This document shows positions 1-64,000 of a DNA stretch of 64,000 bases, in pieces. A program made the translations under genes and the position numbers. The DNA lies in the NCBI GenBank assembly GCA_003149065.1, contig QGFZ01000003.1:248001-312000 (forward strand), given 5' to 3'. Below the pieces are notes generated by a model. That model made no database searches. It had not been told where the DNA came from and saw nothing but the letters and a program-made list of their open reading frames with translations. How positions within the stretch are numbered: position 1 is the first letter of the stretch; each line of letters starts with the position of its first letter. The stretch is from Ruminococcaceae bacterium R-25. GTDB lineage: Bacteria > Bacillota > Clostridia > Saccharofermentanales > Saccharofermentanaceae.

Positions 1-113
1 CCTGCAACGCTAAGAACGCTGCCGGTCTCTTCGCTCAGAAGGACATCAACGGCGGTCTCGTAGGTGGTGCTTCCCTCAAGGCTGAGGATTTCTCCATCAT
101 CTGCAACGCATAA
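1..113 (+). CDS. tpiA: Triosephosphate isomerase, C-terminal end (partial)
   Basis: The window opens inside a gene. Reading from base 3 gives 36 codons before a TAA stop. The peptide contains [20 protein letters not shown], the very conserved phosphate-binding end of triosephosphate isomerase (GGLVGGASL). The enzyme interconverts dihydroxyacetone phosphate and glyceraldehyde 3-phosphate in cytoplasmic glycolysis. The catalytic Lys, His and Glu lie upstream, outside the window. A strong terminator follows 27 bases after the stop, so this is the last gene of its transcript, probably a glycolytic operon. Confidence 0.93.
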
Positions 114-139
114 GTTGAATTAAAACTGATTGGTTTATG

Positions 140-170
140 GCCCGCGCTCTTTTGAGTGCGGGCTTTTTTT
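140..170 (+). terminator. Rho-independent terminator of tpiA
   Basis: A ten-pair GC-rich stem (140-149 with 154-163, one G-U pair) around a TTTT loop is followed by seven T residues. It closes the tpiA transcript. Confidence 0.92.
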
Positions 171-177
171 GTGCATT

Positions 178-205
178 ACAAAAGGGCGCCCATGGGGCGC
201 CCTTT
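178..205 (-). terminator. Terminator of the nfnAB operon
   Basis: A perfect 11-bp inverted repeat (AAAGGGCGCCC, 181-191, with 195-205) has a 3-nt loop. On the minus strand it is followed by TTTT. It lies 20 bases beyond the stop of the 464-residue gene, so tpiA and nfnAB converge on back-to-back terminators. Confidence 0.85.
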
Positions 206-224
206 GCTTTAAGTGCTTATTTGA

Positions 225-1619
225 TCACTGCTTCGACAGATACTCGTCGATGCCCTTTGCTGCAGCCTTGCCCGCACCCATTGCGAGGATTACCGTAGCA
301 GCGCCTGTTACGGCGTCACCGCCTGCGAAAACACCGGCTCTGGAGGTCATCTCAGACTCGTTGACCACGATGCCGCCTTTTCTGTTGACCTCAAGTCCTG
401 CCGTTGTCTTCTTGATAAGAGGGTTAGGTGATGTGCCGAGCGACATGATGACCGCATCGCACTCGATAGTGAACTCGGAACCTTCAACAGGTACAGGTGA
501 TCTTCTGCCGGAAGCGTCAGGCTCGCCCAATTCCATTCTGATGCATGTGCATCCCTTTACCCAGCCGTTTTCATCTGCGACGATCTCGACAGGATTTGTA
601 AGGAGGTCGAAAATAATGCCTTCTTCTTTTGCGTGATGGACTTCTTCAGCACGTGCGGGAAGCTCAGCTTCTGATCTTCTGTATACGACGTGGACTTCAG
701 CGCCAAGTCTCTTTGCAGTACGTGCAGCGTCCATTGCGACGTTGCCGCCGCCAACGATGACTGCCTTCTTTGCTCTCATGATAGGTGTTCTCGAATCAGG
801 TGAGAAAGCGCCCATGAGGTTGGATCTTGTGAGATATTCATTAGCGGAGAACACGCCCAATGCCTGCTCGCCGGGGATATTCATGAAGCGGGGAAGACCG
901 GCGCCGGAGCCGATAAATACGGCAGAGAAGCCCTCTTTTTCGAAAAGGTCATCGATAGTGAGCGAACGTCCAATGACTGCGTCAGTCACGATCTTAACAC
1001 CTAATTCCTTAATGTTCTCGACTTCTTTTGCAACTACCTTCTCCTTGGGGAGACGGAATTCGGGGATGCCGTAAACGAGAACGCCGCCTGCCTTGTGCAG
1101 AGCTTCGAAGATAGTTACGTCATAGCCCATCTTTGCGAGGTCTCCGGCGCATGTAAGACCTGAAGGACCTGCACCGATGACGGCTACTTTCTTGCCTTTT
1201 TTGACCATGTCAGCAGGAAGCTGGGGCTTGATGCCCATTTCTTTTGCAGAGTCAGCAACGAATCTCTCGAGGCGTCCTATAGATACTGCCTCGCCCTTAA
1301 CTCCTCTTATGCACTGAGCCTCGCACTGTGTCTCTTGGGGGCATACACGGCCGCATACGGCGGGAAGGGAAGATGAGAAGGAGATAACGTTATATGCGCC
1401 CTCTACGTCGCCGTCCTTGAGCTTAGCGATGAAGCCCGGAATGTTAATGGATACAGGGCATCCCTGCATACAGCGCGCATTTTTGCAGTTAAGGCAGCGG
1501 GATGCTTCCAGAACTGCTTCTTCTTTAGTATATCCGAGGCATACCTCGTCGAAATTCGTGGCACGGATCTGAGGATCCTGCTCAGAAACCGGTACTTTCT
1601 TCATTACATCAAAATCCAT
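225..1619 (-). CDS. nfnB: NADPH-binding large subunit of NfnAB (GltD-like)
   Basis: This 464-residue GltD-type flavoprotein has two N-terminal [4Fe-4S] cysteine clusters (CLNCKNARCMQGC near residue 45 and CGRVCPQETQC near 90). An FAD-binding GAGPSG motif lies near residue 150 and an NADPH-binding GGGNVAMD motif near 290. The glutamate synthase large subunit is absent. Instead the gene follows a ferredoxin-NADP-reductase-like gene by 13 bases, the order of NfnAB (NADH-dependent ferredoxin:NADP+ oxidoreductase). NfnB would hold the site where NADPH and reduced ferredoxin exchange electrons, in the cytoplasm. A sulfide-dehydrogenase (SudAB) label would describe the same architecture. The pairing, more than the sequence alone, decides the call. 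Confidence 0.85.
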   Translation of the reverse strand: MDFDVMKKVPVSEQDPQIRATNFDEVCLGYTKEEAVLEASRCLNCKNARCMQGCPVSINIPGFIAKLKDGDVEGAYNVISFSSSLPAVCGRVCPQETQCEAQCIRGVKGEAVSIGRLERFVADSAKEMGIKPQLPADMVKKGKKVAVIGAGPSGLTCAGDLAKMGYDVTIFEALHKAGGVLVYGIPEFRLPKEKVVAKEVENIKELGVKIVTDAVIGRSLTIDDLFEKEGFSAVFIGSGAGLPRFMNIPGEQALGVFSANEYLTRSNLMGAFSPDSRTPIMRAKKAVIVGGGNVAMDAARTAKRLGAEVHVVYRRSEAELPARAEEVHHAKEEGIIFDLLTNPVEIVADENGWVKGCTCIRMELGEPDASGRRSPVPVEGSEFTIECDAVIMSLGTSPNPLIKKTTAGLEVNRKGGIVVNESEMTSRAGVFAGGDAVTGAATVILAMGAGKAAAKGIDEYLSKQ

Positions 1620-1632
1620 TATCTTATCCCCC

Positions 1633-2511
1633 TTATGAGCACATGCCGCAGCCGCCGCTGTGTGTGTCGCCTTCGGTGAGCCTCAACATGAGCTCGCCTT
1701 CCTGAGTCTTATAAAGGCGTGAACGCTGCAGTGCCTGGTCGAAATCGACTTCGTGGCCGTCGAATTCAGGTCCGTCAACACAGGCGAACTTGACCTGGCC
1801 GCCGACTAAGAGTCTGCATGCGCCGCACATTCCGGTGCCGTCGACCATGATGGTATTCATGGAAACGATGGTGTGAATGCCAAGTTGTTTTGTGAGCTGG
1901 CAGGCAAACTTCATCATGATGACAGGTCCTATTACGACGCAGTGGTCGTAGCGGACGCCTTCATCCCAGAGCTTCTGAAGAGCGACGCAGACATTGCCGT
2001 GGATTCCGTATGAACCGTCGTCAGTTGCAAAATAGAGATTCTTTGTGACTGCCTTCATCTCATCTTCGAAAATGAGGAGATCCTTGGTCCTTGCACCCTG
2101 GATACAGTCGACATCGATGCCGTTATCGTGGAGCCACTTGAGCTGGTTATAAACAGGTGCCGTTCCGACACCGCCGGCAATGAAGAGGATCTTCTTAGCC
2201 TTAAGTTCTTCTATTGAGAGGTCGCAAAGGTCTGAAGGGTTGCCCAAGGGGCCTACGACGTCTGCAAAACACTCGCCTTCATTCATTCTGCTCATGCGCT
2301 CGGTCTCAGCGCCTACCGTCTGATAGACGATCGTGATGAGGCCGTTTTCGCGGTCAAAGTCGCAAACGGTTAACGGGATCCTCTCGCCGTCCTTGTCAGC
2401 CCTTACGATCAGGAACTGGCCGGGCATTGCTTTGTTTGCCACGAGCGGAGCTTTTATTACCATGAGAAAGACCTTGGGTCCAAGGCACTTTTTAGTTACT
2501 ATCTCAAACAT
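1633..2511 (-). CDS. nfnA: FAD/[2Fe-2S] small subunit of NfnAB
   Basis: This 292-residue ferredoxin-NADP-reductase-like protein has an N-terminal flavin barrel and a nucleotide-binding GGVGTAP motif near residue 115. A C-terminal [2Fe-2S] cysteine set (MCGACRLLVGGQVKFAC) lies near residues 220-240, with a Cys-rich tail ending in GGCGMCS. This layout matches NfnA, which oxidises NADH and bifurcates electrons to ferredoxin and, through NfnB, to NADP+. The ATG at 2511 has an AGGAGG site 8 bases upstream. It is the first gene of a two-gene operon. A dihydroorotate dehydrogenase electron-transfer subunit (PyrK) is related, but no pyrD is nearby. Confidence 0.85.
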   Translation of the reverse strand: MFEIVTKKCLGPKVFLMVIKAPLVANKAMPGQFLIVRADKDGERIPLTVCDFDRENGLITIVYQTVGAETERMSRMNEGECFADVVGPLGNPSDLCDLSIEELKAKKILFIAGGVGTAPVYNQLKWLHDNGIDVDCIQGARTKDLLIFEDEMKAVTKNLYFATDDGSYGIHGNVCVALQKLWDEGVRYDHCVVIGPVIMMKFACQLTKQLGIHTIVSMNTIMVDGTGMCGACRLLVGGQVKFACVDGPEFDGHEVDFDQALQRSRLYKTQEGELMLRLTEGDTHSGGCGMCS

Positions 2512-2559
2512 CCTATTTCCTCCTTATCAGGAATGGTAATGGAATAATCCTCTCAACTT

Positions 2560-2589
2560 GTATGTTACCATACCAGTACAAATATTATA
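2560..2589 (-). promoter_or_regulatory. Probable nfnAB promoter (-10) with a small palindrome
   Basis: On the minus strand a TATAAT box lies at 2589-2584, about 75 bases before nfnA. A GTATG/CATAC palindrome (2560-2573) lies just downstream, where an operator could overlap the transcription start. No good -35 box is visible, so confidence is modest. Confidence 0.4.
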
Positions 2590-2740
2590 AACCATTTAAC
2601 TTTCTTATTGTTTTCTAATTTTAAGGAAAATCGCATTATTGTAAAGAGCATGCTTTTTTCGAAAAATGCAGCCCGAAAAAGATGATAGAATATTAAATAT
2701 AGTTCTTATAAAGGATTCTGGCGGCTTATGGAGGCGGAAG

Positions 2741-3472
2741 ATGTATTTTTATTTGGGTGACTTCAGCGGTTTGTTTTATTTGCTCGCGATCGGCATCATG
2801 ATCTGGAGCCTGATCGTCAGGGGAAGGCTCAACAGTCTTGTTAAGAAGTACAGTGACATTCCTGTCGCCAGCGGCAAGGATGCCAATACATGCGTCCGGG
2901 AGATGCTTGCCTCAAATGAGGTCTATGGCGTTACCATACAGGCAACAAGCGGCGAGATGACAGATAACTACAATCCGAAGCAGGAGACGATCAATCTTTC
3001 CGAAACCACTTACGGTAAGAATTCGATCACGGCAGTTGCTGTTGCTGCGCATGAGTGCGGTCACGCATGCCAGGCACATTCGAGTATGGCGCTTTATAAA
3101 GTCCGTCAGTTAATCGCTCCGGTTGCGGGTATAACATCCAAAATAAGCGTATGGATAACTATCATCGGCGTCGTCATCATGTATGCTGCCAGATCACTTG
3201 AAATGAGCAACATGGGCTACTATATCAGCACATTAGGCATCGTTCTCTATTCAATAGTATTTATCTTCTATCTTGTTACGCTCCCGATCGAGCGCGATGC
3301 GAGCAGAAGAGGCCTTAAGGCAATGAGGGAATACGGCTGGGTATCCGATGACCAGTACAAAGCTGCAAAGAAAGTACTCTGGGCAGCAGGTGACACATAT
3401 GCCGTTGCGCTGGCGAGTGCGGCGCTTACGCTTTTGAGACTTCTTCTCATGAGAGGAAGAAGGAGAAGATAA
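2741..3472 (+). CDS. YugP-type membrane zinc metallopeptidase
   Basis: This 243-residue protein carries a zinc-protease HECGH motif (His104, Glu105, His108) between hydrophobic segments, with one membrane span near residues 8-27 and more between 130 and 185. This is the layout of the YugP/DUF2268-like neutral zinc metallopeptidases, membrane proteins of unknown substrate. I chose ATG 2741 because GGAGG ends 6 bases before it. An upstream in-frame ATG at 2666 would add 25 hydrophilic residues without a ribosome binding site. The C terminus is very basic (RGRRRR). The next gene follows after 14 bases and is probably cotranscribed. Confidence 0.82.
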   Translation: MYFYLGDFSGLFYLLAIGIMIWSLIVRGRLNSLVKKYSDIPVASGKDANTCVREMLASNEVYGVTIQATSGEMTDNYNPKQETINLSETTYGKNSITAVAVAAHECGHACQAHSSMALYKVRQLIAPVAGITSKISVWITIIGVVIMYAARSLEMSNMGYYISTLGIVLYSIVFIFYLVTLPIERDASRRGLKAMREYGWVSDDQYKAAKKVLWAAGDTYAVALASAALTLLRLLLMRGRRRR

Positions 3473-3486
3473 AAGGAGGATCCCTT

Positions 3487-4449
3487 ATGGCACAGCTCAA
3501 CCCGCAGAGAATGGCATTTGTAAGTTCCATTGGAAACGGTTACAAGACAGTGGGATTCTTTTATCACTCATCTGCACCTGAGATTAAAGGTGTCGTACAG
3601 ATCTGTCATGGAATGGCAGAGTATGTAAAACGCTACGAAGAGATGATCTTAGAGTTCAACGAGGCAGGCTACCACGTTTGTGGAATGGACATGCCGGGCC
3701 ATGGTGAGACATATCAATTAAATAAAGAAAACGGCTATCCGAAGGGTTATTTCGGCGGCGGCAAGGAACCATGGAGAGTGCTCCTGACAGATGTTATGGG
3801 CTTTCATGAATATGCCGAAAAGCGTTTTGGCAGGGAAGGCCTCAAGTATATCCTGTACGGCCATTCGATGGGTTCATTTGTCGCAAGGTCGATCTTTTCG
3901 ACACCAAGATACAACAGACAGTTTGACGGTTATGTTTTCGCATCTACAATGGGTCCCAATCCGGCAGTAGGAATGGGAAAGGCTCTGGCAGGATTAGGCT
4001 GTGTCTTCGGGAAAAAGGCAAAGAACGGACTTCTGAATGCAATAGCTTTCGGAAGCTACAACAAGCGCATCAAAAAGCCCAGAACGGCATGCGACTGGTT
4101 ATCGACGATCCCTGAAGAGGTCGACAAATATGTAAAAGATCCCATGTGCGGTTTTACATTCACTAGCGACGGTTTTAAGACGCTGTTCGGACTTGTAGGA
4201 TTTATCCAGAGTGAGGAAGCATATGCTCTTATTCCTGACCGTCCGTGCTTCTTTACCTATGGCGAAGATGACCCCGTCGGAAGCTACGGAGAAGGTGTCA
4301 GAAAAGTAATCGCCAGGATGCAGGAAGCAGGCGCTAATCTGAAGTCAAAGAGCTACGGCCCTTACCGTCACGAGATACAGAATGAACCCGTAAAGGAAGA
4401 GTATTTTAAAGATCTTATCGATTTCTTTGATTCGGTTCCCTTATCCTAA
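3487..4449 (+). CDS. Alpha/beta hydrolase, lysophospholipase-like
   Basis: A 320-residue cytoplasmic serine hydrolase of the Hydrolase_4/monoacylglycerol lipase group. It shows the oxyanion-side HGMAEYVKRY motif near residue 39, the nucleophile elbow GHSMGS near residue 125, an acidic residue in the GEDDPVG segment near 260, and a late His in YRHE near 298. AGGAGG lies just before the ATG at 3487. The likely substrate is a lysophospholipid or monoacylglycerol, but family members vary. Its 3' end overlaps the convergent GH31-like gene by 9 bases. Confidence 0.8.
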   Translation: MAQLNPQRMAFVSSIGNGYKTVGFFYHSSAPEIKGVVQICHGMAEYVKRYEEMILEFNEAGYHVCGMDMPGHGETYQLNKENGYPKGYFGGGKEPWRVLLTDVMGFHEYAEKRFGREGLKYILYGHSMGSFVARSIFSTPRYNRQFDGYVFASTMGPNPAVGMGKALAGLGCVFGKKAKNGLLNAIAFGSYNKRIKKPRTACDWLSTIPEEVDKYVKDPMCGFTFTSDGFKTLFGLVGFIQSEEAYALIPDRPCFFTYGEDDPVGSYGEGVRKVIARMQEAGANLKSKSYGPYRHEIQNEPVKEEYFKDLIDFFDSVPLS

Positions 4450-6732
4450 GCTGATAACGAGTTCGTTGCTCAGGAATTCGATCGATGTACCGTAACTGAG
4501 TTTTTCAGGAACGGATTCAGACAGACCTACAACATTGAAGATTCCGGAGAGGATGAGATGCTTTGTGCCGCCCAGATTCTGCGTGCGGATAGTTATCTTG
4601 TTTCCGGTAACTTCTGCCTGAATGATGCCGGAACCCTGGCCGCCGTTAGCGAAGACTTCGCAGACTGCAGGAGTTCCCTGGCTTAGGCCGAAGCATGTGA
4701 ATGTGAGATTATCGAGTGAACCGATGCCGCTGTTGGACTCGGGCGTTCTCGTAGGTATGATCGAGTTGGGGCGTACGAAAACAGGAACGGAATTGGAGAT
4801 CGACTTGCGCGTGATGAAGCGGGGTCCCTGTACCTTTTCGTGAGTCATGAAATCTGTCCAGATGCCTGAAGGAATATAGACTCTGACATTATCGTTAGGC
4901 GAAACGATAGGAGTTACAAGGAGTGATGCTCCGAGCATATATTCCGAATCGATCGTTTCGGCCACAGGGTCGCCGGTAAATTCCAAAGCCATGGCGCGGA
5001 TGACGGGTGTTCCGTATTTGACGCTCTCGCAGAGGCTTGAATAGTTGTAAGGAGCAAGGCCAGTTCTGATTGCAGAGAAAGCCTTGATGGAATCTAAAGA
5101 CCTCGCATTTTCGAGGAACTTCAGAGTACCTTTGAATCTTGCGTGGGGAACGAAAGCCGCAAATCCGACGTAGCGGTCGAAAAGCTTCGGGTCGTTTAAT
5201 TCCTGCTCGGGAATATCGATGTTAATTCCGCCAAAGCCGGTAAGACCATATGAGATGGCATTCTTGATCGCTGCATTAAGATCGGAATAATCAGCCTTCA
5301 AAGTCGTGTAGATGTTGCTGTAAGGTGACTGCTGGTCGCCTGAACTGATGGAGTCTGAGATTATGAACGATCCTAAGCGTCCGCGCTCTCTTGCCGATAC
5401 ATCGCTCAATGCTGAATTGAGGATGCTAGTGAAGTTCAGGAGATAATCCGGCTTGCCGCAGGCCTTTTCGAAAGCCTGTGTCATGAAATATGTATAGTTG
5501 GATTCGAAAACCGAGAAACCTTCTCTTGCGAGAGCCGAACATGCGTTAATGAACCAGGATCTTGCCTCGGGAATATTTAGGTCGAGCATTGCAACGCCGC
5601 CCTTTTCTGCATCACAGAGAACAGCTCTTCCGTCAGGGAAAGATACCAGCAATCCCGAGTCAAGGAGTTCTATGAATTCAGGAGCTCTCTCGGATACGAA
5701 AGGTATTACGGAAAGACCTGTGATGATGCCCATATCTGCGAGAGCTTTTGTAAAGCCTGCAGGATCAGGGAATCTTACTGAGTCGAAAGTAAAACCGTAA
5801 GGAGCATAGTCCGGACGCCATGAGTTGCCTATCCAGAGTTCCTTGATGTTAAGACCTGCGCTCTTTGCATTTCTGACTGCATCAAGGATCTGTTGTGCAG
5901 TCAGTTTTTCATCGTCGTTCAGAGCAACTGCTATTCCGCCTGTAGCGTAAGAAAGAGCGGGAATGCGGCCGTTAAGCTGGCTGAATACTTCGAGGATCTG
6001 CATAGACGTGTCGCCTGCGATGATGCTGTATTCCAATTCCTCGCCTTCGACTTCGAACTTCAATGAACCGCTGTCAGAACCTACGTCGAAAGTAACAGGA
6101 CGGTTAGTGTTTACGAAAAGACCGTATTTGGAACCTGAGAGGATGAACGGAATATGTTCGGCGCCTGCTCTGGAATCAATGGTGTTGCACTTTACGATCT
6201 GTCCGTTGCGGATTATCGAAGCGCCCGCACCGCCAAGACCATATAAGCTCTCCTTCGGCTTGAGGTCGATAGAAGCGCCCAGGATAGCGTTGAGAGAAAG
6301 CGTGTAGTAGCTCTCGGAACCGGAATCTGTCTTGTAGTAGATCGGCATATTGGAGTTCTGGGAAAGAAGCTCGGAACCGCAATAGTAGAATTTGATCTCA
6401 AAGATCTTCTTGCTGATCCTTGCCTCGAGATGGCCGCTCTTGAAAATGAAGTAGTCACCTGTATCGTCCAGTGTTCCAAATCCGGAAGGCGCGAGTTCGA
6501 TTACTGAATATCCCTTTGTTCTGGGTTCTGCGTGATGGCTCAATACTTTTATGGAGATAATGTTATTGGCAGGAGAGAAGACTGATACCGTTATTCTGCC
6601 TTTTGCATCTTTGAAGCAGTCTTTGCAGCCGGCAAGAGATTCGGAAAATGCCTGGCAGTCACATCCGATGCGGAGTGTGTTGTCGACATAATAGACAGAA
6701 TCGATCTGGTAAGGTTTTCTCGTGAAGAACAT
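4441..6732 (-). CDS. GH31-like glycoside hydrolase with altered active site
   Basis: A 763-residue protein without signal peptide. After an N-terminal beta domain, a TIM barrel of GH31 type (alpha-glucosidase/alpha-xylosidase) is recognisable from FTFDSVRFPDP near residue 320, the IPFVSERAPEF strand near 350, and GLTGFGGINID near 515. A C-terminal beta sandwich follows. In YicI-like enzymes the nucleophile lies in a strand read as FKTD; here the matching strand reads FESN, with Asn412 where the catalytic Asp is expected. The loop around the acid/base also looks shortened. The protein may therefore be a non-hydrolysing binder or have an unusual mechanism. The ATG at 6732 has a GGAGGG site 5 bases upstream. 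Confidence 0.72.
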   Translation of the reverse strand: MFFTRKPYQIDSVYYVDNTLRIGCDCQAFSESLAGCKDCFKDAKGRITVSVFSPANNIISIKVLSHHAEPRTKGYSVIELAPSGFGTLDDTGDYFIFKSGHLEARISKKIFEIKFYYCGSELLSQNSNMPIYYKTDSGSESYYTLSLNAILGASIDLKPKESLYGLGGAGASIIRNGQIVKCNTIDSRAGAEHIPFILSGSKYGLFVNTNRPVTFDVGSDSGSLKFEVEGEELEYSIIAGDTSMQILEVFSQLNGRIPALSYATGGIAVALNDDEKLTAQQILDAVRNAKSAGLNIKELWIGNSWRPDYAPYGFTFDSVRFPDPAGFTKALADMGIITGLSVIPFVSERAPEFIELLDSGLLVSFPDGRAVLCDAEKGGVAMLDLNIPEARSWFINACSALAREGFSVFESNYTYFMTQAFEKACGKPDYLLNFTSILNSALSDVSARERGRLGSFIISDSISSGDQQSPYSNIYTTLKADYSDLNAAIKNAISYGLTGFGGINIDIPEQELNDPKLFDRYVGFAAFVPHARFKGTLKFLENARSLDSIKAFSAIRTGLAPYNYSSLCESVKYGTPVIRAMALEFTGDPVAETIDSEYMLGASLLVTPIVSPNDNVRVYIPSGIWTDFMTHEKVQGPRFITRKSISNSVPVFVRPNSIIPTRTPESNSGIGSLDNLTFTCFGLSQGTPAVCEVFANGGQGSGIIQAEVTGNKITIRTQNLGGTKHLILSGIFNVVGLSESVPEKLSYGTSIEFLSNELVISLG

Positions 6733-6834
6733 ATTATCCCTCCAATAAAAGCGCGATTGATAATGCGTTTGATTACAAACAAATTCATTATATCCAAACT
6801 GTATCGTTTATATTATTTCAAGAATATGACGATT

Positions 6835-6876
6835 CTAATTGCTATACTCATCGCTACGCTCTGATATAGCAATTAG
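6835..6876. repeat. Long inverted repeat between divergent genes
   Basis: CTAATTGCTATA (6835-6846) and its exact complement (6865-6876) form a 12-bp stem with an 18-nt loop. It lies between the start of the GH31-like gene (minus) and cca (plus). No T-run follows on either strand, so it is not a classical terminator. A further GCAAC/GTTGC pair lies at about 6879-6902. It could be an operator or a dispersed intergenic repeat. Confidence 0.7.
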
Positions 6877-6910
6877 CTCGCAACCCTTGCAAGCAAGTTG
6901 CTCGCCACAA

Positions 6911-6919
6911 TGCTATTAT
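6911..6919 (+). promoter_or_regulatory. Extended -10 promoter directly before cca
   Basis: TGCTATTAT fits the extended -10 pattern TGnTATAAT with one mismatch. The expected start point, about 7 bases on, coincides with the cca ATG at 6926. No ribosome binding site separates them, so the mRNA may be leaderless. Confidence 0.5.
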
Positions 6920-6925
6920 ATTTCT

Positions 6926-8311
6926 ATGAATGAGCGTCCCGTCACAGCAGACAGGATCCCGGCTTACGTAGGAAGGATCCTTGAATTGATCGAAAACGAA
7001 GGTCACAAGGCTTATGTGGCCGGCGGTGCCGTGCGCGATATCGTTCTGGGAAAGACACCGCACGACTACGATGTGGCGACTTCCGCAAAACCGGAAGAAA
7101 CATTGGACATCTTCAAAAGAGCAGGATTGGATTATTTCGATAACGGAATAAAACACGGAACGGTTACTGCCATAACAGAAGACGGAAACATCGAAGTTAC
7201 AACTTTCAGAGAAGACGGTTCCTACTCGGATTTAAGAAGACCAGATGAAGTATCTTTCAAGACAACGATAGAAGAAGATGTCAGGCGAAGAGACTTCACG
7301 ATAAACGCAATGTACATGGATGCCTACGGCGTTATCCATGATCCTGAAGGCGGACAGTCCGATGCCGCAAAACACCTCATAAGAACAGTAGGCAAACCCG
7401 AAGAACGTTTTGAAGAAGATGCATTGAGGATCTTAAGAGGTATCAGGTTCTGTTCCAAATTAGGTTTTGACATAGAACCCGGAACGCTCCTTGCGATGGA
7501 AACTCATTGCGAAGAATTAAAGAAGATCTCAGAAGAAAGGATCGCTGTAGAGCTTCTCGGAATAGTAACAGGCAGATATGCGCCTCAGGCGATCAGGACC
7601 GGTTGGAAGGTTTTAAGCGTAATTGTTCCCGAGATTGCTGTATGCAGGGGCTTTGACCAGAGATCCGCATATCATGACAGGGATGTTTTCGAGCACACGC
7701 TCGACGTGTTATCGGAGATCCCTTTTGTTGAAGATCAGGGAAGAGATCCGGAACTTGCTATGGCAGCACTCTTCCATGATCTGGGAAAGCCTGAATGTTT
7801 CACTATTGATGAAGAAGGCATTGGCCATATGAAAGGCCATCCGGTCGTAAGCGAACAGATCGCTTTAAGAGTTCTGACAGAACTTAAGTATCCGAAGCAG
7901 TTTACTTCCAACGTCTGTCTCCTTGTAAGGCTTCACGATTCTTATATGAAGCCTGAAAGGATCAGAGTTCATAAGTTTATGTGCAAATATCCCATGGAGA
8001 TCCTTGAAAAGCTCAAGGTCCTTCAGAGGGCGGATATCCTCGCGCATTCGCCTTTGGGACTTAACCGCTTAACACGCCTGGAAGAACTTAATAATATATC
8101 GGAAGAATTGAAAGCTTCAGGCGCTGTTTTCGATATTAAGGATCTTGCGATAGACGGAAAAGACATCATTGCTCTGGGCGTGAAGGAAGGTCCTGTTGTT
8201 GGGGAGATCTTAAAACAGGTCTTCGAACGCTATCTTGATGAGATGTGTCTTAACTCAAAGGATTCCTTGATTAATGAAGCCCGGAAGATCATTTCGACAA
8301 AATCAGTTTAA
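6926..8311 (+). CDS. cca: CCA-adding enzyme / poly(A) polymerase family tRNA nucleotidyltransferase
   Basis: A 461-residue class II nucleotidyltransferase. It has the GGAVRD motif near residue 30, the metal-binding DYDVAT near 45, RRDFTINA near 120, and the RFEEDALRILRGIRF helix near 165. An HD domain follows (ALFHDLGKP near 275), so it combines a CCA-adding head with a phosphohydrolase module as in the Clostridia/E. coli long form. It repairs or adds the 3' CCA end of tRNAs. I chose ATG 6926 because conserved homology begins there. There is no Shine-Dalgarno sequence; an extended -10 box sits right before it. An upstream in-frame ATG at 6839 lies inside the inverted repeat and is unlikely. 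Confidence 0.9.
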   Translation: MNERPVTADRIPAYVGRILELIENEGHKAYVAGGAVRDIVLGKTPHDYDVATSAKPEETLDIFKRAGLDYFDNGIKHGTVTAITEDGNIEVTTFREDGSYSDLRRPDEVSFKTTIEEDVRRRDFTINAMYMDAYGVIHDPEGGQSDAAKHLIRTVGKPEERFEEDALRILRGIRFCSKLGFDIEPGTLLAMETHCEELKKISEERIAVELLGIVTGRYAPQAIRTGWKVLSVIVPEIAVCRGFDQRSAYHDRDVFEHTLDVLSEIPFVEDQGRDPELAMAALFHDLGKPECFTIDEEGIGHMKGHPVVSEQIALRVLTELKYPKQFTSNVCLLVRLHDSYMKPERIRVHKFMCKYPMEILEKLKVLQRADILAHSPLGLNRLTRLEELNNISEELKASGAVFDIKDLAIDGKDIIALGVKEGPVVGEILKQVFERYLDEMCLNSKDSLINEARKIISTKSV

Positions 8312-8363
8312 TTGTTTGTAACAAATAGTTTAAAACGCACTCATAATTTCAATATTCTGGTGA

Positions 8364-8398
8364 TTGAATTGTCAAAAACTGCTCCCTTATAATGGGAG
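8364..8398 (+). promoter_or_regulatory. Promoter of the pilin-like gene with palindrome at -10
   Basis: TTGAAT (8364-8369) and TATAAT (8388-8393) are 18 bases apart. The -10 box is flanked by CTCCC and GGGAG, a perfect 5-bp inverted repeat that could be a repressor site. Transcription would start near 8400, about 37 bases before the ATG. Confidence 0.7.
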
Positions 8399-8436
8399 TA
8401 TCAGCAGAGAAGTTGATTCAAGGGAGTGTGATCTAT

Positions 8437-9183
8437 ATGAAAAAAATGAGAAACAGTAAGAGAGGCTTTTCTCTCACCGAAATAATTGTAGTTATAGCTA
8501 TTATAGTCATTGTTGCATCAGCGGCTTTCGTTGGTATTGCTGTTGTTATTTCAAATGCAAAAGATAACGAGAAAAAAAGTTGGAGAGACAAAGACAGCAG
8601 AGAATTATTCGAAGTTGAAGCTTGGGATGAGGTTGATAACTGGACATATAACGTTGCAAGGTTCTTTGATGCCTCAACATATAAGCCGGCTCATACAAAT
8701 ACTCCGACAGCAACTCCTACTCCAACAACGGAACCTACATCTACACCTACACCGATACCCCAAAACGGTAGTTCTTCAAACACAAATACGCCTACACCAC
8801 CGCCTTCAAATACACCTACAGCCCAGGCAACAGCGACAACTGCTCCATCCAGTTCAGGTTCAGTTAATTTATCTGCAAAGAGAAATAATTCTTATACTAA
8901 TAATGGAACAGGCTATTATCAGCAGTATGTAACTTTTGACAATAATAATTTTGCCGGTAAGACTAAGTTGGTTATGACATATACCTATACCGGAGGAAGT
9001 GTATCGAATGTTTCCGGCAACTGGAACAGCAATGATAGTTATTCTGTCAACGGCAAAACGATAACTGTAACTTTGGATATGAATTCTGATACATGGAGAT
9101 TCCAAAATGGCAAAGAGATTTATATACAGATTGAAGGCAGCGGTCTTTCCGGCACATCGTTAAAATCTGTTGATGCTAAGTAA
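8437..9183 (+). CDS. Type IV pilin-like protein with Thr/Pro stalk and C-terminal beta domain
   Basis: A 248-residue protein with a class III signal: basic leader, then the cleavage/methylation site G-FSLTE near residue 10, then a 25-residue hydrophobic helix. After about 40 charged residues comes a roughly 55-residue Thr/Pro/Ser linker (PTATPTPTTEPTS type), as in linkers of secreted glycanases. A C-terminal beta-rich domain follows (about 162-248). That domain shares a spaced pattern (W-x-F-x-N, IQ, GS, L-x-SV) with the N-terminal domain of the GH5 enzyme at 30.4 kb, so it may bind polysaccharide. No pilus motor, peptidase or other pilin gene is nearby. I chose ATG 8437 for its AGGGAG site and because the leader peptide then has normal length. 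Confidence 0.8.
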   Translation: MKKMRNSKRGFSLTEIIVVIAIIVIVASAAFVGIAVVISNAKDNEKKSWRDKDSRELFEVEAWDEVDNWTYNVARFFDASTYKPAHTNTPTATPTPTTEPTSTPTPIPQNGSSSNTNTPTPPPSNTPTAQATATTAPSSSGSVNLSAKRNNSYTNNGTGYYQQYVTFDNNNFAGKTKLVMTYTYTGGSVSNVSGNWNSNDSYSVNGKTITVTLDMNSDTWRFQNGKEIYIQIEGSGLSGTSLKSVDAK

Positions 9184-9216
9184 AAGCCAGTTGCGAAAAG
9201 GGATTTTTAAACAGAC

Positions 9217-9236
9217 ATAAAGTGACATCACTTTAT
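9217..9236. repeat. Small perfect hairpin after the pilin-like gene
   Basis: ATAAAGTGA and its complement, separated by CA, form a 9-bp stem 34 bases after the stop. It is AT-rich and has no T-run. It may protect the mRNA 3' end ahead of the stronger terminator at 9252. Confidence 0.5.
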
Positions 9237-9251
9237 ATAGATCACCCTTGA

Positions 9252-9287
9252 GATGGGCTGCTCTCCGGAGCGGCCCGTCTTAAGTTT
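9252..9287 (+). terminator. Terminator of the pilin-like gene
   Basis: A 12-pair stem (9252-9263 with 9268-9279, two G-U pairs) with a TCCG loop is followed by TTAAGTTTT. The T-run is imperfect but the stem is strong. It separates the gene from the convergent ABC transporter operon. Confidence 0.75.
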
Positions 9288-9303
9288 TGGCGTAATTTTT
9301 TAA

Positions 9304-10950
9304 TCAGGAAATCACGCCGTGGATGCGGCGTTCTGCATCGAGAAGTGCAGAGCAGGCTTCGGACTGAGGGTTATTCAAAACGTCTGCAGTCGTTCCTTCT
9401 TCGCAAATCTTGCCGTTGCTCATAACGATAACTCTTGGTGCTATCTGTCTTACAATGTGGATGTTGTGAGTGATAAGAAGGAATGCAGTATGCTGCTCTC
9501 TATTGATGTCCGTCATGAGCTTTAAGAGCTCAGCAGAAGAGCTCGCATCAAGTGACGAGAACGGTTCGTCAGCGATTATGAGAGAGGGATCCTGGATAAG
9601 GCACATTGCTATGGCGACACGCTGGCGCTGTCCGCCCGACAGTTCGTTGGGGCGTCGCTTTAAATATTCTTCGCCAAGACCGCATATATCAAGGACCTCG
9701 ATCACGCGTGAGAGCACTTTGGCTTTGCGTTCGGTCAATGTGCCTTCGCCCTTGATCTCTTTTGCTCTCGAAGATGCGTTCAGGGCTTCCAACATGTGCC
9801 ACTTGATAGTGTGCGCAGGGTTTAAGCACGATACGGGATCCTGGAAGATAACACCTATCCTGTTGCTCTTTATGCTTACCGTGCCAGAATGAGGCAGGAG
9901 TCCTAAGAGCGATCTGATGAGCGTGGTCTTGCCTGAACCGGAACCGCCGATGAGGCCTAAGATCTCGCCCGGGTAGACATCCAGAGACACGCCCTTGAGG
10001 ACGTTATGAATGCCGTTATCTTTTGTGTCCTTATTCTTAACGCGCTCGAAAAGCGACCTGCCGTAACCTGCAGTAATATCTTTTGCGGTAAGCACGGGTT
10101 CTTTTGTGTAGTCGACCTTAACAGGCTCAAAACCCAGTATCCTTGTGTCGAGCCTTGCATTGGTAAGGAGCTCGGCCGTGAAGGCATTTTTAGGGTTGGT
10201 CAGGATATCTGATGCCGTATCCTTGTCGACGATCTTTCCGTCTTTCATTACCATGACGCGGTCGCAGAAGCCTCTTACGGCAGAGAGGTCATGAGAGATG
10301 AACAGTATGGTTATATGGAGCTTGTGGCAGAGCTCCTTAAGAAGCGACAGGATAGAAACTGTCGTTACGGTATCGAGTGAAGATGTGGGCTCGTCGCAGA
10401 TAAGGAGACGCGGTTTAAGAAGTGCGGCGCCTGCTATGAGCACTCTCTGGCGCTGGCCACCCGAGAGCTGGTGAGGGTAGCGGCCCATAATCTCTTCAGC
10501 GTTAGAAAAGCCGACGAGTTCCAACATATCGGCGATCACCTTGTGGTGCTCTTCTTTTGTTTGTATATTTTCTTTATGAGCTGTAAGAACCTCTTCTAAC
10601 TGTCTGCCGATGACCATAAGAGGATCGAGAGCAGTGGAGGGCTCCTGGAATATCATGCCGATGTCTTTTCCGAGCATGGCGCGGCGTTCCTTATTGCTCA
10701 TCTCGAGGAGATTCTTTCCTGCGAACTTGATCGAGCCTGATGTGATCTCAGCATTTTCAGGGAGGAGCCCTGCAATTGCGAGCGAAGTCATGGTCTTGCC
10801 GCAGCCGGAGTTGCCGATGAGGCCTAAGATCTCGCCGTCTCTTATTCCGAAGTCGACATCGTCAAGAACTGGCTTCGGGTTAGGATTCTTTCTGGTCGGG
10901 AAAGAGAGGGTCAGATGATGGACCTTTACGATGTGTATATGCCGGGTCAT
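9304..10950 (-). CDS. Duplicated ATPase subunit of a peptide ABC transporter (DppD-DppF fusion)
   Basis: A 548-residue fusion of two complete ABC ATPase domains. The first has Walker A GNSGCGKT near residue 40 and signature LSGGQRQRV near 160. The second has GGSGSGKT near 335 and LSGGQRQRV near 440. Each half has its own Walker B (LLICDEP and LIIADEP). It energises oligopeptide or nickel-type import as the cytoplasmic motor of the two permeases upstream. Its ATG overlaps the stop of the preceding permease gene (ATGA, 10947-10950) and has AGGAGG, so translation is probably coupled. Fused forms of this kind are known (YejF, GsiA). Confidence 0.9.
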   Translation of the reverse strand: MTRHIHIVKVHHLTLSFPTRKNPNPKPVLDDVDFGIRDGEILGLIGNSGCGKTMTSLAIAGLLPENAEITSGSIKFAGKNLLEMSNKERRAMLGKDIGMIFQEPSTALDPLMVIGRQLEEVLTAHKENIQTKEEHHKVIADMLELVGFSNAEEIMGRYPHQLSGGQRQRVLIAGAALLKPRLLICDEPTSSLDTVTTVSILSLLKELCHKLHITILFISHDLSAVRGFCDRVMVMKDGKIVDKDTASDILTNPKNAFTAELLTNARLDTRILGFEPVKVDYTKEPVLTAKDITAGYGRSLFERVKNKDTKDNGIHNVLKGVSLDVYPGEILGLIGGSGSGKTTLIRSLLGLLPHSGTVSIKSNRIGVIFQDPVSCLNPAHTIKWHMLEALNASSRAKEIKGEGTLTERKAKVLSRVIEVLDICGLGEEYLKRRPNELSGGQRQRVAIAMCLIQDPSLIIADEPFSSLDASSSAELLKLMTDINREQHTAFLLITHNIHIVRQIAPRVIVMSNGKICEEGTTADVLNNPQSEACSALLDAERRIHGVIS

Positions 10951-11789
10951 CTCTTACCTCCTTTCGAGAGGTTGACACGAAGGCCCTCAGAAATGAAGTA
11001 GAGGCCCAGAATGTAGAAGATCAGCATCAGGGCAGGGAATATAACGAGCCATGGAGCTACGCGGATGTAAGCCTGGCTGTCCGAGAGCATCTTTCCGAAA
11101 GAAGCATCCGGGGGCTGAACGCCCAATCCCAGATAGCTCATGCCTGATTCAAACAAGGTCATGTTCGCAAGGCCGATTACAGTTGCGGGCAGGAGCTGCG
11201 GCACCAGGTTAGGGAAAACGTGTAATGCCATTATGCGTGCCGGCTTTACGCCCATTACGCGCGCATGGGTTATATAGTCGAGTTCTTTTATCTCCATGGT
11301 TCCGACACGGCAAACCCTCGCGAAAGTCGGTGCGAAAACAAGGCCCAATGCCCAGATAACGTTTGTGACTGAGGCACCGAAAACAGCTACGGCTACAAGT
11401 GCCAGCAATATTCCCGGGAAGCACATTATGCTGTTGCCCATGAGCATGATGCCTTTGTCGATATAGCCGCCGAAGTATCCAGCAGGGATTCCTGCGAGCG
11501 TGCCGAGGATAAGGGCTATGGCGACGCCTGCTGCGGAAATGTAGATCGTATATTTCGATGCCGCCATGACGCGGGATAAGACATCGCGGCCGAAGTTATC
11601 AGTTCCGAAAGGGTGTTCCAGGCAGGGAGCTAAAAGCTTTGCTGAAGCGTCTGTAGCGTCAGGCTGGTACGGTGTCCAGAAAAGCGAGATTGCGAATGCG
11701 ATGACGACAATTCCCAGGAGTATAAGACCCGCCGTGTAGAATGCGGAGGCTTCAGGAGATCTGTTTTTATTCTTTCTGACATTTTCCAT
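10947..11789 (-). CDS. Peptide ABC transporter permease, DppC/OppC-like
   Basis: A 280-residue inner-membrane permease with the DppC-type short N-terminal tail, a first span near residue 20, the conserved HPFGTDNFGRDVLSR motif near 60, and the EAA loop with a central Gly near 175-195. It forms the translocation pore with the DppB-like protein encoded just upstream (15-base gap). ATG 11789 is preceded by AAGGAG. Confidence 0.9.
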   Translation of the reverse strand: MENVRKNKNRSPEASAFYTAGLILLGIVVIAFAISLFWTPYQPDATDASAKLLAPCLEHPFGTDNFGRDVLSRVMAASKYTIYISAAGVAIALILGTLAGIPAGYFGGYIDKGIMLMGNSIMCFPGILLALVAVAVFGASVTNVIWALGLVFAPTFARVCRVGTMEIKELDYITHARVMGVKPARIMALHVFPNLVPQLLPATVIGLANMTLFESGMSYLGLGVQPPDASFGKMLSDSQAYIRVAPWLVIFPALMLIFYILGLYFISEGLRVNLSKGGKR

Positions 11790-11804
11790 AACAGCAGATA
11801 CTCC

Positions 11805-12758
11805 TTATTTCAGCCTGATCCTTGGATCCGAAACAGCTGCTGCGATATCGGAGATGAAGTACAGGAGGACCGTTATGAATGCGAGATAGAAGACGATTCC
11901 TGAAAGGAGCGGGAAGTCTCTTCTCGAGATAGCCGACAGGAGAAGACGTCCCAATCCCGGCAGATTAAAGACCTGCTCAACGATCAGGCTTCCGCCTAAG
12001 ATGTCGGAAAGAATTATCGAGATTATCGTGATGGAAGACACATTTGAGTTCGGAAGGACGTGGCACATCATGATCCTTATGTCGGATAAGCCGTGGCTCT
12101 TTGAAGTGCGCACATAGTCAGAAGCCTTCTGCTCGATTATGGAAGACCTCAGGAACTTAAAGCTCATGGCGATCTTTGGAAGGGCGATCGCAAAAGACGG
12201 CAGAAGAAGGCAGCCGATGAATCCAAAGAAATCTTCCTTCGGTGCTACATAGGTTCCCACTGTAACGAGCGAGAACAGAGAACTTGCGATAAGTATGAGC
12301 AGGAGAGATGCGACATAGGGCGGGATCGCGAAAAGGATATGTCCTATGACAGAGCATACCTGGTCGCCAAGGCGTCCCGGTTTTCGCGCACTGAGCATCG
12401 CCAGAGGGTAAGAAACAACAATGACCATCAGCATGGCTATAGCGCTCATGCCGATCGTGACGGGGAGCCTTTGTGAGATGAGTTCTCCGACTCCCATGTT
12501 ATAAGCATATGAAGTTCCGGGATTGAATGTGAGGATCCCCAAAAGCCACGAGAGGTATCGGATGATCAGGGGCTTATCGAGGCCTAACTGCGAGCGTAGG
12601 AGGTCGACCTGTGCCTGTGATGCTTCAGGTCCCAGCATTACTCTGGCGGTATCGCCCGGTATTATCGAGAAGGCCGCAAAAACGAGTAATGACACGATGA
12701 AAAGTGTCACCACAAGTTCTATGAGCTTTCCGATAAAATAGCCGGCCTTGCCTTGCAA
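11805..12758 (-). CDS. Peptide ABC transporter permease, DppB/OppB-like
   Basis: A 317-residue permease with about six membrane spans. It has an N-terminal span, a periplasmic loop containing GDTARVMLGPEAS, and the EAA-type loop near residues 205-230 (YVRTSKSHGLSD). The start appears to be TTG at 12758, with an AGGGGGA site 7 bases upstream. The first residue is therefore Met, although the codon reads Leu. It is the first gene of the permease part of the operon, 130 bases after the binding-protein gene, with a hairpin in between. Confidence 0.88.
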   Translation of the reverse strand: MQGKAGYFIGKLIELVVTLFIVSLLVFAAFSIIPGDTARVMLGPEASQAQVDLLRSQLGLDKPLIIRYLSWLLGILTFNPGTSYAYNMGVGELISQRLPVTIGMSAIAMLMVIVVSYPLAMLSARKPGRLGDQVCSVIGHILFAIPPYVASLLLILIASSLFSLVTVGTYVAPKEDFFGFIGCLLLPSFAIALPKIAMSFKFLRSSIIEQKASDYVRTSKSHGLSDIRIMMCHVLPNSNVSSITIISIILSDILGGSLIVEQVFNLPGLGRLLLSAISRRDFPLLSGIVFYLAFITVLLYFISDIAAAVSDPRIRLK

Positions 12759-12821
12759 TCTTTTATCCCCCTATATTAATCGCGTAAATTAACAATTCAT
12801 TATATATGCTTTTCGGGCAAA

Positions 12822-12864
12822 TCAAAAGAATAAGGGCTGTCCCGAAATGTTTCCGAGACAGCCC
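12822..12864 (-). terminator. Hairpin between binding-protein and permease genes
   Basis: GGGCTGTC (12834-12841) pairs with its complement at 12857-12864. On the minus strand TTATTCTTTT follows. Partial termination here would make more binding protein than permease, a usual arrangement for ABC importers. Confidence 0.75.
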
Positions 12865-12888
12865 CGTAAAGTCATTCAACAAATAAAA

Positions 12889-14412
12889 TTATTGTTCAAC
12901 TACCTTTACCTGTGACATATCCTGAACATACATCGGATATACATTGTATCCTTCGAGTCTTGTGGATACGGCAGTAATGGTTGTCGGATCCTGAAGATAT
13001 ACTGAGCAGGCGTCATCTGTGAGGAGCTTTAATACCTTGTGGTAGAGCTCTGTTCTCTCCTTTGCGTCAGCAGTATGGGGGATCTTTGCCATAAGCTCAT
13101 CTACTTCAGCGTTGGAGTAGTTGATGAAGTTGCCGGAAGAATTTGTCTGGTAACGGTCCAAAACATCGTAAGGAGCATAAGAACTTGTGAGTGCGATGAC
13201 TGTTGTCTCATACTGGCGGTTTGAATATACCTGGTCGAGCCATGTAGCCCAGTCAACCTGCTTGATCTCCATGTTAATGCCGATTGCCTTAAGTTCGGAA
13301 GCGAGCTCGACTGCTGTATTTACGTGGATCAGGTAAGAAGAAGGAACCGTGCATGTGAGGTTAAAGCCGTTCTCGTAACCTGCTTCAGCGAGCAGAGCCT
13401 TAGCCTTTTCGATATCCTGATCGAAAGTGCCGTCGAGTGAAGTATCGTAATAGCTTCCCATTGCAGGGCTCATCGCAGTAGTAAGCTCAACGCCTGCACC
13501 GTCCATCGTTACGGAGATAACGTCTTTTCTGCTTACGGCATAGTTGATAGCCTGACGGACCTTTACATTGTTCAGAGGCTCGACTTTGTTGTTGAGAGCG
13601 AAAATCTGAACCATGTTGGAACCGTTTGACAAGATGTTGTACTTAGCCTTGTCGAGCTGGTTAGCGCGGTCGGTCGTAAGATAAGGGAAGATATCAATTG
13701 AACCTGCTGCGAGCTCTGTAAGACCTGCGTCCATATCAGCGCAGACCTTGAATGTGACCTTATCAAGATAAGGAAGGCCCTTCTGCCAGTAGTTGTCGTT
13801 CTTTACAAGGATAACACTCTGACCGGGTGTATAAGATTCGAACTTGAAAGGACCTGTTCCGACGGGAGCTGCCTGGCAGTTATCGTAACCTTCAGGAATG
13901 ATGCCTGTCGTGAAATAGCTTAAAAGCTCTGTGTTTCCGGACTCGAGAGTAACTTCGACCTTGCCTCCGTCTACTGCCTTAACATCCTTGATGGGATCCA
14001 ATTCCTGAACGAGCGCTGTGCCGTCCTGATTATCAAGAAGGCCTGCTGCACGCTTTAATGAGTAAACAACGTCAGCCGCATCGAGGTCTGATCCGTCATG
14101 GAACTTAACGCCTTCCCTAATAGTAAAAGTATATACGGAAGCATCGTCTGAAACTGTTACATCTGTAGCAAGACAGAAATTGAGATTGCCCTTGCTGTCA
14201 TACTTGTAAAGGCCTTCGTAGACATTGAAGATGATCTCTTCATCGCCTGCTGCAACTACTGTGTGCGGATCGAAAATTCCGGGTTCCTGGGTGATGCCTA
14301 CTACGGCATTGTTGTTAGCCACGCCGGGCTTCTTGGTGCATCCTGCAAACCCGGCAGCCATAAGGCTTACAGCGGCTACAGCAATGATGCTTTTAGTAAT
14401 GATCTGCTTCAT
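12889..14412 (-). CDS. Peptide-binding lipoprotein of the ABC transporter (SBP family 5)
   Basis: A 507-residue extracellular solute-binding protein. The signal peptide ends in a lipobox (GFAGC, Cys near residue 25), so it is lipid-anchored. Family-5 signatures follow: the N-terminal GITQEPGIFDPH, TFTIREGVKFHDGSDLDAAD near 105, and GTGPFKFESYTPG near 170. It captures oligopeptides (or similar ligands) for the DppBC-type pore encoded next. I chose ATG 14412 because AGGAGG precedes it. A longer reading from 14481 has no ribosome binding site and would place residues before the signal peptide. Confidence 0.9.
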   Translation of the reverse strand: MKQIITKSIIAVAAVSLMAAGFAGCTKKPGVANNNAVVGITQEPGIFDPHTVVAAGDEEIIFNVYEGLYKYDSKGNLNFCLATDVTVSDDASVYTFTIREGVKFHDGSDLDAADVVYSLKRAAGLLDNQDGTALVQELDPIKDVKAVDGGKVEVTLESGNTELLSYFTTGIIPEGYDNCQAAPVGTGPFKFESYTPGQSVILVKNDNYWQKGLPYLDKVTFKVCADMDAGLTELAAGSIDIFPYLTTDRANQLDKAKYNILSNGSNMVQIFALNNKVEPLNNVKVRQAINYAVSRKDVISVTMDGAGVELTTAMSPAMGSYYDTSLDGTFDQDIEKAKALLAEAGYENGFNLTCTVPSSYLIHVNTAVELASELKAIGINMEIKQVDWATWLDQVYSNRQYETTVIALTSSYAPYDVLDRYQTNSSGNFINYSNAEVDELMAKIPHTADAKERTELYHKVLKLLTDDACSVYLQDPTTITAVSTRLEGYNVYPMYVQDMSQVKVVEQ

Positions 14413-14439
14413 ATTCCCCTCCTGAAAAACAGTTAATTC

Positions 14440-14445
14440 ATTATA
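14440..14445 (-). promoter_or_regulatory. -10 box of the peptide transporter operon
   Basis: TATAAT on the minus strand lies 27 bases before the binding-protein start. No clear -35 box was seen. Confidence 0.4.
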
Positions 14446-14557
14446 AGAATGGCCCAAACGCATACATATAGGGCATTGCACACAAAAATTTAAGGCAGGC
14501 AGAAGCTGTTCGTTCCGAAAATTAACTAAAAATTTATAAAAATCCTTTTAATAAATC

Positions 14558-14587
14558 TTAATATTTCCAAGGCGCCTGGTATATAAT
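14558..14587 (+). promoter_or_regulatory. Promoter of the zinc-ribbon/coiled-coil gene
   Basis: TTAATA (14558-14563) and TATAAT (14582-14587) are 18 bases apart. The leader that follows contains a terminator-like hairpin. Confidence 0.5.
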
Positions 14588-14603
14588 AGGGCATATCATT
14601 TTT

Positions 14604-14633
14604 TGCGCGCGTTCTTTTTCGCGTGCATTTTTT
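14604..14633 (+). terminator. Terminator-like hairpin in the leader (possible attenuator)
   Basis: TGCGCGCG (14604-14611) pairs with CGCGTGCA (14620-14627, one G-U pair) and is followed by six T residues. It lies between the TATAAT box at 14582 and the AGGAG site of the gene starting at 14647. It has the form of an intrinsic terminator ahead of the gene. Confidence 0.55.
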
Positions 14634-14646
14634 AGGAGATTCTAGT

Positions 14647-16347
14647 ATGAAGAGATGTCCGGTTTGCGGCGTAATGATGGGCGACAACGTTGCTCGCTGT
14701 TCAATGTGCAAATACGATTTCCAGAAAGCTTCCCAGGGTAATAATGACGAAGCTGCTGCTGAAGCGAAGAAGATTTTAGACCAGAAGCAGGCTGAGAATA
14801 TTGCACGTGCAGAGGCTAAGCGCTCAGAAGAGGAAAAGAGAATCCTTGAAGCTTTGGACAAGCTGAAGCGCGATTATGCGAACATGCAGGAACAGTTCGA
14901 GGCTGAGAGAGCTAAGCTTGATAAAGAATTCACGACATTCCAGAAGAAAAAGCTCGCTGAGCAGGAAGCTTTGGAAAAGTCAGTTGATACTATCCGTGAC
15001 GAAGTGATCGAAGCTCGTGACAAGAGAGATTCTCTCCGCAAAGAAGCAAACGAGATGATGGATCAGGCCAGGAAAAAGTCTCAGAAAGAACATGATGAGA
15101 TGATCGAGGCCGCAAGGATCGAACAGCAGAAGATCTACGAAGAAACCCAGAAACAGACCGAACAGCTCGCTGCACAGGTTGAAAAAGAATATGCCGCTGC
15201 TCTTGCACAGAGAGACGAACTTATTGCCCAGGCAAAAGAAGTCCAGGCAATGATGGACAACGCTGATAAGATCAAGGCTGAGAAGGAAAAAGAGATTAAG
15301 GCATGCGAAGCCAAGATCGTTAAGCTCGGTGAAGATTTTGAGAAAGAAAAGATCAAGATCGCTGAAGAGAATAAGAAGATCGCTGAGAAGCAGGCTGCCG
15401 AAGTCCTCAAGATGAAGCAGGAAGCTGAGCGCGACAGAGACATCGCTGCAGCTGAAAAGGAAAAACTTATTGCTGAAGCTCAGGCTGAAAGAGATAAGAT
15501 CATCGTTCACCTCGAAGAGCGCAACAAGCAGGCTCAGGCAGAACTCGATGACATGACCGAGAAGGCCAAGGCCGTAATGGTTGAGGCAGAAGCAGCCATG
15601 ACCAGAAGAGACCAGCTTAATACGGAAATCGCTACCTTTGAGAAGGAAGTTGCTCAGCAGCGCAGAGATCTCGAAGAGACAATGGAAGCTTCCAGAAAAG
15701 AACTCGAAGAGGCTGAAGACAAGAAGGCTAAGGCTGAGAAGGAATTCAGTGAATACAAGAAAGAATCCGCAGATATCCAGGATCAGATCAAAGGCCTCCA
15801 GGCTGAACTCAAGGAAGCAAAGGAGATCATCGCTGACTCCAAGAACGCTACAGTTCTTGCAGAAGCTGCTGCTCAGGAGATCGTTCTTAATGCAGAGAAG
15901 CAGTCAGTATTCCTTAAGCAGGCTGCTTTAAGCGAGAGCGAGAAGGGCAAGATGCTCGATCAGATCGAAGAATTAGAAAAACAGGTTAAGGAGAAAGAGA
16001 TGGAGAAGGCTGAGCTTGAAAAGAAGCTTGCATCACTCGACGCAGCAATTGCAGAATTGGAAAAGAAAGTCAGATCAGGCGGCGGTGCCGGTGCTCCGAT
16101 GGAGTACATTGTCGAGACTGTTGAACACAATAAGTCTTCCGAAGTCAACGTTGAAGCACTCTCTAAGTTACTCAAGAAGAAGTCAGCTGAAGGCTGGACT
16201 TTGATCTCCGTAGTTGATGACGACGGCGGCAAGCTCATTTCTTCAATGGGCGGCGGATCAGAAGCAGGCTTGTCCTCACTGTCAGGCAGTCCTTTCTCAC
16301 AGAAGGAAGACAGACTGGTACTTATCTTCGGCAGACCGATGAAGTAA
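14647..16347 (+). CDS. Zinc-ribbon, long coiled-coil protein with C-terminal DUF4177-like domain
   Basis: A 566-residue cytoplasmic protein. Residues 1-25 carry two CxxC pairs (CPVC, CSMC), a small zinc ribbon. About 440 residues of Ala/Glu/Lys/Gln-rich heptads without prolines follow, a continuous coiled coil. After a Gly-rich hinge (SGGGAGAP), the last 90 residues contain EYIVETV and a KKSAEGWTLISVV stretch, which resembles the small DUF4177 fold. I do not recognise an established function; a scaffold or filament is plausible. ATG 14647 was chosen for the TTAGGAGA site. A strong terminator follows, so it is monocistronic. Confidence 0.75.
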   Translation: MKRCPVCGVMMGDNVARCSMCKYDFQKASQGNNDEAAAEAKKILDQKQAENIARAEAKRSEEEKRILEALDKLKRDYANMQEQFEAERAKLDKEFTTFQKKKLAEQEALEKSVDTIRDEVIEARDKRDSLRKEANEMMDQARKKSQKEHDEMIEAARIEQQKIYEETQKQTEQLAAQVEKEYAAALAQRDELIAQAKEVQAMMDNADKIKAEKEKEIKACEAKIVKLGEDFEKEKIKIAEENKKIAEKQAAEVLKMKQEAERDRDIAAAEKEKLIAEAQAERDKIIVHLEERNKQAQAELDDMTEKAKAVMVEAEAAMTRRDQLNTEIATFEKEVAQQRRDLEETMEASRKELEEAEDKKAKAEKEFSEYKKESADIQDQIKGLQAELKEAKEIIADSKNATVLAEAAAQEIVLNAEKQSVFLKQAALSESEKGKMLDQIEELEKQVKEKEMEKAELEKKLASLDAAIAELEKKVRSGGGAGAPMEYIVETVEHNKSSEVNVEALSKLLKKKSAEGWTLISVVDDDGGKLISSMGGGSEAGLSSLSGSPFSQKEDRLVLIFGRPMK

Positions 16348-16370
16348 TAGTTTTTGATTAATCAGTTTTG

Positions 16371-16402
16371 AAAAGGTTGTCCGGTGACGGGCAACCTTTT
16401 TT
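16371..16402 (+). terminator. Terminator of the coiled-coil gene
   Basis: AGGTTGTCCG pairs with CGGGCAACCT around a GTGA loop and runs into six T residues, 23 bases after the stop. Confidence 0.92.
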
Positions 16403-16475
16403 AGTGAATGACTGAAATGGTGATGGCTTTTCGGGTTCTCTCGAAAAAGAGAAAGCATCTTTATGACTTCAGTAG

Positions 16476-16843
16476 AAATCCCTGCAAAGTCACTGCACGT
16501 CGAGAACTTTGCAGGGATTTTACGGGCCCCAAATACGGCATCTGATACGGCTATAGCCTTACCGTTTGCCGTATTTTCTGCTGTTTTTGGTCCAAAATAT
16601 GGCATTTAATACGGCTGCTGCCGCATCGGTTGCCGTATTTTTGGACGTCGGCGGAGAGTCAACTTTTCAGCTAGCAGAAATCGAAAATCGGCTAGGCAAA
16701 AAGTTGACTTGAAGGAAGCCATTACGTTCATTGACAGAAAACTGTACGGAAATGACCAAATTCGTCAATAAATCCGTCAATTAGAGGCCATATTGACGAT
16801 TTTATTGACAGTTTGCGCTGTTTTCGTACAGTTTTTTGTCAAT
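16476..16843. repeat. Array of five consecutive long inverted repeats
   Basis: The stretch between the coiled-coil gene and the EF-G paralogue has no credible gene. It holds five hairpins in a row. 1: a 15-bp perfect stem, 16476-16490 with 16506-16520. 2: AAATACGGCA, 16531-16540 with 16567-16576. 3: a near copy of that stem, 16592-16604 with 16631-16644. 4: AGTCAACTTTT, 16657-16667 with 16699-16709, with inner CTAGC/GCTAG. 5: a 19-bp stem with one mismatch, 16730-16748 with 16825-16843, which encloses another 18-bp stem with two mismatches (16764-16781 with 16792-16809). TTGAC/GTCAA recurs throughout hairpins 4 and 5. Stems 2 and 3 share sequence; the others differ. Confidence 0.85.
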
Positions 16844-17043
16844 CGGGATCCGCAAGCACTTCCGCGCCCACCCAGGCCACCGCCCAACCCGTCAGGCGGA
16901 AAGCAATCAAAAATGTTTGTGCGGAGTGTCAAAATTATGCACAAATAATTAGATATTGCCACACATTTTTTTGTGGAATTAGCATACCAAATCTTATATA
17001 ATAGGAAAGTATTTATTTTTGTCTTCAAAGGAGGAAAAGACTG
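16844..17043 (+). promoter_or_regulatory. Upstream region of the EF-G-like gene
   Basis: A TATAAT box lies at 16997-17002, 41 bases before the ATG. A CCACA/TGTGG hairpin (16959-16976) with a T-rich loop sits where the -35 region should be and may be an operator. A GC-rich GCCC/CCGCC segment lies at 16865-16900. AGGAGG precedes the ATG. No gene is visible here. Confidence 0.45.
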
Positions 17044-19119
17044 ATGGAAAATTATTCCGCAGACAAGATTCGCAACATTGCGTTGTTCGGCCACGTAGGT
17101 TCCGGCAAGACGACCTTAGCTGAGGCTATTCTCTATTACACCAAAGCAATTAATCGTCAGGGCCGCATTAATGACGGTAACACTACGCTTGACTACGATC
17201 CTGAGGAGATCAAGAGACAGATGTCAGTAGGCCTTTCAGTTGCCTGCTGCGAGTATAAGGGAAGCAAGATCAATATCATCGACACTCCAGGTGACTTCGA
17301 CTTCTTAGGCGAAGAGATGAGCGGAATAAGGATCGCCGATTCCGGCATTATCATGATCTCGGCAAAGGGCGGTACATCCGTTGGTTCCGAGAAAGCAATC
17401 AGACTTTTGAATGGTAAGAAAGTTCCTTTCCTGTTCTTCATGAACAGAATGGACGAGCCTAATGCGGATTTCGAGGCTGTAGCAGCACGTATGATGGAGC
17501 GCTACGGTTCTTCTGTTATCCCGCTTTCTTTCCCTATTATGGAAGACGGCAAGATGACAGGTATCGTAGACGTTATGAACCGCAAGGCTTTCTCAATAGA
17601 TAAAGCTACAGGTAAGTTTGTTGAATATCCTCTTCCCGAGCAGTACAACGAGAGAGTTGATGAGCTCCAGGAAAAGGTTAACGAAGTCGTTGCAGAAGCT
17701 GACGACGCTCTTATGGAAAAGTTCTTCGCCGGCGAAAAGTTCACCGAAGACGAGTTCCGTCATGGTGTACATGCTGGTTTCCGTGAAGGTAAGCTCCACC
17801 CAATCTACTGCGGTTCCGCTTACATGAACTGGGGTGTTGACTTCCTCTTGAACTGCATCTCAAAGGACACACCTCCGGCAGGCAAGAAGCCCGCTTTGGA
17901 AGCTACACTTCCTGACGGCAGCACACAGCCTCTCGCATGCTCCGTCGACGATCCTCTTGCAGCATTCTGCTTCAAGACGATCTCTGACCCGTTCGTTGGT
18001 AAGATCAGTATCTTCAAGGTTAACGCAGGTACTCTCCGCGCTAACTCCACTGTTTACAACGCAACAAAGGGTAAGGATGAGAGAATCGGCGGCCTGTTCT
18101 TCCTTAAGGGTAAGGAGCAGATCTCCACAGACTGCATCACAGCAGGCGATATCGGTGCAGCTTCAAAGCTCTCCAACACAGATACAAACGATACTATCTG
18201 CGATCGTGCACGTATCGTTGAGCTTCCTAAGATCAAGTTCCCTCAGCCTTGTCTTTCCAAGTCCATCGTTCCTACAAAGAAGGGCGACGAAGACAAGATC
18301 ATCTCCGGCCTTACAAAGCTCGCTGACGAAGACCATTGCTTCACAGTTGAGACAAACCCTGAGACAAAGCAGATGGTACTCTCCGGTATCGGTGACATGC
18401 AGCTCAAGGTTCTCGTAAGCCAGCTCAAGAATAAATACAATGTTGATTGTGAATTAGGCGAACCCAAGGTTCCTTACCGTGAAGCTATCCGCAAGAAGGT
18501 CAAGGTTCAGGGTAAGCACAAGAAGCAGTCCGGCGGTCACGGCCAGTATGGCGACGTTTGGATCGAGTTCGAACCCAATGCTGAGACTGAAGATCTCGTT
18601 TTCGAAGAGAAGGTATTCGGCGGTGCCGTACCTAAGAACTTCTTCCCGGCAGTCGAAAAGGGATTGCAGGAATCCGTTAAGAAGGGTATCCTCGCAGGCT
18701 ATCCTGTAGTTAACCTCAAGGCTACATTGGTCGACGGTTCTTACCATGATGTAGACTCTTCCGAAATGGCATTCAAGATCGCTGCTAACCTCGCATTCAA
18801 GGCCGGTATGGCTGCAGCTAACCCGGTTCTCCTCGAACCCATCTCAAAGGTAGAGGTTCACATTCCTGAGGAGAAGCAGGGCGATATCATGGGCGACCTC
18901 AATAAGAGACGCGGCCGCATCATGGGTATCGACGCTGACGAGCTCGGTTCAGTTGTTAATGCAGAAGTTCCTACAGCAGAAATGCTCGAGTATGCTACAG
19001 ACCTTAAGTCCATGACACAGGGCAGAGGATGGTTCGCTATGTCTCACGTCCGTTATGAGGCAGCTCCTCCGGAAGTCGCTGACAAGGTCATCGCAGCAAG
19101 CAATGTTGAGGAAGAATAA
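17044..19119 (+). CDS. Elongation factor G-like GTPase (EF-G paralogue)
   Basis: A 691-residue translational GTPase with all EF-G domains: G domain, domain II, and domains III-V including VPYREAIRKK near residue 480 and the C-terminal RGRIMGID near 620. It is not the canonical FusA. The P-loop reads GHVGSGKTT instead of GHIDAGKTT, the guanine-specificity motif reads NRMD, and G3 reads DTPGDFDF, so the catalytic His of DTPGH is Asp84. Such changes mark the EF-G2/FusA2-like branch, whose role on the ribosome is less clear. AGGAGG precedes ATG 17044. Codon use is strongly biased, suggesting high expression. Confidence 0.85.
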   Translation: MENYSADKIRNIALFGHVGSGKTTLAEAILYYTKAINRQGRINDGNTTLDYDPEEIKRQMSVGLSVACCEYKGSKINIIDTPGDFDFLGEEMSGIRIADSGIIMISAKGGTSVGSEKAIRLLNGKKVPFLFFMNRMDEPNADFEAVAARMMERYGSSVIPLSFPIMEDGKMTGIVDVMNRKAFSIDKATGKFVEYPLPEQYNERVDELQEKVNEVVAEADDALMEKFFAGEKFTEDEFRHGVHAGFREGKLHPIYCGSAYMNWGVDFLLNCISKDTPPAGKKPALEATLPDGSTQPLACSVDDPLAAFCFKTISDPFVGKISIFKVNAGTLRANSTVYNATKGKDERIGGLFFLKGKEQISTDCITAGDIGAASKLSNTDTNDTICDRARIVELPKIKFPQPCLSKSIVPTKKGDEDKIISGLTKLADEDHCFTVETNPETKQMVLSGIGDMQLKVLVSQLKNKYNVDCELGEPKVPYREAIRKKVKVQGKHKKQSGGHGQYGDVWIEFEPNAETEDLVFEEKVFGGAVPKNFFPAVEKGLQESVKKGILAGYPVVNLKATLVDGSYHDVDSSEMAFKIAANLAFKAGMAAANPVLLEPISKVEVHIPEEKQGDIMGDLNKRRGRIMGIDADELGSVVNAEVPTAEMLEYATDLKSMTQGRGWFAMSHVRYEAAPPEVADKVIAASNVEEE

Positions 19120-19178
19120 CACTTAATTCAAAAGCGTTAAGGATTTTACACTTTTGATACATAAAATGGCTGTAAATG

Positions 19179-19208
19179 GGTGGTGGTTAGTATAGACTAA
19201 CCACCACC
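19179..19208. repeat. Perfect 13-bp hairpin ahead of the hydrogenase operon
   Basis: GGTGGTGGTTAGT (19179-19191), an ATAG loop and the exact complement (19196-19208). It lies 60 bases after the EF-G-like stop and 54 bases before the first hydrogenase gene. No T-run follows on the plus strand, so it may be an operator, an mRNA leader structure or an end-protecting hairpin rather than a terminator. Confidence 0.7.
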
Positions 19209-19262
19209 TTGCAAAGTAAAATTGACAGGTTGGAATATTCCCAAAAGAGGCAGGAGGTTTTT

Positions 19263-19751
19263 ATGGCAAAATTACAAGATGCTGCTGTCGCTCAGATTAC
19301 GGAGATTTGTGATCGTCACGCAAACGATAAGACTCCGTTAATGATGATCTTGAGTGACATTCAGAATGAGTACGGATACATTCCGCTCGAGGTTCAGGAA
19401 TTAGTTTCCAAGAAGACAGGTATTTCGGTAGCAGAGATTTATGGAGTTGTTACTTTCTACTCATTCTTTTCTCTTACTCCGAAGGGAAAGTACGTTGTAG
19501 GCTGCTGCCTTGGTACAGCTTGCTACGTAAAGGGCGCTCAGAACGTTATCGACAAGTTCCAGGAGCTCTTAGGCATTAAGCCTGGTGAGACATCTGCAGA
19601 CGGTCTTTTCACATTGGACGCTCTCCGCTGCATCGGCGCATGCGGTATCGCACCCGCTGTAAGCATCAACGGCAAGGTTTACCCTAAGGTTAAGGTTGAC
19701 CAGGTTCCCGTTATTATCAAAGAATTAAAAGAGGAGGCAGCTAAGGCATGA
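19263..19751 (+). CDS. hydC: NuoE-like [2Fe-2S] subunit of the hydrogenase
   Basis: A 162-residue thioredoxin-fold ferredoxin of the NuoE/HndA family. The four cluster ligands are visible as CLGTAC near residue 82 and CIGAC near 122. It passes electrons to the NuoF-like subunit encoded next in a trimeric NAD(P)-linked [FeFe] hydrogenase. ATG 19263 was chosen because CAGGAGG precedes it by 5 bases; an earlier in-frame start at 19209 is unsupported. Its stop overlaps the next start (ATGA). Confidence 0.92.
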   Translation: MAKLQDAAVAQITEICDRHANDKTPLMMILSDIQNEYGYIPLEVQELVSKKTGISVAEIYGVVTFYSFFSLTPKGKYVVGCCLGTACYVKGAQNVIDKFQELLGIKPGETSADGLFTLDALRCIGACGIAPAVSINGKVYPKVKVDQVPVIIKELKEEAAKA

Positions 19752-21631
19752 TAAGTTCTGTTACTGACCTTAATGAGAGATTTGAAGCTCTCTCCAAGAG
19801 CCTTGACGACAAGATCAAGGGCGGTGACGGCAAGCGTCACATCGTACTCTGCGGTGGTACAGGATGTCTTTCTGCACACTCCACAGAGATTATGGAAAGA
19901 TTTAAGGAACTTCTCAAGGAGAAGGGAATTGAGGACAAGGCTACTGTTAACCAGGTAGGCTGCTTCGGTTTCTGCTCCCAGGGACCTTTCGTTAAGATCT
20001 ATCCTGAGGATACTCTTTATAAGATGGTAAAGATCGAAGACGTTGATGAGATCGTTGAAAAGGATCTTATCGGCGGCGAGATCGTTGAAAGACTTCTCTA
20101 TGTTGATCCTAAGACAGGTGAGAAGGTTACAAAGCAGGAAGATATTCTTTTCTATAAGAAGCAGAGACGTGTAGCTCTCAACGGCTGCGGCGTTATCAAT
20201 CCTGAGGACATCAACGAAGCTATTGGCATGGGCGCTTTCCAGGGTATCAAGAGAGCTCTTACAATGACACAGCAGGAAGTTGTTGATGAAGTACTTAAGT
20301 CCGGTCTCCGTGGCCGTGGCGGCGGCGGATTCCCCACAGGAAGAAAGTGGCAGTTCGCTCTTAACGTTGAAGCTGATCAGAAGTACGTTGTATGTAACGG
20401 CGACGAGGGCGACCCGGGTGCATTCATGGATCGTTCCATCCTCGAAGGTAACCCTCTTGCAGTTATCGAAGGTATGATGATCGCAGGTTACGCTTTCGGC
20501 GCTTCAGAAGGTTACTTCTATGTACGTGCTGAGTACCCGATCGCAGTTAAGAGACTTAAGATTGCTATTGAGCAGGCTAGAGCAGAAGGTCTCCTCGGAA
20601 AGAACATCCTTGGTTCTGACTTCAGCTTCGACTGCCAGATCAGACTTGGTGCAGGCGCATTCGTTTGCGGTGAGGAAACAGCTCTCCTCAACTCCATCGA
20701 AGGTAAGCGCGGTATGCCTCGTCCGAGGCCGCCGTTCCCGGCAATCAAGGGTCTCTGGGGCAAGCCGACATGCGTTAACAACGTAGAGACACTCGCTTGC
20801 GTTCCTTATATTTTAAGAGAAGGCGCTGAGAACTTTGCTTCCGTTGGTACTGAGAAGTCCAAGGGTACAAAGGTATTCGCTCTCGGCGGAAAAGTAAATA
20901 ACGTTGGTCTCGTAGAAGTACCTATGGGTACAACACTTCGTGAGCTCATCTATGATATCGGCGGCGGTATCCCGGATGGCAAGCAGTTCAAGGCTATCCA
21001 GACAGGTGGTCCTTCCGGCGGATGCTTAACAGCAGAGTACCTCGACGAGCCTATCGATTTCGATAACCTCGTTGCTAAGGGATCAATGATGGGTTCCGGC
21101 GGTGCTATCGTAATGGACGAAGACAACTGCATGGTTGACGTTGCTAAGTTCTATCTTGAATTCATCTGCGACGAGTCCTGCGGTAAGTGCACACCTTGCC
21201 GTATCGGTACAAAGAGAATGCTCGAGATCCTCACAAGAATCACTGAGGGTAAGGGCACAATGAAGGATCTTGATGAGCTCGAAGAATTGAGCCAGACAAT
21301 CAAGGCTAACTCCCTCTGCGCTCTCGGTCAGACAGCATCCAACCCTGTAAACTCCACTCTTGCTCACTTCCGTGACGAGTACCTCGCTCACATCGTTGAC
21401 AAGAAGTGCCCTGCTCACGTATGTAAGAACCTTATGTCTTACAAGATCGACGCTGATAAGTGTATCGGCTGCGGTATGTGCGCTAAGGGATGCCCTGCAA
21501 GCTGCATCACACGTACAGATTACGTTGCAGAAGGACACAAGCTCGCATCCATGGCAATTGACGCTGATAAGTGCGTTAAGTGCGGTGCGTGCATCAGCAC
21601 ATGTAAGTTCAACGCAATTTCGAAGGTTTAA
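19748..21631 (+). CDS. hydB: NuoF-like flavoprotein subunit of the hydrogenase
   Basis: A 627-residue protein. It starts with a thioredoxin-like [2Fe-2S] domain (CGGTGC near residue 38, CFGFC near 75). NADH/FMN binding follows (GLRGRGGGGFPTG near 190), then an SLBB region, and the NuoF [4Fe-4S] motif ESCGKCTPCR near 485. It ends in two ferredoxin-type clusters (CIGCGMCAKGC and CVKCGACISTC). This is the HydB/HndC architecture in which NAD(P)H and ferredoxin electrons meet. It is translationally coupled to hydC and 15 bases from hydA. Confidence 0.93.
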   Translation: MISSVTDLNERFEALSKSLDDKIKGGDGKRHIVLCGGTGCLSAHSTEIMERFKELLKEKGIEDKATVNQVGCFGFCSQGPFVKIYPEDTLYKMVKIEDVDEIVEKDLIGGEIVERLLYVDPKTGEKVTKQEDILFYKKQRRVALNGCGVINPEDINEAIGMGAFQGIKRALTMTQQEVVDEVLKSGLRGRGGGGFPTGRKWQFALNVEADQKYVVCNGDEGDPGAFMDRSILEGNPLAVIEGMMIAGYAFGASEGYFYVRAEYPIAVKRLKIAIEQARAEGLLGKNILGSDFSFDCQIRLGAGAFVCGEETALLNSIEGKRGMPRPRPPFPAIKGLWGKPTCVNNVETLACVPYILREGAENFASVGTEKSKGTKVFALGGKVNNVGLVEVPMGTTLRELIYDIGGGIPDGKQFKAIQTGGPSGGCLTAEYLDEPIDFDNLVAKGSMMGSGGAIVMDEDNCMVDVAKFYLEFICDESCGKCTPCRIGTKRMLEILTRITEGKGTMKDLDELEELSQTIKANSLCALGQTASNPVNSTLAHFRDEYLAHIVDKKCPAHVCKNLMSYKIDADKCIGCGMCAKGCPASCITRTDYVAEGHKLASMAIDADKCVKCGACISTCKFNAISKV

Positions 21632-21646
21632 TCAGGAGGCAAAAGA

Positions 21647-23422
21647 ATGAGTTTAGTTAATATTAAAATTGAAGGTCAGCCCTATCAGGTTGAAGCCGGC
21701 CTCACCATTCTTGAAGCTGCTAAGGCTTGTGGCTATGAGATTCCTTCACTTTGTGCATTCAATCATGGCGAGTGCAACCAGGGTTCATGCCGTGTCTGCT
21801 TGGTAGAAGCAACAGGCGCAAGAGGACTCGTTGCATCCTGCGTATATCCTGTAGCTGAGGGTATGGAGATCAAGATTTCTTCTCCTGCAGCTGTTCAGGC
21901 TCGTAGAAGATCGGTAGAGCTTATGCTCTCCAATCACAATAAGAACTGCCAGCAGTGCGATAAGAACGGCCAGTGCGAGCTCCTCCACGTAGCTCAGATC
22001 ACAGGTGCAAGAGAAGATGCTTTCCAGGGCGTTCACTCTGAGACACACATTGATACATTGGCTCCCGGACTTATCCGTGATACATCCAAGTGTATCCTCT
22101 GCGGCCGTTGTATTGCTCGTTGCTCCAACGCTCACGGTATGGGAATCTTAGGTTTCGAAAACCGTGGCTTCGCAACATTCGTATCACCTGCAGAAAACAG
22201 AAGCTTTGCAGATTCTCCTTGTATCCAGTGCGGCCAGTGCGTCAACGTATGTCCTACAGGCGCTCTTATGGAACACTCTGAGATCGACAAGGTTGATGCA
22301 GCTTTCAAGGCCGGCAAGCACGTTATCGTTCAGGCAGCTCCTGCAGTTCGTGCAGCAATCGGCGAAGAGTTCGACAATCCTGTTGGAACACCTTGCACAG
22401 GCAAGATGATCGCAGCTTTGAGAAGACTCGGCTTCGAGAGAGTTTATGACGTTAACTTCGGTGCAGACCTTACGATCATGGAAGAGGGCACAGAGCTCCT
22501 CGGACGTCTCCAGAACGGCGGCGTTCTCCCTATGATCACATCCTGCTCACCCGGATGGATCAACTACGCTGAGTACAACTACGGCGATCTCCTTCCTCAC
22601 CTTTCTTCCTGCAAGTCTCCTCACGAGATGCAGGGCGCAGTAATCAAGTCTTACTGGGCACAGGAGAAGGGCATCGATCCTAAGGATATCTTCGTTGTAT
22701 CCATCATGCCTTGCGTAGCTAAGAAGTTCGAGAAGGAAAGAGAGCAGCTCGTTACAAACGGCTATCCTGATGTAGACGCAGTTCTCACAACACGTGAGCT
22801 CGCAAGAATGATCCGCCGTGCAGGTATCATGTTCAACCGTCTCCCTGATGAGGAGTGGGATCAGGATATCATGGGCGATTACACAGGCGCAGCTGTTATC
22901 TTCGGTGTAACAGGCGGCGTTATGGAAGCAGCTCTCAGAACTGTTTACTTCAAGCTCACAGGTAAGGAATGCGAGCCTATCGAGATCAAGGCTGTTCGTG
23001 GTCACGACGCTGGTATCCGTGAGGCTTCTCTCGACATCAACGGTACAACAGTTAACGTTGCTATCGCTTCCGGCATGAAGAGCGCTAAGGTTCTTCTCGA
23101 CGAGATCCGCGAAGGCAAGTCAAAGTATCAGTTCATCGAGATCATGGGCTGCCCCGGTGGTTGTATCAACGGTGGTGGTCAGCCTTACGTACGTCCTTGC
23201 TTCATGCCTAATGAGGCAGACGATATCCTCGACACATACAAGGAAAAGAGAGCTCAGGCACTCTATTCCGAGGATGAGCGTCAGGTTCTCCGTCAGTCAC
23301 ACAAGAATCCTCAGATCGTTGAACTCTACGAGAAGTATCTCGGCGAGCCTAACTCACACAAGGCTCACGAGCTCCTGCACACAACATATGCTGCAAGAGA
23401 AGGCTTCAACGACGTAAAGTAA
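21647..23422 (+). CDS. hydA: [FeFe] hydrogenase catalytic subunit of HydABC type
   Basis: A 591-residue catalytic subunit. N-terminal [2Fe-2S] ligands (CGYEIPSLC, CNQGSCRVC), a His/Cys cluster motif (HNKNCQQCDKNGQC near residue 96) and two [4Fe-4S] clusters (CILCGRC, CIQCGQC) precede the H-cluster domain. Its L1 motif reads TSCSPGW, L2 MPCVAKKFE, and L3 EIMGCPGGCINGGGQP. L1 has Ser where textbook monomeric enzymes have a second Cys; I recall this variant in multimeric enzymes but cannot confirm it here. With HydB and HydC it should make H2 from NADH plus reduced ferredoxin (electron confurcation). AGGAGG precedes ATG 21647. Confidence 0.93.
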   Translation: MSLVNIKIEGQPYQVEAGLTILEAAKACGYEIPSLCAFNHGECNQGSCRVCLVEATGARGLVASCVYPVAEGMEIKISSPAAVQARRRSVELMLSNHNKNCQQCDKNGQCELLHVAQITGAREDAFQGVHSETHIDTLAPGLIRDTSKCILCGRCIARCSNAHGMGILGFENRGFATFVSPAENRSFADSPCIQCGQCVNVCPTGALMEHSEIDKVDAAFKAGKHVIVQAAPAVRAAIGEEFDNPVGTPCTGKMIAALRRLGFERVYDVNFGADLTIMEEGTELLGRLQNGGVLPMITSCSPGWINYAEYNYGDLLPHLSSCKSPHEMQGAVIKSYWAQEKGIDPKDIFVVSIMPCVAKKFEKEREQLVTNGYPDVDAVLTTRELARMIRRAGIMFNRLPDEEWDQDIMGDYTGAAVIFGVTGGVMEAALRTVYFKLTGKECEPIEIKAVRGHDAGIREASLDINGTTVNVAIASGMKSAKVLLDEIREGKSKYQFIEIMGCPGGCINGGGQPYVRPCFMPNEADDILDTYKEKRAQALYSEDERQVLRQSHKNPQIVELYEKYLGEPNSHKAHELLHTTYAAREGFNDVK

Positions 23423-23446
23423 TTTAAGTCTGATTGATCAGTTAAT

Positions 23447-23479
23447 AAAAGGGTTGTCTCATATGAGGCAACCCTTTTT
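23447..23479 (+). terminator. Terminator of the hydrogenase operon
   Basis: AAAAGGGTTG-TCTC pairs with GAGGCAACCC around an ATAT loop, then five T residues. It lies 25 bases after hydA. Confidence 0.93.
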
Positions 23480-23616
23480 CGATGAACGCGAAAAAGGCAA
23501 CGCTAATAGGATTTTATTATCTGAAAATTTTTACATTCGTATCATTATCCTGTATTAAATGGAAAAATGGAGATATATAATATCAATCAGGTAGGAGTTT
23601 TAGGATATCAAACCCG

Positions 23617-25539
23617 ATGAAGCACAGGATCGCAATATACTCTAACGGTTATAACGGAAGTATTTCCCTCAAGGCGATTGAGGGTATTAAAAAGTATGCT
23701 GCGATCAAGGATTTCGATACCCACTTCTATATCGGCTTTGCAGCCAGCAACGAAAAGCCAACATTCAACATCGGCCAGTTCAATATTTACCAGCTTGCAA
23801 AGCTCGAAGAATATGACGGCCTGATCGTTTTCTCAGGCATCCTCAATAATCCGGCGCTCGCAGAGCGTTGTTGCCGCGAAGCCAAGGAAAAGGGGCTCCC
23901 GGTAGTTAGTATCGGTATGCCTTTCGAAGGCATTCCGAATGTCGATATCAACAACGAAGATGGCATGAGAGATCTTGTTGAGCACCTTATCACAGTTCAT
24001 GACGTGAAGCATGTTGTTTACATCGGCGGTACCAGGGATCATGTAGATACGATCGAGAGATATAATGTCGTCTGCGAAATACTGCAAAAGCACGGCCTCA
24101 AACTGGAAGATAAAGATGTCTATTACGGCAACTGGGTAAATGAAACTGCAATTGCCATTACACATGAACTTGCACAGAGGCCTGAGGGCCTTCCTGACGC
24201 GATCATATGCGCCAATGACATCATGGCACTCGCAGTAAGCTGCGAGCTCCGTGACTTAGGCTACGAGCTTCCTCAGGACGTAATAGTTACCGGTTTCGAT
24301 AACATCGGTGAGGGCCGCGTTTCCTATCCTGCAATGACGACAGTAGACCAGGATTACGTAACGGTCGGATATAACGCCTGCAAGATCCTTTACGATGAGA
24401 TTGAAGGCGTAAGCGACAGCACAATTACTTCCGTGGCATCAAATCTCGTAGTAGGAGAGAGCTGCGGATGCAATCTTGAAGCAAACAGCATTTTCGATAT
24501 AGGCAGGAGAAATTACTGCAGAAATATTCATGCCAAGAGTAAGCAGGCTGACTTCTTTAACCGCTTCATGCGTTCGGAGCGTACGAAGATCCTTGAGTCT
24601 GACGGATATGAGGACATGAAGAATACCTTGAGAGCTTTCTACGCCGAGAACCACGAATATATCGGCGGAGATTACTACATCATGCTCAACAAGGATTACT
24701 ACGATGATCTCTCATCACCGGACGAGGAAGTCCTGAAAGACTGCTACAACACTGCTTTTGATACCGCAGTCGCTATGTCGGGCGGCAAGATCACCGAAGA
24801 AGGAATAGATAAGAGACTTAAGATCCCCGGTTTTATAAAGACTGAGGGAGAGCAGCATATCTATTTCTATTATCCTCTGCACAACGAGCAGTATAACTAC
24901 GGCTATGTCGTTTTCAGAGACGGAACATACATTATCGATGAAGCTTTCCGTATTTATGAATATCTCGAAAAGTTGGAGCACTCCTTCATGGAACTCCGTA
25001 TCAACATGCGCTTGGAGATGGTCAACAAGGAACTCCGTTTCCTCTATGACAAAGATCCGATGACAGGTCTTTATAACAGATTCTGCTTCGTAAGCCATGC
25101 GATTCCGATCGTTGAAGAGAGCAAAGAGAACGGCAAACAGGCAATGATCATGTTCGCCGATATCAACCACATGAAAAAGATCAACGACCACTACGGACAC
25201 GCATCCGGAGACAGGGCGATCAACATAGTGGCAGATGCCATAAAGAAGTGCATCGGTGAAGACAATGCGATCGGAATCCGTTACGGTGGTGACGAATTCC
25301 TGGTTATCGCTGCGAATGCCACAAAAGAATATGCCGAGCAGTTCAAACTCAACATGGTTGCCTACATTGACAGGGAGAACATCACCGGTGTAAACCCGTT
25401 CAAGTTCTCTATAAGCGTAGGATACGTTCTTACTGATCCCGCATCATCAAAGACGGTCAACGACTATGTTGAAGAAGCTGACGTCATGATGTACGAGATC
25501 AAGAACGAGTATCACAAGACTCATCCGACTATTTCTTAA
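23617..25539 (+). CDS. Periplasmic-binding-fold sensor diguanylate cyclase
   Basis: A 640-residue protein with neither signal peptide nor membrane span. Residues 1-270 have the LacI/ribose-binding fold (GLIVFSGILN, CANDIMALAV, GFDNIGEGR) but no helix-turn-helix, so the sensor is cytoplasmic. A middle region of about 200 residues follows. The C-terminal GGDEF domain has DPMTGLYNR near 480 and an intact RYGGDEF near 555, so c-di-GMP synthesis is likely. A ligand such as a sugar probably controls it (inference). The start has only a weak AGGA site 11 bases upstream; no alternative in-frame start is available. Its end overlaps the convergent gene by 4 bases. Confidence 0.85.
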   Translation: MKHRIAIYSNGYNGSISLKAIEGIKKYAAIKDFDTHFYIGFAASNEKPTFNIGQFNIYQLAKLEEYDGLIVFSGILNNPALAERCCREAKEKGLPVVSIGMPFEGIPNVDINNEDGMRDLVEHLITVHDVKHVVYIGGTRDHVDTIERYNVVCEILQKHGLKLEDKDVYYGNWVNETAIAITHELAQRPEGLPDAIICANDIMALAVSCELRDLGYELPQDVIVTGFDNIGEGRVSYPAMTTVDQDYVTVGYNACKILYDEIEGVSDSTITSVASNLVVGESCGCNLEANSIFDIGRRNYCRNIHAKSKQADFFNRFMRSERTKILESDGYEDMKNTLRAFYAENHEYIGGDYYIMLNKDYYDDLSSPDEEVLKDCYNTAFDTAVAMSGGKITEEGIDKRLKIPGFIKTEGEQHIYFYYPLHNEQYNYGYVVFRDGTYIIDEAFRIYEYLEKLEHSFMELRINMRLEMVNKELRFLYDKDPMTGLYNRFCFVSHAIPIVEESKENGKQAMIMFADINHMKKINDHYGHASGDRAINIVADAIKKCIGEDNAIGIRYGGDEFLVIAANATKEYAEQFKLNMVAYIDRENITGVNPFKFSISVGYVLTDPASSKTVNDYVEEADVMMYEIKNEYHKTHPTIS

Positions 25540-28500
25540 TAGATCTTGTAGATGGTTGTATCTTCCTCTGCGAAGTGTGCTGCCTGTGTGAAGTTCTTCT
25601 CAACGAATTCCTTGTTAAATCTGACTCCGTTATCGAATTCGGTATCAATGAGTTCCTGGTCAACGATCAGGTACTTGATATGGCGCTCTTTGCAGTATCT
25701 TGTAAACTCTTCGATATCATCGCCGCATCCTGAGATAAGCCACAGATAGATAGTCTCTCTCGTGTAGGTGTCATGACCTGCGGACCATGCATAGTAAGGC
25801 CAGCCGTAGTACATAGGACGTCCTGCGAGGATGAAACGGTTCATAGACCAGCGGGAAGTAAGGAATACGTCGGAAGGATCGGTATTATCCATTACCCACT
25901 TTGTAAGAGGCGAGTTGATATTCGCTGATACATATCCTTTATTGAGGTTGATGTATGTTGCCCATTCGCTGATACCTGTTGCAGTAAGAGGGATCATGAG
26001 GGCAACAGCGAGGATACAGCCTGCGATCTCCAATGCAATCCAGGCAGCAAGAGGGAGACCCTTTTCCTTCTTTTTCTTAATGGGCTCGTGCTTCAAAGAA
26101 GAATTCAAGTCTTCCTTGGAGATAAGTGCATCAGCTTCTACAACATTGATCTCTTCATCAGAAGACTGGATCATGACATTGCCGTCGTCAGCATCATCAG
26201 GCTCGTCTTCGCCGAACTTGATCGAATTAAAAATCTCATTGCCCGGACGGACCGCAGCGTGAGCAGGTTCCTTTGTTGATTCCTTCAGAGCTTCGTCTGA
26301 ATCGTCAGCATCAGAGATTTCTTCGTCATCAGAATTATTATCTTCTTCTGCTTCGTCCTTCTTTTCTTCTTCGGCAGAAGGCTTGACTTCTTCACCGAAG
26401 AGCGCAGCCAGAGCCTCAACGCCGGCCTTTGCCTCAGTGTCGTCAGTCTCGTTATCAGCAGATTCTTCAGTCTCAGAAACCTTTTCTTCCTCAGGCTTTT
26501 CCTCAGCCTTTTCTTCGGATGCTTCTTCAGAAGTCTCCTCAGCAGGCTTATCTTCTGTCTCTTCAGCGGATTCTTCAGCTTTATCTTCAGAAGTTTCTTC
26601 AGCCTTTTCAGGTTCTTCTTCCTTCTCGTCACCGAAAAGAAGTTCAGGTTCTTTTTCTTCCTTTTCCTTAGCAGAAGTATCTTCAGCACCGCCAAGGCTT
26701 GTTACGTCAGCATCGATACCTGTATGTGAATCCATAGCTTCGATATCGATTGCATCTTCGTCTTTCTTATCGTCTTCAATAATGTCACTGAAAGCGCTGC
26801 CTGCAGAAAGAACAGGAGTTCTTACGCCTGCATTTGCGGAGATAGCGGTTACTGCGAGGTCGCCGTCATCAGATTCTGCATCGACTACATCGTTTTCTTC
26901 GTTATCAGAAGCCGTTGTTTCTTCTTCGGCTGCAGAAGCCTTCCTGACCTTAAAAGGAATGTAGAGGAGGTTAGCGATAAGCGCTGCAACGAATACATCT
27001 ACGAGGATAAGGGATACCTGGATGAACTTGTGGTTTGCGAGCTTTTCCAATGTTACCTGGAAAAGAAAAGCAAAGATCATAGGATTCAGTGCGCAGATGA
27101 ACAAAAGAAGACGGTGAATAGGCTTCTTCTTGATTATGTCGAGTACGAGAACCGTAACTGCATAGATGAATGCGAGGATCAGGGTAAATCCGGTTACGAT
27201 AAACAGATAACGGGCAATTGTAGCGAATGAAGGATTTTCAAGGATAAATCCGGGAGCGAACTTGAAAGATACCACGTTATTGTATCCGCCGGAGAATGCC
27301 AATGTCTGTGCATAAGATGAACCTACGGCGAAAATAGCGACTACGAGATAGATGAGCCTGCTCTCGGAGAATATTGCCATGCCGAAGAGCACCAGGAGAA
27401 GTGCGATAAGGCATGAACCGTGGAAATAAGGCATGATGCTTACAAGAACGCATGCAAGGAATCCGATCGATACAGGATAGAGAGGATCCCCTGATCTGGT
27501 AAGCCATGCATTCTTTGAGAATGCGAAAGCCTTAACGCCGGCACCGAAATCCTCGGCACGGGAAACTGATATTCCGAGTCTTCTTACGAAAGGCAAGAAG
27601 AGGATTACCATGATGATGATGACCGCAACGCCGAGCATAAGGTGTCTCTGGTTCGGATATACATTGATAGCCCAGATTCCCCAGTCGTCGTAATCGGTAA
27701 CTTTATACCACTGGTCAAATGCGAGGATAGCCTTAACAGCCTGCTGCATTGTATTGCCCTGAGCCATGAGTTCTTTTAAATGAACGAATGCGTTAAGTGA
27801 GCTTCTGAAGAAGACGAGAACCGGTGCCACTGCAAAAGCTGCTCTTCTGGAGCTGATGAGAACAGCGAGAAGGCCAAGGAGAATGAGGGCGCATACCATT
27901 GCGATTACAGAAGGAAGATTGATCGCATAGTCGATCGGAAGTCCCAGATATTCGAGCATACCGGCGAGGAAATAGAAGAAAAAGTGATACTTGATTCCGT
28001 CACCGGAGAAGTGCATGTACTGTGTAGGGAAGTTAAAGCCCTTACCGAATGAAGATACCATAGCGGTGTGGGGCGACAGGTCAGAGAATGTTGAATAGCC
28101 GCTCATAAGCTGGCCGTTGCTGATCCTGTATGTGTAGAACATAAGGAAAGTAGCAGTTGCTGTGAGTGCAACAATAACTATTCCATAGTAAACGGCATCA
28201 AGGATATTGGATCTGTATTCGTCGAGCTTTGTTGAGCCTGCAGTATTAAGTTCTTCTCTCTTGATCCTCTTGCGGTTGATCAGGATGAGGCATGTTAAGA
28301 TCATCCAGATGAAGAAGGCGAATGTGATAAGAACGCCGATCTTCATGCAGAGTTCGCCGCTGTTTAAAACATATGTAAGACCTAAAGTCACATAATAGTT
28401 GAAGAAAGGAACACACATCATACCTGTAACGATTCCGGCAGGGACGGTGAACAAGGTGTTCGGAATATGAGCGATCGCCTTAGCCGTAGGGCTGCAGGCA

Positions 28501-28589
28501 ATATACAATCTGCGGACATCCGGTACGCAAAGTCCGACAAAACAAATGCCGAACACGGCGCTTAACAACAAATACAAAATAGCGAGCAT
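25536..28589 (-). CDS. Large GT-C-like membrane protein with acidic cytoplasmic insertion
   Basis: A 1017-residue polytopic protein with about a dozen spans. The loop with SDLSPHTAMVSSFG and YHFFFYFLAG near residues 170-215 resembles the catalytic loop of GT-C (dolichyl-phosphate-mannose type) glycosyltransferases. The last 110 residues form a soluble domain (KYLIVDQELID). Between spans, residues about 550-830 are a Glu/Asp/Ser/Ala-rich low-complexity segment without hydrophobic stretches. A lipid-linked-sugar transferase for a surface glycan is a reasonable guess. AAGGGGA precedes ATG 28589. I see no signature that fixes the substrate. Confidence 0.65.
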   Translation of the reverse strand: MLAILYLLLSAVFGICFVGLCVPDVRRLYIACSPTAKAIAHIPNTLFTVPAGIVTGMMCVPFFNYYVTLGLTYVLNSGELCMKIGVLITFAFFIWMILTCLILINRKRIKREELNTAGSTKLDEYRSNILDAVYYGIVIVALTATATFLMFYTYRISNGQLMSGYSTFSDLSPHTAMVSSFGKGFNFPTQYMHFSGDGIKYHFFFYFLAGMLEYLGLPIDYAINLPSVIAMVCALILLGLLAVLISSRRAAFAVAPVLVFFRSSLNAFVHLKELMAQGNTMQQAVKAILAFDQWYKVTDYDDWGIWAINVYPNQRHLMLGVAVIIIMVILFLPFVRRLGISVSRAEDFGAGVKAFAFSKNAWLTRSGDPLYPVSIGFLACVLVSIMPYFHGSCLIALLLVLFGMAIFSESRLIYLVVAIFAVGSSYAQTLAFSGGYNNVVSFKFAPGFILENPSFATIARYLFIVTGFTLILAFIYAVTVLVLDIIKKKPIHRLLLFICALNPMIFAFLFQVTLEKLANHKFIQVSLILVDVFVAALIANLLYIPFKVRKASAAEEETTASDNEENDVVDAESDDGDLAVTAISANAGVRTPVLSAGSAFSDIIEDDKKDEDAIDIEAMDSHTGIDADVTSLGGAEDTSAKEKEEKEPELLFGDEKEEEPEKAEETSEDKAEESAEETEDKPAEETSEEASEEKAEEKPEEEKVSETEESADNETDDTEAKAGVEALAALFGEEVKPSAEEEKKDEAEEDNNSDDEEISDADDSDEALKESTKEPAHAAVRPGNEIFNSIKFGEDEPDDADDGNVMIQSSDEEINVVEADALISKEDLNSSLKHEPIKKKKEKGLPLAAWIALEIAGCILAVALMIPLTATGISEWATYINLNKGYVSANINSPLTKWVMDNTDPSDVFLTSRWSMNRFILAGRPMYYGWPYYAWSAGHDTYTRETIYLWLISGCGDDIEEFTRYCKERHIKYLIVDQELIDTEFDNGVRFNKEFVEKNFTQAAHFAEEDTTIYKIY

Positions 28590-28703
28590 ATAAATCCCCT
28601 TATTTTAAATATCTAACTAATATTATCACAACTTATCTTTTTACTCTTTTTACAAACATGTGGCAATTTATAAGTATCGGTGAAGACCACGCTCGAAAAA
28701 GAG

Positions 28704-28709
28704 TATAAT
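28704..28709 (+). promoter_or_regulatory. -10 box of the Ddl-like gene
   Basis: TATAAT lies 33 bases before the ATG at 28743. The -35 region is weak. Confidence 0.45.
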
Positions 28710-28742
28710 TTGTCTAGTTTTTGCAATAAAAGGGGAATTTGT

Positions 28743-29783
28743 ATGAAAATTACTGTTCTTGGCGGCGGCCTGTCGCCGGAAAGAGACGTATCACTCAAAT
28801 CAGCGAGCCTGATAGCCAATGCTCTGCTCTCAAAAGGACACGAAGTCGCACTGGTCGATCTCTACGACGGCATTGAGACTAACTACCCTTGCGAGACATA
28901 TTTCAGAAGAGGCACGGTAAATCCGTTTTCCTATACAATTCCTGAGACTGAGCCTGATCTCGATGAGATCATCAGACAGCATGGCGGAAGAAAGAGCTGG
29001 GTAGGCCCCAGAGTTATTGAAATGTGCAAATTCGCGGACAAGGTATTTCTCGGTCTTCACGGAAGCCACGGCGAAAACGGCCAGGTCCAGGCACTTCTGG
29101 ATGCTTTCGACATTGCATATACAGGCTGCGATTACATGGGATGCGCAATCGCAATGGATAAGGACCTCTCCAAGTCTCTTGCAAGAGCTGCAGGTTATCT
29201 TACGGCAGACTGGATCGTAGACGTTCCCGAAAAACTGACTTTCGACAGAGTATTAAAAGAGATCGGACTCCCCTGTGTTGTTAAGCCTATCGGCAACGGT
29301 TCTTCCTGCGGTGTATCCATCGTTAAGTCACAGGACGAATACGAAGCAGCTATCGATTATGCAGCTTCTTACCACCAGAAGATCCTTATCGAGAAGTTTA
29401 TAAAGGCCCGTGAGATCACTATCTCTATAGTCAACGACAAGGCGCTTCCTATTACGGAGATCATCCCTCATGAGGGTTTCTACGACTATAAGAACAAGTA
29501 TCAGGACGGTCTTACGACACATGTATGTCCTGCGCAGATCGATGAGGAAGACTACAAGAAGTGTCAGAAGATCGCGCTTAAGATCTTTAAGCTCCTTAGA
29601 ATGACCCAGTATGGCAGAGTCGACATGATGTACGATGACGCAAATCATGAGTTCTGGTTCATCGAGGCAAATAATCTTCCGGGCATGACCAACACATCAC
29701 TTCTCCCTGAGGCTGCAAAGGCAGACGGAGTATCCTACGAAGACTTAGTCGAGAGCCTCGTCATGAATTGCAGCAGGGATTAA
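28743..29783 (+). CDS. D-alanine-D-alanine ligase family ATP-grasp enzyme
   Basis: A 346-residue ATP-grasp ligase. It shows GGGLSPERDVSLKSA at the N terminus (the ligase's serine-containing loop), GLHGSHGENGQVQ near 100, the AMDKDLSK helix near 138, and the metal-binding EFWFIEANNLPGMT near 315. The C-terminal Asn-Asn-Leu-Pro-Gly-Met is as in Ddl. The usual product is D-Ala-D-Ala for peptidoglycan; close paralogues can make other dipeptides, and no other mur gene is adjacent. ATG 28743 has an AGGGG site. A terminator follows. Confidence 0.82.
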   Translation: MKITVLGGGLSPERDVSLKSASLIANALLSKGHEVALVDLYDGIETNYPCETYFRRGTVNPFSYTIPETEPDLDEIIRQHGGRKSWVGPRVIEMCKFADKVFLGLHGSHGENGQVQALLDAFDIAYTGCDYMGCAIAMDKDLSKSLARAAGYLTADWIVDVPEKLTFDRVLKEIGLPCVVKPIGNGSSCGVSIVKSQDEYEAAIDYAASYHQKILIEKFIKAREITISIVNDKALPITEIIPHEGFYDYKNKYQDGLTTHVCPAQIDEEDYKKCQKIALKIFKLLRMTQYGRVDMMYDDANHEFWFIEANNLPGMTNTSLLPEAAKADGVSYEDLVESLVMNCSRD

Positions 29784-29820
29784 GATCCGCCGGTTGATAT
29801 TTTGACTGATTTGTTGCTAC

Positions 29821-29858
29821 GCGCCCTTAGTTCAGATAGAATTAAGGGTGCTTTTATT
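29821..29858 (+). terminator. Terminator after the Ddl-like gene
   Basis: GCGCCCTTA (29821-29829) pairs with TAAGGGTGC (29843-29851, one G-U pair), followed by TTTTATTT. Confidence 0.8.
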
Positions 29859-29878
29859 TAATATTCCGGAGGCCTCTT

Positions 29879-30364
29879 ATGAGCGACAAGAGAACTGATT
29901 ACATCAGCTGGGACGAATACTTTATGGGCGTTGCAAAGCTTGCTTCAATGAGGAGCAAGGACCCATCCACTCAGGTTGGCGCATGCATCGTCGACAAGGA
30001 TAACTACATCTTATCCGTCGGTTATAACGGCTTCCCGATAGGCTGTGATGACGAGGAATTCCCCTGGGCAAGATCCGGCGGAATGCTCGACACAAAGTAT
30101 GCGTTCGTCGCTCATGCCGAACTCAATGCGATCCTTAATTCCAAGGAAGGAAACCTTGCAGGTTCCACGGTTTATGTTACGCTTTTCCCCTGCAACGAAT
30201 GCACCAAGGCCTTGATCCAGAAGCGCGTTGCAAGAGTCGTATATTTCGATGACAAGTATCACGATACTGATGCTTCCAAGGCAGCTCGAAAAATGCTCGA
30301 TGCTGCAGGCATCAAGTACGAGCAGTATAAGCCTTCGGGCAGAAAAGCTGAGATTGAACTCTAA
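29879..30364 (+). CDS. dCMP/cytidine deaminase family protein
   Basis: A 161-residue zinc deaminase. The zinc site is HAELNAIL near residue 77 and PCNECTKALI near 102, typical of deoxycytidylate deaminases (ComEB group), which turn dCMP into dUMP for thymidylate synthesis. The early DPSTQVGA motif also fits. ATG 29879 has a CGGAGG site. The GH5 gene begins only 12 bases after the stop, so the two are likely cotranscribed though functionally unrelated. Confidence 0.88.
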   Translation: MSDKRTDYISWDEYFMGVAKLASMRSKDPSTQVGACIVDKDNYILSVGYNGFPIGCDDEEFPWARSGGMLDTKYAFVAHAELNAILNSKEGNLAGSTVYVTLFPCNECTKALIQKRVARVVYFDDKYHDTDASKAARKMLDAAGIKYEQYKPSGRKAEIEL

Positions 30365-30376
30365 TGGAGGCTTAAT

Positions 30377-32461
30377 ATGCACCGCAAAATAGGGCAGAAG
30401 ATCCTTCTGCTTTTTATTTCATTTGTATTTGTTTTTACCGTTCTGCCGATGACGTCTTCGGCGGCTCCTTCAGGCAATGCCACATCTAATTGCTGGGGCT
30501 CAGGCGGACAGCTGGAGATCCAGCTGTCAGGGTGTTCGGGCTATAAGAACATCACCGTAGTAGCCGAGTTTTCGGGCAAGATCGATTCAGCTACAGGATG
30601 GGGCTTTGACTCATATGCGATCAAGGGAAACCAGGTCACCGCAAAGTGTTCTTCGACAGGTCAGAACAGCTGGGGATTCGATAACAAAGTCGGCATACAG
30701 GTCACGGGAAGCGATGTAAATTCAGCTAAACTGGTCTCTGTCTCAGGCGACGGCGAGTCCGGCAGCGTTAATGAGACACAGGCCACAACAGCGTCCCAGA
30801 CATCGGGCACAACTGCTGCTACAGAGCCTGCGAATAATCCCGATCCCGCGCGCAACACGAAGGGTGTTGAAGGTGACGACTGGCTTACCACAGAAGGCTC
30901 ACACATAGTTGACAAGGACGGAAAGGAAGTATGGCTTACCGGCTGCAACTGGTTCGGCTATAACACCGGAACCAATCTGTTCGACGGCGTCTGGAACTGC
31001 AATCTCAAGGACACGATCAAGGCGATCGCAGACAGGGGATTTAACGTCTTAAGAGTTCCTATGAGCGCCGAACTCCTGCTCCAATGGAAGAATGGTGAAT
31101 ACCCCAGAGCCAATTACAACAACGCTTATAACGAAGAACTGAATTCGATGAATTCCCTTGAGATCTTCGATTACGTTCTCTCACTCTGCGAGAAGAACGG
31201 CATGAAGGTTATAATCGATATCCACACTGTAAAGACCGATGCGTCAGGCCATAACCACCCCGTCTGGTACAGGGAAGACATGACCGTCGTTCACTTTGTC
31301 GATTCGCTCTCTTGGATCGCTGACAGATATAAGAATAACGACACCATTATCGGTTACGACTTAAAGAATGAGCCTCACGGAAAAGCTTCGGAGACACCTC
31401 ATGCCATTTGGAACAATTCAGACGATATGGACAACTGGAAGTGGGTCGCACAGATTGCCGGCAATGCCGTTCTGGATAAGAATCCAAATGCTCTCATCAT
31501 TATCGAAGGCATCCAGATCTATCCTAAAGACATCAAGGCGAACAACTTCGTTTCCAAAGACGACGATAACGATTACTACAATACCTGGTGGGGCGCAAAC
31601 CTCATGGGAGTCAAGGATTATCCGATAGATTTCGGCAGTCCTGAACGCAACAAACAGATCGTTTATTCGCCTCACGATTACGGTCCGAGAGTCTACGAAC
31701 AGCCCTGGTTCAAGGGCGGTTTCACATATGAATCGCTCTATAAGGATGCATGGCACGACTACTGGCTCTATATCGCGGAAGAAGACATCGCGCCCATCTT
31801 CGTAGGTGAGTGGGGCGGCTTCATGGAAGGCGATAATCTGAAGTGGATGGAATACTTCAGACAGCTTATTGCTGAGCGCCATCTCCACCATACTTTCTGG
31901 TGCTTTAATGCCAATTCCGGTGATACCGGCGGCCTTGTAAAGGACGACTTCAAGACATGGGATGAAGAGAAATATAACTTCGTAAAAGAGGTCCTCTGGA
32001 AGAATGAGAACGGCAAGTTCATAGGCCTTGATCACGCTGTGCCCCTTGGTGTAAACGGAATTGCTTTAGGTGAATACGATGGTGTTATAATTACACCCGC
32101 ACCGGTAAAGCCCAAGTCCAATACTTCGAGCGAGGATTCTATCGAAGAACCAACTGAAGAGACGGTCGGGACAACATGCGGAGGCGTAATCTATGAAGAC
32201 GATTCAAATTCGGATCTTGCCTCTTTAATGATCAGAAAAGCCTCAACTGTTCTCGTCGTAGTTGTTATAATAGCAGTAGTACTGATTGGCGGCATCGTGG
32301 CACTTACGATCTTTTTGAAGAAGAGGTCAGATGCCAGAAAAGCCGGAGAACAGGTAGTGCCTCTCGATCCTAATGAACTTGAGGCTATAACTGTAATTAC
32401 TGATAAAGCAGATGTTGCCAAGACCGGCAGCCAGCCGGACGGTGCGCAGGAGGATAATTAA
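30377..32461 (+). CDS. Membrane-anchored GH5 glycanase (cellulase-like) with N-terminal beta domain
   Basis: A 694-residue secreted enzyme. Layout: signal peptide (1-30), a small beta domain (about 35-125; SWGFDNK and IQVTGSD motifs), a Thr/Ala linker, and a GH5 barrel (about 165-560). The barrel shows FNVLRVP, IIDIHT, the acid/base in KNEPHG (Glu332) and the nucleophile in VGEWGG (Glu478). Near 620-646 a strong transmembrane helix is followed by a basic stop-transfer and an acidic cytoplasmic tail. GH5 enzymes cut beta-1,4 glucans or mannans; an endoglucanase is most likely. It would be tethered to the membrane rather than to a dockerin or cell-wall anchor. GGAGG precedes ATG 30377. Confidence 0.85.
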
Positions 32462-32462
32462 C

Positions 32463-33359
32463 ATGCAGTATATCTACATGGCTAATATGTTTGAAGACAA
32501 CAGCCAGCTTACACCGTTTGTTATCGGAATAGCCGTATGTGTCATCATTGGCCTTATCATCGCGACCGTAATCATCCACATAAGAGATAAGCGCAAGGAA
32601 AAGCTCGACGATGAGATCGATACCGCCTGGAAAGCAGAGCAGGTCGTAAACCGTGTAGAGGTCTTAAACCGTAAGAACGAAAAGAAAAAGATCCGCCAGA
32701 TAAAGCGCGATACCAGAGATCCCAAGAAAAAAGCAGAAGACGAAGCAGCTTCAAAGAATACTCTTCTCGGAGGCAAGAGCGAAGCCCAAAGAGAAGAAAA
32801 AGAAGCTAGGGAAGTCTTTGGTTCTCTCGGCATCTCATCCAAAAAGGCTGAAGAGATCGACAAGGCAAAAGAACAGATCATCATCAACGGCTATCTGCAG
32901 AAATCCAATACGGCTCCTATAAGACCCGTTTATTCCAATACTCTTGAGGCCCGCCAGCAGCAGAGAAAAGAACTCGATTCGAACGAAGTAGGCAAAGAGG
33001 CTGAAACGCCCGCCCTCGTAATGGACTCTGCAGCTCCTTCGGAGGTTAAGATCACTGAAGCTCCTGCCCAGAAGGTCAAGCCGACAGCATTAAAGCGTCC
33101 TACGGCAGCCAGAGTCGAGATCAGCGATGATGCTCCTGTTGAAGACGAAACTTACAGTGAAGCAATCAGGCCCCAGATTGGAACCGAAGTCTCCAATGCA
33201 GAGATCGTCAGTCCCGCCGAAGTACAGGCCGAGAAACCTGATATTTTGAAGTCAGGTGAAGAGGCAATTATTCCTGCCGCAACAGAGGTTGTCAAAGGTT
33301 TTTTACCTAACGAAGAGGTACTCGAACAGAACAAAGAAGAAAAGGCCGAAAAGCCTTAG
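32463..33359 (+). CDS. Single-span membrane protein with charged cytoplasmic tail
   Basis: A 298-residue protein with a short outer segment, one transmembrane helix (about 15-38) and a basic stop-transfer (RDKRKEK). About 260 mostly disordered charged residues follow, with a coiled-coil-like part near 60-120. AGGAGG (32448-32453) fixes ATG 32463. It starts one base after the GH5 stop, so it is in the same operon. I do not recognise a family. It may help anchor or position the GH5 enzyme, whose own tail is also cytoplasmic (inference). Confidence 0.65.
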   Translation: MQYIYMANMFEDNSQLTPFVIGIAVCVIIGLIIATVIIHIRDKRKEKLDDEIDTAWKAEQVVNRVEVLNRKNEKKKIRQIKRDTRDPKKKAEDEAASKNTLLGGKSEAQREEKEAREVFGSLGISSKKAEEIDKAKEQIIINGYLQKSNTAPIRPVYSNTLEARQQQRKELDSNEVGKEAETPALVMDSAAPSEVKITEAPAQKVKPTALKRPTAARVEISDDAPVEDETYSEAIRPQIGTEVSNAEIVSPAEVQAEKPDILKSGEEAIIPAATEVVKGFLPNEEVLEQNKEEKAEKP

Positions 33360-33389
33360 TTCCTTCACATTTCCGCCATTATTGAACTC

Positions 33390-33419
33390 TTGAAAACACT
33401 AGCTATTTGCTAGTATAAT
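33390..33419 (+). promoter_or_regulatory. Promoter of the stalk-protein / YGPP / radical SAM operon
   Basis: TTGAAA (33390-33395) and TATAAT (33414-33419) are 18 bases apart. A perfect ACTAGC/GCTAGT inverted repeat (33398-33403 with 33409-33414) fills the spacer and touches the -10 box, an operator-like position. Transcription would start about 55 bases before the ATG at 33482. Confidence 0.7.
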
Positions 33420-33481
33420 TTTAGTATCTTCTTTTATTTATATTAGGAGATATGTGTGCTTGTTTTTGGAGGTAAATATTG

Positions 33482-36400
33482 ATGACGGGTAGCTATTCGG
33501 GTCGCTTCTCGATCAAATCGATATGTATGCTTTTATGCGTGCTTATCGGATTTTCTTTTGCATTGCAATTTGTTGATGTTCAGGATGTTCAGGCAGCTGG
33601 TACTGCCGGAACGGTAGAAGTAAAAAACGCAAAATCCTGGGGAGATGAAGGCGGATTTAATGTTGTTATTGAAGATTTTGGCAAAGGTTATGTAACCATC
33701 ATTTTCGAGTTTAATTGTTCGGCAAATCTGTCCTGTTCAGGTCCCGTAAAAATAATATCTGATGGCGAACAGAAATGTAAGGTTCAATTTAATGGTTGGG
33801 GTGGAAAACCTAATGGAAATTATTACATTTCAGTCAATGGTACAGATCTTCCCGATCCGCTGAAGGTTAAGGTTGTCAGTAAGGATATTCATGTAACTCC
33901 TACGCCCAAGCCTACAGATCCCCCTAAGCCGACCGCTACAAACACCCCTACACCTAAGCCTACAAATACCAATACACCTAAGCCTACAAAGAAGGCTACA
34001 GCTACACCTACAAAGAAGGCTACGGCAACACCTACAAAGAAGGCTACAGCAACACCTACGAAGAAGGCTACAGCTACACCTACAAAGAAGGCTACGGCAA
34101 CACCTACGAAGAAAGCGACAGCAACACCTACGAAGAAGGCGACAGCTACACCTACGAAGAAGGCAACAGCTACACCTACGAAGAAGGCAACAGCTACACC
34201 TACAAAGAAGGCGACTGCTACACCTACGAAGAAGGCAACGGCAACACCTACGAAGAAGGCAACGGCTACACCTACAAAGAAGGCTACCAACACGCCTGTT
34301 CCGACACATACACCGGTTCCTACTAATACGAAGGCACCGACTAAGGCACCGACTAAGGCGCCTAAGCCTACTAATACAAAGGCTCCTAAGCCGACGGCAA
34401 CTACGGCACCTGTTGAGACTGAGGCACCTACGCCTACAGAGACAATTATCGACACTACAACTACAACCACTACTGTAACTACAACAGATCCGAATGAGAC
34501 TGTTGCAGGTGGTGCAGCTGCATTCATCAGCGAATCCGATCCGGATGCAACTACAACAACGACAACATCTAATGATTCAGGAAATACAGAGACAGGAGAT
34601 GGCACACCTACTCCTACTCCGACACCTACGCCTGTCATCGCTGCTCTTGCAGCAACAGGAAAGAAGAAGGGTCCTACAGGTCCTTTCTGGCTCTGGATCA
34701 TCCTTCTTGTCCTCGCTGCAGGTGCATTCATCGCGAGATATAAGTACCTTAAGGATAAGGAAGAATTGGAAGGCGTAGACCTTGCAATCGCGTTCATTCC
34801 GGGCGTTCCGTTTATTGCTGACAAGTTTGGCTATCTCGGACCGGTTAAGAAAATGACTTCGGCAAGCACGCCGGCAACATCTGCTAACTCAAGCAGAAGT
34901 TTTAATACAGCTACAGCAATGAAGGAGCTTAAGGCCATGGAAGCAGGCGAGATCAATCCTTTTAAACCGGCACCGGGTACTGAAGCAAAGCCTGCACAGC
35001 AGAAGGGTCCCATGAAGCTCCCTTCAGACCGTTCAGTAGAATCTCCTAAGGCTACAACAGACAGCAAGTATCACAGCAATTTAAGGCCTGTTGCTAAGCC
35101 TGCAGAGAAACCCGCAATGAAGAGTAACGCATTTAACAGGTCTGCTACTGCATCGGCTCAAGGACAGGCAAAGACAGCTTTGGGCGGTGCCGCAGGAACA
35201 ACAGCAACTGCAAGAACAATAAATAACAAGCCGTCATCTCCGTTTAAGCCAACAAACGCTTCCGGAATCCAGACGAATGTTAATGCCGTTGCTCAGAACA
35301 ATGCAATGAAGAATGCTATGAGAACTGATAACAGGCTTGAATCCAAGCCTTCAGCTCAGAAGCCTATCAATAGTGCATTTAAGCCTGCCGTTGCTACAGC
35401 AGCTAAGCCCGAGGCAAGCGCTCCTGCAGCAACCGGCGCATTTAAGCCTGCAGGCACAACGGCAGCTAAACCTGCTGTAACAAAGCCTGTAAACAGTGCA
35501 TTTAAGTCTGCCGGAACAACAGCAGCCAAGACTGAGGCAGCTAAGCCTATTCAGGATCATGCAGCTAAGAATGCTTTCAAGCCTGCTAACACAGCAGATA
35601 AGAAGCCAGCATTCGGCAATCTGTTTAAGCCTGCAAGCACAACAGCTGTAGCAGAAAAGACAGCGAAGCCTGAAGCTGATGTAGCACAGGGCACTGTCGG
35701 ATCACAGACAAGCATCGTAGGCGGTCTGCCGAGAGTTAACCGCAGCATGCAGAATTCAGCAATGAAGGATATTTTCAAGCCTTCAAAGGTTCCCGGAACA
35801 CTTCCTTCTGCTGATCCTTCGGCTGTATCACCTTTCAAGAGCGCAGTTACTCCTGCTGTAACTCCTGCTGCTTTGGCAGGAACAGCTGTTGTAGCTGCCG
35901 CAGTTAAGGATGAAAAGAAGACTGAGCCTATCAAGCGTCCGAAGAACGAACTTACACCCGAGCAGAAGGCTGAGCGCGAGAAGGCTGCTAAGCTCCTTGA
36001 GGAGAGAAGAGCTGCTCAGGCTGCAAGAGTTGAAGAGATAAGAAAGAATGCTGAAGCCAAGAGAGCTGAAGCTGAAAAGAAAGCTGCTGAGGAAGCAAGA
36101 CAGGCTGAAGAAGCAAGGAAGGCTGAAGAAGCAAGGCGTGCCGAAGAAGCCAGAAAGGTAGAAGAGGCAAGGAAGGCTGAAGATGCCAGAAAAGCCAAGG
36201 AAGCAGCTGAAGCCGCTGAGCGTGCAAGATTAGAAGAACAGAGAAAGGCTGAAGAGGCAATAAGACTCGCAGCCATCGCAAAGGCGGAGGCAGAGGCTAA
36301 GGCTGAAGAAGCAAGAAAGATCCAGGAAGCTTTGAAAGAAGCTGAGAAAGCAAGGATCGAGGAAGCCAAGAAGGCTCAGGAAGCAAGACGTGCCGAAGAA

Positions 36401-37588
36401 GCAAGAATTGCCGAGCAGATGAGAAAAGCTGAAGAAGCAAGAAAGGCAGATGAACTCAGAAAGGCCGAGGCGGCTAGGAAGGCTGAAGAAGTAAGACGTG
36501 CCGCAGAAGCTAAGAAAGCTGAGGAAGCAAGAATTGCCGAAGAAACAAGAAAGGCGGCTGAGGAGGCTGCAAGAGCAGCTGAGTTAGTTAAGCAGGAAGA
36601 GGCTAAAAAGGCTGCAGAAGAAGCTTTGGCAGCAGAGCGCGCAAAGAAGGCCGCTGAAGAAGCTGCTAAGGCAGCTGAAGAGGCAAAGGCTGCTGCAGAG
36701 GCTAAGCTCGCTGAAGCTCAGAAGGCCAGAGAGGCTGCTGATGCAGCAAGAGAAGCCAGAGCAGAGAGAGCTAAGGCTCAGGCAAAGACTTCCGCATTCT
36801 TCAGAAACACATTGGCTACATCCGAGAATACTGTGGCTCCGGGCATTTCCGCTTTGGCTTCTGCTGAAGGTTATGACAAGATGCTCGACAGCAAGAAGGA
36901 GAAGGTATCCGAGGCCAAGGAAAGCTCCAAGGTCAGCGAGATCAAGAGCAATCCTCTCATGTCATTTAAGAGTGGCTCTTCTTCCGGCGTAGGCGCTTCC
37001 GCATCAACAAACATTTCCGGACCTTCGATTTCAAAGGAAAAGGCAAAGTCTTCTTCCAATTCTAACCAGTTAGGAAGCATTCTTGCAGGCAACACACATA
37101 ACAATTCCGGCAGAGCACCGGTTTGGGCTTCACCTGCAATGGCAAGAGTTTCCGCTTTCAAGGAAAGTGACGAAGCAAGAGAAGCAAGAGAGCGCGAAGA
37201 ACAGAAGCGCATCGAAGAACAAGAGGCTAAGAAGGCTGCTGAAGAAAAGGCAAAGTCCGCTTATACGAGCATTGCCGATTCAGCCAAGACTCATAAGTCA
37301 GCATTCTTCAAGAGAGCTACGACAGGACGCGACGGATCAGCTGAACAGGACGGACACGTTTCTGCTTATGGCGGAATTGTAAGACCTTCTGCTATAGTTG
37401 ATGAAGAACGTGATCCTAATAAGAACAGGACCGCACCTGCAATGGGCGCAGCATTGGAAGGCCAGAGACCTTCGATCATGGATCCGAATGCTAAGGCTGC
37501 TCCTACAGCTGCAAGACCTATGGCAGGATTTAGGGGACTTGACGGAGATAAGAATCCGTCAGAAGAAGATAAGCAGGATATCAGCTGA
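33482..37588 (+). CDS. Stalked surface protein with cytoplasmic FKPA motifs and long coiled coil
   Basis: A 1368-residue single-pass protein. Order: signal peptide (1-37); beta domain (about 40-140) resembling the GH5 N-terminal domain; Thr/Pro/Lys stalk with 12 exact KKATATPT octapeptides (170-265); Thr-rich stretch; transmembrane helix (about 399-421). The cytoplasmic part begins with about 400 disordered residues bearing roughly nine xxFKPA-like motifs. An Ala/Glu/Lys/Arg coiled coil follows (about 822-1103), then a disordered tail. GGAGG supports ATG 33482; a TTG one codon earlier is possible. It looks like an outside binding domain tied to an internal scaffold. It heads an operon with the VYGPP protein and the radical SAM enzyme. 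No known family recognised. Confidence 0.75.
33989..34276 (+). repeat. 24-bp tandem repeat, 12 copies
   Basis: Twelve in-frame 24-bp units encode KKATATPT without a single amino-acid change, followed by a partial unit. Third codon positions vary (GCT/GCA/GCG, ACA/ACG), so the array is not freshly amplified. It forms the extracellular stalk. Confidence 0.95.
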
Positions 37589-37612
37589 GATTGATCAGGA
37601 GGTTATGAACCG

Positions 37613-37972
37613 ATGAAAAGATCGAAAAAGCCGTTAACATTTGCAGCGATTGCAGCAAGCATCGGTGCTTTGAGCTTAGCAGTTGAAGCGTGCGTCTACG
37701 GACCTCCGAATCCGCGTGAGACGAATGTCTACGGACCTCCGCCGGATACTTCAATAACTTCTGCTGAAACTAATGACGAGACAAAGGATACTTTGCCCGG
37801 CACTAAGCCTGATGGTGATAATAACAACGAAGTCGGCGTTTACGGACCTCCGCCGGATGAGACTCTGGACGGACCTGAAGTAGATGTATACGGACCTCCT
37901 CCGGGAGAATATGACGAACCTGACGGAAATGAAACTGTTGTTTACGGACCTCCGGAAGATTTTGATAACTGA
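37613..37972 (+). CDS. Small exported protein with five VYGPP repeats (likely radical SAM substrate)
   Basis: A 119-residue protein. A basic N terminus and hydrophobic stretch (residues 8-24) end in VEAC, a lipobox-like site with Cys27; the Glu before Ala is unusual for a lipobox. Right after the Cys comes the first of five VYGPP motifs (residues 28-32, 39-43, 76-80, 92-96, 110-114). The spacers are rich in Asp, Glu, Asn, Gly and Pro. Nothing else is conserved, so the motif is presumably the functional unit. The radical SAM gene starts 9 bases after the stop. I recall rSAM/lipoprotein pairs in Bacteroidetes with a Cys followed by a YGxP-type motif; this may be a multi-copy relative. AGGAGG precedes the ATG at 37613. 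Confidence 0.75.
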   Translation: MKRSKKPLTFAAIAASIGALSLAVEACVYGPPNPRETNVYGPPPDTSITSAETNDETKDTLPGTKPDGDNNNEVGVYGPPPDETLDGPEVDVYGPPPGEYDEPDGNETVVYGPPEDFDN

Positions 37973-37981
37973 TAATTTAAC

Positions 37982-39055
37982 GTGGATATAATTGAAGCTA
38001 AAAAGGCTTATCTTGACCAGAAAGCCGAGATGAGAGCCAGGCTGTTTAAGAAGCCTGAGCTGATCTACCTGTTTTTTGAACTTACCAGAAGCTGCAACTC
38101 GAAGTGTTTTCATTGCGGCAGTTCCTGCGAGCCCGGTTTAGGCCATGGACCCGACAAGGAAGCTTTCAAGGCGGTTTTAGATGATGTAAAGGAGCACTTT
38201 GATCTTAAGGATGTACAGCTCTGCATAACGGGCGGAGAGCCGCTCCTTTATCCTGATTTTGAAGAACTTCTGGGCTATGCGGTAGATCAGGGCTTCCATT
38301 GGGGCATGACCACAAATGCAACCCTTATTACCAAAGACGTTGCCGACATGCTCGCAAGAGTAAAGATGGGCACTGTATCTGTCAGCATCGACGGTCTCCG
38401 TGATACGCATGACAGGCAGAGAGGCATCAAAGGCGGCTACGACAGGGCGATGGAGGGAATCCAGAACCTCATTGACCGTAAGGCTTTCAAGCATATCCAG
38501 GTAACAACTGTTGTTAACCACAAGAACATAGGCGAGTTAGATGAGCTCTATGAGATCCTGGATAAGATCGATCTAGATTCATGGAGAGTAATAGGTATCG
38601 AGCCGATGGGAAGGGCATTGGATTACCCTGACATGCTCCTTACGCCTGATGACCAGAGATATATCTTTAATTTCATAAGAGAAAAGAGAGAGCAGGGAAT
38701 ACCTGTAAACTACGGATGTTCCCATTTTTTAGGTCTTGAATTTGAAAGAGAAGTAAGAGATTGGTTCTTCTACTGCGGTGCCGGAACCCATACTGCGGCA
38801 ATAAGAGTCAACGGCGATATTACAGCCTGCCTTGATATTGAGGAAAGACCTGAGTTCGTTCAGGGAAATATCTATAAGGATAAGTTCAGCGACGTATGGT
38901 TTAACCGCTTCCAGGTATTCAGACAGCCCCTGTCCAATCTTTGCGAAGACTGCAGGAAATGCGAATGGGAGAAGTGGTGTGCCGGCGGATCCAGACACTG
39001 CTTTGATTACGATAACAATAAGCAGAGGGTCTGCTTCAAGGACATTCTCTTTTAA
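37982..39055 (+). CDS. Radical SAM/SPASM enzyme, rSAM/lipoprotein-system type
   Basis: A 357-residue enzyme. Cys38, Cys42 and Cys45 (CNSKCFHC) bind the SAM [4Fe-4S] cluster, followed by TGGEPLL near 83 and the SVSIDGL strand near 130. The C-terminal 100 residues hold a Cys-rich SPASM-like domain (CGAGTH, CLDIEE, CEDCRKC, WCAGG). GFHWGMTTNA, NYGCSHFLG, EVRDWFFYCGAG and VQGNIYKDKFSDVW match my memory of the Bacteroidetes maturase family paired with small lipoproteins. SPASM enzymes usually modify peptides; the VYGPP protein upstream is the obvious target. The start is GTG 37982 without a clear ribosome binding site, so translation is probably coupled. ATG 38030 would cut conserved-looking sequence. 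Confidence 0.85.
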   Translation: MDIIEAKKAYLDQKAEMRARLFKKPELIYLFFELTRSCNSKCFHCGSSCEPGLGHGPDKEAFKAVLDDVKEHFDLKDVQLCITGGEPLLYPDFEELLGYAVDQGFHWGMTTNATLITKDVADMLARVKMGTVSVSIDGLRDTHDRQRGIKGGYDRAMEGIQNLIDRKAFKHIQVTTVVNHKNIGELDELYEILDKIDLDSWRVIGIEPMGRALDYPDMLLTPDDQRYIFNFIREKREQGIPVNYGCSHFLGLEFEREVRDWFFYCGAGTHTAAIRVNGDITACLDIEERPEFVQGNIYKDKFSDVWFNRFQVFRQPLSNLCEDCRKCEWEKWCAGGSRHCFDYDNNKQRVCFKDILF

Positions 39056-39113
39056 TAATTTTTATAAAGTGTATTATTAAAGGTACGGAACTTTCTCTAA
39101 GGGGAGAAGCTTA

Positions 39114-39923
39114 ATGTACCAGAGAATCGCAATCATAACCGGTGCTTCATCAGGCATAGGAAAGGCTTTTATTGAGCTCCTTGCTAATGATAGCGGTGAA
39201 TTTTTCAAGACTCCTTTTGATGAGATATGGGCGGTTGCAAGACGAGGTGATGCGCTTAATGAGCTGGCTTCGTCCATAGGAGGCGGAAAGATCGTTCCGG
39301 TTGTTGCAGATCTCGCATCTGATTCAGGCATCCAAACAATTGAAGATAAGTTAAAAGCAGAAGAACCCAAAGTAGGTCTTCTGATAAATTCTGCCGGCAT
39401 GGGCGTAAAAGGTCCAATGGCAGATAAGCCTGCCAAGGCTTTGGGCGATACAGTAAAGATTAACTGCGAGGCCTTAAGCGAAATGATAAGGATAACTGTG
39501 CCTTACATGGAGCCACAAGGACGCACACATTCCAAGATAATAAATATCGGTTCGTCTGCAGGCTTTTTGCCGCAGCCCGGATTTGCTTGCTATGCGGCGA
39601 GTAAGTCTTATGTGATCTCTTTTTCTAGAGCAATGTCCATCGAGCTTAAGCCTAAGGGAATCGATGTTTTGGTCGTATGCCCCGGCCCTGTTGCCACGGA
39701 TTTCCAGAGAAGGGCGACTGACGGAAGAGAGACAAACTTTACAGATTGGCGTAAGAATTTTGTTATCGATCCTGTTAAGCTCTCAAGAGCAACATTAAAA
39801 GCTTCTGCGAAGGGAAGAAGGATGCTCTCGTATCCGTTCTCGCAAAAACTCTTGCACTTTGCTTCAAAGGCCATACCGGTATCCTGGATCCTGGCTTTCG
39901 AGAGCAAATCTATTAAGGAATAA
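39114..39923 (+). CDS. Short-chain dehydrogenase/reductase (SDR)
   Basis: A 269-residue classical SDR. The cofactor motif TGASSGIG (residues 9-16), NSAGMG near 90, and the catalytic Ser/Tyr/Lys (SSAGF, then YAASK near 160) are all present. Substrate cannot be read from sequence; homologues reduce ketones or fatty-acid-like carbonyls. The start has an AGGGGAGA site. The SCP2-like protein follows after 24 bases with its own AAAGGAGTGA, so both may act on lipids. Confidence 0.85.
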   Translation: MYQRIAIITGASSGIGKAFIELLANDSGEFFKTPFDEIWAVARRGDALNELASSIGGGKIVPVVADLASDSGIQTIEDKLKAEEPKVGLLINSAGMGVKGPMADKPAKALGDTVKINCEALSEMIRITVPYMEPQGRTHSKIINIGSSAGFLPQPGFACYAASKSYVISFSRAMSIELKPKGIDVLVVCPGPVATDFQRRATDGRETNFTDWRKNFVIDPVKLSRATLKASAKGRRMLSYPFSQKLLHFASKAIPVSWILAFESKSIKE

Positions 39924-39947
39924 ATATTTATAAAGGAGTGATCAGTC

Positions 39948-40283
39948 ATGGCAAAGAAGGTAGAACCCAGATTCGGCAGCATCTTCAAAGCAGTTGAGGA
40001 AAAGGCAAAAAAGGTGTCTTTTCTCCAGGATACGGCTACCCAGATTACATTGAACGGCAACCTTGATAATCTGCCGTTATATGTAAAGGTTGAAGATGGT
40101 ATCGCAGAGGTTGCTCCTTATGAATATATCAATGCGCCTTTTTATATTGATGCGGATGCAGAGACATTTGCGGCTGTATTAAACGGCAACAAGGATTTCG
40201 TTGTGGCAGTAGCACAGGGCAGCATAACTATTAACGGCGATGCGGTTCAGGCAGTTGTTTTCTGCAGGACGATGTTCGGCTGA
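39948..40283 (+). CDS. SCP2-like sterol/lipid-carrier domain protein
   Basis: A 111-residue single-domain protein. LYVKVEDGIAEVAP, the PFYIDADAETFAAVLNGNKD segment and QGSITINGD match the SCP2 sterol-carrier fold, which binds hydrophobic ligands in a tunnel. It follows the SDR gene. The 140-base gap after it holds an imperfect hairpin (about 40302-40332) without a T-run, and then the next gene's promoter. Confidence 0.7.
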   Translation: MAKKVEPRFGSIFKAVEEKAKKVSFLQDTATQITLNGNLDNLPLYVKVEDGIAEVAPYEYINAPFYIDADAETFAAVLNGNKDFVVAVAQGSITINGDAVQAVVFCRTMFG

Positions 40284-40406
40284 TTTAAATACTATTAACA
40301 AGTTGTTTAGCCTTTGGTACCCGGTGCCTAACAGTTTCTTTATATTCGTTCGTTATACTCAAATTATGATGAACAACCGGGCAAGCATTCTTTTAATTTA
40401 CTAATT

Positions 40407-40415
40407 TGATATAAT
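40407..40415 (+). promoter_or_regulatory. Extended -10 promoter directly before the SASA-like gene
   Basis: TGATATAAT is a perfect extended -10 box. The ATG at 40424 is only 8 bases further, so the transcript probably begins at or next to the start codon. No usable ribosome binding site exists. Confidence 0.6.
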
Positions 40416-40423
40416 AAAAAGGT

Positions 40424-42001
40424 ATGGCAATTAAACTTAACGGCATTTTCAAAGATAAGATGGTCTTCCAGTGGGGCGCTGAGCTTCGTGTGTTCGGCTA
40501 TTGCGATAAGACCTGTGTCATAAGAGCCTCCCTCATTAAGGCTGGGGATGTGGTATCGACAGGTACCTGTGGCACAGAGCAGGACGGAAGTTTCCTTATC
40601 TGCCTGGAACCGGTCGATGAACCGGGTGGTCCTTATGAGATCAAAGTCTTTGAAGATGATATAGAAGTATCCAAGATCTCAGATGTTTATGCCGGTGAAG
40701 TCTGGCTCGCTGCAGGCGGCGGAAACATGGATTATCCGCTGACCAGATCTGAATTTGCCAAGTTCATCATTCCAAAGATCGGCGATACCGAGATAAGGTT
40801 TTACAGGGTTCCTTCTTTCGGACACTTGAATGAAGCCCAGGCTAAGGCTGAGGCTGAGACGGAGTGGATCGATATCAACAGTGATACCTGTGGTGCAATG
40901 AGCGCCGTAGCTTTCTATTTTGCGAGAGAACTGGAATCCAGACTCGATGCAAAGATCGGAATCATCCAGTGCTGTGCGACAAGATCTACCATCGATAACT
41001 GGCAGAGCGTGGAATCACTTCTCTCCACCAAAGAGGGAAGACAATATATCAAGGATTTTGATGATGCTGCTTCCGAACTTACTCCCGAAGAGTATGACAA
41101 GGCTGATGCTGAGTACAAGGAAAAGTACGCTGAATATAACAAAGTGCTTGCTGAAGCACTCAAGGAAAACCCCTATCTGACATATCCTGAAGCAGATGCA
41201 AAGTTAGGACCTGCTCCTTGGCCGGCACCAGTCGGACATAAGTCAGCAAGGCACCCGGGCTCTGCTTTTGAGTGCATGATCCTGAGGATCGCACCTTATA
41301 CATTAAGAGGCGTTATCTTCTATCAGGGTGAGGCAGATACTGACGGACATCAGTCTGAGTACGGGCACGTTTTCGAGACCATGATCAAGGAATGGCGTGA
41401 CGTATTCTTCGATGACCAGCTGCCGTTTATCTTCTGCCAACTTCCTATGTATATTTCAAAAGACCGTAAGTATATGGGATTTGATGACATGTCCTGGCCG
41501 CTCCTTCGTGAGCAGCAGCAGATCGTTGCGATTGACATGCCCAACGTATATATGGCGGTAATAGTAGACTGCGGCGAGTTCAATAACCTGTTCCCGTCAG
41601 ATAAAAAGACTCCGGGCGACAGACTGGCACTCCTTGCTGAGAAGTTCGTATATGGTTTCGAAAAAGTCGATGCCGTATCTCCGTTCATCATTGATGCAAG
41701 AAGAGGTGAAGGCGTTGAGATCACTTTCGGAGGAGATTACCTGCTCTTGAATCTCACCGCAGGATTCGGACCTGATGACTCGGGCTTTGAAGTAGCCGGT
41801 GAAGACGGCCAGTTTTTCCCTGCTGAAGCAAATGTTGACTTCGACGGAAAGACTATCCTGTTGTCATGCCCGCTCGTTGAATTCCCTTCGAAGGTAAGAT
41901 ATGCATTCTTCTCATACGGACCTACACCTCTGCATGCCCAGAACGGTCTTACCGCAACACCTTTCCAGGTAAGAATTGATAAGGATTTAGGCGGCGCTTA
42001 A
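40424..42001 (+). CDS. SASA-family (sialate O-acetylesterase-like) protein, catalytic residues missing
   Basis: A 525-residue protein without signal peptide. It has an N-terminal beta domain and then the SASA esterase core: GEVWLAAGGGNMDYPL near 95, YQGEADTDGH near 303, and a PGDRLALLAEK helix near 395. Active members have GQSNM with the nucleophilic Ser and an (I/L)HP motif with the catalytic His. Here these are GGGNM (Gly100) and LFP (Phe390), so neither residue is present. Deacetylation by the usual mechanism should be impossible. Binding or regulation is the alternative. The start is ATG 40424, apparently leaderless. The CBS gene overlaps its stop by one base. Confidence 0.75.
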   Translation: MAIKLNGIFKDKMVFQWGAELRVFGYCDKTCVIRASLIKAGDVVSTGTCGTEQDGSFLICLEPVDEPGGPYEIKVFEDDIEVSKISDVYAGEVWLAAGGGNMDYPLTRSEFAKFIIPKIGDTEIRFYRVPSFGHLNEAQAKAEAETEWIDINSDTCGAMSAVAFYFARELESRLDAKIGIIQCCATRSTIDNWQSVESLLSTKEGRQYIKDFDDAASELTPEEYDKADAEYKEKYAEYNKVLAEALKENPYLTYPEADAKLGPAPWPAPVGHKSARHPGSAFECMILRIAPYTLRGVIFYQGEADTDGHQSEYGHVFETMIKEWRDVFFDDQLPFIFCQLPMYISKDRKYMGFDDMSWPLLREQQQIVAIDMPNVYMAVIVDCGEFNNLFPSDKKTPGDRLALLAEKFVYGFEKVDAVSPFIIDARRGEGVEITFGGDYLLLNLTAGFGPDDSGFEVAGEDGQFFPAEANVDFDGKTILLSCPLVEFPSKVRYAFFSYGPTPLHAQNGLTATPFQVRIDKDLGGA

Positions 42002-42432
42002 TGAATATTGCTTTTTTTACACGTCCTAAGCAGGAAATAACGGTTCTTTATACGGACTTTACTGTCCGCCAGGCATTGGAAAAGATGCACCACAGCAGAT
42101 ATACTGCAGTTCCGGTTCTTGACCGCGAAGGCCACTATGTCGGAACAGTAAGCGAAGGTGACCTTCTCTGGTTCATAGTAAAAGGCGAGGGTGGAGAGCC
42201 GCACACGATGGCTATCGAGAGTTTAGAGGATTTCAAGTTATCCGATGTCCCGCTCAACAAGTTCAAGAACCAGCCGATATCGATCAACTCCGCTATTGAG
42301 GACCTGATCATAAGATCCATGGAGACGAACTTCGTTCCGATAACAGATGACCGCGGGATCTTTATAGGAATCGTTACGAGAAGATCCATCATCAAACATT
42401 ATTACGAGAAAAACATACTGCCGCCCGAGTAA
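42001..42432 (+). CDS. CBS-domain pair protein
   Basis: A 143-residue protein made of two CBS motifs (YTAVPVLDREGHYVGTVSEGDL near 38-60 and NFVPITDDRGIFIGIVTRR near 105-125). CBS pairs sense adenine nucleotides or SAM. No effector domain is attached. It overlaps the SASA-like gene (TAATG), so the two are translated together, which suggests that this protein senses something for its partner or the cell. Confidence 0.85.
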   Translation: MNIAFFTRPKQEITVLYTDFTVRQALEKMHHSRYTAVPVLDREGHYVGTVSEGDLLWFIVKGEGGEPHTMAIESLEDFKLSDVPLNKFKNQPISINSAIEDLIIRSMETNFVPITDDRGIFIGIVTRRSIIKHYYEKNILPPE

Positions 42433-42449
42433 AGCGGCAGTATGTTTTT
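42414..42449. terminator. Bidirectional terminator overlapping the CBS gene end
   Basis: CATACTGCCGC (42414-42424) and its exact complement (42434-42444) flank a loop that contains the stop codon. TTTTT follows on both strands. It ends both the CBS transcript and the convergent membrane-protein gene. Confidence 0.92.
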
Positions 42450-42461
42450 CCTTATGATTTA

Positions 42462-43835
42462 TCAGATCGTTTCTTCGGCGATCTTCTTGCGCTTTTGCTT
42501 CCGCCTGAGCTTTCTGGTCTCTTTTATCTCCTGCTTGACGGGCTCAAAATCCTTTAGGTCCAGAAGTTCTGAGATCATTTCCGTCTGAGGCTTATATCTT
42601 GTGGACATTACGACTTCGAACCTCAGATCCTCCGTCCTGATCTTTAAGAACCTTGCGCAGGATTCAAGATAGAAAGGCTTATCCTCATGCTGTTTTCTTA
42701 AGTCATTCCAGGAGATGATATAGGGTTTTCTGATAAAACGCTTGTAAACGACATCTATCTTATCGCCTTCTTTTATGAGCCATACTCTGGAACGCTTGGC
42801 GAGCCTTGCAACACCGTGGAAAGTGTAAAGGGACATAGCGATCTCCATATCGGGATAGAGCTTTTTAAGTCTTTTCGGGACGTGCTTTTCGATCTTCGGG
42901 ATCTCATCATTGCGCTTGAAGATCTTACGAAGGATCGTGAAAACATAGACATCCTTGTAGTACTGTGAATTTCTCTTAAGTATCCTGAACAGGAACAGTC
43001 CTAAGACCGCGAGATGTACGCTTATGATGAAGCTTATGACAGGTGCAAAGATCTGGAGGACGAGAAGCACTGCGTGGATCAACGCCTTTATTATCTGCCA
43101 GATAAGGCTCGTACCTTTCATAGGGAATGCGGCAACGATCACTTCCCAGTTATCCATGCAGGAATAGTTGCAGTAGTAAATAACTGTTATGACGATGATC
43201 GTAACTCCCGCGAGAAGATACGTTCCGATGCCGGGTGTTGATGCGGCATTTTTCAAAAAGCCTGTAGAGCGGACCGCCAGAGCTGCGCCCTTTACTCCCG
43301 GAGGATCTGCTTCTAATGCATCATTGGTTACAAAAGGCAGGAGCGATATAGCTACTGTGCAGATATAACCTATGAATTTATCGAGCTTATCGATCGTTTC
43401 CTCAGATACGAATTTCGATTCTGCAAATGAGTGAACGACGATAAGGGCAGCAGCGATAAGAGAAAGGAAAACAGCGGCATAGGGATTTGCTATTGGAAGT
43501 TTTCCGATTTCTCTTAAGATCGGAACTCCGTTCAAAAAATCTGCGATGCTGCAAAGGACTGCCGAATCAGGCTGATAAACTGCAGCATTTTCTATGGCTC
43601 CCAGGATTGCGAGAACTGCCATGGTTGCTGACGGATTGACGGAAGCAGTAACTGCAGTGGAAAATGCTCCGGCATAAAAAGCGAGGTCCGTTGCAAAGCT
43701 TGCGGCATCGGCCTGGCCGGACATTCCGTAGCCTGAAGCCATGCTCACCATAGGTATCATGAGAAGGCACATGAGGCACACCAAAGCCCCCGTAGCCCTC
43801 CTCATATAAGTTTTCTTAGATTCGATTAAGCGCAT
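42462..43835 (-). CDS. Unknown multi-span membrane protein with basic C-terminal domain
   Basis: A 457-residue protein starting with a signal-peptide-like segment. About six membrane helices lie between residues 45 and 310. A soluble basic domain follows (about 320-457) that ends in a Lys/Arg-rich tail. ATG 43835 is chosen for its AGGAGG site. I recognise no family. It lies downstream of the CDP-glycerol-type transferase and YidC-sulfatase genes and could share a cell-envelope role, but nothing shows this directly. Confidence 0.55.
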   Translation of the reverse strand: MRLIESKKTYMRRATGALVCLMCLLMIPMVSMASGYGMSGQADAASFATDLAFYAGAFSTAVTASVNPSATMAVLAILGAIENAAVYQPDSAVLCSIADFLNGVPILREIGKLPIANPYAAVFLSLIAAALIVVHSFAESKFVSEETIDKLDKFIGYICTVAISLLPFVTNDALEADPPGVKGAALAVRSTGFLKNAASTPGIGTYLLAGVTIIVITVIYYCNYSCMDNWEVIVAAFPMKGTSLIWQIIKALIHAVLLVLQIFAPVISFIISVHLAVLGLFLFRILKRNSQYYKDVYVFTILRKIFKRNDEIPKIEKHVPKRLKKLYPDMEIAMSLYTFHGVARLAKRSRVWLIKEGDKIDVVYKRFIRKPYIISWNDLRKQHEDKPFYLESCARFLKIRTEDLRFEVVMSTRYKPQTEMISELLDLKDFEPVKQEIKETRKLRRKQKRKKIAEETI

Positions 43836-43936
43836 ATTTGTTCCCCTCCTTATTCCAAGCAAATAGCAGCTTAAAGCATCCGTTATCAAAAGGATACTAT
43901 CCCTATATTATACACTGACTGAAATCCGGCTATGTT

Positions 43937-45166
43937 TTAGTGCTCTTTTACTTTGCTGATGATGTAATCAGCAGATCTTTCAGCGCTCTCGCCGATATGG
44001 ACCCAGATGTCGGAACGGGCTTTTTCGCGGCCTTCTGTAAACGAGGGATCCTCTATGCATTTATCAATGAGTTCCTTGATCTTATCCTTGTTTTCATCGT
44101 TAAGCTCGAGTCCCAGTGAAGGGAGGATCTTAAATGTCCAGGGTGTCTCATCGATCCAGTCGGCATCGTAAGGCGCAGGATCGAACTTCGTATCCGTGTA
44201 GATGATCGGTTTATCGAAAACCATCGCAAATTCGAACATTACGCCTGAGAAGTCCGATATCAGGATATCTGACTGCCTTAAGACTTCGAAGTTATCGATG
44301 TCCCTGTTCCAGATGACTTTGGATTCATCGTTATATTTTGACATGAGTCTGTCTAAAAGTTCTTTCTCAACGTCAAACGACTGCGGGTGAGGTCTTACTA
44401 TAAGCTTGTAGCCTGTGGTGATCAGGTTGTCGATAAGTTCATCGCCGAATCTAGAGAGAATGCCGCTCTCGCCCCAGGAAGGTGCGAGAAGGACAGTGCG
44501 TTCGTGAGCAGGAACCTCGCCTGCCTGTTCCACGCGCTTTTTCATAACATCAAGATAAGGAACACCGCAGAGGGCATAATCTCTTTTAGGGAGTCCGCGC
44601 ATTTCTTCCAGGGCCCTTATCTGTTCCACCTGGTATTCACCTGAGAGGATAAATGCATCGTAGTGGTCTGTGCCGAACATGCGGTAAAGCGTGATGTCTT
44701 TGGCGGCATGCATTATGTGGATGTAGCAGTCGACGTTTTTAGAACGCTTCCACTGGAAAACATCAAGGCTGGGAGTAGTCGAAAATAAAACTGAAGCGTT
44801 GAGCATATTGAGTTTGGAATATGCCTTATTGCCTTCTCCTATGTACTGGCCCTTGATGTATTTATAGCCTTTCTTGAAGACCGGATCATCTTCTGAACAG
44901 GTGAGATATACAGTCTCCTGCTTCTTCTTTTCGAGCTCGTCTAAAATAGGTTCGAAAATGCTCCAGTATCTCTTTGTCTCGGCAAAAATCGCGAGTGGAA
45001 TCTTGGCACCTGATAACTTGGCGCTCTTGTCGCGTCCTGTGGCAAACTTTATCTTTACCATCAGAGCGCGCAATGAAAATACAATAACGCCGAAGATACC
45101 GAAAAGTACGGTAAAGAGCATTCCTCCCGTTCCGGGATCTATATATAAGAATTCAAGTGTGTTCAC
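43937..45166 (-). CDS. CDP-glycerol:polyol glycerophosphotransferase-like protein (TagB/TagF)
   Basis: A 409-residue protein with an N-terminal membrane anchor (about 8-33). The catalytic region has IVRPHPQS near 255 and the ISDFSGVMFEFAM motif near 310, both typical of teichoic-acid polymerases and primases that use CDP-glycerol or CDP-ribitol. It would add glycerol phosphate to a lipid-linked carrier at the inner face of the membrane. The start is GTG 45166 with a TTGAGG site. Its promoter is nearly the same as that of the next gene upstream. Confidence 0.8.
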   Translation of the reverse strand: MNTLEFLYIDPGTGGMLFTVLFGIFGVIVFSLRALMVKIKFATGRDKSAKLSGAKIPLAIFAETKRYWSIFEPILDELEKKKQETVYLTCSEDDPVFKKGYKYIKGQYIGEGNKAYSKLNMLNASVLFSTTPSLDVFQWKRSKNVDCYIHIMHAAKDITLYRMFGTDHYDAFILSGEYQVEQIRALEEMRGLPKRDYALCGVPYLDVMKKRVEQAGEVPAHERTVLLAPSWGESGILSRFGDELIDNLITTGYKLIVRPHPQSFDVEKELLDRLMSKYNDESKVIWNRDIDNFEVLRQSDILISDFSGVMFEFAMVFDKPIIYTDTKFDPAPYDADWIDETPWTFKILPSLGLELNDENKDKIKELIDKCIEDPSFTEGREKARSDIWVHIGESAERSADYIISKVKEH

Positions 45167-45213
45167 TAATTACCTCAACAATAAGAGCTGCAGATGAAAA
45201 ACATCCTCAGACA

Positions 45214-45242
45214 ATTCTATTACTTTTAAATAACAGCTTCAA
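45214..45242 (-). promoter_or_regulatory. Promoter of the glycerophosphotransferase gene
   Basis: On the minus strand TTGAAG (45242-45237), 17 bases, then TAGAAT (45219-45214). The spacer holds a TTAAAAGTAA stretch also found, nearly unchanged, in the promoter at 48143-48171. Confidence 0.7.
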
Positions 45243-45304
45243 CTTGCAGGTCATCCTTAAATCGTGTTGATGTTTTCCAGGAAAACCGGCATCGCAGGGC
45301 TTGA

Positions 45305-48064
45305 TCATTTTTCGCCTACATATCTCCAGTTGTTGGAACTGTGCGGATCTTTCTCGACAACATACCACGAAGCCATCGAGAAGGTCTTGTTGTCCCTGTT
45401 TTTGGACAGTACGTAGTTAGCTGACAGGAAGACTTTTTCTGTTCCGGTCTTCATGTTGGAGTCGATCGGATTTCCCGTGTAAGGATTTACCGGCCCTTTA
45501 ATGACGCCTGAAGATGCCAGGACGGGAGTATCCGCATTGGTCATGAAATCCTCACAGATGGTAAATCCTGTTGCACCGAAGTCTTTTACCATCATAAGGG
45601 GAATGAATCCTTCCATTTCCTTGCCGTTGCTCTTGATCTCGTAGAAACCAGCAGGAGTTCCGTGGTCAGATACTAATATTATCCTTGTGTTGTCGTAGAC
45701 ACCCTGTTCACGCAGATAATCAAACCACTCGCCGAGCTTCAGGAACGCTGCCATGTTGACGTGGTAATGCATTACCTGATCGCTCGAAAACATGTTGATG
45801 CTCCTGCCTTTATATCTGTATCCGGAACCGAGCTTGGTATCGTAAGCCGTGTTGTCGACGTTATATGCCAGCTTGTAATCCGGCTTCTGCAAAAGGCAGG
45901 GGGAATGCGTCGTATCGTTAGCCATCAGGACGAAAGAAGGCTTATCATCGTCCTTTATGACAGTTATTTTCGTGAGGTTATCCAATACCGCATAAGACTT
46001 CAGGAATTCGAGGTCGTAACCGACACTTTTAGAAAGACCGTATACGTGCTGGACGAGCGCATCGGTCTCAACAGTGCCGTCGACTCTTACTGCGGTCGCT
46101 CTTGATTCATTGTAGACACCGCCGTCATAGATAGTCTCCTGCAAAAGGACCGGCGAAGTCTTCATGAGTGAGAACAGGAAGAAGTTGCGGTTTCTGGATT
46201 TGTTGACCCTTTCCGTCGCATCGGCCGAGATATTGACGCCGCCGTCTGTGATATTGAATCTGCCGCTGGTCAGGAAGACGTTGAATTCAGGATGGTCGTT
46301 ATAGATCGAAATATCAGGATTCCACAAATATCCTGCCAAAGGCGGATCAACGATCGTTACATCATAACCGTTGCTGCCAAAGAGTACCGGCATGACCTTT
46401 AAGGCTTCAGTGTGCTTATCTACGAGGAGTTCATCGGATCTCTCGTTGATTCTCTCGGGAGTATATTCATAACCGCCGAAGAGAGCAGGGGAAGCGAAGA
46501 TCGTGTGCGTTCCATATGAGATCGTATTCGGATAATAGGTAAAACCGTCAAACTGGGGCTTGAGAGACTGCTTCTCGTTCATGAGATAAGGAACGAGATC
46601 TCCTACAGAACGGTCGAGCATCAGGATCACGACATTTTGTCCCGTCCTGCTTAAGGGGATAAGAGGCATATCGGAAGACTGCGCGCGGCTCTCATAATCG
46701 GAATATGTTTTCGCGATCTTTGCCGTGGTATAAGAACCGATGCCAATGACTGTGAGGATTAAGACGATAAGGATAGGAAGGACTATCTTGCGGAATTTGG
46801 TGCAGATGAAATACAGAGCAGCTGCGATAACTATTACGGCTGCAGTGTTGATCAGATATTCATTGAATTTAAATGCCGGCTGGCTGTGATACTGCAAAGT
46901 CGCTGATAGCGTTCCGAGTTTTGTTCCGAACAAAAGATAATTTGCGATCGCGATACCGTTTAACGCAAAGACTGCTTTGGATAATATGGACTTGACCTTA
47001 TCGCTCAAAAAGAAGTAGAAGATGCTGCCCCAGAGAACGAAGCTTCCAAAGGATAACAGCATCGAATTAACGACATAGAGCACAGGGCTTGAAGGATTGA
47101 TGACGTCAATGAATTCTTCCGTGGAAGCATTGATTATCGTAGCAGGGATAACTAGACCTGTAAGAAGTGCCATAAAGACCGCGCCGGCATAAAATGCTTT
47201 GTCGTTTCTAGAGGGGACCTTTTCTTCTGCTTTTTTCCTGAAAAAAGAGAATGCGAGCGGCAGTATAAGCAAAAGCGCTCCTATCCATAAAAGGACTTTC
47301 TGCCTTAGATCGAGCCCCTGTTTTAAGAAGGTCATTACTGTTATTCCGGCACCTGCAAGAGCAGACAGAATGCATAAGACTTTCTTGGGGTTCTTAAGCT
47401 TATAGAAGATATTCTTTACGAGTGAGAATACGTTATTTAACAGCCAGTAGAAAACGAGTCCTGAAGGTGAGTGGTAGAGCAGGATAAGGAATACGACCGC
47501 AATGCCGTAACCCTGGATCTTTGATTTCAGAGGGTGTCCTTTTGTATAGATGATTCCCGATACGATGTTTATGAGCGTCATGAGGATCGGGAGGATATTT
47601 ACGGGGAAGCTTCCGATCATGAAAAGGGCATCTTCTTTTCCAAGATCTGCTATAAAGCCGAACTTCATTCCCTGAAGGCAGCTCATTCTGGATAAGAGTC
47701 TGTATGCAGCAATGAAGAACGGGATCTGCAATATAAGCGATATGGAGCTTTTGAGCTGGTATACAGGCTTATAGTGGTTGATCCTGTAGTATTCCTGGAG
47801 CATAAAGAAACGCTCATCGCCTTTGAAGGTCTTCTTGATGCGCTTGATCCTCGGTGCCATCTTTGCCTGGATATCGCGCTCTTCTGCCTGAAGCTCGTCA
47901 GCTCTCTTATAAAGAGGGAGGACCAGGAAATTAAACGCGAGGCTTAAGAATATTATCGATAATCCGGGATTGCCTATAATGCGGTTGGCTATCGTAAATA
48001 CGACTTCGAAAAGAAGCTCAAGCGGAGAGATTATTAACGTGTAAAGTACAGTTAAGACTGACAT
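45305..48064 (-). CDS. YidC/Oxa1 domain fused to a sulfatase-type transferase
   Basis: A 919-residue fusion. Residues 1-225 are a YidC/Oxa1-like insertase (membrane spans, a charged MAPRIKRIKK hairpin, then ISLILQIPFFIAAYRLLS). Further spans follow to about 475. The outer domain (about 480-919) is of the alkaline phosphatase/sulfatase superfamily: LMLDRS as a metal site, GTHTIFASPALFGG with the likely Thr nucleophile, and LVSDHG near 770. This domain resembles LTA synthase-type phosphoglycerol transferases. Its neighbour uses CDP-glycerol-like donors, so envelope polymer synthesis is the likely role. No strong Shine-Dalgarno sequence precedes ATG 48064. Confidence 0.78.
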   Translation of the reverse strand: MSVLTVLYTLIISPLELLFEVVFTIANRIIGNPGLSIIFLSLAFNFLVLPLYKRADELQAEERDIQAKMAPRIKRIKKTFKGDERFFMLQEYYRINHYKPVYQLKSSISLILQIPFFIAAYRLLSRMSCLQGMKFGFIADLGKEDALFMIGSFPVNILPILMTLINIVSGIIYTKGHPLKSKIQGYGIAVVFLILLYHSPSGLVFYWLLNNVFSLVKNIFYKLKNPKKVLCILSALAGAGITVMTFLKQGLDLRQKVLLWIGALLLILPLAFSFFRKKAEEKVPSRNDKAFYAGAVFMALLTGLVIPATIINASTEEFIDVINPSSPVLYVVNSMLLSFGSFVLWGSIFYFFLSDKVKSILSKAVFALNGIAIANYLLFGTKLGTLSATLQYHSQPAFKFNEYLINTAAVIVIAAALYFICTKFRKIVLPILIVLILTVIGIGSYTTAKIAKTYSDYESRAQSSDMPLIPLSRTGQNVVILMLDRSVGDLVPYLMNEKQSLKPQFDGFTYYPNTISYGTHTIFASPALFGGYEYTPERINERSDELLVDKHTEALKVMPVLFGSNGYDVTIVDPPLAGYLWNPDISIYNDHPEFNVFLTSGRFNITDGGVNISADATERVNKSRNRNFFLFSLMKTSPVLLQETIYDGGVYNESRATAVRVDGTVETDALVQHVYGLSKSVGYDLEFLKSYAVLDNLTKITVIKDDDKPSFVLMANDTTHSPCLLQKPDYKLAYNVDNTAYDTKLGSGYRYKGRSINMFSSDQVMHYHVNMAAFLKLGEWFDYLREQGVYDNTRIILVSDHGTPAGFYEIKSNGKEMEGFIPLMMVKDFGATGFTICEDFMTNADTPVLASSGVIKGPVNPYTGNPIDSNMKTGTEKVFLSANYVLSKNRDNKTFSMASWYVVEKDPHSSNNWRYVGEK

Positions 48065-48105
48065 TGTTTAAGCCGCTTTCACAGTATTTACCAGGTGCAC
48101 CGGAT

Positions 48106-48141
48106 AAAAGCCGCAGGTGAGGGTCCCCATCCACGGCTTTT
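48106..48141 (-). terminator. Terminator of the GGDEF-EAL gene
   Basis: AAAAGCCG (48106-48113) pairs with CGGCTTTT (48134-48141) with extra inner GTG/CAC pairing; TTTTA follows on the minus strand. It lies just inside the expected start of the next transcript, so terminator and promoter nearly overlap. Confidence 0.65.
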
Positions 48142-48142
48142 C

Positions 48143-48171
48143 ATTTTATTACTTTAATCTTATTGCTTCAA
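48143..48171 (-). promoter_or_regulatory. Promoter of the YidC-sulfatase gene
   Basis: On the minus strand TTGAAG (48171-48166), 17 bases, then TAAAAT (48148-48143). CAAGTTGAAGC and a TTAAAGTAATA block are shared with the promoter at 45214-45242. Confidence 0.65.
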
Positions 48172-48205
48172 CTTGAAGAAAACTGCCCCGCAGTTTGGAA
48201 TGGCT

Positions 48206-50479
48206 TTATTCGAACCACTGCTTTTCGAAATCAGATAACGGAACAGGTTTTGAGAAGTAATATCCCTGATAGAGTTTACAGCCCATTGCGAAGAGTTTTT
48301 CAAATTGTTTTGCTGTCTCGACGCCTTCTGTGAGAGTCTCCATTCCGAGGTCTTCTGCCATGTTGATGATGTGGTTGATGATAAGACCGGCTTTCATGTT
48401 GCGCTCGGAATCCTTGAGGAACTGCATGTCGATCTTGATCACATCGAAATTGAGGTCCTTCAGGAGGTTCAAAGAAGAATAACCGCTCCCGAAGTCGTCC
48501 ATCTCAACGATAAAACCATATTCACGGAGCTTTGTTATGATCTCGAAAACATTGATAGAACCATTTGCCACAACTGTCTCTGTTATCTCGATCCTGAGCT
48601 TTTCAGGCTTGATACCGTATTCTTCGACCAGGCTCTCGAGTTCTTTGACGACATCCATGAAGAAGAAGTCTTTTGGAGAAATGTTGATCGAAATGAAGCT
48701 GTCGATGTTTCTGGATTTCCAGTCTGCCAGGATCTCGCATGCGCATTTCCACATGTGCCTGTCTACATTTGTGATAAGTCCGTTGCGCTCAAACACAGGT
48801 ATGAAATCACTCGGATTCATAAAGCCTTCTTCAGGGTGGATCCATCTAACGAGGGCCTCAGCTCCGACGAGCATTCCGCGGGAGTCGACGATCGGCTGGA
48901 GATAAGGCTTGATCTGCCTGGTCTTGATGGCTTCGGTGACTTGATTGGAGATCATCTGGTTGTGTATGATCTCTTCTCTTAATTTGTCATCGTAAAATGC
49001 TACCGGATATTTTGTATTGTTTTTAATTATCGTAGTTGCCAGACGGGCACTGTTAAAGAACAGCGGAACGTCTATCTCGTCATTTTCACTGATATCGTAA
49101 ACACCGTAATTGATAAGAATGTGGTGGTTTAAGCCGTTGTCACTGACGATTAAGTTCGACAGTTTTTCATCAACAGGCTTGCTCTCGAAGTCTTTTTTAT
49201 CTATCAGTATTCCGAATGCATCGTCAGCGATCTTTCCGTACATACTCTTTTTGCTGATGCCTTCCAGAATGAGATCAGCAGCCTTCTTTATGGTTAGTTC
49301 CGCGAATCTGTTTCCGAAGACATCGTTTATGATCTTCAGGTTTGCGATTTCCATGTATCCGATCATGTAGTCTGTCTCATGATCGTTACGGAGTCTCTGG
49401 TCAATCTGCTCAAAAAGATATTCTTTGGTATAAAAACCTGTCAATGAATCGTGCGTGGAGTTATACATTTCGCGCTTTATTTCGCGCTGTTCCTCGGTGA
49501 TGTCACGGACGCTCAGATATGTACCGGTTACCTGACCCTTTTCATCCACGACAGAGCGCATTGCAAGGTGGGTGTACATTGTCTCGTCTCCTGTGCCGAG
49601 AGTAACTCTCTTAAACCAGCCGCTGCTCTTAAAATCCATATCTCCGAACAGGAATGTCAGGTTATCTTTTACATTGTCATAGTTATTCTGGCTGACACCG
49701 ATAAGATTTCTTCCGGGTTCATTTGTCCAGATACACTTGCCGCTCTTATCGAAGAAATACAGTGCGTCCGGCATATCCGAAGCGATGCCTGCGAGCATAC
49801 GGTCCAAAAGTTTCATCGACCTGTAATGTAAAGAGAAGAAATATACCAGGAGTCCGAATACTGCAAATCCGATCATGGACATGTCGACCGGCTGTCTTGA
49901 GAAAATGTAGTATGTCTCAAGCGCACCGGTTGCTATCATTGCCAAAAGTATGATTGCATATTTTTCGCGGTATACACGGGAAGCTTTAACGGTCTTTACA
50001 AAAAATATAACTATGGAGATAAAGAAAATGCCGTAGCAAACGATCCTGTGGATTGTCTGACCCAGGAGAGGTACTACTCTGTAATAAGGCAGTCCTTCTA
50101 CCAGGACCATTTCAGTGGTGAAAGTAAAGCCTGTGAACGGATTCAGAATATACTGCACAAGATCAATGAGCAGAAGGCCATATGTGATCCACTTTGCGGC
50201 ACGGTGGGGCTTGCCCATCTCGCAGTATGCATATGTGAAATGAAGCAAAGAGAAAACGGCGATATCCATTCCGAGGAAATAGATATAGCAGCCGATGGTA
50301 GAGAGGAGCTGGTTGGTCGATAATATGAGAAGCAGATTACCGACAACAGGGCATGCCATTCCCGAGACGAGGAATGCTACATAACCCTTAATGTCCTTCT
50401 TTGAACTCCTTGCCAGAACCACGCAGGCCAAGAGAGCCAAAAGAAAAATGGTAATCAATAATGATACGCCAAGTCTCAT
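48206..50479 (-). CDS. Membrane GGDEF-EAL protein, probable c-di-GMP phosphodiesterase
   Basis: A 757-residue protein. Seven membrane helices (1-220, histidine-kinase-7TM-like) precede a PAS-like domain (about 225-340), a GGDEF fold (about 345-500) and an EAL domain (505-757). The GGDEF site reads IADDAF, so cyclase activity is unlikely. EAL, DDFGSGYSS, KIDMQF and TEGVET are intact, so c-di-GMP is probably cleaved to pGpG. The external signal is unknown. The ATG at 50479 has a GAGAGGG site and its own promoter. Confidence 0.9.
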   Translation of the reverse strand: MRLGVSLLITIFLLALLACVVLARSSKKDIKGYVAFLVSGMACPVVGNLLLILSTNQLLSTIGCYIYFLGMDIAVFSLLHFTYAYCEMGKPHRAAKWITYGLLLIDLVQYILNPFTGFTFTTEMVLVEGLPYYRVVPLLGQTIHRIVCYGIFFISIVIFFVKTVKASRVYREKYAIILLAMIATGALETYYIFSRQPVDMSMIGFAVFGLLVYFFSLHYRSMKLLDRMLAGIASDMPDALYFFDKSGKCIWTNEPGRNLIGVSQNNYDNVKDNLTFLFGDMDFKSSGWFKRVTLGTGDETMYTHLAMRSVVDEKGQVTGTYLSVRDITEEQREIKREMYNSTHDSLTGFYTKEYLFEQIDQRLRNDHETDYMIGYMEIANLKIINDVFGNRFAELTIKKAADLILEGISKKSMYGKIADDAFGILIDKKDFESKPVDEKLSNLIVSDNGLNHHILINYGVYDISENDEIDVPLFFNSARLATTIIKNNTKYPVAFYDDKLREEIIHNQMISNQVTEAIKTRQIKPYLQPIVDSRGMLVGAEALVRWIHPEEGFMNPSDFIPVFERNGLITNVDRHMWKCACEILADWKSRNIDSFISINISPKDFFFMDVVKELESLVEEYGIKPEKLRIEITETVVANGSINVFEIITKLREYGFIVEMDDFGSGYSSLNLLKDLNFDVIKIDMQFLKDSERNMKAGLIINHIINMAEDLGMETLTEGVETAKQFEKLFAMGCKLYQGYYFSKPVPLSDFEKQWFE

Positions 50480-50507
50480 ATATGCCCTCTCTTCATTTTA
50501 TTTGCTA

Positions 50508-50535
50508 TATATAATGTTAGCACGGTAAATATCAA
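50508..50535 (-). promoter_or_regulatory. Promoter of the GGDEF-EAL gene
   Basis: On the minus strand TTGATA (50535-50530), 16 bases, then TATATA (50513-50508), about 30 bases before the start. Confidence 0.55.
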
Positions 50536-50795
50536 AAGTCATTTACATCTTGGTTACTCCCTATTAATTCTTTGTTTATCTTATTGTTTGTTGCGTTATG
50601 CTCAATTCATTCGGAAATGCTTGGGCGCCAAGCAATTTTATTGTTGGGAAATCAGACACGGATTAAACAGTCTGCCGCCGAGAATAGACATCTGAAGCCT
50701 TTTTTGCACAAATACTGTTGTTTCCTGACAAATATTTATTATATTATAATATGAACTTAAGACTTAGCCGGTTACTGTTTATACAATGAAATGCG
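50536..50795. other. AT-rich intergenic region before the surface-glycan island
   Basis: I see no gene in this stretch. A TATAAT lies at 50745-50750 with no well-spaced -35 box. A short frame (50786-50815) overlaps the start of the next gene and could be a leader peptide, because that gene lacks a ribosome binding site. Confidence 0.4.
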
Positions 50796-52919
50796 ATGCT
50801 CGAGAAAATAAATAACAGAAAGAAAAAAATAATTATCGGACTATTTGCTTCCTGCATTATTACTAGTCTGATATTTGCAATAATTGAACTAAGATATCCG
50901 TTTTATTTCACGACCGATGATAATGCAGATTGGTATGCTTGTGAATACGTTCATGTAATTCGGGCATTGGCGAGTGGCAGGTTTCCAATGTACAGCTTTA
51001 CCCAATTATGTGGGCAAAGGTTATTTGCGAACGGTCAAAGTGGTGTTCTCAATCCGGTAATGTATGTTGCAGCTTTTTTAAGCAAGCTGTTCTTTGGGGA
51101 TTATCATGCAGTTATCGAAATATTGGCATTCCTGATGATGATTATCGGCTCTATTGGAGCGTATCTTCTTTTAGAAAAACTGGGAGCCTGTCAAGTTGCA
51201 GCCATCGTCGGAGCAATTGCATGGAATTTTAATACATATAACATCTGGGTAGGTAACAGCTGGATACTGGTGATACTGGTAACAGGTGTTTTTCCCTACA
51301 TTTTGTATGGCTCTCTCAGGCTTTGTGATAAACCTGACATTACTAATTATTTATGGGCGATTATTCCAAAGGCATTGCTTTTCTATATAGCGCATCCCCA
51401 GTTCTTTTTCTATGCAGCTGTATTTGACTGTCTTTTCATTGGAACATATACACTATTGACTAATGAAACTAATCGATTAAAAAACTTGCTGAAGATCATT
51501 GGACGATATGTGCTGATTTATATTGCTGTTGTAGTTTTGATACTTCCCCAGTTGCTTCCCCAATATCAAATGATAGGTATGACCAGTCAGAAAGAAGCCC
51601 TGAGTTTTGAAAGATTTGCTAATGAATCAGATTCTCCATTGATAGGACTTTTATGGCCTTATATTTTTCCTGAGAAAAAATATAAGGCTATTGGTCCTTT
51701 TATTGGATATCCGTTACTTGTTTTTGGAATCTTGGGAACATTTTGTTTGCCTCTGCTTTTAACTAAAAAGAAGAAATCATTGCTTAAGCACAAACCGGTG
51801 CTTTTCAGCATGATTGCTGCTATTCCAGGCATTGTTATTTCATTCCTGTCGAGTTATTCAACTGCTTTTAAACATCTTTTGCATTGGCTGCCTCTTGTCA
51901 ACAGATTCCACTTCCTGCATAGAAATAATCTGTTTCTGACATCCTTAACGATCATCTTTTCAGTAATGTCTTTCACTTTGTTTTGGAGATGCTTATGTAA
52001 TATCCGGGATAAAAAGAGAATAATATCTGACAATCTGGTGAGAATCGTTGGCGTTTTTGTTATTCTGCTTGAAGCAATCAATATGACTTTTTTATTTGCT
52101 TTGGAACAACAATGGAGCAGGGGATATGTATATAAAGTGGAAGAGGGTTACGATGAGGATTATGCTTCCGGATTCAGCGAGGACCGGTACATCTGTTGTG
52201 GATACCGATTAAATAAAGCCTATGATTATTCAAGAAAAGATCTTGCTCATAATCTGCGATTTAATCTCGCTTCTTATTATGGCATTCGCAATGTCAGCGG
52301 GTATTACGGTGTTTATACAAATGAGAGCATAGGAAGAAATCTCAAATTCTTCTCAAATATAAAATGGTTTACCGGAGATCTTTGGGAACCGTATGACGGT
52401 TTTATTGACGAAATGAGAGGCCAGTCAGTTAAGTGGTATATAGTATATCCTTTGGCTCACGACTTTTTTGTCCCGCTCCTTGAAGAGAATGGAATGAAAA
52501 AGGTATATGAAGATGAATATGGGATTGTTTATTATGATGATAATTGCGAACCCCTTGCTTTTGACGAACAGGGTTTAAAGATTGAGCTTGAAGAGGGAAA
52601 TGTCAATTACCTAAAACTCAATACGGACAGCGATTTTTCAGGCGGTACTATCACCTTAAATTATTCATATGATGAAAATTTTCATTGTTATGTCGATGGA
52701 AAAGAAACTGCAATAATTGATGATAACGATAACTGGCAGATGAAGATCAATTGCAGCCGGGGAACCCACGAGATAATGATCTGTTATGAAGACAACACTT
52801 TTACAGTAAGCTGTTTAATAACGGGCATAGCTGTTCTTGTTTCAGCAGTTGTATTAACAGTGTATAAATGCCGGAACAATCGAAAGCTTAAAAAGGAGAA
52901 ATATGGAAGCGAAAAATAA
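50796..52919 (+). CDS. YfhO-like multi-span membrane protein
   Basis: A 707-residue protein with about 12 membrane spans followed by a C-terminal outer domain and a last span near 680. The early FPMYSFTQLCGQRLFANGQ and GVLNPVMY motifs match the first outer loop of YfhO-family proteins, GT-C-like enzymes linked to glycosylation of teichoic or other surface polymers. The start ATG 50796 has no Shine-Dalgarno sequence. The gene is clearly AT-richer than genes before 50 kb. The methyltransferase gene overlaps its last 17 bases. Confidence 0.7.
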   Translation: MLEKINNRKKKIIIGLFASCIITSLIFAIIELRYPFYFTTDDNADWYACEYVHVIRALASGRFPMYSFTQLCGQRLFANGQSGVLNPVMYVAAFLSKLFFGDYHAVIEILAFLMMIIGSIGAYLLLEKLGACQVAAIVGAIAWNFNTYNIWVGNSWILVILVTGVFPYILYGSLRLCDKPDITNYLWAIIPKALLFYIAHPQFFFYAAVFDCLFIGTYTLLTNETNRLKNLLKIIGRYVLIYIAVVVLILPQLLPQYQMIGMTSQKEALSFERFANESDSPLIGLLWPYIFPEKKYKAIGPFIGYPLLVFGILGTFCLPLLLTKKKKSLLKHKPVLFSMIAAIPGIVISFLSSYSTAFKHLLHWLPLVNRFHFLHRNNLFLTSLTIIFSVMSFTLFWRCLCNIRDKKRIISDNLVRIVGVFVILLEAINMTFLFALEQQWSRGYVYKVEEGYDEDYASGFSEDRYICCGYRLNKAYDYSRKDLAHNLRFNLASYYGIRNVSGYYGVYTNESIGRNLKFFSNIKWFTGDLWEPYDGFIDEMRGQSVKWYIVYPLAHDFFVPLLEENGMKKVYEDEYGIVYYDDNCEPLAFDEQGLKIELEEGNVNYLKLNTDSDFSGGTITLNYSYDENFHCYVDGKETAIIDDNDNWQMKINCSRGTHEIMICYEDNTFTVSCLITGIAVLVSAVVLTVYKCRNNRKLKKEKYGSEK

Positions 52920-53616
52920 AGTCCTTAATGAGATTTTTGATAAATGCTCTGATAACTATCGTCAAATCCATAATGAGAACATTGGAAAGATCAGCGGAAC
53001 AGACAGCGATTATTTTTCGGAGTATAAAATTAGAGAAATAAAATACAGGTATCCGGACTTACACTCTAAATGGCTTGATTTAGGGTGCGGAGATGGTTTG
53101 ACTTCAGTTTTTGTGAACAAGTATTTCCCGCAGATTGAATATTGTGGTATTGATATCTCAGAAAACAGCATAAAGAAAGCGTTAAAACGGGAAGGATTGA
53201 TTAATGCTGACTTCATGCTTTATGATGGCGAGCACATTCCGTTCCCTGACAATACTTTTAGCGTTGTTTTTATGGCTTGTGTTATTCATCATATTGATCC
53301 GATTAAACGGGATGGCATTCTAAAAGAATGCAAACGTGTTCTTAAAGAAGGTGGCAAATTGATCGTTTTTGAGCACAACACTTACAATCCTGTAACACTA
53401 AAGGTTGTTAATGACTGCATATTCGATAATGATGCAATACTGGTTAACCAGCATGATTTCGGGAAACAATTAAAAAGCATCGGGTTTAGGAATCTAAAGA
53501 GGCGTTACACGTTGTTTTTTCCGCGCAAAAAAGCTTTCAACTGGCTTATTCCACTGGAAAAACATCTTTCGTGGTGCATGATTGGCGGCCAGTATTATTA
53601 TGTTGCCGAAAAATAA
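52903..53616 (+). CDS. Class I SAM-dependent methyltransferase
   Basis: A 237-residue enzyme with the SAM-binding DLGCGDGL motif near residue 57, an acidic turn GIDIS near 80, and ACVIHHIDP near 125. It belongs to the broad Methyltransf_11 group; the substrate is not evident. AAAGGAG inside the upstream gene precedes ATG 52903, so it is cotranslated with the YfhO-like protein and may methylate a sugar or lipid in the same pathway. Confidence 0.82.
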   Translation: MEAKNKVLNEIFDKCSDNYRQIHNENIGKISGTDSDYFSEYKIREIKYRYPDLHSKWLDLGCGDGLTSVFVNKYFPQIEYCGIDISENSIKKALKREGLINADFMLYDGEHIPFPDNTFSVVFMACVIHHIDPIKRDGILKECKRVLKEGGKLIVFEHNTYNPVTLKVVNDCIFDNDAILVNQHDFGKQLKSIGFRNLKRRYTLFFPRKKAFNWLIPLEKHLSWCMIGGQYYYVAEK

Positions 53617-53653
53617 TTCTTATTCTCAAAACCTGACAAACAATTAATAATTC

Positions 53654-53683
53654 TTGACAATCAAGAGCTTCAACAAATATATT
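53654..53683 (+). promoter_or_regulatory. Promoter of the MBOAT/SGNH pair
   Basis: TTGACA (53654-53659) and TATATT (53678-53683) are 18 bases apart, about 80 bases before the MBOAT start. Confidence 0.6.
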
Positions 53684-53764
53684 AAATAAGAAAATTGCAG
53701 CCATAGAAGTGATTCAGGCATACTGCGAAAAACGGGAATTGTATTTTGAGGAACAGACGATCTT

Positions 53765-55246
53765 ATGATGTTTAATTCTTTTTCATTCATCTGCTTTTTT
53801 ATCGTGATCTTAGTTCCCTATTTTCTTGTAAAGCCTAAATTTCGCAGGGTCTGGCTGCTTGTTGTAAGCGTTTTATTCTACAGTTTTTGGAATCCGTTAT
53901 ATGTACTGCTTCTTCTGTACTGTATTTTGGTCACCTATGGTACCGGACTGCTTATTGGAAAGTTTCAGAGTTCGGCAAAGAAGAAACTGTTTTTGGTGCT
54001 TGGAATTGTTTTAGATCTAATCGTTTTATTTGTATTTAAATATCAAAATATGATGATCGAACTGGTCAATTCTGTTCTGACTCATGTAAAGTTCAGTATT
54101 GATTACAGATTTGAACTAATGCTGCCAATCGGCATCTCATTTTATACCTTCCAGACAATCGGCTATATGGTCGATGTATATCGTGGGAACATAAAGGCTT
54201 CCAAGAGTATAATTGAGTATTCTCTGTTTGTTTCATTCTTTCCTCAGTTGGTAGCAGGTCCTATTGAACGTTCAGGAAATCTTATCGGCCAGATTAAGAA
54301 TATCGAGAACGTTGAGATAAGGAATATACCGCGTATCAAGCAAGGACTGTATACCATGCTTTGGGGATTTTTCATGAAAGTAGTTGTCGCTGACAGGGCA
54401 GCACTTTTTGCAGATACAGTTTTTAAGAATTATAAGATCCTGGGAAGTGTTGAATTGATCATTGGTATTTTATGCTTCTCGATACAGATCTATTGTGATT
54501 TTGGCGGATATTCGGCAATAGCCATCGGTGCTGCAAAAATAATGGGATTTAACCTTATGGAGAATTTCAATACTCCGTATTTTTCAGGCAGCATAAAGGA
54601 GTTTTGGAACAGGTGGCATATTTCTTTATCTACATGGTTTAGAGATTATCTTTATATACCGCTCGGAGGCAATCGGAAGGGAAAACTCATGAAGTACAGA
54701 AACCTCATGATCATTTTCCTGGTCAGCGGTCTGTGGCATGGCGCTGAATGGAGTTTTGTTGTCTGGGGCGGGCTTCACGGTCTTTATATGGTCATTGAAG
54801 ATATGACATCTTCCATAAGAGAACGGATCATAAAAAAGGCCAATATAACTACTTCCTGCTTTAGCTGGAAACTGCTTCAGGCTTTATTTGTTTTTGTGTT
54901 GACTTCATTTGCATGGATCTTTTTCCGCGCTTCCAATATTCGAGAAGCTTTAGAATATATCTATCGTTTATTTACTGCTTCAGATCCTTGGATATTGTTT
55001 GATGGCGGTATTTACACATTTGGTATTCCGGCACTCGAATACAGTCTGTTATTTGTCTCGGTTCTCGTGTTGATAACCGTAGATTATCTGTATTTGAAAA
55101 CCGGTAAAAAACTGGATGCGCTGATTCAAAATCAGAATATGTGGTTCCGTTGGGCAGTTGTTATTCTCCTTCTTTGCGGGTGTATTTTCTTTAATTGTTC
55201 TGCAGACGGAGTCAGCGCAAATCAATTCATTTATTTTCAATTCTGA
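53765..55246 (+). CDS. MBOAT O-acyltransferase (AlgI/DltB-like)
   Basis: A 493-residue polytopic enzyme with about 11 spans. Clear MBOAT marks are GISFYTFQTIGYMVDVYRG near 118, FFPQLVAGPIER near 160, FWNRWHISLSTWFRDYLYIPLGG near 280, and the catalytic His in GLWHGAEW near 325. Such proteins hand an acyl group across the membrane to a surface polymer. The SGNH-type partner follows after 15 bases, as algI and algX/algJ or dltB and dltD pair elsewhere. A second in-frame ATG lies one codon further on. Confidence 0.9.
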   Translation: MMFNSFSFICFFIVILVPYFLVKPKFRRVWLLVVSVLFYSFWNPLYVLLLLYCILVTYGTGLLIGKFQSSAKKKLFLVLGIVLDLIVLFVFKYQNMMIELVNSVLTHVKFSIDYRFELMLPIGISFYTFQTIGYMVDVYRGNIKASKSIIEYSLFVSFFPQLVAGPIERSGNLIGQIKNIENVEIRNIPRIKQGLYTMLWGFFMKVVVADRAALFADTVFKNYKILGSVELIIGILCFSIQIYCDFGGYSAIAIGAAKIMGFNLMENFNTPYFSGSIKEFWNRWHISLSTWFRDYLYIPLGGNRKGKLMKYRNLMIIFLVSGLWHGAEWSFVVWGGLHGLYMVIEDMTSSIRERIIKKANITTSCFSWKLLQALFVFVLTSFAWIFFRASNIREALEYIYRLFTASDPWILFDGGIYTFGIPALEYSLLFVSVLVLITVDYLYLKTGKKLDALIQNQNMWFRWAVVILLLCGCIFFNCSADGVSANQFIYFQF

Positions 55247-55261
55247 GCAGGTGGAGTCATT

Positions 55262-56656
55262 ATGAACAAAGGCAAAACAGCAATTAAAGTAATAAGCTTC
55301 ATTCTTATCATGGCTGTGATTCTGGCTGCCGCTGACAGAGTGCTGATTGTTAAGTACACGGATGGAATCTATAGCATAAAGCGTTTTTATGAATTGGAAG
55401 ATGATTCGGTAGATGTACTGTTCCTCGGAAGCAGTCATGTTTTTGAGACATATAATACTTCTGTCTTATGGGATGACTACGGTATTGCTTCTTTCGTCTT
55501 GGGTGGTTCTGTCCAGCCGATGTGGAATACATATTTCTATATGAAGGAAGCATTGAAAACACAAACTCCGGATTTGATCGTTTTAGATGTATTCTGCTGC
55601 ATTTTTGAAGATGAATATTCTGATTACTCACGGCAGATCAAGAATTGTTATGGCATGAAGCCATCATTAAACAAATTGAATGCAATGCTCGTAAGCAGTT
55701 CGTATGATAATGTTAATTTCTTTTTCCCCATCAGCAATTACTCATCCCGATATAGTGAACTGACACAGGAAGATTTCCTTGAACCTAAGGATATTACCCG
55801 ATATAAGAATTGGATGGGGTTTGCCTGTAATTATCAGAATGAGGTAAAAGAAACCACCCGTCTTGAGGATTCTGACGTAGAAAAACCGATGCCTCAAAAG
55901 ACTGAAAAATACTATAGAAAGATCCTTGAACTTGCTAATGAAAAACAAATCCCGATACTTGTTGTTGTAACACCGTATCCGGATATTAATGAGGATTTTG
56001 CAGCAGTATACAAATATGCGGAAAGGATTGCAGGGGAGTATAACGTGGATTTCTTAAATCCGGCTTTAGATCCTGCTGCAATCGGATTGGATTATAGTAT
56101 CCATGCCGCAGAAGGCCTTCATCTGAACTCTGCCGGAAACCGTATTTACACATCCTATTTCGGAGACTACATAAAAACACACTATTCAATTCACGACCGC
56201 CGCGGTGATCCTGATTATCAGAGCTGGGAAGAATGCTCAACATATATTAAACGGTTGGATTCGATTAATCAGTTAAATAACCAGTCTGATTTCGACAGCA
56301 TCTGCAAGCAGATAAACGATGAACAATACTGTGCGGTTGTTATCGTAGGAAAGGATTTTTCGAATGCAGCCGAAATCTTAAAACCTTTAGGAGAGGCTGA
56401 GAGTGAGCCCTCAAATGTAAGCATATATATCAAAGGACAAAAATTACCATGGCTGTATTTTACGGATAAAGTAACCTATGAACAGATATACATGTTGTTC
56501 CATGATGATCTGGTACATTCAGACAGAAACCGTCTTGCAAAAGAATATACTGCTGATGCCAATGCAATTAAAATCGTCGTTTACGATACATTAACCGATG
56601 ACGTCTGCGATGTATTCTCAATTGCTGAAGCGAATCCTAAAACTGTCTGCAGATAA
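55262..56656 (+). CDS. SGNH-type partner of the MBOAT acyltransferase (AlgJ/DltD-like)
   Basis: A 464-residue protein with an N-terminal membrane anchor (about 8-28) and an outer SGNH-like domain. GSSHVFETYN near 58 carries the probable Ser, VTPYPD lies near 240, and a late GLHLNSAGN near 285 carries the His. This is the DltD/AlgX-like component that completes acetyl transfer to the polymer. A 130-residue tail has no clear family. The start has a GGTGGAG site. A strong terminator ends the operon. Confidence 0.78.
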   Translation: MNKGKTAIKVISFILIMAVILAAADRVLIVKYTDGIYSIKRFYELEDDSVDVLFLGSSHVFETYNTSVLWDDYGIASFVLGGSVQPMWNTYFYMKEALKTQTPDLIVLDVFCCIFEDEYSDYSRQIKNCYGMKPSLNKLNAMLVSSSYDNVNFFFPISNYSSRYSELTQEDFLEPKDITRYKNWMGFACNYQNEVKETTRLEDSDVEKPMPQKTEKYYRKILELANEKQIPILVVVTPYPDINEDFAAVYKYAERIAGEYNVDFLNPALDPAAIGLDYSIHAAEGLHLNSAGNRIYTSYFGDYIKTHYSIHDRRGDPDYQSWEECSTYIKRLDSINQLNNQSDFDSICKQINDEQYCAVVIVGKDFSNAAEILKPLGEAESEPSNVSIYIKGQKLPWLYFTDKVTYEQIYMLFHDDLVHSDRNRLAKEYTADANAIKIVVYDTLTDDVCDVFSIAEANPKTVCR

Positions 56657-56723
56657 GAATGATGCTAAATGAAAAGAGGCATTTCAAAACTGTAGGGGAC
56701 ACCTCACTTTGAATAACAAGAAT

Positions 56724-56752
56724 AAAGCTCCTGAGCGGATCAGGAGCTTTTT
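56724..56752. terminator. Bidirectional terminator after the glycan island
   Basis: AAAGCTCCTGA and its complement TCAGGAGCTTT surround GCGGA. TTTTT follows on the plus strand, TTTATTCTT on the minus strand. It closes the island and the convergent gene ending at 56761. Confidence 0.9.
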
Positions 56753-56760
56753 AATGCAGT

Positions 56761-57063
56761 TTATTGTCCTTCAGGTGCTTCCGGAACGGTAGTATCCGGC
56801 GCGGCTTCGGCTTGCACAGGAGGAGTTTGCTGAGCATAAGCTTGCTGTGCAGATGCTTGCGCGGCAGCAGCTTCTTCGGCGGCCTTGCGTTCGTCCTCTT
56901 CGCGGTTCATTTTCGCCTTTTTGTTGAGGAGAACTGCAAGGACAATAGCGCTTGAGACTGCGACCACAATAACAACTGCAGCAATGATTACGATTATAGC
57001 TAGTATTGCAACAAGTGCCAAAGCAAAGCCGGGTCCCATAGCATCGAAATTAATCAAGTTCAT
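56761..57063 (-). CDS. Small membrane protein with Ala/Gln-rich tail
   Basis: A 100-residue protein with one long hydrophobic helix (about 12-45), a basic stop-transfer (NKKAKMNREED) and a disordered Ala/Gln/Pro-rich tail that should be cytoplasmic. No family recognised. AGGAGG precedes the ATG, which overlaps the stop of the MFS gene (ATGA), so the two are translated together. Confidence 0.7.
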   Translation of the reverse strand: MNLINFDAMGPGFALALVAILAIIVIIAAVVIVVAVSSAIVLAVLLNKKAKMNREEDERKAAEEAAAAQASAQQAYAQQTPPVQAEAAPDTTVPEAPEGQ

Positions 57064-58133
57064 TTTTCGCAGACCTCCTTGTCAGGTTTTAGTATATACA
57101 TAGCGAGTAAAAAACATATAGCGGATGTGATCACGATCATCGAAATGTTGAATATAAGGCTTTCGCTGCGGACGGAAAAAACAGCTAAGGTTCCGAAGAA
57201 TATCGCAACAGTCGTAACACCGAATGCAGCGCCCGGAGCTATCTTCATAACGGAGATAACCATTCCCAGGGTGACTGCTGCGGTCATGCTGAAGAACATT
57301 ATTCCGATAAGGGATACGATCATTATCTTGTTGCCGAGGATCAGGAACGGCAGAGCTCCGATTATGCTGATAACAGCGGTTTTGCGGATGCCGATGAGAT
57401 CGGACAGAACACCGCCCAAAGCTTTTCCCAGTCCCATAAAGACATATAGGAGTACAGATTGAAACAGCGTGGTCTTCCAGCCCAAAGGAATCTCAAAACC
57501 AATATAAGTTCTGATTGCAACAATGAAGAATGCAGCGAGGATTACGATGAAGATCTTCCGTTTTTTTAAGATGAAATTGAAACCTTCGCATTCATCACTT
57601 CCCCTGGGATTTCCTTTGTACAAAGTCTCACCTAATATTACCAGCGGAAGCATGAGTGCGCAGACCAAAGCTATCCACCAGAATGATATATTTGTTGATG
57701 CCAATACCTGTCCTAAAATGACACCGAATGAACCGCCGCTGACAAATACTGCAACAGGTGTCAGTTTTCCGTTTGCAGTTCTTATCGTGAGCTCTGCACC
57801 TGCTACATGAATGAGTGCATTTCCGGTGGAAAGGAGTACCAACGAGATCCAGAACAAAGGACCTTCGCTACCTGTCATAAAGAACAGCAAAAAGCCTGAC
57901 AGGAGAAGAGGAATGGAGATGATTCCGGGCTTAAACTTTTCAATAAGGTCGCGGAGCGATCCCCAGAAGATCTGCGGGACGAAAGCAATGCAGTTATAGA
58001 TCAGAGCGACCATCGTGATGAAAACCGGGTCTTTAAAGATCCTGTACAGCATAAAGTAACAGACAACTTCATTCATAAGATGAATGAAGAAGTACAGTGT
58101 CGAAGCTTTTGCTGCTCTGGCGCCTATAGTCAT
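57060..58133 (-). CDS. MFS-type transporter
   Basis: A 357-residue membrane protein with about 10-11 hydrophobic helices, somewhat short for the 12-span family. The loop with GNPRGSDECEG divides two halves and a conserved-looking GLGKALGGVLSDLIG follows near 235, as in major facilitator proteins. Substrate unknown. AGGAG precedes ATG 58133. Coupled to the small membrane protein downstream. Confidence 0.72.
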   Translation of the reverse strand: MTIGARAAKASTLYFFIHLMNEVVCYFMLYRIFKDPVFITMVALIYNCIAFVPQIFWGSLRDLIEKFKPGIISIPLLLSGFLLFFMTGSEGPLFWISLVLLSTGNALIHVAGAELTIRTANGKLTPVAVFVSGGSFGVILGQVLASTNISFWWIALVCALMLPLVILGETLYKGNPRGSDECEGFNFILKKRKIFIVILAAFFIVAIRTYIGFEIPLGWKTTLFQSVLLYVFMGLGKALGGVLSDLIGIRKTAVISIIGALPFLILGNKIMIVSLIGIMFFSMTAAVTLGMVISVMKIAPGAAFGVTTVAIFFGTLAVFSVRSESLIFNISMIVITSAICFLLAMYILKPDKEVCEK

Positions 58134-58148
58134 CGGTTCTCCTTTCTT

Positions 58149-58517
58149 TCAGAACAATAGTCCGAGTATTAATGATGAAAGTGTTGTGCCCGCGAAAAAA
58201 GAAACGCTGTTAAGTATAAGTGAGAGTAAAAAGGGCGAAGGCTTTTTCGTGAATAAGAGTTTTCTGTATATCAGTGCTTCCGTTATGAAGGCTGCAAGTT
58301 CCAATACTATGACATATACCGGTCTCGGAATTTTCGTAAACGATGCAAGTAATATTCCGGAAAATACGACGACCGGATTTGTCAGCAGGTTTGAAAAGAG
58401 TATTACTGTCAGATCAAAACATTTGCGGACTCCTACGATAAGCGCCGTGACCTCTTCCAGGACCAAAGTCAGGATGAGACATACGATCAATGTAATAATG
58501 ATTTGCTTGACTACCAT
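58149..58517 (-). CDS. Small membrane protein of unknown function
   Basis: A 122-residue protein with three or four hydrophobic helices and few polar residues. No family recognised. Its ATG shares a base with the stop of the 133-residue membrane protein before it (TGATG), so both are likely subunits of one membrane unit. The MFS gene follows after 15 bases. Confidence 0.65.
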   Translation of the reverse strand: MVVKQIIITLIVCLILTLVLEEVTALIVGVRKCFDLTVILFSNLLTNPVVVFSGILLASFTKIPRPVYVIVLELAAFITEALIYRKLLFTKKPSPFLLSLILNSVSFFAGTTLSSLILGLLF

Positions 58518-58918
58518 CAGATTTCTAAATTATTTACCAAGTAAACTGTTTCCGGTATGAGAGGTACTAAAAAAGCAGCATTGCAAATAAGAGAGATCAG
58601 GAAACCGTTCATCTTTCTGTCTCTTAAAGTGAACTGCCAGACAATGCCTTCAGCCACAACAGCCGATGCAATAACAAATACCAGTGGAATTATATAAGAA
58701 ATTGCGGAATCAACACTATATTCTCTAAAGCCGAAAGCAAAAAGCCCATAGACTATAAGCGAAAATGAGCAGACTGCGATATGGAGAAAAAACAATATCC
58801 AATGATCGATTTTCTTGCGAAGGCCAAACAGCCGTGACAGAAGCTGGCCATAAAGAAAAGGAAAAGCAATGAGCCAAAACATTGTAAAGTAGCCAATTAT
58901 ACTTCCAATAACTTCCAT
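58517..58918 (-). CDS. Small membrane protein, partner of the next gene
   Basis: A 133-residue protein with four predicted helices. First gene of the four-gene minus-strand operon 58918-56761. Only a poor GGGGGATGA site lies upstream. No family recognised. Confidence 0.65.
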   Translation of the reverse strand: MEVIGSIIGYFTMFWLIAFPFLYGQLLSRLFGLRKKIDHWILFFLHIAVCSFSLIVYGLFAFGFREYSVDSAISYIIPLVFVIASAVVAEGIVWQFTLRDRKMNGFLISLICNAAFLVPLIPETVYLVNNLEI

Positions 58919-58941
58919 AACTGTTCATCCCCCCACATAAT

Positions 58942-58973
58942 AAAATCTGCCCGGTAAACTACCGGACAGATTT
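58942..58973 (-). terminator. Terminator of the TTG-start gene
   Basis: AAATCTG-CCCGGTA pairs with TACCGG-ACAGATTT around AAC; TTTTATTA follows on the minus strand. It lies 52 bases after the stop at 59025. Confidence 0.8.
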
Positions 58974-59024
58974 ATTATATATCATCTGTAAAAAGTTTTT
59001 TAGAATGCCGGCACTATCTCTCCA

Positions 59025-59567
59025 TCAGTTCAGGAGGTATCTCTTTACCGGTTCATCGGTCCATACCTGAACTTCAATATAGCGTTCCGGACCATGTGCT
59101 CCGTCATCATTCCAGTCCTGCGGCAGGCCGTAACGGTCGATGATGTCCAGTATCTCTTCGTATGTATAAACCTTTTTTCTGTACTCTTTTCCGTCCTTTA
59201 TTCGCGGGCTGAATGCCGGCATGGAATCACCGTAAGTAAACGAGATCTTGCGGGTGTCAAACTCCTCTATGGGAATCTTGATAACACCGGGATCTTCGAA
59301 CCACGTGCTAAGCCAGGGACTGTGTTCCACAACCAGATAATGCGGCGAAGGGATATCCATTATGATGCCCTTTTTCTCCGCTTCTTTACGGACTATTCTT
59401 TCGCAGTTCATGCGCTTGGAGATATATCCTGCATCTCTTTGGGCAGTCTGCGAAGACGGCCTGTCGAGCTTTATCTTCTCGAGGACCGAAAACGCCTCAT
59501 CCTTCGGAAGCGCAGTAAGGCTCTTAAAAGGTCCCGACCGTTTGTCGAAATAATGATATAGATACAA
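59025..59567 (-). CDS. Unknown 180-residue soluble protein
   Basis: A soluble protein beginning MYLYHYFDKRSGPF when started at TTG 59567. I prefer this start because AGGAGG lies 6 bases before it. ATGs at 59588 and 59585 lie upstream of that site and have no site of their own. Aromatic and charged motifs (HYLVVEHSPWLSTWFEDPG near 80 and ERYIEVQVWTDEP near 165) suggest a compact domain, but I do not recognise the family. The first 28 bases around its start occur again at 62539-62566. Confidence 0.7.
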   Translation of the reverse strand: MYLYHYFDKRSGPFKSLTALPKDEAFSVLEKIKLDRPSSQTAQRDAGYISKRMNCERIVRKEAEKKGIIMDIPSPHYLVVEHSPWLSTWFEDPGVIKIPIEEFDTRKISFTYGDSMPAFSPRIKDGKEYRKKVYTYEEILDIIDRYGLPQDWNDDGAHGPERYIEVQVWTDEPVKRYLLN

Positions 59568-59580
59568 AATCTTCCTCCTG
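59553..59580. repeat. 28-bp direct repeat, copy 1
   Basis: This copy spans the ribosome binding site and first codons of the 180-residue gene. It matches 62539-62566 at 27 of 28 bases in the same orientation. The two copies bracket a three-gene module. Confidence 0.85.
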
Positions 59581-59626
59581 CTCATCATCTTTACATGATG
59601 TGATGACACACTCAATTGTTGTCACG

Positions 59627-60295
59627 CTACACATGGAATCTCCGTTGAAACTCTGCAGCCACTTCTCTTCCGCGGAATATTATGGCACCGGCAAAGAGAA
59701 TGACGCTGACCATCAGGCAGATTGCCCACGCAAGAGGCATTTGACTCCTCACAAAGTAAAAGATGAAACCTGACACGATTCCTATGAACACGCCCGAGAG
59801 AAGATATGACATCATATTTCCGTTTTTATCTATCAGTGCAAGCACGAAATTTGCTGTAATTGTAGCCGCCAGCACAATCGGCACCACCAGATCGATCGTA
59901 ATCTTCATAAGCCCGAAAAAATATGCAGTAACACACCATGTCGCGATCGTAATCAACACCAGCATAGTCACTTTGCCTGCCGAACCGGTTCCCGGTTTAA
60001 ACTGCCGCATGATTCCAAACTCAAACACCATAAGCCATATGGCAAGGAGCAAACTCCAGTGCAGATCCTGATATCCCGGTAAACGGAGACCGATCAAAAA
60101 ATCAAGGCCAATGCCGACGATCAGCAATCCCCAGGAGATAGACAGATGAAGCTTGTAAAAGAGAGACCGTTTCTTCTGCGCCTCAAACTTAGGATAACAG
60201 GGATCATCGCCGGTACCGTTCAACTTGCTCTGGCACAGCGGGCATTTGACAAGATTCCCTCCGATCCCGACCTTGCAATAAGGGCATTTTCTCAT
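59627..60295 (-). CDS. Zinc-ribbon membrane protein (DUF6320-like)
   Basis: A 222-residue protein. Two CxxC pairs at the N terminus (CPYC, CPLC) form a zinc ribbon. About six short membrane helices follow. From memory, such proteins (DUF6320) accompany the acetyltransferase and hydrolase found here; function unknown. ATG 60295 was chosen for its GGAGGTGAT site. It overlaps the stop of the acyltransferase gene (ATGA). Confidence 0.72.
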   Translation of the reverse strand: MRKCPYCKVGIGGNLVKCPLCQSKLNGTGDDPCYPKFEAQKKRSLFYKLHLSISWGLLIVGIGLDFLIGLRLPGYQDLHWSLLLAIWLMVFEFGIMRQFKPGTGSAGKVTMLVLITIATWCVTAYFFGLMKITIDLVVPIVLAATITANFVLALIDKNGNMMSYLLSGVFIGIVSGFIFYFVRSQMPLAWAICLMVSVILFAGAIIFRGREVAAEFQRRFHV

Positions 60296-61542
60296 TTGAT
60301 CACCTCCGTCGCACATATGGTGATATCCACTCCGGATGCGGAAAGAAACCTCACAAAATTCTTCACCACACCTGTATTCATATATGCCGAGGAAACCCCA
60401 AGGGTCAGATGTTCCCCATAGCCAAACATGGTGGAAAAGATAGTGTTGGTACTGCAGAAGCCGCTGTAATTCTCAATCCGTTCACCTAGTGATCTGGGCG
60501 GTTTTTGGACACCCATATTGGAGAAGGTCATAGACACCTTTTTGCCGGCTTTTTTTGTAAAATGCCTTACTACCCATTGCTTGATAAATAACGGCACACC
60601 CCTTACAAAAGCAACGTACTCCATGGTCTCGAAACTGTCCATCTGCTTTTTTATATTTTCTTCGGTCAGCTGACTCTTAAATGATGTGTCAAATTCACGA
60701 GCCAGTTCTTCCAATGTTATCTCACGGTCAAATACATGCGTCACGCTCACACTGTTAAAAAAGTTGCGTGCTGTCTTAGACGGATAATAATTCCTGAGAT
60801 TTACGGGCAGGGAAATGGTTACCGGAAGATGGCGCTTGCGTGGCGGCATTTCATCGCGGATTGCAAGCATCCACAGTGCCCCCAGATAGCTGGTCAGCGA
60901 AACTCCCAATTCTCTTGCTCTCGGAAGGATCTGTGAGGAAGGCATATGGATCTCAAAAAACTGCAGTTGATTATAAGGAAGTTTCAGCCCTCCAATATGA
61001 TATGCCTTATCTCGTGCAGGTCCGTGGGAAAGATTCATGTTCCCGAAAAAATGCCTGTAGCTATCTTGACTCAAGTCACCTTCGGAGGCCCCGGAGTGAA
61101 CGGTTACATCAGCTAATTCATCCGGATACTTCCTCCTGAGATAATCAAGCACGATGATATTCAAAAATTCCATTCCGCCTGTTCCGTCTGCCAAAACATG
61201 AGAGATATCCAGATTGATCCTGTTTCCGAAATAAGTCACCTGATAGTGAAGCATGGTCTTTGAAGGAATGTAAAGAAGCGGACAGATCCGGTCATCCTCT
61301 TTTTTAACCACCGGCATAATGTCGGTATCCTCCATATAATGCCAGAATAAACCGCGCCTGATCCTCACCTGAACCTGTGGACGGTCTTCGATTGCCGAGA
61401 TTACAGCCTGTTGCAGAAGTTCCGGATCGACATCCTCCTTCAATGTACAGCTGAGACGGAAAGAGCGGGTATCCCGCTTTCCGATCGTGGCCAGGAAAAC
61501 TTTGGCCACATTGTCGATCCTGTACCAATTAGTGCTTCCCAT
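60292..61542 (-). CDS. Condensation-type acyltransferase (alcohol acetyltransferase-like)
   Basis: A 416-residue protein with the HxxxDG active-site motif (SHVLADGTGG near 135), as in alcohol acetyltransferases, wax synthases and condensation domains. It would join an acyl-CoA to an alcohol or amine. ATG 61542 (MGSTNWYRID) is favoured because homologous proteins, as I recall, begin close to the WYRxDN motif. An ATG at 61560 is also possible; neither has a clear ribosome binding site. It overlaps the hydrolase gene before it by 14 bases, so translation is coupled. Confidence 0.72.
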   Translation of the reverse strand: MGSTNWYRIDNVAKVFLATIGKRDTRSFRLSCTLKEDVDPELLQQAVISAIEDRPQVQVRIRRGLFWHYMEDTDIMPVVKKEDDRICPLLYIPSKTMLHYQVTYFGNRINLDISHVLADGTGGMEFLNIIVLDYLRRKYPDELADVTVHSGASEGDLSQDSYRHFFGNMNLSHGPARDKAYHIGGLKLPYNQLQFFEIHMPSSQILPRARELGVSLTSYLGALWMLAIRDEMPPRKRHLPVTISLPVNLRNYYPSKTARNFFNSVSVTHVFDREITLEELAREFDTSFKSQLTEENIKKQMDSFETMEYVAFVRGVPLFIKQWVVRHFTKKAGKKVSMTFSNMGVQKPPRSLGERIENYSGFCSTNTIFSTMFGYGEHLTLGVSSAYMNTGVVKNFVRFLSASGVDITICATEVIK

Positions 61543-62428
61543 AGATTGAATCTGACACATGCGCTGACAGCCGTTCCATAGCCTCGCGCGCTATGGAGCA
61601 GGGGATCTGCTGATACACGTGCCAACCTTTCTCTTCAATGTCAAGTTCAGCCGTCCCTCCGGCTTCATCTATCCTATGCTTGAGCCGGATACTGTCGTCT
61701 AATAAAATACCGTTTCTTCCTGCCATAATATAGACAGGCGGGAAATGCTCAAAACTCCCGAATAACGGACTGAAAACCGCATCTTCCGGATTTCCGTCTC
61801 CCATATATGCTTTGGCGGAATTTAACACAAACTCTTTCGAAAGGACCGGATCGATGTCCTTGTAGGTTTCATAGGACTCCGCCGTTCCGGTCATATCTGT
61901 CCAAGGGCTGAACAAAAGAAGTTCCCGTGGTACAGGCTTTCCTTCGGCAAGCAGCCTCTGGGTCAGGCAGAGCGCCATGTTGCCGCCAGCCGAATCTCCC
62001 GCTAAGAATATGTGATCCGCATCCGCAATGTTTTCGACAAGATATTTCCACACGGCATTCACATCCTCTGCTGCAGCAGGATACGGATGCTCCGGCGCCA
62101 ACCGGTATGCGAATGAGTAGACCGTGAATCCTGTTGCCATAGCAAGTTTTACAGAGAGATTTCCGGCGTAGTCAAGCCCACCGCTGATATATCCGCCGCC
62201 GTGGCAGTAGAGGATCACGTAGCCGGGAATGTGCAAAGAAACGGGTCTGAACTCCTCACATCGGATCTTGCCGATACGGAATTCCCTGTGCTCAATATCG
62301 CCTTTGGGGGTCGCAAGACGGCCTGCCCAATTGGCAACTTTACGATGGCGCTTGATCTCCGCTTCCGTACTTGCCTTTCCGGTCATAAAATGTGCAGCCT
62401 TCAAAGCTTTGACCACTGCTTTTTCCAT
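61529..62428 (-). CDS. Alpha/beta hydrolase of the HSL (hormone-sensitive lipase) family
   Basis: A 299-residue esterase. HGGGYISGG near residue 75 (oxyanion hole), GDSAGGNMAL near 143 (nucleophile) and a late GWHVYQQ (His) near 270 mark the HSL family. It cleaves short acyl esters. It heads the module hydrolase-acyltransferase-zinc-ribbon membrane protein, which may make and remove an ester on a lipid or small molecule (inference). Only a distant GGGGA lies before ATG 62428. Confidence 0.88.
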   Translation of the reverse strand: MEKAVVKALKAAHFMTGKASTEAEIKRHRKVANWAGRLATPKGDIEHREFRIGKIRCEEFRPVSLHIPGYVILYCHGGGYISGGLDYAGNLSVKLAMATGFTVYSFAYRLAPEHPYPAAAEDVNAVWKYLVENIADADHIFLAGDSAGGNMALCLTQRLLAEGKPVPRELLLFSPWTDMTGTAESYETYKDIDPVLSKEFVLNSAKAYMGDGNPEDAVFSPLFGSFEHFPPVYIMAGRNGILLDDSIRLKHRIDEAGGTAELDIEEKGWHVYQQIPCSIAREAMERLSAHVSDSIYGKH

Positions 62429-62487
62429 TAATGCTGCTGGTTCCCCTTTTCATAGTTCTTTAAATACCATAATACCATTGCTTTCTA

Positions 62488-62566
62488 TCAAGCCAAAAGA
62501 TGAGCAAACCAAATCAGTTGTAGCTGAAGCATACCCAAATGATATAGATACAAAATCTTTCTCCTG
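62488..62566 (-). pseudogene. Remnant of the 5' end of the TTG-start gene; direct repeat copy 2
   Basis: Bases 62539-62566 repeat the start region at 59553-59580 (27 of 28 identical). They include the ribosome binding site (here AGGAGA), the TTG and the codons for MYLYH. After that the reading frame diverges and ends 21 codons on, at 62488. It is a broken start of the same gene on the far side of the three-gene module. Confidence 0.7.
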
Positions 62567-62584
62567 AATACTGAGCAGAAGTGA

Positions 62585-62950
62585 TCAGAGCTTGTATTTA
62601 CTGCAGATATCAGGATAGAACTCTTTTAAGAGCGCGTTCCATTGCTTGGCGGTCTTTCCGACATTGATGTAATAGCCGATATAACCTGCTATGCCGGCAG
62701 TTGCAAATAAACCAAACATACTGATAAGACCAAGGACGAGATTGTCATCGATTATCGCGCTAATTCCCATTATCAAACCAAAGACCCCAATAACGGAAGC
62801 AAGGATAATAGCTGGCATTTTCTGTTTCTTCTTTTTCTCGCTCAGAATACCATATGCCTGAGCTATCTGTTCTTCTTTATATTCTTTCTTGCGAAGCGCA
62901 CTTTCTAATTGAACACTGATACTGTAAACAGGAATCTCAACAATCTGCAT
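62585..62950 (-). CDS. Small two-span membrane protein
   Basis: A 121-residue protein. A charged N-terminal half contains a likely amphipathic helix (about 15-45, KKEYKEEQIAQAYG). Two membrane helices follow (about 48-68 and 75-95). The tail is soluble. No family recognised. An AAGGGGG site precedes ATG 62950. Confidence 0.6.
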   Translation of the reverse strand: MQIVEIPVYSISVQLESALRKKEYKEEQIAQAYGILSEKKKKQKMPAIILASVIGVFGLIMGISAIIDDNLVLGLISMFGLFATAGIAGYIGYYINVGKTAKQWNALLKEFYPDICSKYKL

Positions 62951-63023
62951 AACCGGTCCCCCTTAGTATTTGATATGCCTCAATATAACATCTTTTCTGT
63001 TACGATAGCCAGTCATCTATACT

Positions 63024-63054
63024 TATATAAAAAGCCCCGGGTTATCGGGGCTTT
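63024..63054 (-). terminator. Terminator of the lipoprotein gene
   Basis: AAAGCCCCG (63031-63039) and its complement (63046-63054) form a 9-bp stem; TTTTTATATA follows on the minus strand, about 40 bases after the lipoprotein stop. Confidence 0.85.
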
Positions 63055-63092
63055 CAAACATTTACAATTACTTGTTCTCTTAATGTGAATTT

Positions 63093-63620
63093 TTAAGTCT
63101 GCTGGAAGTCGAAAACCAGGACGTTTCCGTCAAATACGGCGTAGTAAACGTTGCATGCCATGAAGTTGTCTTTCTTGAACTGGTTGCATGTGTACCACGG
63201 GCCTTTGCCGAGTGATGAACCGTCGACCTTACCGAACTCGAATTCAGGTTCGTCTGTTTCTTCCCATTCGTAAGCAGACATAAGCCTGTCTGCTTCCTCT
63301 TCTGTTAAGTAAACAATGCCTCTGTATCTGTATTCAGTGGGGCCTATTGAGAATCCGCCCCAGTCGAAATAGACTTCCTCGATCTCGAAACTGTCGTATT
63401 CTTTGATCTCAGGGAGATATTTCCCGATCAAATTTTCCGTCTCCACGAGTTTGATGACCGTATCGGGTTCTTTCTGACCGCGGTCTGTTATGCCACCTGA
63501 GTTTCTTGAGCCTTGTGAATCTCTTGATCGTGAAAGTGAGCAAGAAGAAAGCATTGCTGCTCCCACTGTAAAGATAAGCGCTACAGCAAAGCCTTTTAAC
63601 GCAATGTTTGTTTTTTTCAT
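63093..63620 (-). CDS. Small lipoprotein of unknown function
   Basis: A 175-residue exported protein. The signal peptide ends in MLSSC (Cys27), a good lipobox. A Ser/Arg/Gly-rich stretch follows, then a folded domain of about 120 residues containing EYDSFEIEEVYFDWGG and TEYRYRGIVYLTEEEADRL. No family recognised. The start has an AAGGAT site and the gene is monocistronic. Confidence 0.75.
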   Translation of the reverse strand: MKKTNIALKGFAVALIFTVGAAMLSSCSLSRSRDSQGSRNSGGITDRGQKEPDTVIKLVETENLIGKYLPEIKEYDSFEIEEVYFDWGGFSIGPTEYRYRGIVYLTEEEADRLMSAYEWEETDEPEFEFGKVDGSSLGKGPWYTCNQFKKDNFMACNVYYAVFDGNVLVFDFQQT

Positions 63621-63770
63621 GGCCGTTAATCTATCCTTTCCAAATAGTTATCCCGGCCACATCATATATCATTTGCATTGTATTAGCCTTTTATGCGGCC
63701 GATTGCCTCGACATTGCCTTTGTTTCCTTCTGCATCCGCATCTAAATATCAATTTTTATTTATATTCGTG

Positions 63771-63779
63771 ATATAATTA
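63771..63779 (+). promoter_or_regulatory. Extended -10 promoter of the last gene
   Basis: TGATATAAT is a perfect extended -10 box, 55 bases before the ATG at 63835. Confidence 0.5.
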
Positions 63780-63834
63780 TATAGTCTTGTTTCAAACCGG
63801 ATTCGGCAATTCTTCTAAAGGGCTGCGCATCAAT

Positions 63835-64000
63835 ATGAAAGATTCAGTGTCTGCAAAGAGAAAAAAGAATACCCCGGCAATACTTGTCGGAATAATCGGC
63901 GGCCTGATCGTAATATCCATTTTCTCTGTCGGAACAATAATCATGGGCGGTTCGGCCCATACTGATACGGGCAAGGCGGTTCATTCCGTAAGCTGCTCAG
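63835..64000 (+). CDS. Membrane protein, 5' end only
   Basis: The last 55 codons of the window form an open frame from ATG 63835. It starts with a basic segment (KRKKNTP) followed by a hydrophobic helix (about 15-38). An outer Gly/Ser/His-containing part runs off the window edge. It could be a signal-anchored lipoprotein-like or extracellular protein. The family cannot be read from this part. The ribosome binding site is weak. Confidence 0.55.
   Translation, partial: MKDSVSAKRKKNTPAILVGIIGGLIVISIFSVGTIIMGGSAHTDTGKAVHSVSCS

Follow-up and report, generated by a model that had tools for sequence, protein, structure and literature searches.

A radical SAM/SPASM enzyme and its VYGPP repeat neighbour in a Saccharofermentanaceae genome: conserved pairing and a candidate kinship with spliceases

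The gene pair at the locus

Two adjacent genes of Ruminococcaceae bacterium R-25, one for a small repeat protein (P0002) and one for a radical SAM/SPASM enzyme (P0001), lie in the window analysed here, a stretch of 64,000 nucleotides (C3:248001-312000) of a 3.07 Mb genome (Table 1). The stop codon of the first gene ends at 37972 and the GTG start of the second is at 37982, and with a gap of only 9 bases the synthesis of both proteins would be coupled. The first-pass annotation had placed a SPASM-type radical SAM gene 9 bases 3' of a small protein with five VYGPP motifs, and the coordinates of the reading frames, the Pfam matches and the motif count bear this out.

Table 1. Features of the P0002/P0001 locus, in window coordinates
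Feature	Position	Strand	Description
P0002 repeat-protein gene	37613..37972 (stop included; coding 37613-37969)	+	119 aa, signal-like stretch, single Cys27, acidic tail, five VYGPP
VYGPP site 1	37694..37708	+	residues 28-32, immediately C-terminal to Cys27
VYGPP site 2	37727..37741	+	residues 39-43
VYGPP site 3	37838..37852	+	residues 76-80
VYGPP site 4	37886..37900	+	residues 92-96
VYGPP site 5	37940..37954	+	residues 110-114
P0001 radical SAM/SPASM gene	37982..39055	+	357 aa, GTG start, TIGR04133-like
P0001 radical SAM cluster motif	38093..38122	+	C38-x3-C42-x-H44-C45-G46-S47; HCGS common to splicease-type clade
P0001 SPASM region	38774..39034	+	C265 to C351; Ser337 at a Cys position of the splicease-type clade; invariant His339

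None of the five VYGPP motifs of P0002 is terminal, the last residues being EDFDN; the mature protein has a pI of about 4.1. Searches against Pfam and NCBIfam found no family for it at E <= 0.1. The repetition of the motif stands out from the background: the degenerate coding pattern GTNTAYGGNCCNCC has five exact matches in the genome, every one inside the P0002 gene, while the backward control pattern has four matches in the genome, and when mature P0002 was shuffled 100,000 times, only 248 shuffles contained one or more VYGPP and none exceeded two. Furthermore, more than 200 VYGPP instances encoded 5' of 68 related enzymes use all four codons for Val, Gly and Pro, so that conservation is at the level of the protein motif. 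P0002 is predicted to be exported on the basis of its signal-like N-terminus, which ends in AVEA-C. In this presumed lipobox, Glu at -2 departs from the usual lipobox rule; the same Glu is found in 27 of the 66 partners scored, and other orthologues have VSGC, ITGC, LTGC, LTAC and similar sequences at this position. We hold lipid anchoring via Cys27 to be probable.

The enzyme P0001 matches the Pfam families Radical_SAM (78.5 bits) and SPASM (35.0 bits), both above cut-off, and carries the expected C38, C42 and C45 together with six cysteines in the SPASM region. Its best NCBIfam model is TIGR04133 (rSAM_w_lipo) at 271.4 bits, short of the cut-off of 425, which is also missed by the related enzymes of loci L097, L098 and L102 and passed by those of L112 and L136. 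As judged from these scores, P0001 is a divergent relative of TIGR04133. A resemblance to the rSAM/lipoprotein systems of Bacteroidetes had been claimed on first inspection; the kind of system was rightly recognised, TIGR04133 being the best model, but the 271 bits lie below 425 and P0002 gave no match at E <= 0.1 to the companion lipoprotein model TIGR04134 (cut-off 39.8 bits). The MftC model comes second (138 bits). TIGR04103, which we take to be the PlpX splicease family, is only the tenth-best model (106.2 bits against a cut-off of 725), and P0001 scores the MftC and heme-type models higher. In relatives, TIGR04103 ranks second (L097, L112), third (L102), fifth (L098) or sixth (L136), and rank by model score was dropped as proof of kinship with spliceases.

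The predicted structure of P0001 (pLDDT 92.5, pTM 0.90) matches best the peptide-modifying SPASM enzyme SuiB (Z 27.6 over 316 residues at 3.2 A, from model residue 19), with the epimerase EpeE further down the list; by sequence, the closest PDB entry is CteB (5wgg). N-terminal to the barrel the model has a single helix (residues 3-23) and lacks a recognition domain. At the P0001/P0002 locus the analysis found no recognition partner, and a PqqD-family search of the genome gave five places, none of them on the window's contig.

Pairing of the enzyme with YG proteins

At E <= 1e-50, the enzyme is present in 62 of 188 genomes of the order, in three of the 30 genera surveyed, and in 16 of 391 genomes sampled from the class. 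At E <= 1e-30 it was found in 17 of 398 genomes sampled from the phylum, where the enzymes other than those of the window's genome and G409 stand at 29-36% identity. The close set comprises 68 loci from 67 genomes (G075 contributes two; L068 and L091 are one locus of G409, for which L091 was used), and 66 of them have a YG.P protein no more than 1 kb from the enzyme. One of the two misses, L048, is a contig-edge fragment in which YGPP is still visible; at the other, L067, which was kept in the counts, the enzyme match spans residues 5-290 only and the frame lacks the C-terminal SPASM pattern. The partner ends 3-30 bases 5' of the enzyme match in 54 of the 68 partners found. Each close partner has 0 to 6 YGxP sites, and 60 of the 68 have 2-5. 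The residue before Tyr is Val at 211 of 224 sites (69 rows, the G409 locus counted twice), in a count that took only YGP or YG.P matches and thereby fixed Tyr, Gly and partly Pro by construction.

Motif and enzyme also go together across the genus. Of the 53 genomes that have the enzyme, 42 hold a CVYGP(P/A) coding pattern, against one of the 32 without it (Fisher p 7.6e-13, uncorrected for kinship). The exception without the enzyme (G061) and G085, for which it is the sole match, carry zinc-ribbon-like proteins, and excluding both leaves 41/53 against 0/32. Eleven CVYGP stretches unlinked to the enzyme gene were read: six zinc-ribbon-like proteins (Pfam check for L205 only), two second YGPP lipoproteins, two frames of 405 residues that presumably resemble a Sua5-type protein, and one contig-end fragment (L215). 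The zinc-ribbon-like protein (L205 1363-1644, also L207-L211) is small, occurs in several genomes of the genus and has CVYGPP followed by TTHTC-type text; in the case of L205 it belongs to a genome in which no enzyme was found at E <= 1e-50. The two unlinked lipoproteins (L212 in G112, L213 in G137) come from enzyme-bearing genomes and are possible substrates in trans, so the enzyme may also act on proteins encoded elsewhere.

Other neighbours do not persist in this way. Among 29 close loci, 26 have an SDR gene beside the pair and 25 the C-terminus of a large Ala/Lys-rich gene (33479-37588 in the window); neither was found at any of 38 loci beyond the close relatives, of which 36 and 34, respectively, reach 1.5 kb on the needed side. 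Reading a function from neighbouring genes was therefore dropped.

Related enzymes also occur far outside the order. A GTDB scan gave at least 588 related stretches, of which the best 80 form the distant set; they come from Bacteroidota, Fibrobacter, Myxococcota, Ktedonobacter, Spirochaetales, Elusimicrobia, Phycisphaerae, Hydrogenedentota and others. Of these best 80 of at least 588, 63 have a YG.P protein within 1 kb of the enzyme. It had been noted at the outset that the proposed link of enzyme and motif would fall if homologues of the enzyme never sat beside YGPP-type proteins; with 66/68 close and 63/80 distant loci, they commonly do. The pairing of the enzyme with a YG.P protein is real.

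Control motifs locate the conserved element. Eight altered motifs (P.GY, GY.P, FG.P, WG.P, HG.P, YS.P, YD.P and YN.P) occur at 0-6 of the 68 close loci and 0-5 of the best 80 of at least 588 distant ones. For the same two sets, a small reading frame within 1 kb contains YG at 67/68 and 76/80 loci, against 49/68 and 35/80 for GY. Controls that keep YG are commoner (YG..P 51/68 close and 28/80 distant, again the best 80 of at least 588; YG.A 15 and 6; YG.L 14 and 7), at least in part because of YGPPP-like runs and the YG core itself. A signal-like stretch with a Cys before Y[GA].P is found at 63/68 close loci and 54/80 distant loci (best 80 of at least 588), compared with 0-5 for reversed or swapped motifs. 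Among the best 80 of at least 588, 17 distant loci have no YG.P within 1 kb, several of them with ACYG, and the 16 without Y[GA].P include several with ACYG, APAYG or KYG peptides; L105, L107, L145, L153, L156 and L160 have no convincing YG partner within 1 kb.

The proteins that carry the site are otherwise different. All five distant partners tested pass the TIGR04134 cut-off (39.8 bits) and P0002 does not; thus the scaffolds vary and the YG site persists. Some distant partners are TIGR04134 lipoproteins with a carboxypeptidase-regulatory-like domain (Pfam scores below cut-off). Myxococcota have repeat proteins instead, Fibrobacter Ser-rich ones, Ktedonobacter a repeat that carries a hydrophobic segment at its C-terminus, and Clostridia small membrane proteins. 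In some distant partners Tyr immediately follows Cys (ACYGTP). L097, from a Clostridia genome, bridges the window-type and distant partners, with CGMYGPP on a protein that passes TIGR04134. The residue before Tyr at 83 distant sites (best 80 of at least 588 loci) is E in 26, L in 21, K in 11, M in 11, C in 6, V in 4 and others in 4, so this type of enzyme appears to accept many residues at X; the near-fixed Val of the window's family may reflect the function of the product or a narrowed enzyme. The earlier proposal that the Tyr of each motif or its neighbours is modified gains from these comparisons: Tyr-Gly, the element common to otherwise different partners, is a well-supported candidate site of modification.

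NCBI already models an enzyme-lipoprotein pairing as TIGR04133/TIGR04134, labelled 'hypothetical' and without a function. The window pair is, from its sequence, a divergent form of it with a multi-site partner. It shares with the pairs of Bacteroidota, Treponema and others the enzyme clade and a signal-peptide partner with YG.P soon after Cys; whereas the TIGR04134 partner has a single site before a carboxypeptidase-regulatory-like domain, P0002 is a multi-site acidic repeat.

Placement of the enzyme beside spliceases

A first, midpoint-rooted tree of 82 rows, with 31 of the 80 distant loci (best 80 of at least 588) and 27 of 70 other Bacillota loci, united window-type and distant enzymes in a single clade of 62 rows (SH-aLRT 100) and left the branching order of three groups undecided. 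A rooted tree was built from 14 of the 62 clade rows, eight of nine splicease-type rows and nine other SPASM rows (ACGX, a long branch, and L199 were left out), with two other radical SAM enzymes from the same genome as the root. Here the clade of P0001 is sister to the splicease-type clade with support of 98/96, and P0001 falls in one clade with enzymes above the TIGR04133 cut-off (99/99, 14 rows). The splicease-type clade contains the Nostoc TIGR04103 enzyme, GDL-motif enzymes and relatives; the MftC, heme-type and TIGR04053 rows lie outside the joint clade. An AU test nearly rejects two other groupings, with borderline p values of 0.057 and 0.051. L003, another of the genome's radical SAM enzymes and the third intended as an outgroup, had a very long branch (4.54) and landed next to the MftC and heme-type rows.

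Single residues agree with this placement. G46, S47, W201 and E255 are common to the two clades and seldom seen elsewhere (0, 30%, 10% and 0 of the other SPASM rows, respectively), E255 being present in 78% of splicease-type rows; the structure alignment took in 30 of the 80 distant enzymes (best 80 of at least 588). HCGS is found in 62/62 clade rows, 9/9 splicease-type rows and 0/11 others; the distant rows had been fetched partly by the HCGS pattern itself, and the 27 other Bacillota rows without it.

The adjoining peptides offer a second comparison. XYG peptides lie beside five of the nine splicease-type enzymes used. The Nif11 precursor beside the Nostoc TIGR04103 gene ends in GRGSIALYGLPPELF, i.e. 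...LYGLPPELF; the peptide adjoining a spirochaete relative ends in MYGVPVPKE, and the partner of a GDL-type enzyme has MLYGG. No XYG peptide was found beside the other four rows (L069, L178, L196 and L194, the last with LYAAG in its partner). An X-Tyr-Gly site, often with Pro two residues on, thus occurs beside enzymes of both sister clades. Two small frames beside Bacillota splicease-type enzymes are candidate spliceotide precursors in their own right: L070 1157-1504, with TTAYGIARPG near the C-terminus after an NHLP-like leader, and L195 2213-2419, with VMYGTGVRM near the C-terminus.

One feature of the SPASM region fits poorly. A cysteine of the SPASM CX3C motif is replaced by Ser, Gly or Ala in 151 of 152 clade loci, with a His two residues on, and is kept in 9/9 splicease-type rows. 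In anSME the matching Cys binds auxiliary cluster I. With this cysteine missing, the chemistry of the clade may differ from that of spliceases.

Proposed reaction and its alternatives

Spliceases have been described in some detail. PlpX (InterPro number IPR026482 in PMC11002830) excises tyramine at X-Tyr-Gly (PMC10533398, PMC11002830), acting with the RRE protein PlpY (PMC11002830), and several sites per precursor can be spliced (PMC10373908). Splicing needs no leader, and a tag of ten residues can suffice; in FtsZ trials with PIRPGYGLPI or similar tags, two of 16 placements were accepted (PMC10533398), so that having a YGLP-type site is not always enough. The P0001 system shares with PlpX/PlpY the HCGS motif, W201 and E255, the X-Tyr-Gly-x-Pro sites and the multi-site precursor. 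It differs in the lack of a leader of the Nif11 or nitrile-hydratase type and of any RRE partner that the PqqD-family search could find on the contig, in the loss of the SPASM CX3C cysteine with an invariant His instead, and in an exported, lipoprotein-like partner.

P0001 and P0002 would thus form an enzyme-substrate pair, and very probably the VYGPP motif is what P0001 modifies. Given a sister clade of the splicease type and an X-Tyr-Gly motif, tyramine excision is proposed as the chemistry, with a probability of about 0.55. P0001 would act in the cytoplasm, before export, on the unfolded acidic chain; it would recognise each local X-Tyr-Gly-x-Pro, cut out the tyramine part of Tyr (C8H9NO, ~135.07 Da) and rejoin the backbone. 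The Val preceding each Tyr would become an alpha-keto-beta-amino (ketoamide) residue, up to five of them in P0002. The spliced protein would then be exported and displayed, most likely lipid-anchored by Cys27, with electrophilic ketoamides on an acidic, flexible chain. As for its role, we can only guess at a reversible covalent, perhaps multi-headed, protease trap, as protease inhibition is reported for spliceotides (PMC10373908, PMC11117315), or at a handle for covalent attachment or amine coupling. A wider proposition is more tentative, and we rate it slightly below even odds: that TIGR04133-like enzymes are phylum-spanning, stand-alone spliceases with an altered auxiliary-cluster site, where an invariant His lies close to the missing Cys ligand, and that they put alpha-keto-beta-amino residues into exported lipoproteins of diverse folds and, in this genus, up to six electrophilic Val-ketoamides on a surface protein.

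The chief alternative is that P0001 modifies each VYGPP by another radical reaction, such as a C-C or ether crosslink from Tyr to a neighbour, desaturation or epimerisation, and that the altered SPASM site marks this difference. The pairing and the YG site are compatible with any Tyr-Gly chemistry, the SPASM site is unlike that of the splicease-type clade in all but one of the 152 loci, and among the closest folds of known structure are SuiB, an enzyme that forms a Lys-Trp bond, and, lower in the list, the epimerase EpeE. The sister clade, however, is of the splicease type and has like-looking XYG sites, and inspection by eye revealed no second residue, Pro excepted, that is conserved at a fixed distance across scaffolds and might take part in a crosslink. 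We regard another radical reaction as possible, if doubtful.

That P0001 acts on something else, with P0002 a mere neighbour or a platform for enzyme binding, seems improbable. VYGPP does occur in the zinc-ribbon protein, once where no enzyme was found (L205), but the pairing is kept across phyla while the SDR and large upstream genes were found at none of the 38 loci beyond close relatives, and the protein motif is kept while its codons vary.

Two further reactions are very unlikely. A mycofactocin-like oxidation, in which Tyr would be decarboxylated and linked to Val by an MftC-type enzyme, would account for the rank of the MftC model, and MftC, also a SPASM enzyme, acts on Val-Tyr, with which MftA ends. 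The Tyr residue that is decarboxylated in the MftC reaction (PMC8326336) is C-terminal in both MftA sequences seen, whereas all five in P0002 are internal, and this reaction was rejected. In addition, MftC falls outside the joint clade, and the distant pre-Tyr residue (best 80 of at least 588 loci) is mostly Glu, Leu, Lys or Met. The mycofactocin locus also has an MftB chaperone gene beside MftC. Thioether formation of the sactipeptide or ranthipeptide type, suggested by the SPASM architecture and by CteB as the best PDB sequence match, was rejected as well: such peptides have a Cys at or near every site, while P0002 has one Cys for five motifs, and that one is the presumed lipidation site.

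Among the papers searched none names TIGR04133 or TIGR04134, and among the matches listed none deals with such an enzyme-YGPP system; for VYGPP-type motifs, the titles among the matches listed were unrelated. Scott et al. 2022 (Chem 8:2659) may already cover the TIGR04133-like clade. New here are the connection with spliceases, the finding that the YG site is what the different scaffolds have in common, and the changed SPASM site. The X-Tyr-Gly splicing link gives the uncharacterised TIGR04133/TIGR04134 pair, spread over many phyla, one mass to look for. If tyramine excision is the reaction, bacterial surfaces would carry backbone-edited beta-amino residues, which might act as protease inhibitors, and a splicease free of partners would offer an easier way to put ketoamide handles into proteins.

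Several other genes of the window also deserve mention. Upstream on the forward strand, 30377-32461 encodes a GH5 cellulase (PF00150, 167 bits) that has a signal-like N-terminus and, close to the C-terminus, a hydrophobic segment, and 33479-37588 a protein of 1369 aa that combines an extended series of KKATATPT-type repeats with a region rich in Ala, Lys and Glu, for which no Pfam match above cut-off was found. Downstream, on the reverse strand, 45305-48064 encodes an unusual fusion of 919 aa in which a YidC/Oxa1-type insertase domain (PF02096, 80 bits) is combined with one of sulfatase/LTA-synthase-like type (PF00884, 29 bits). It is adjoined by a CDP-glycerol glycerophosphotransferase-like gene (PF04464) at 43937-45166, and the fusion may serve the synthesis of a cell-surface polymer.
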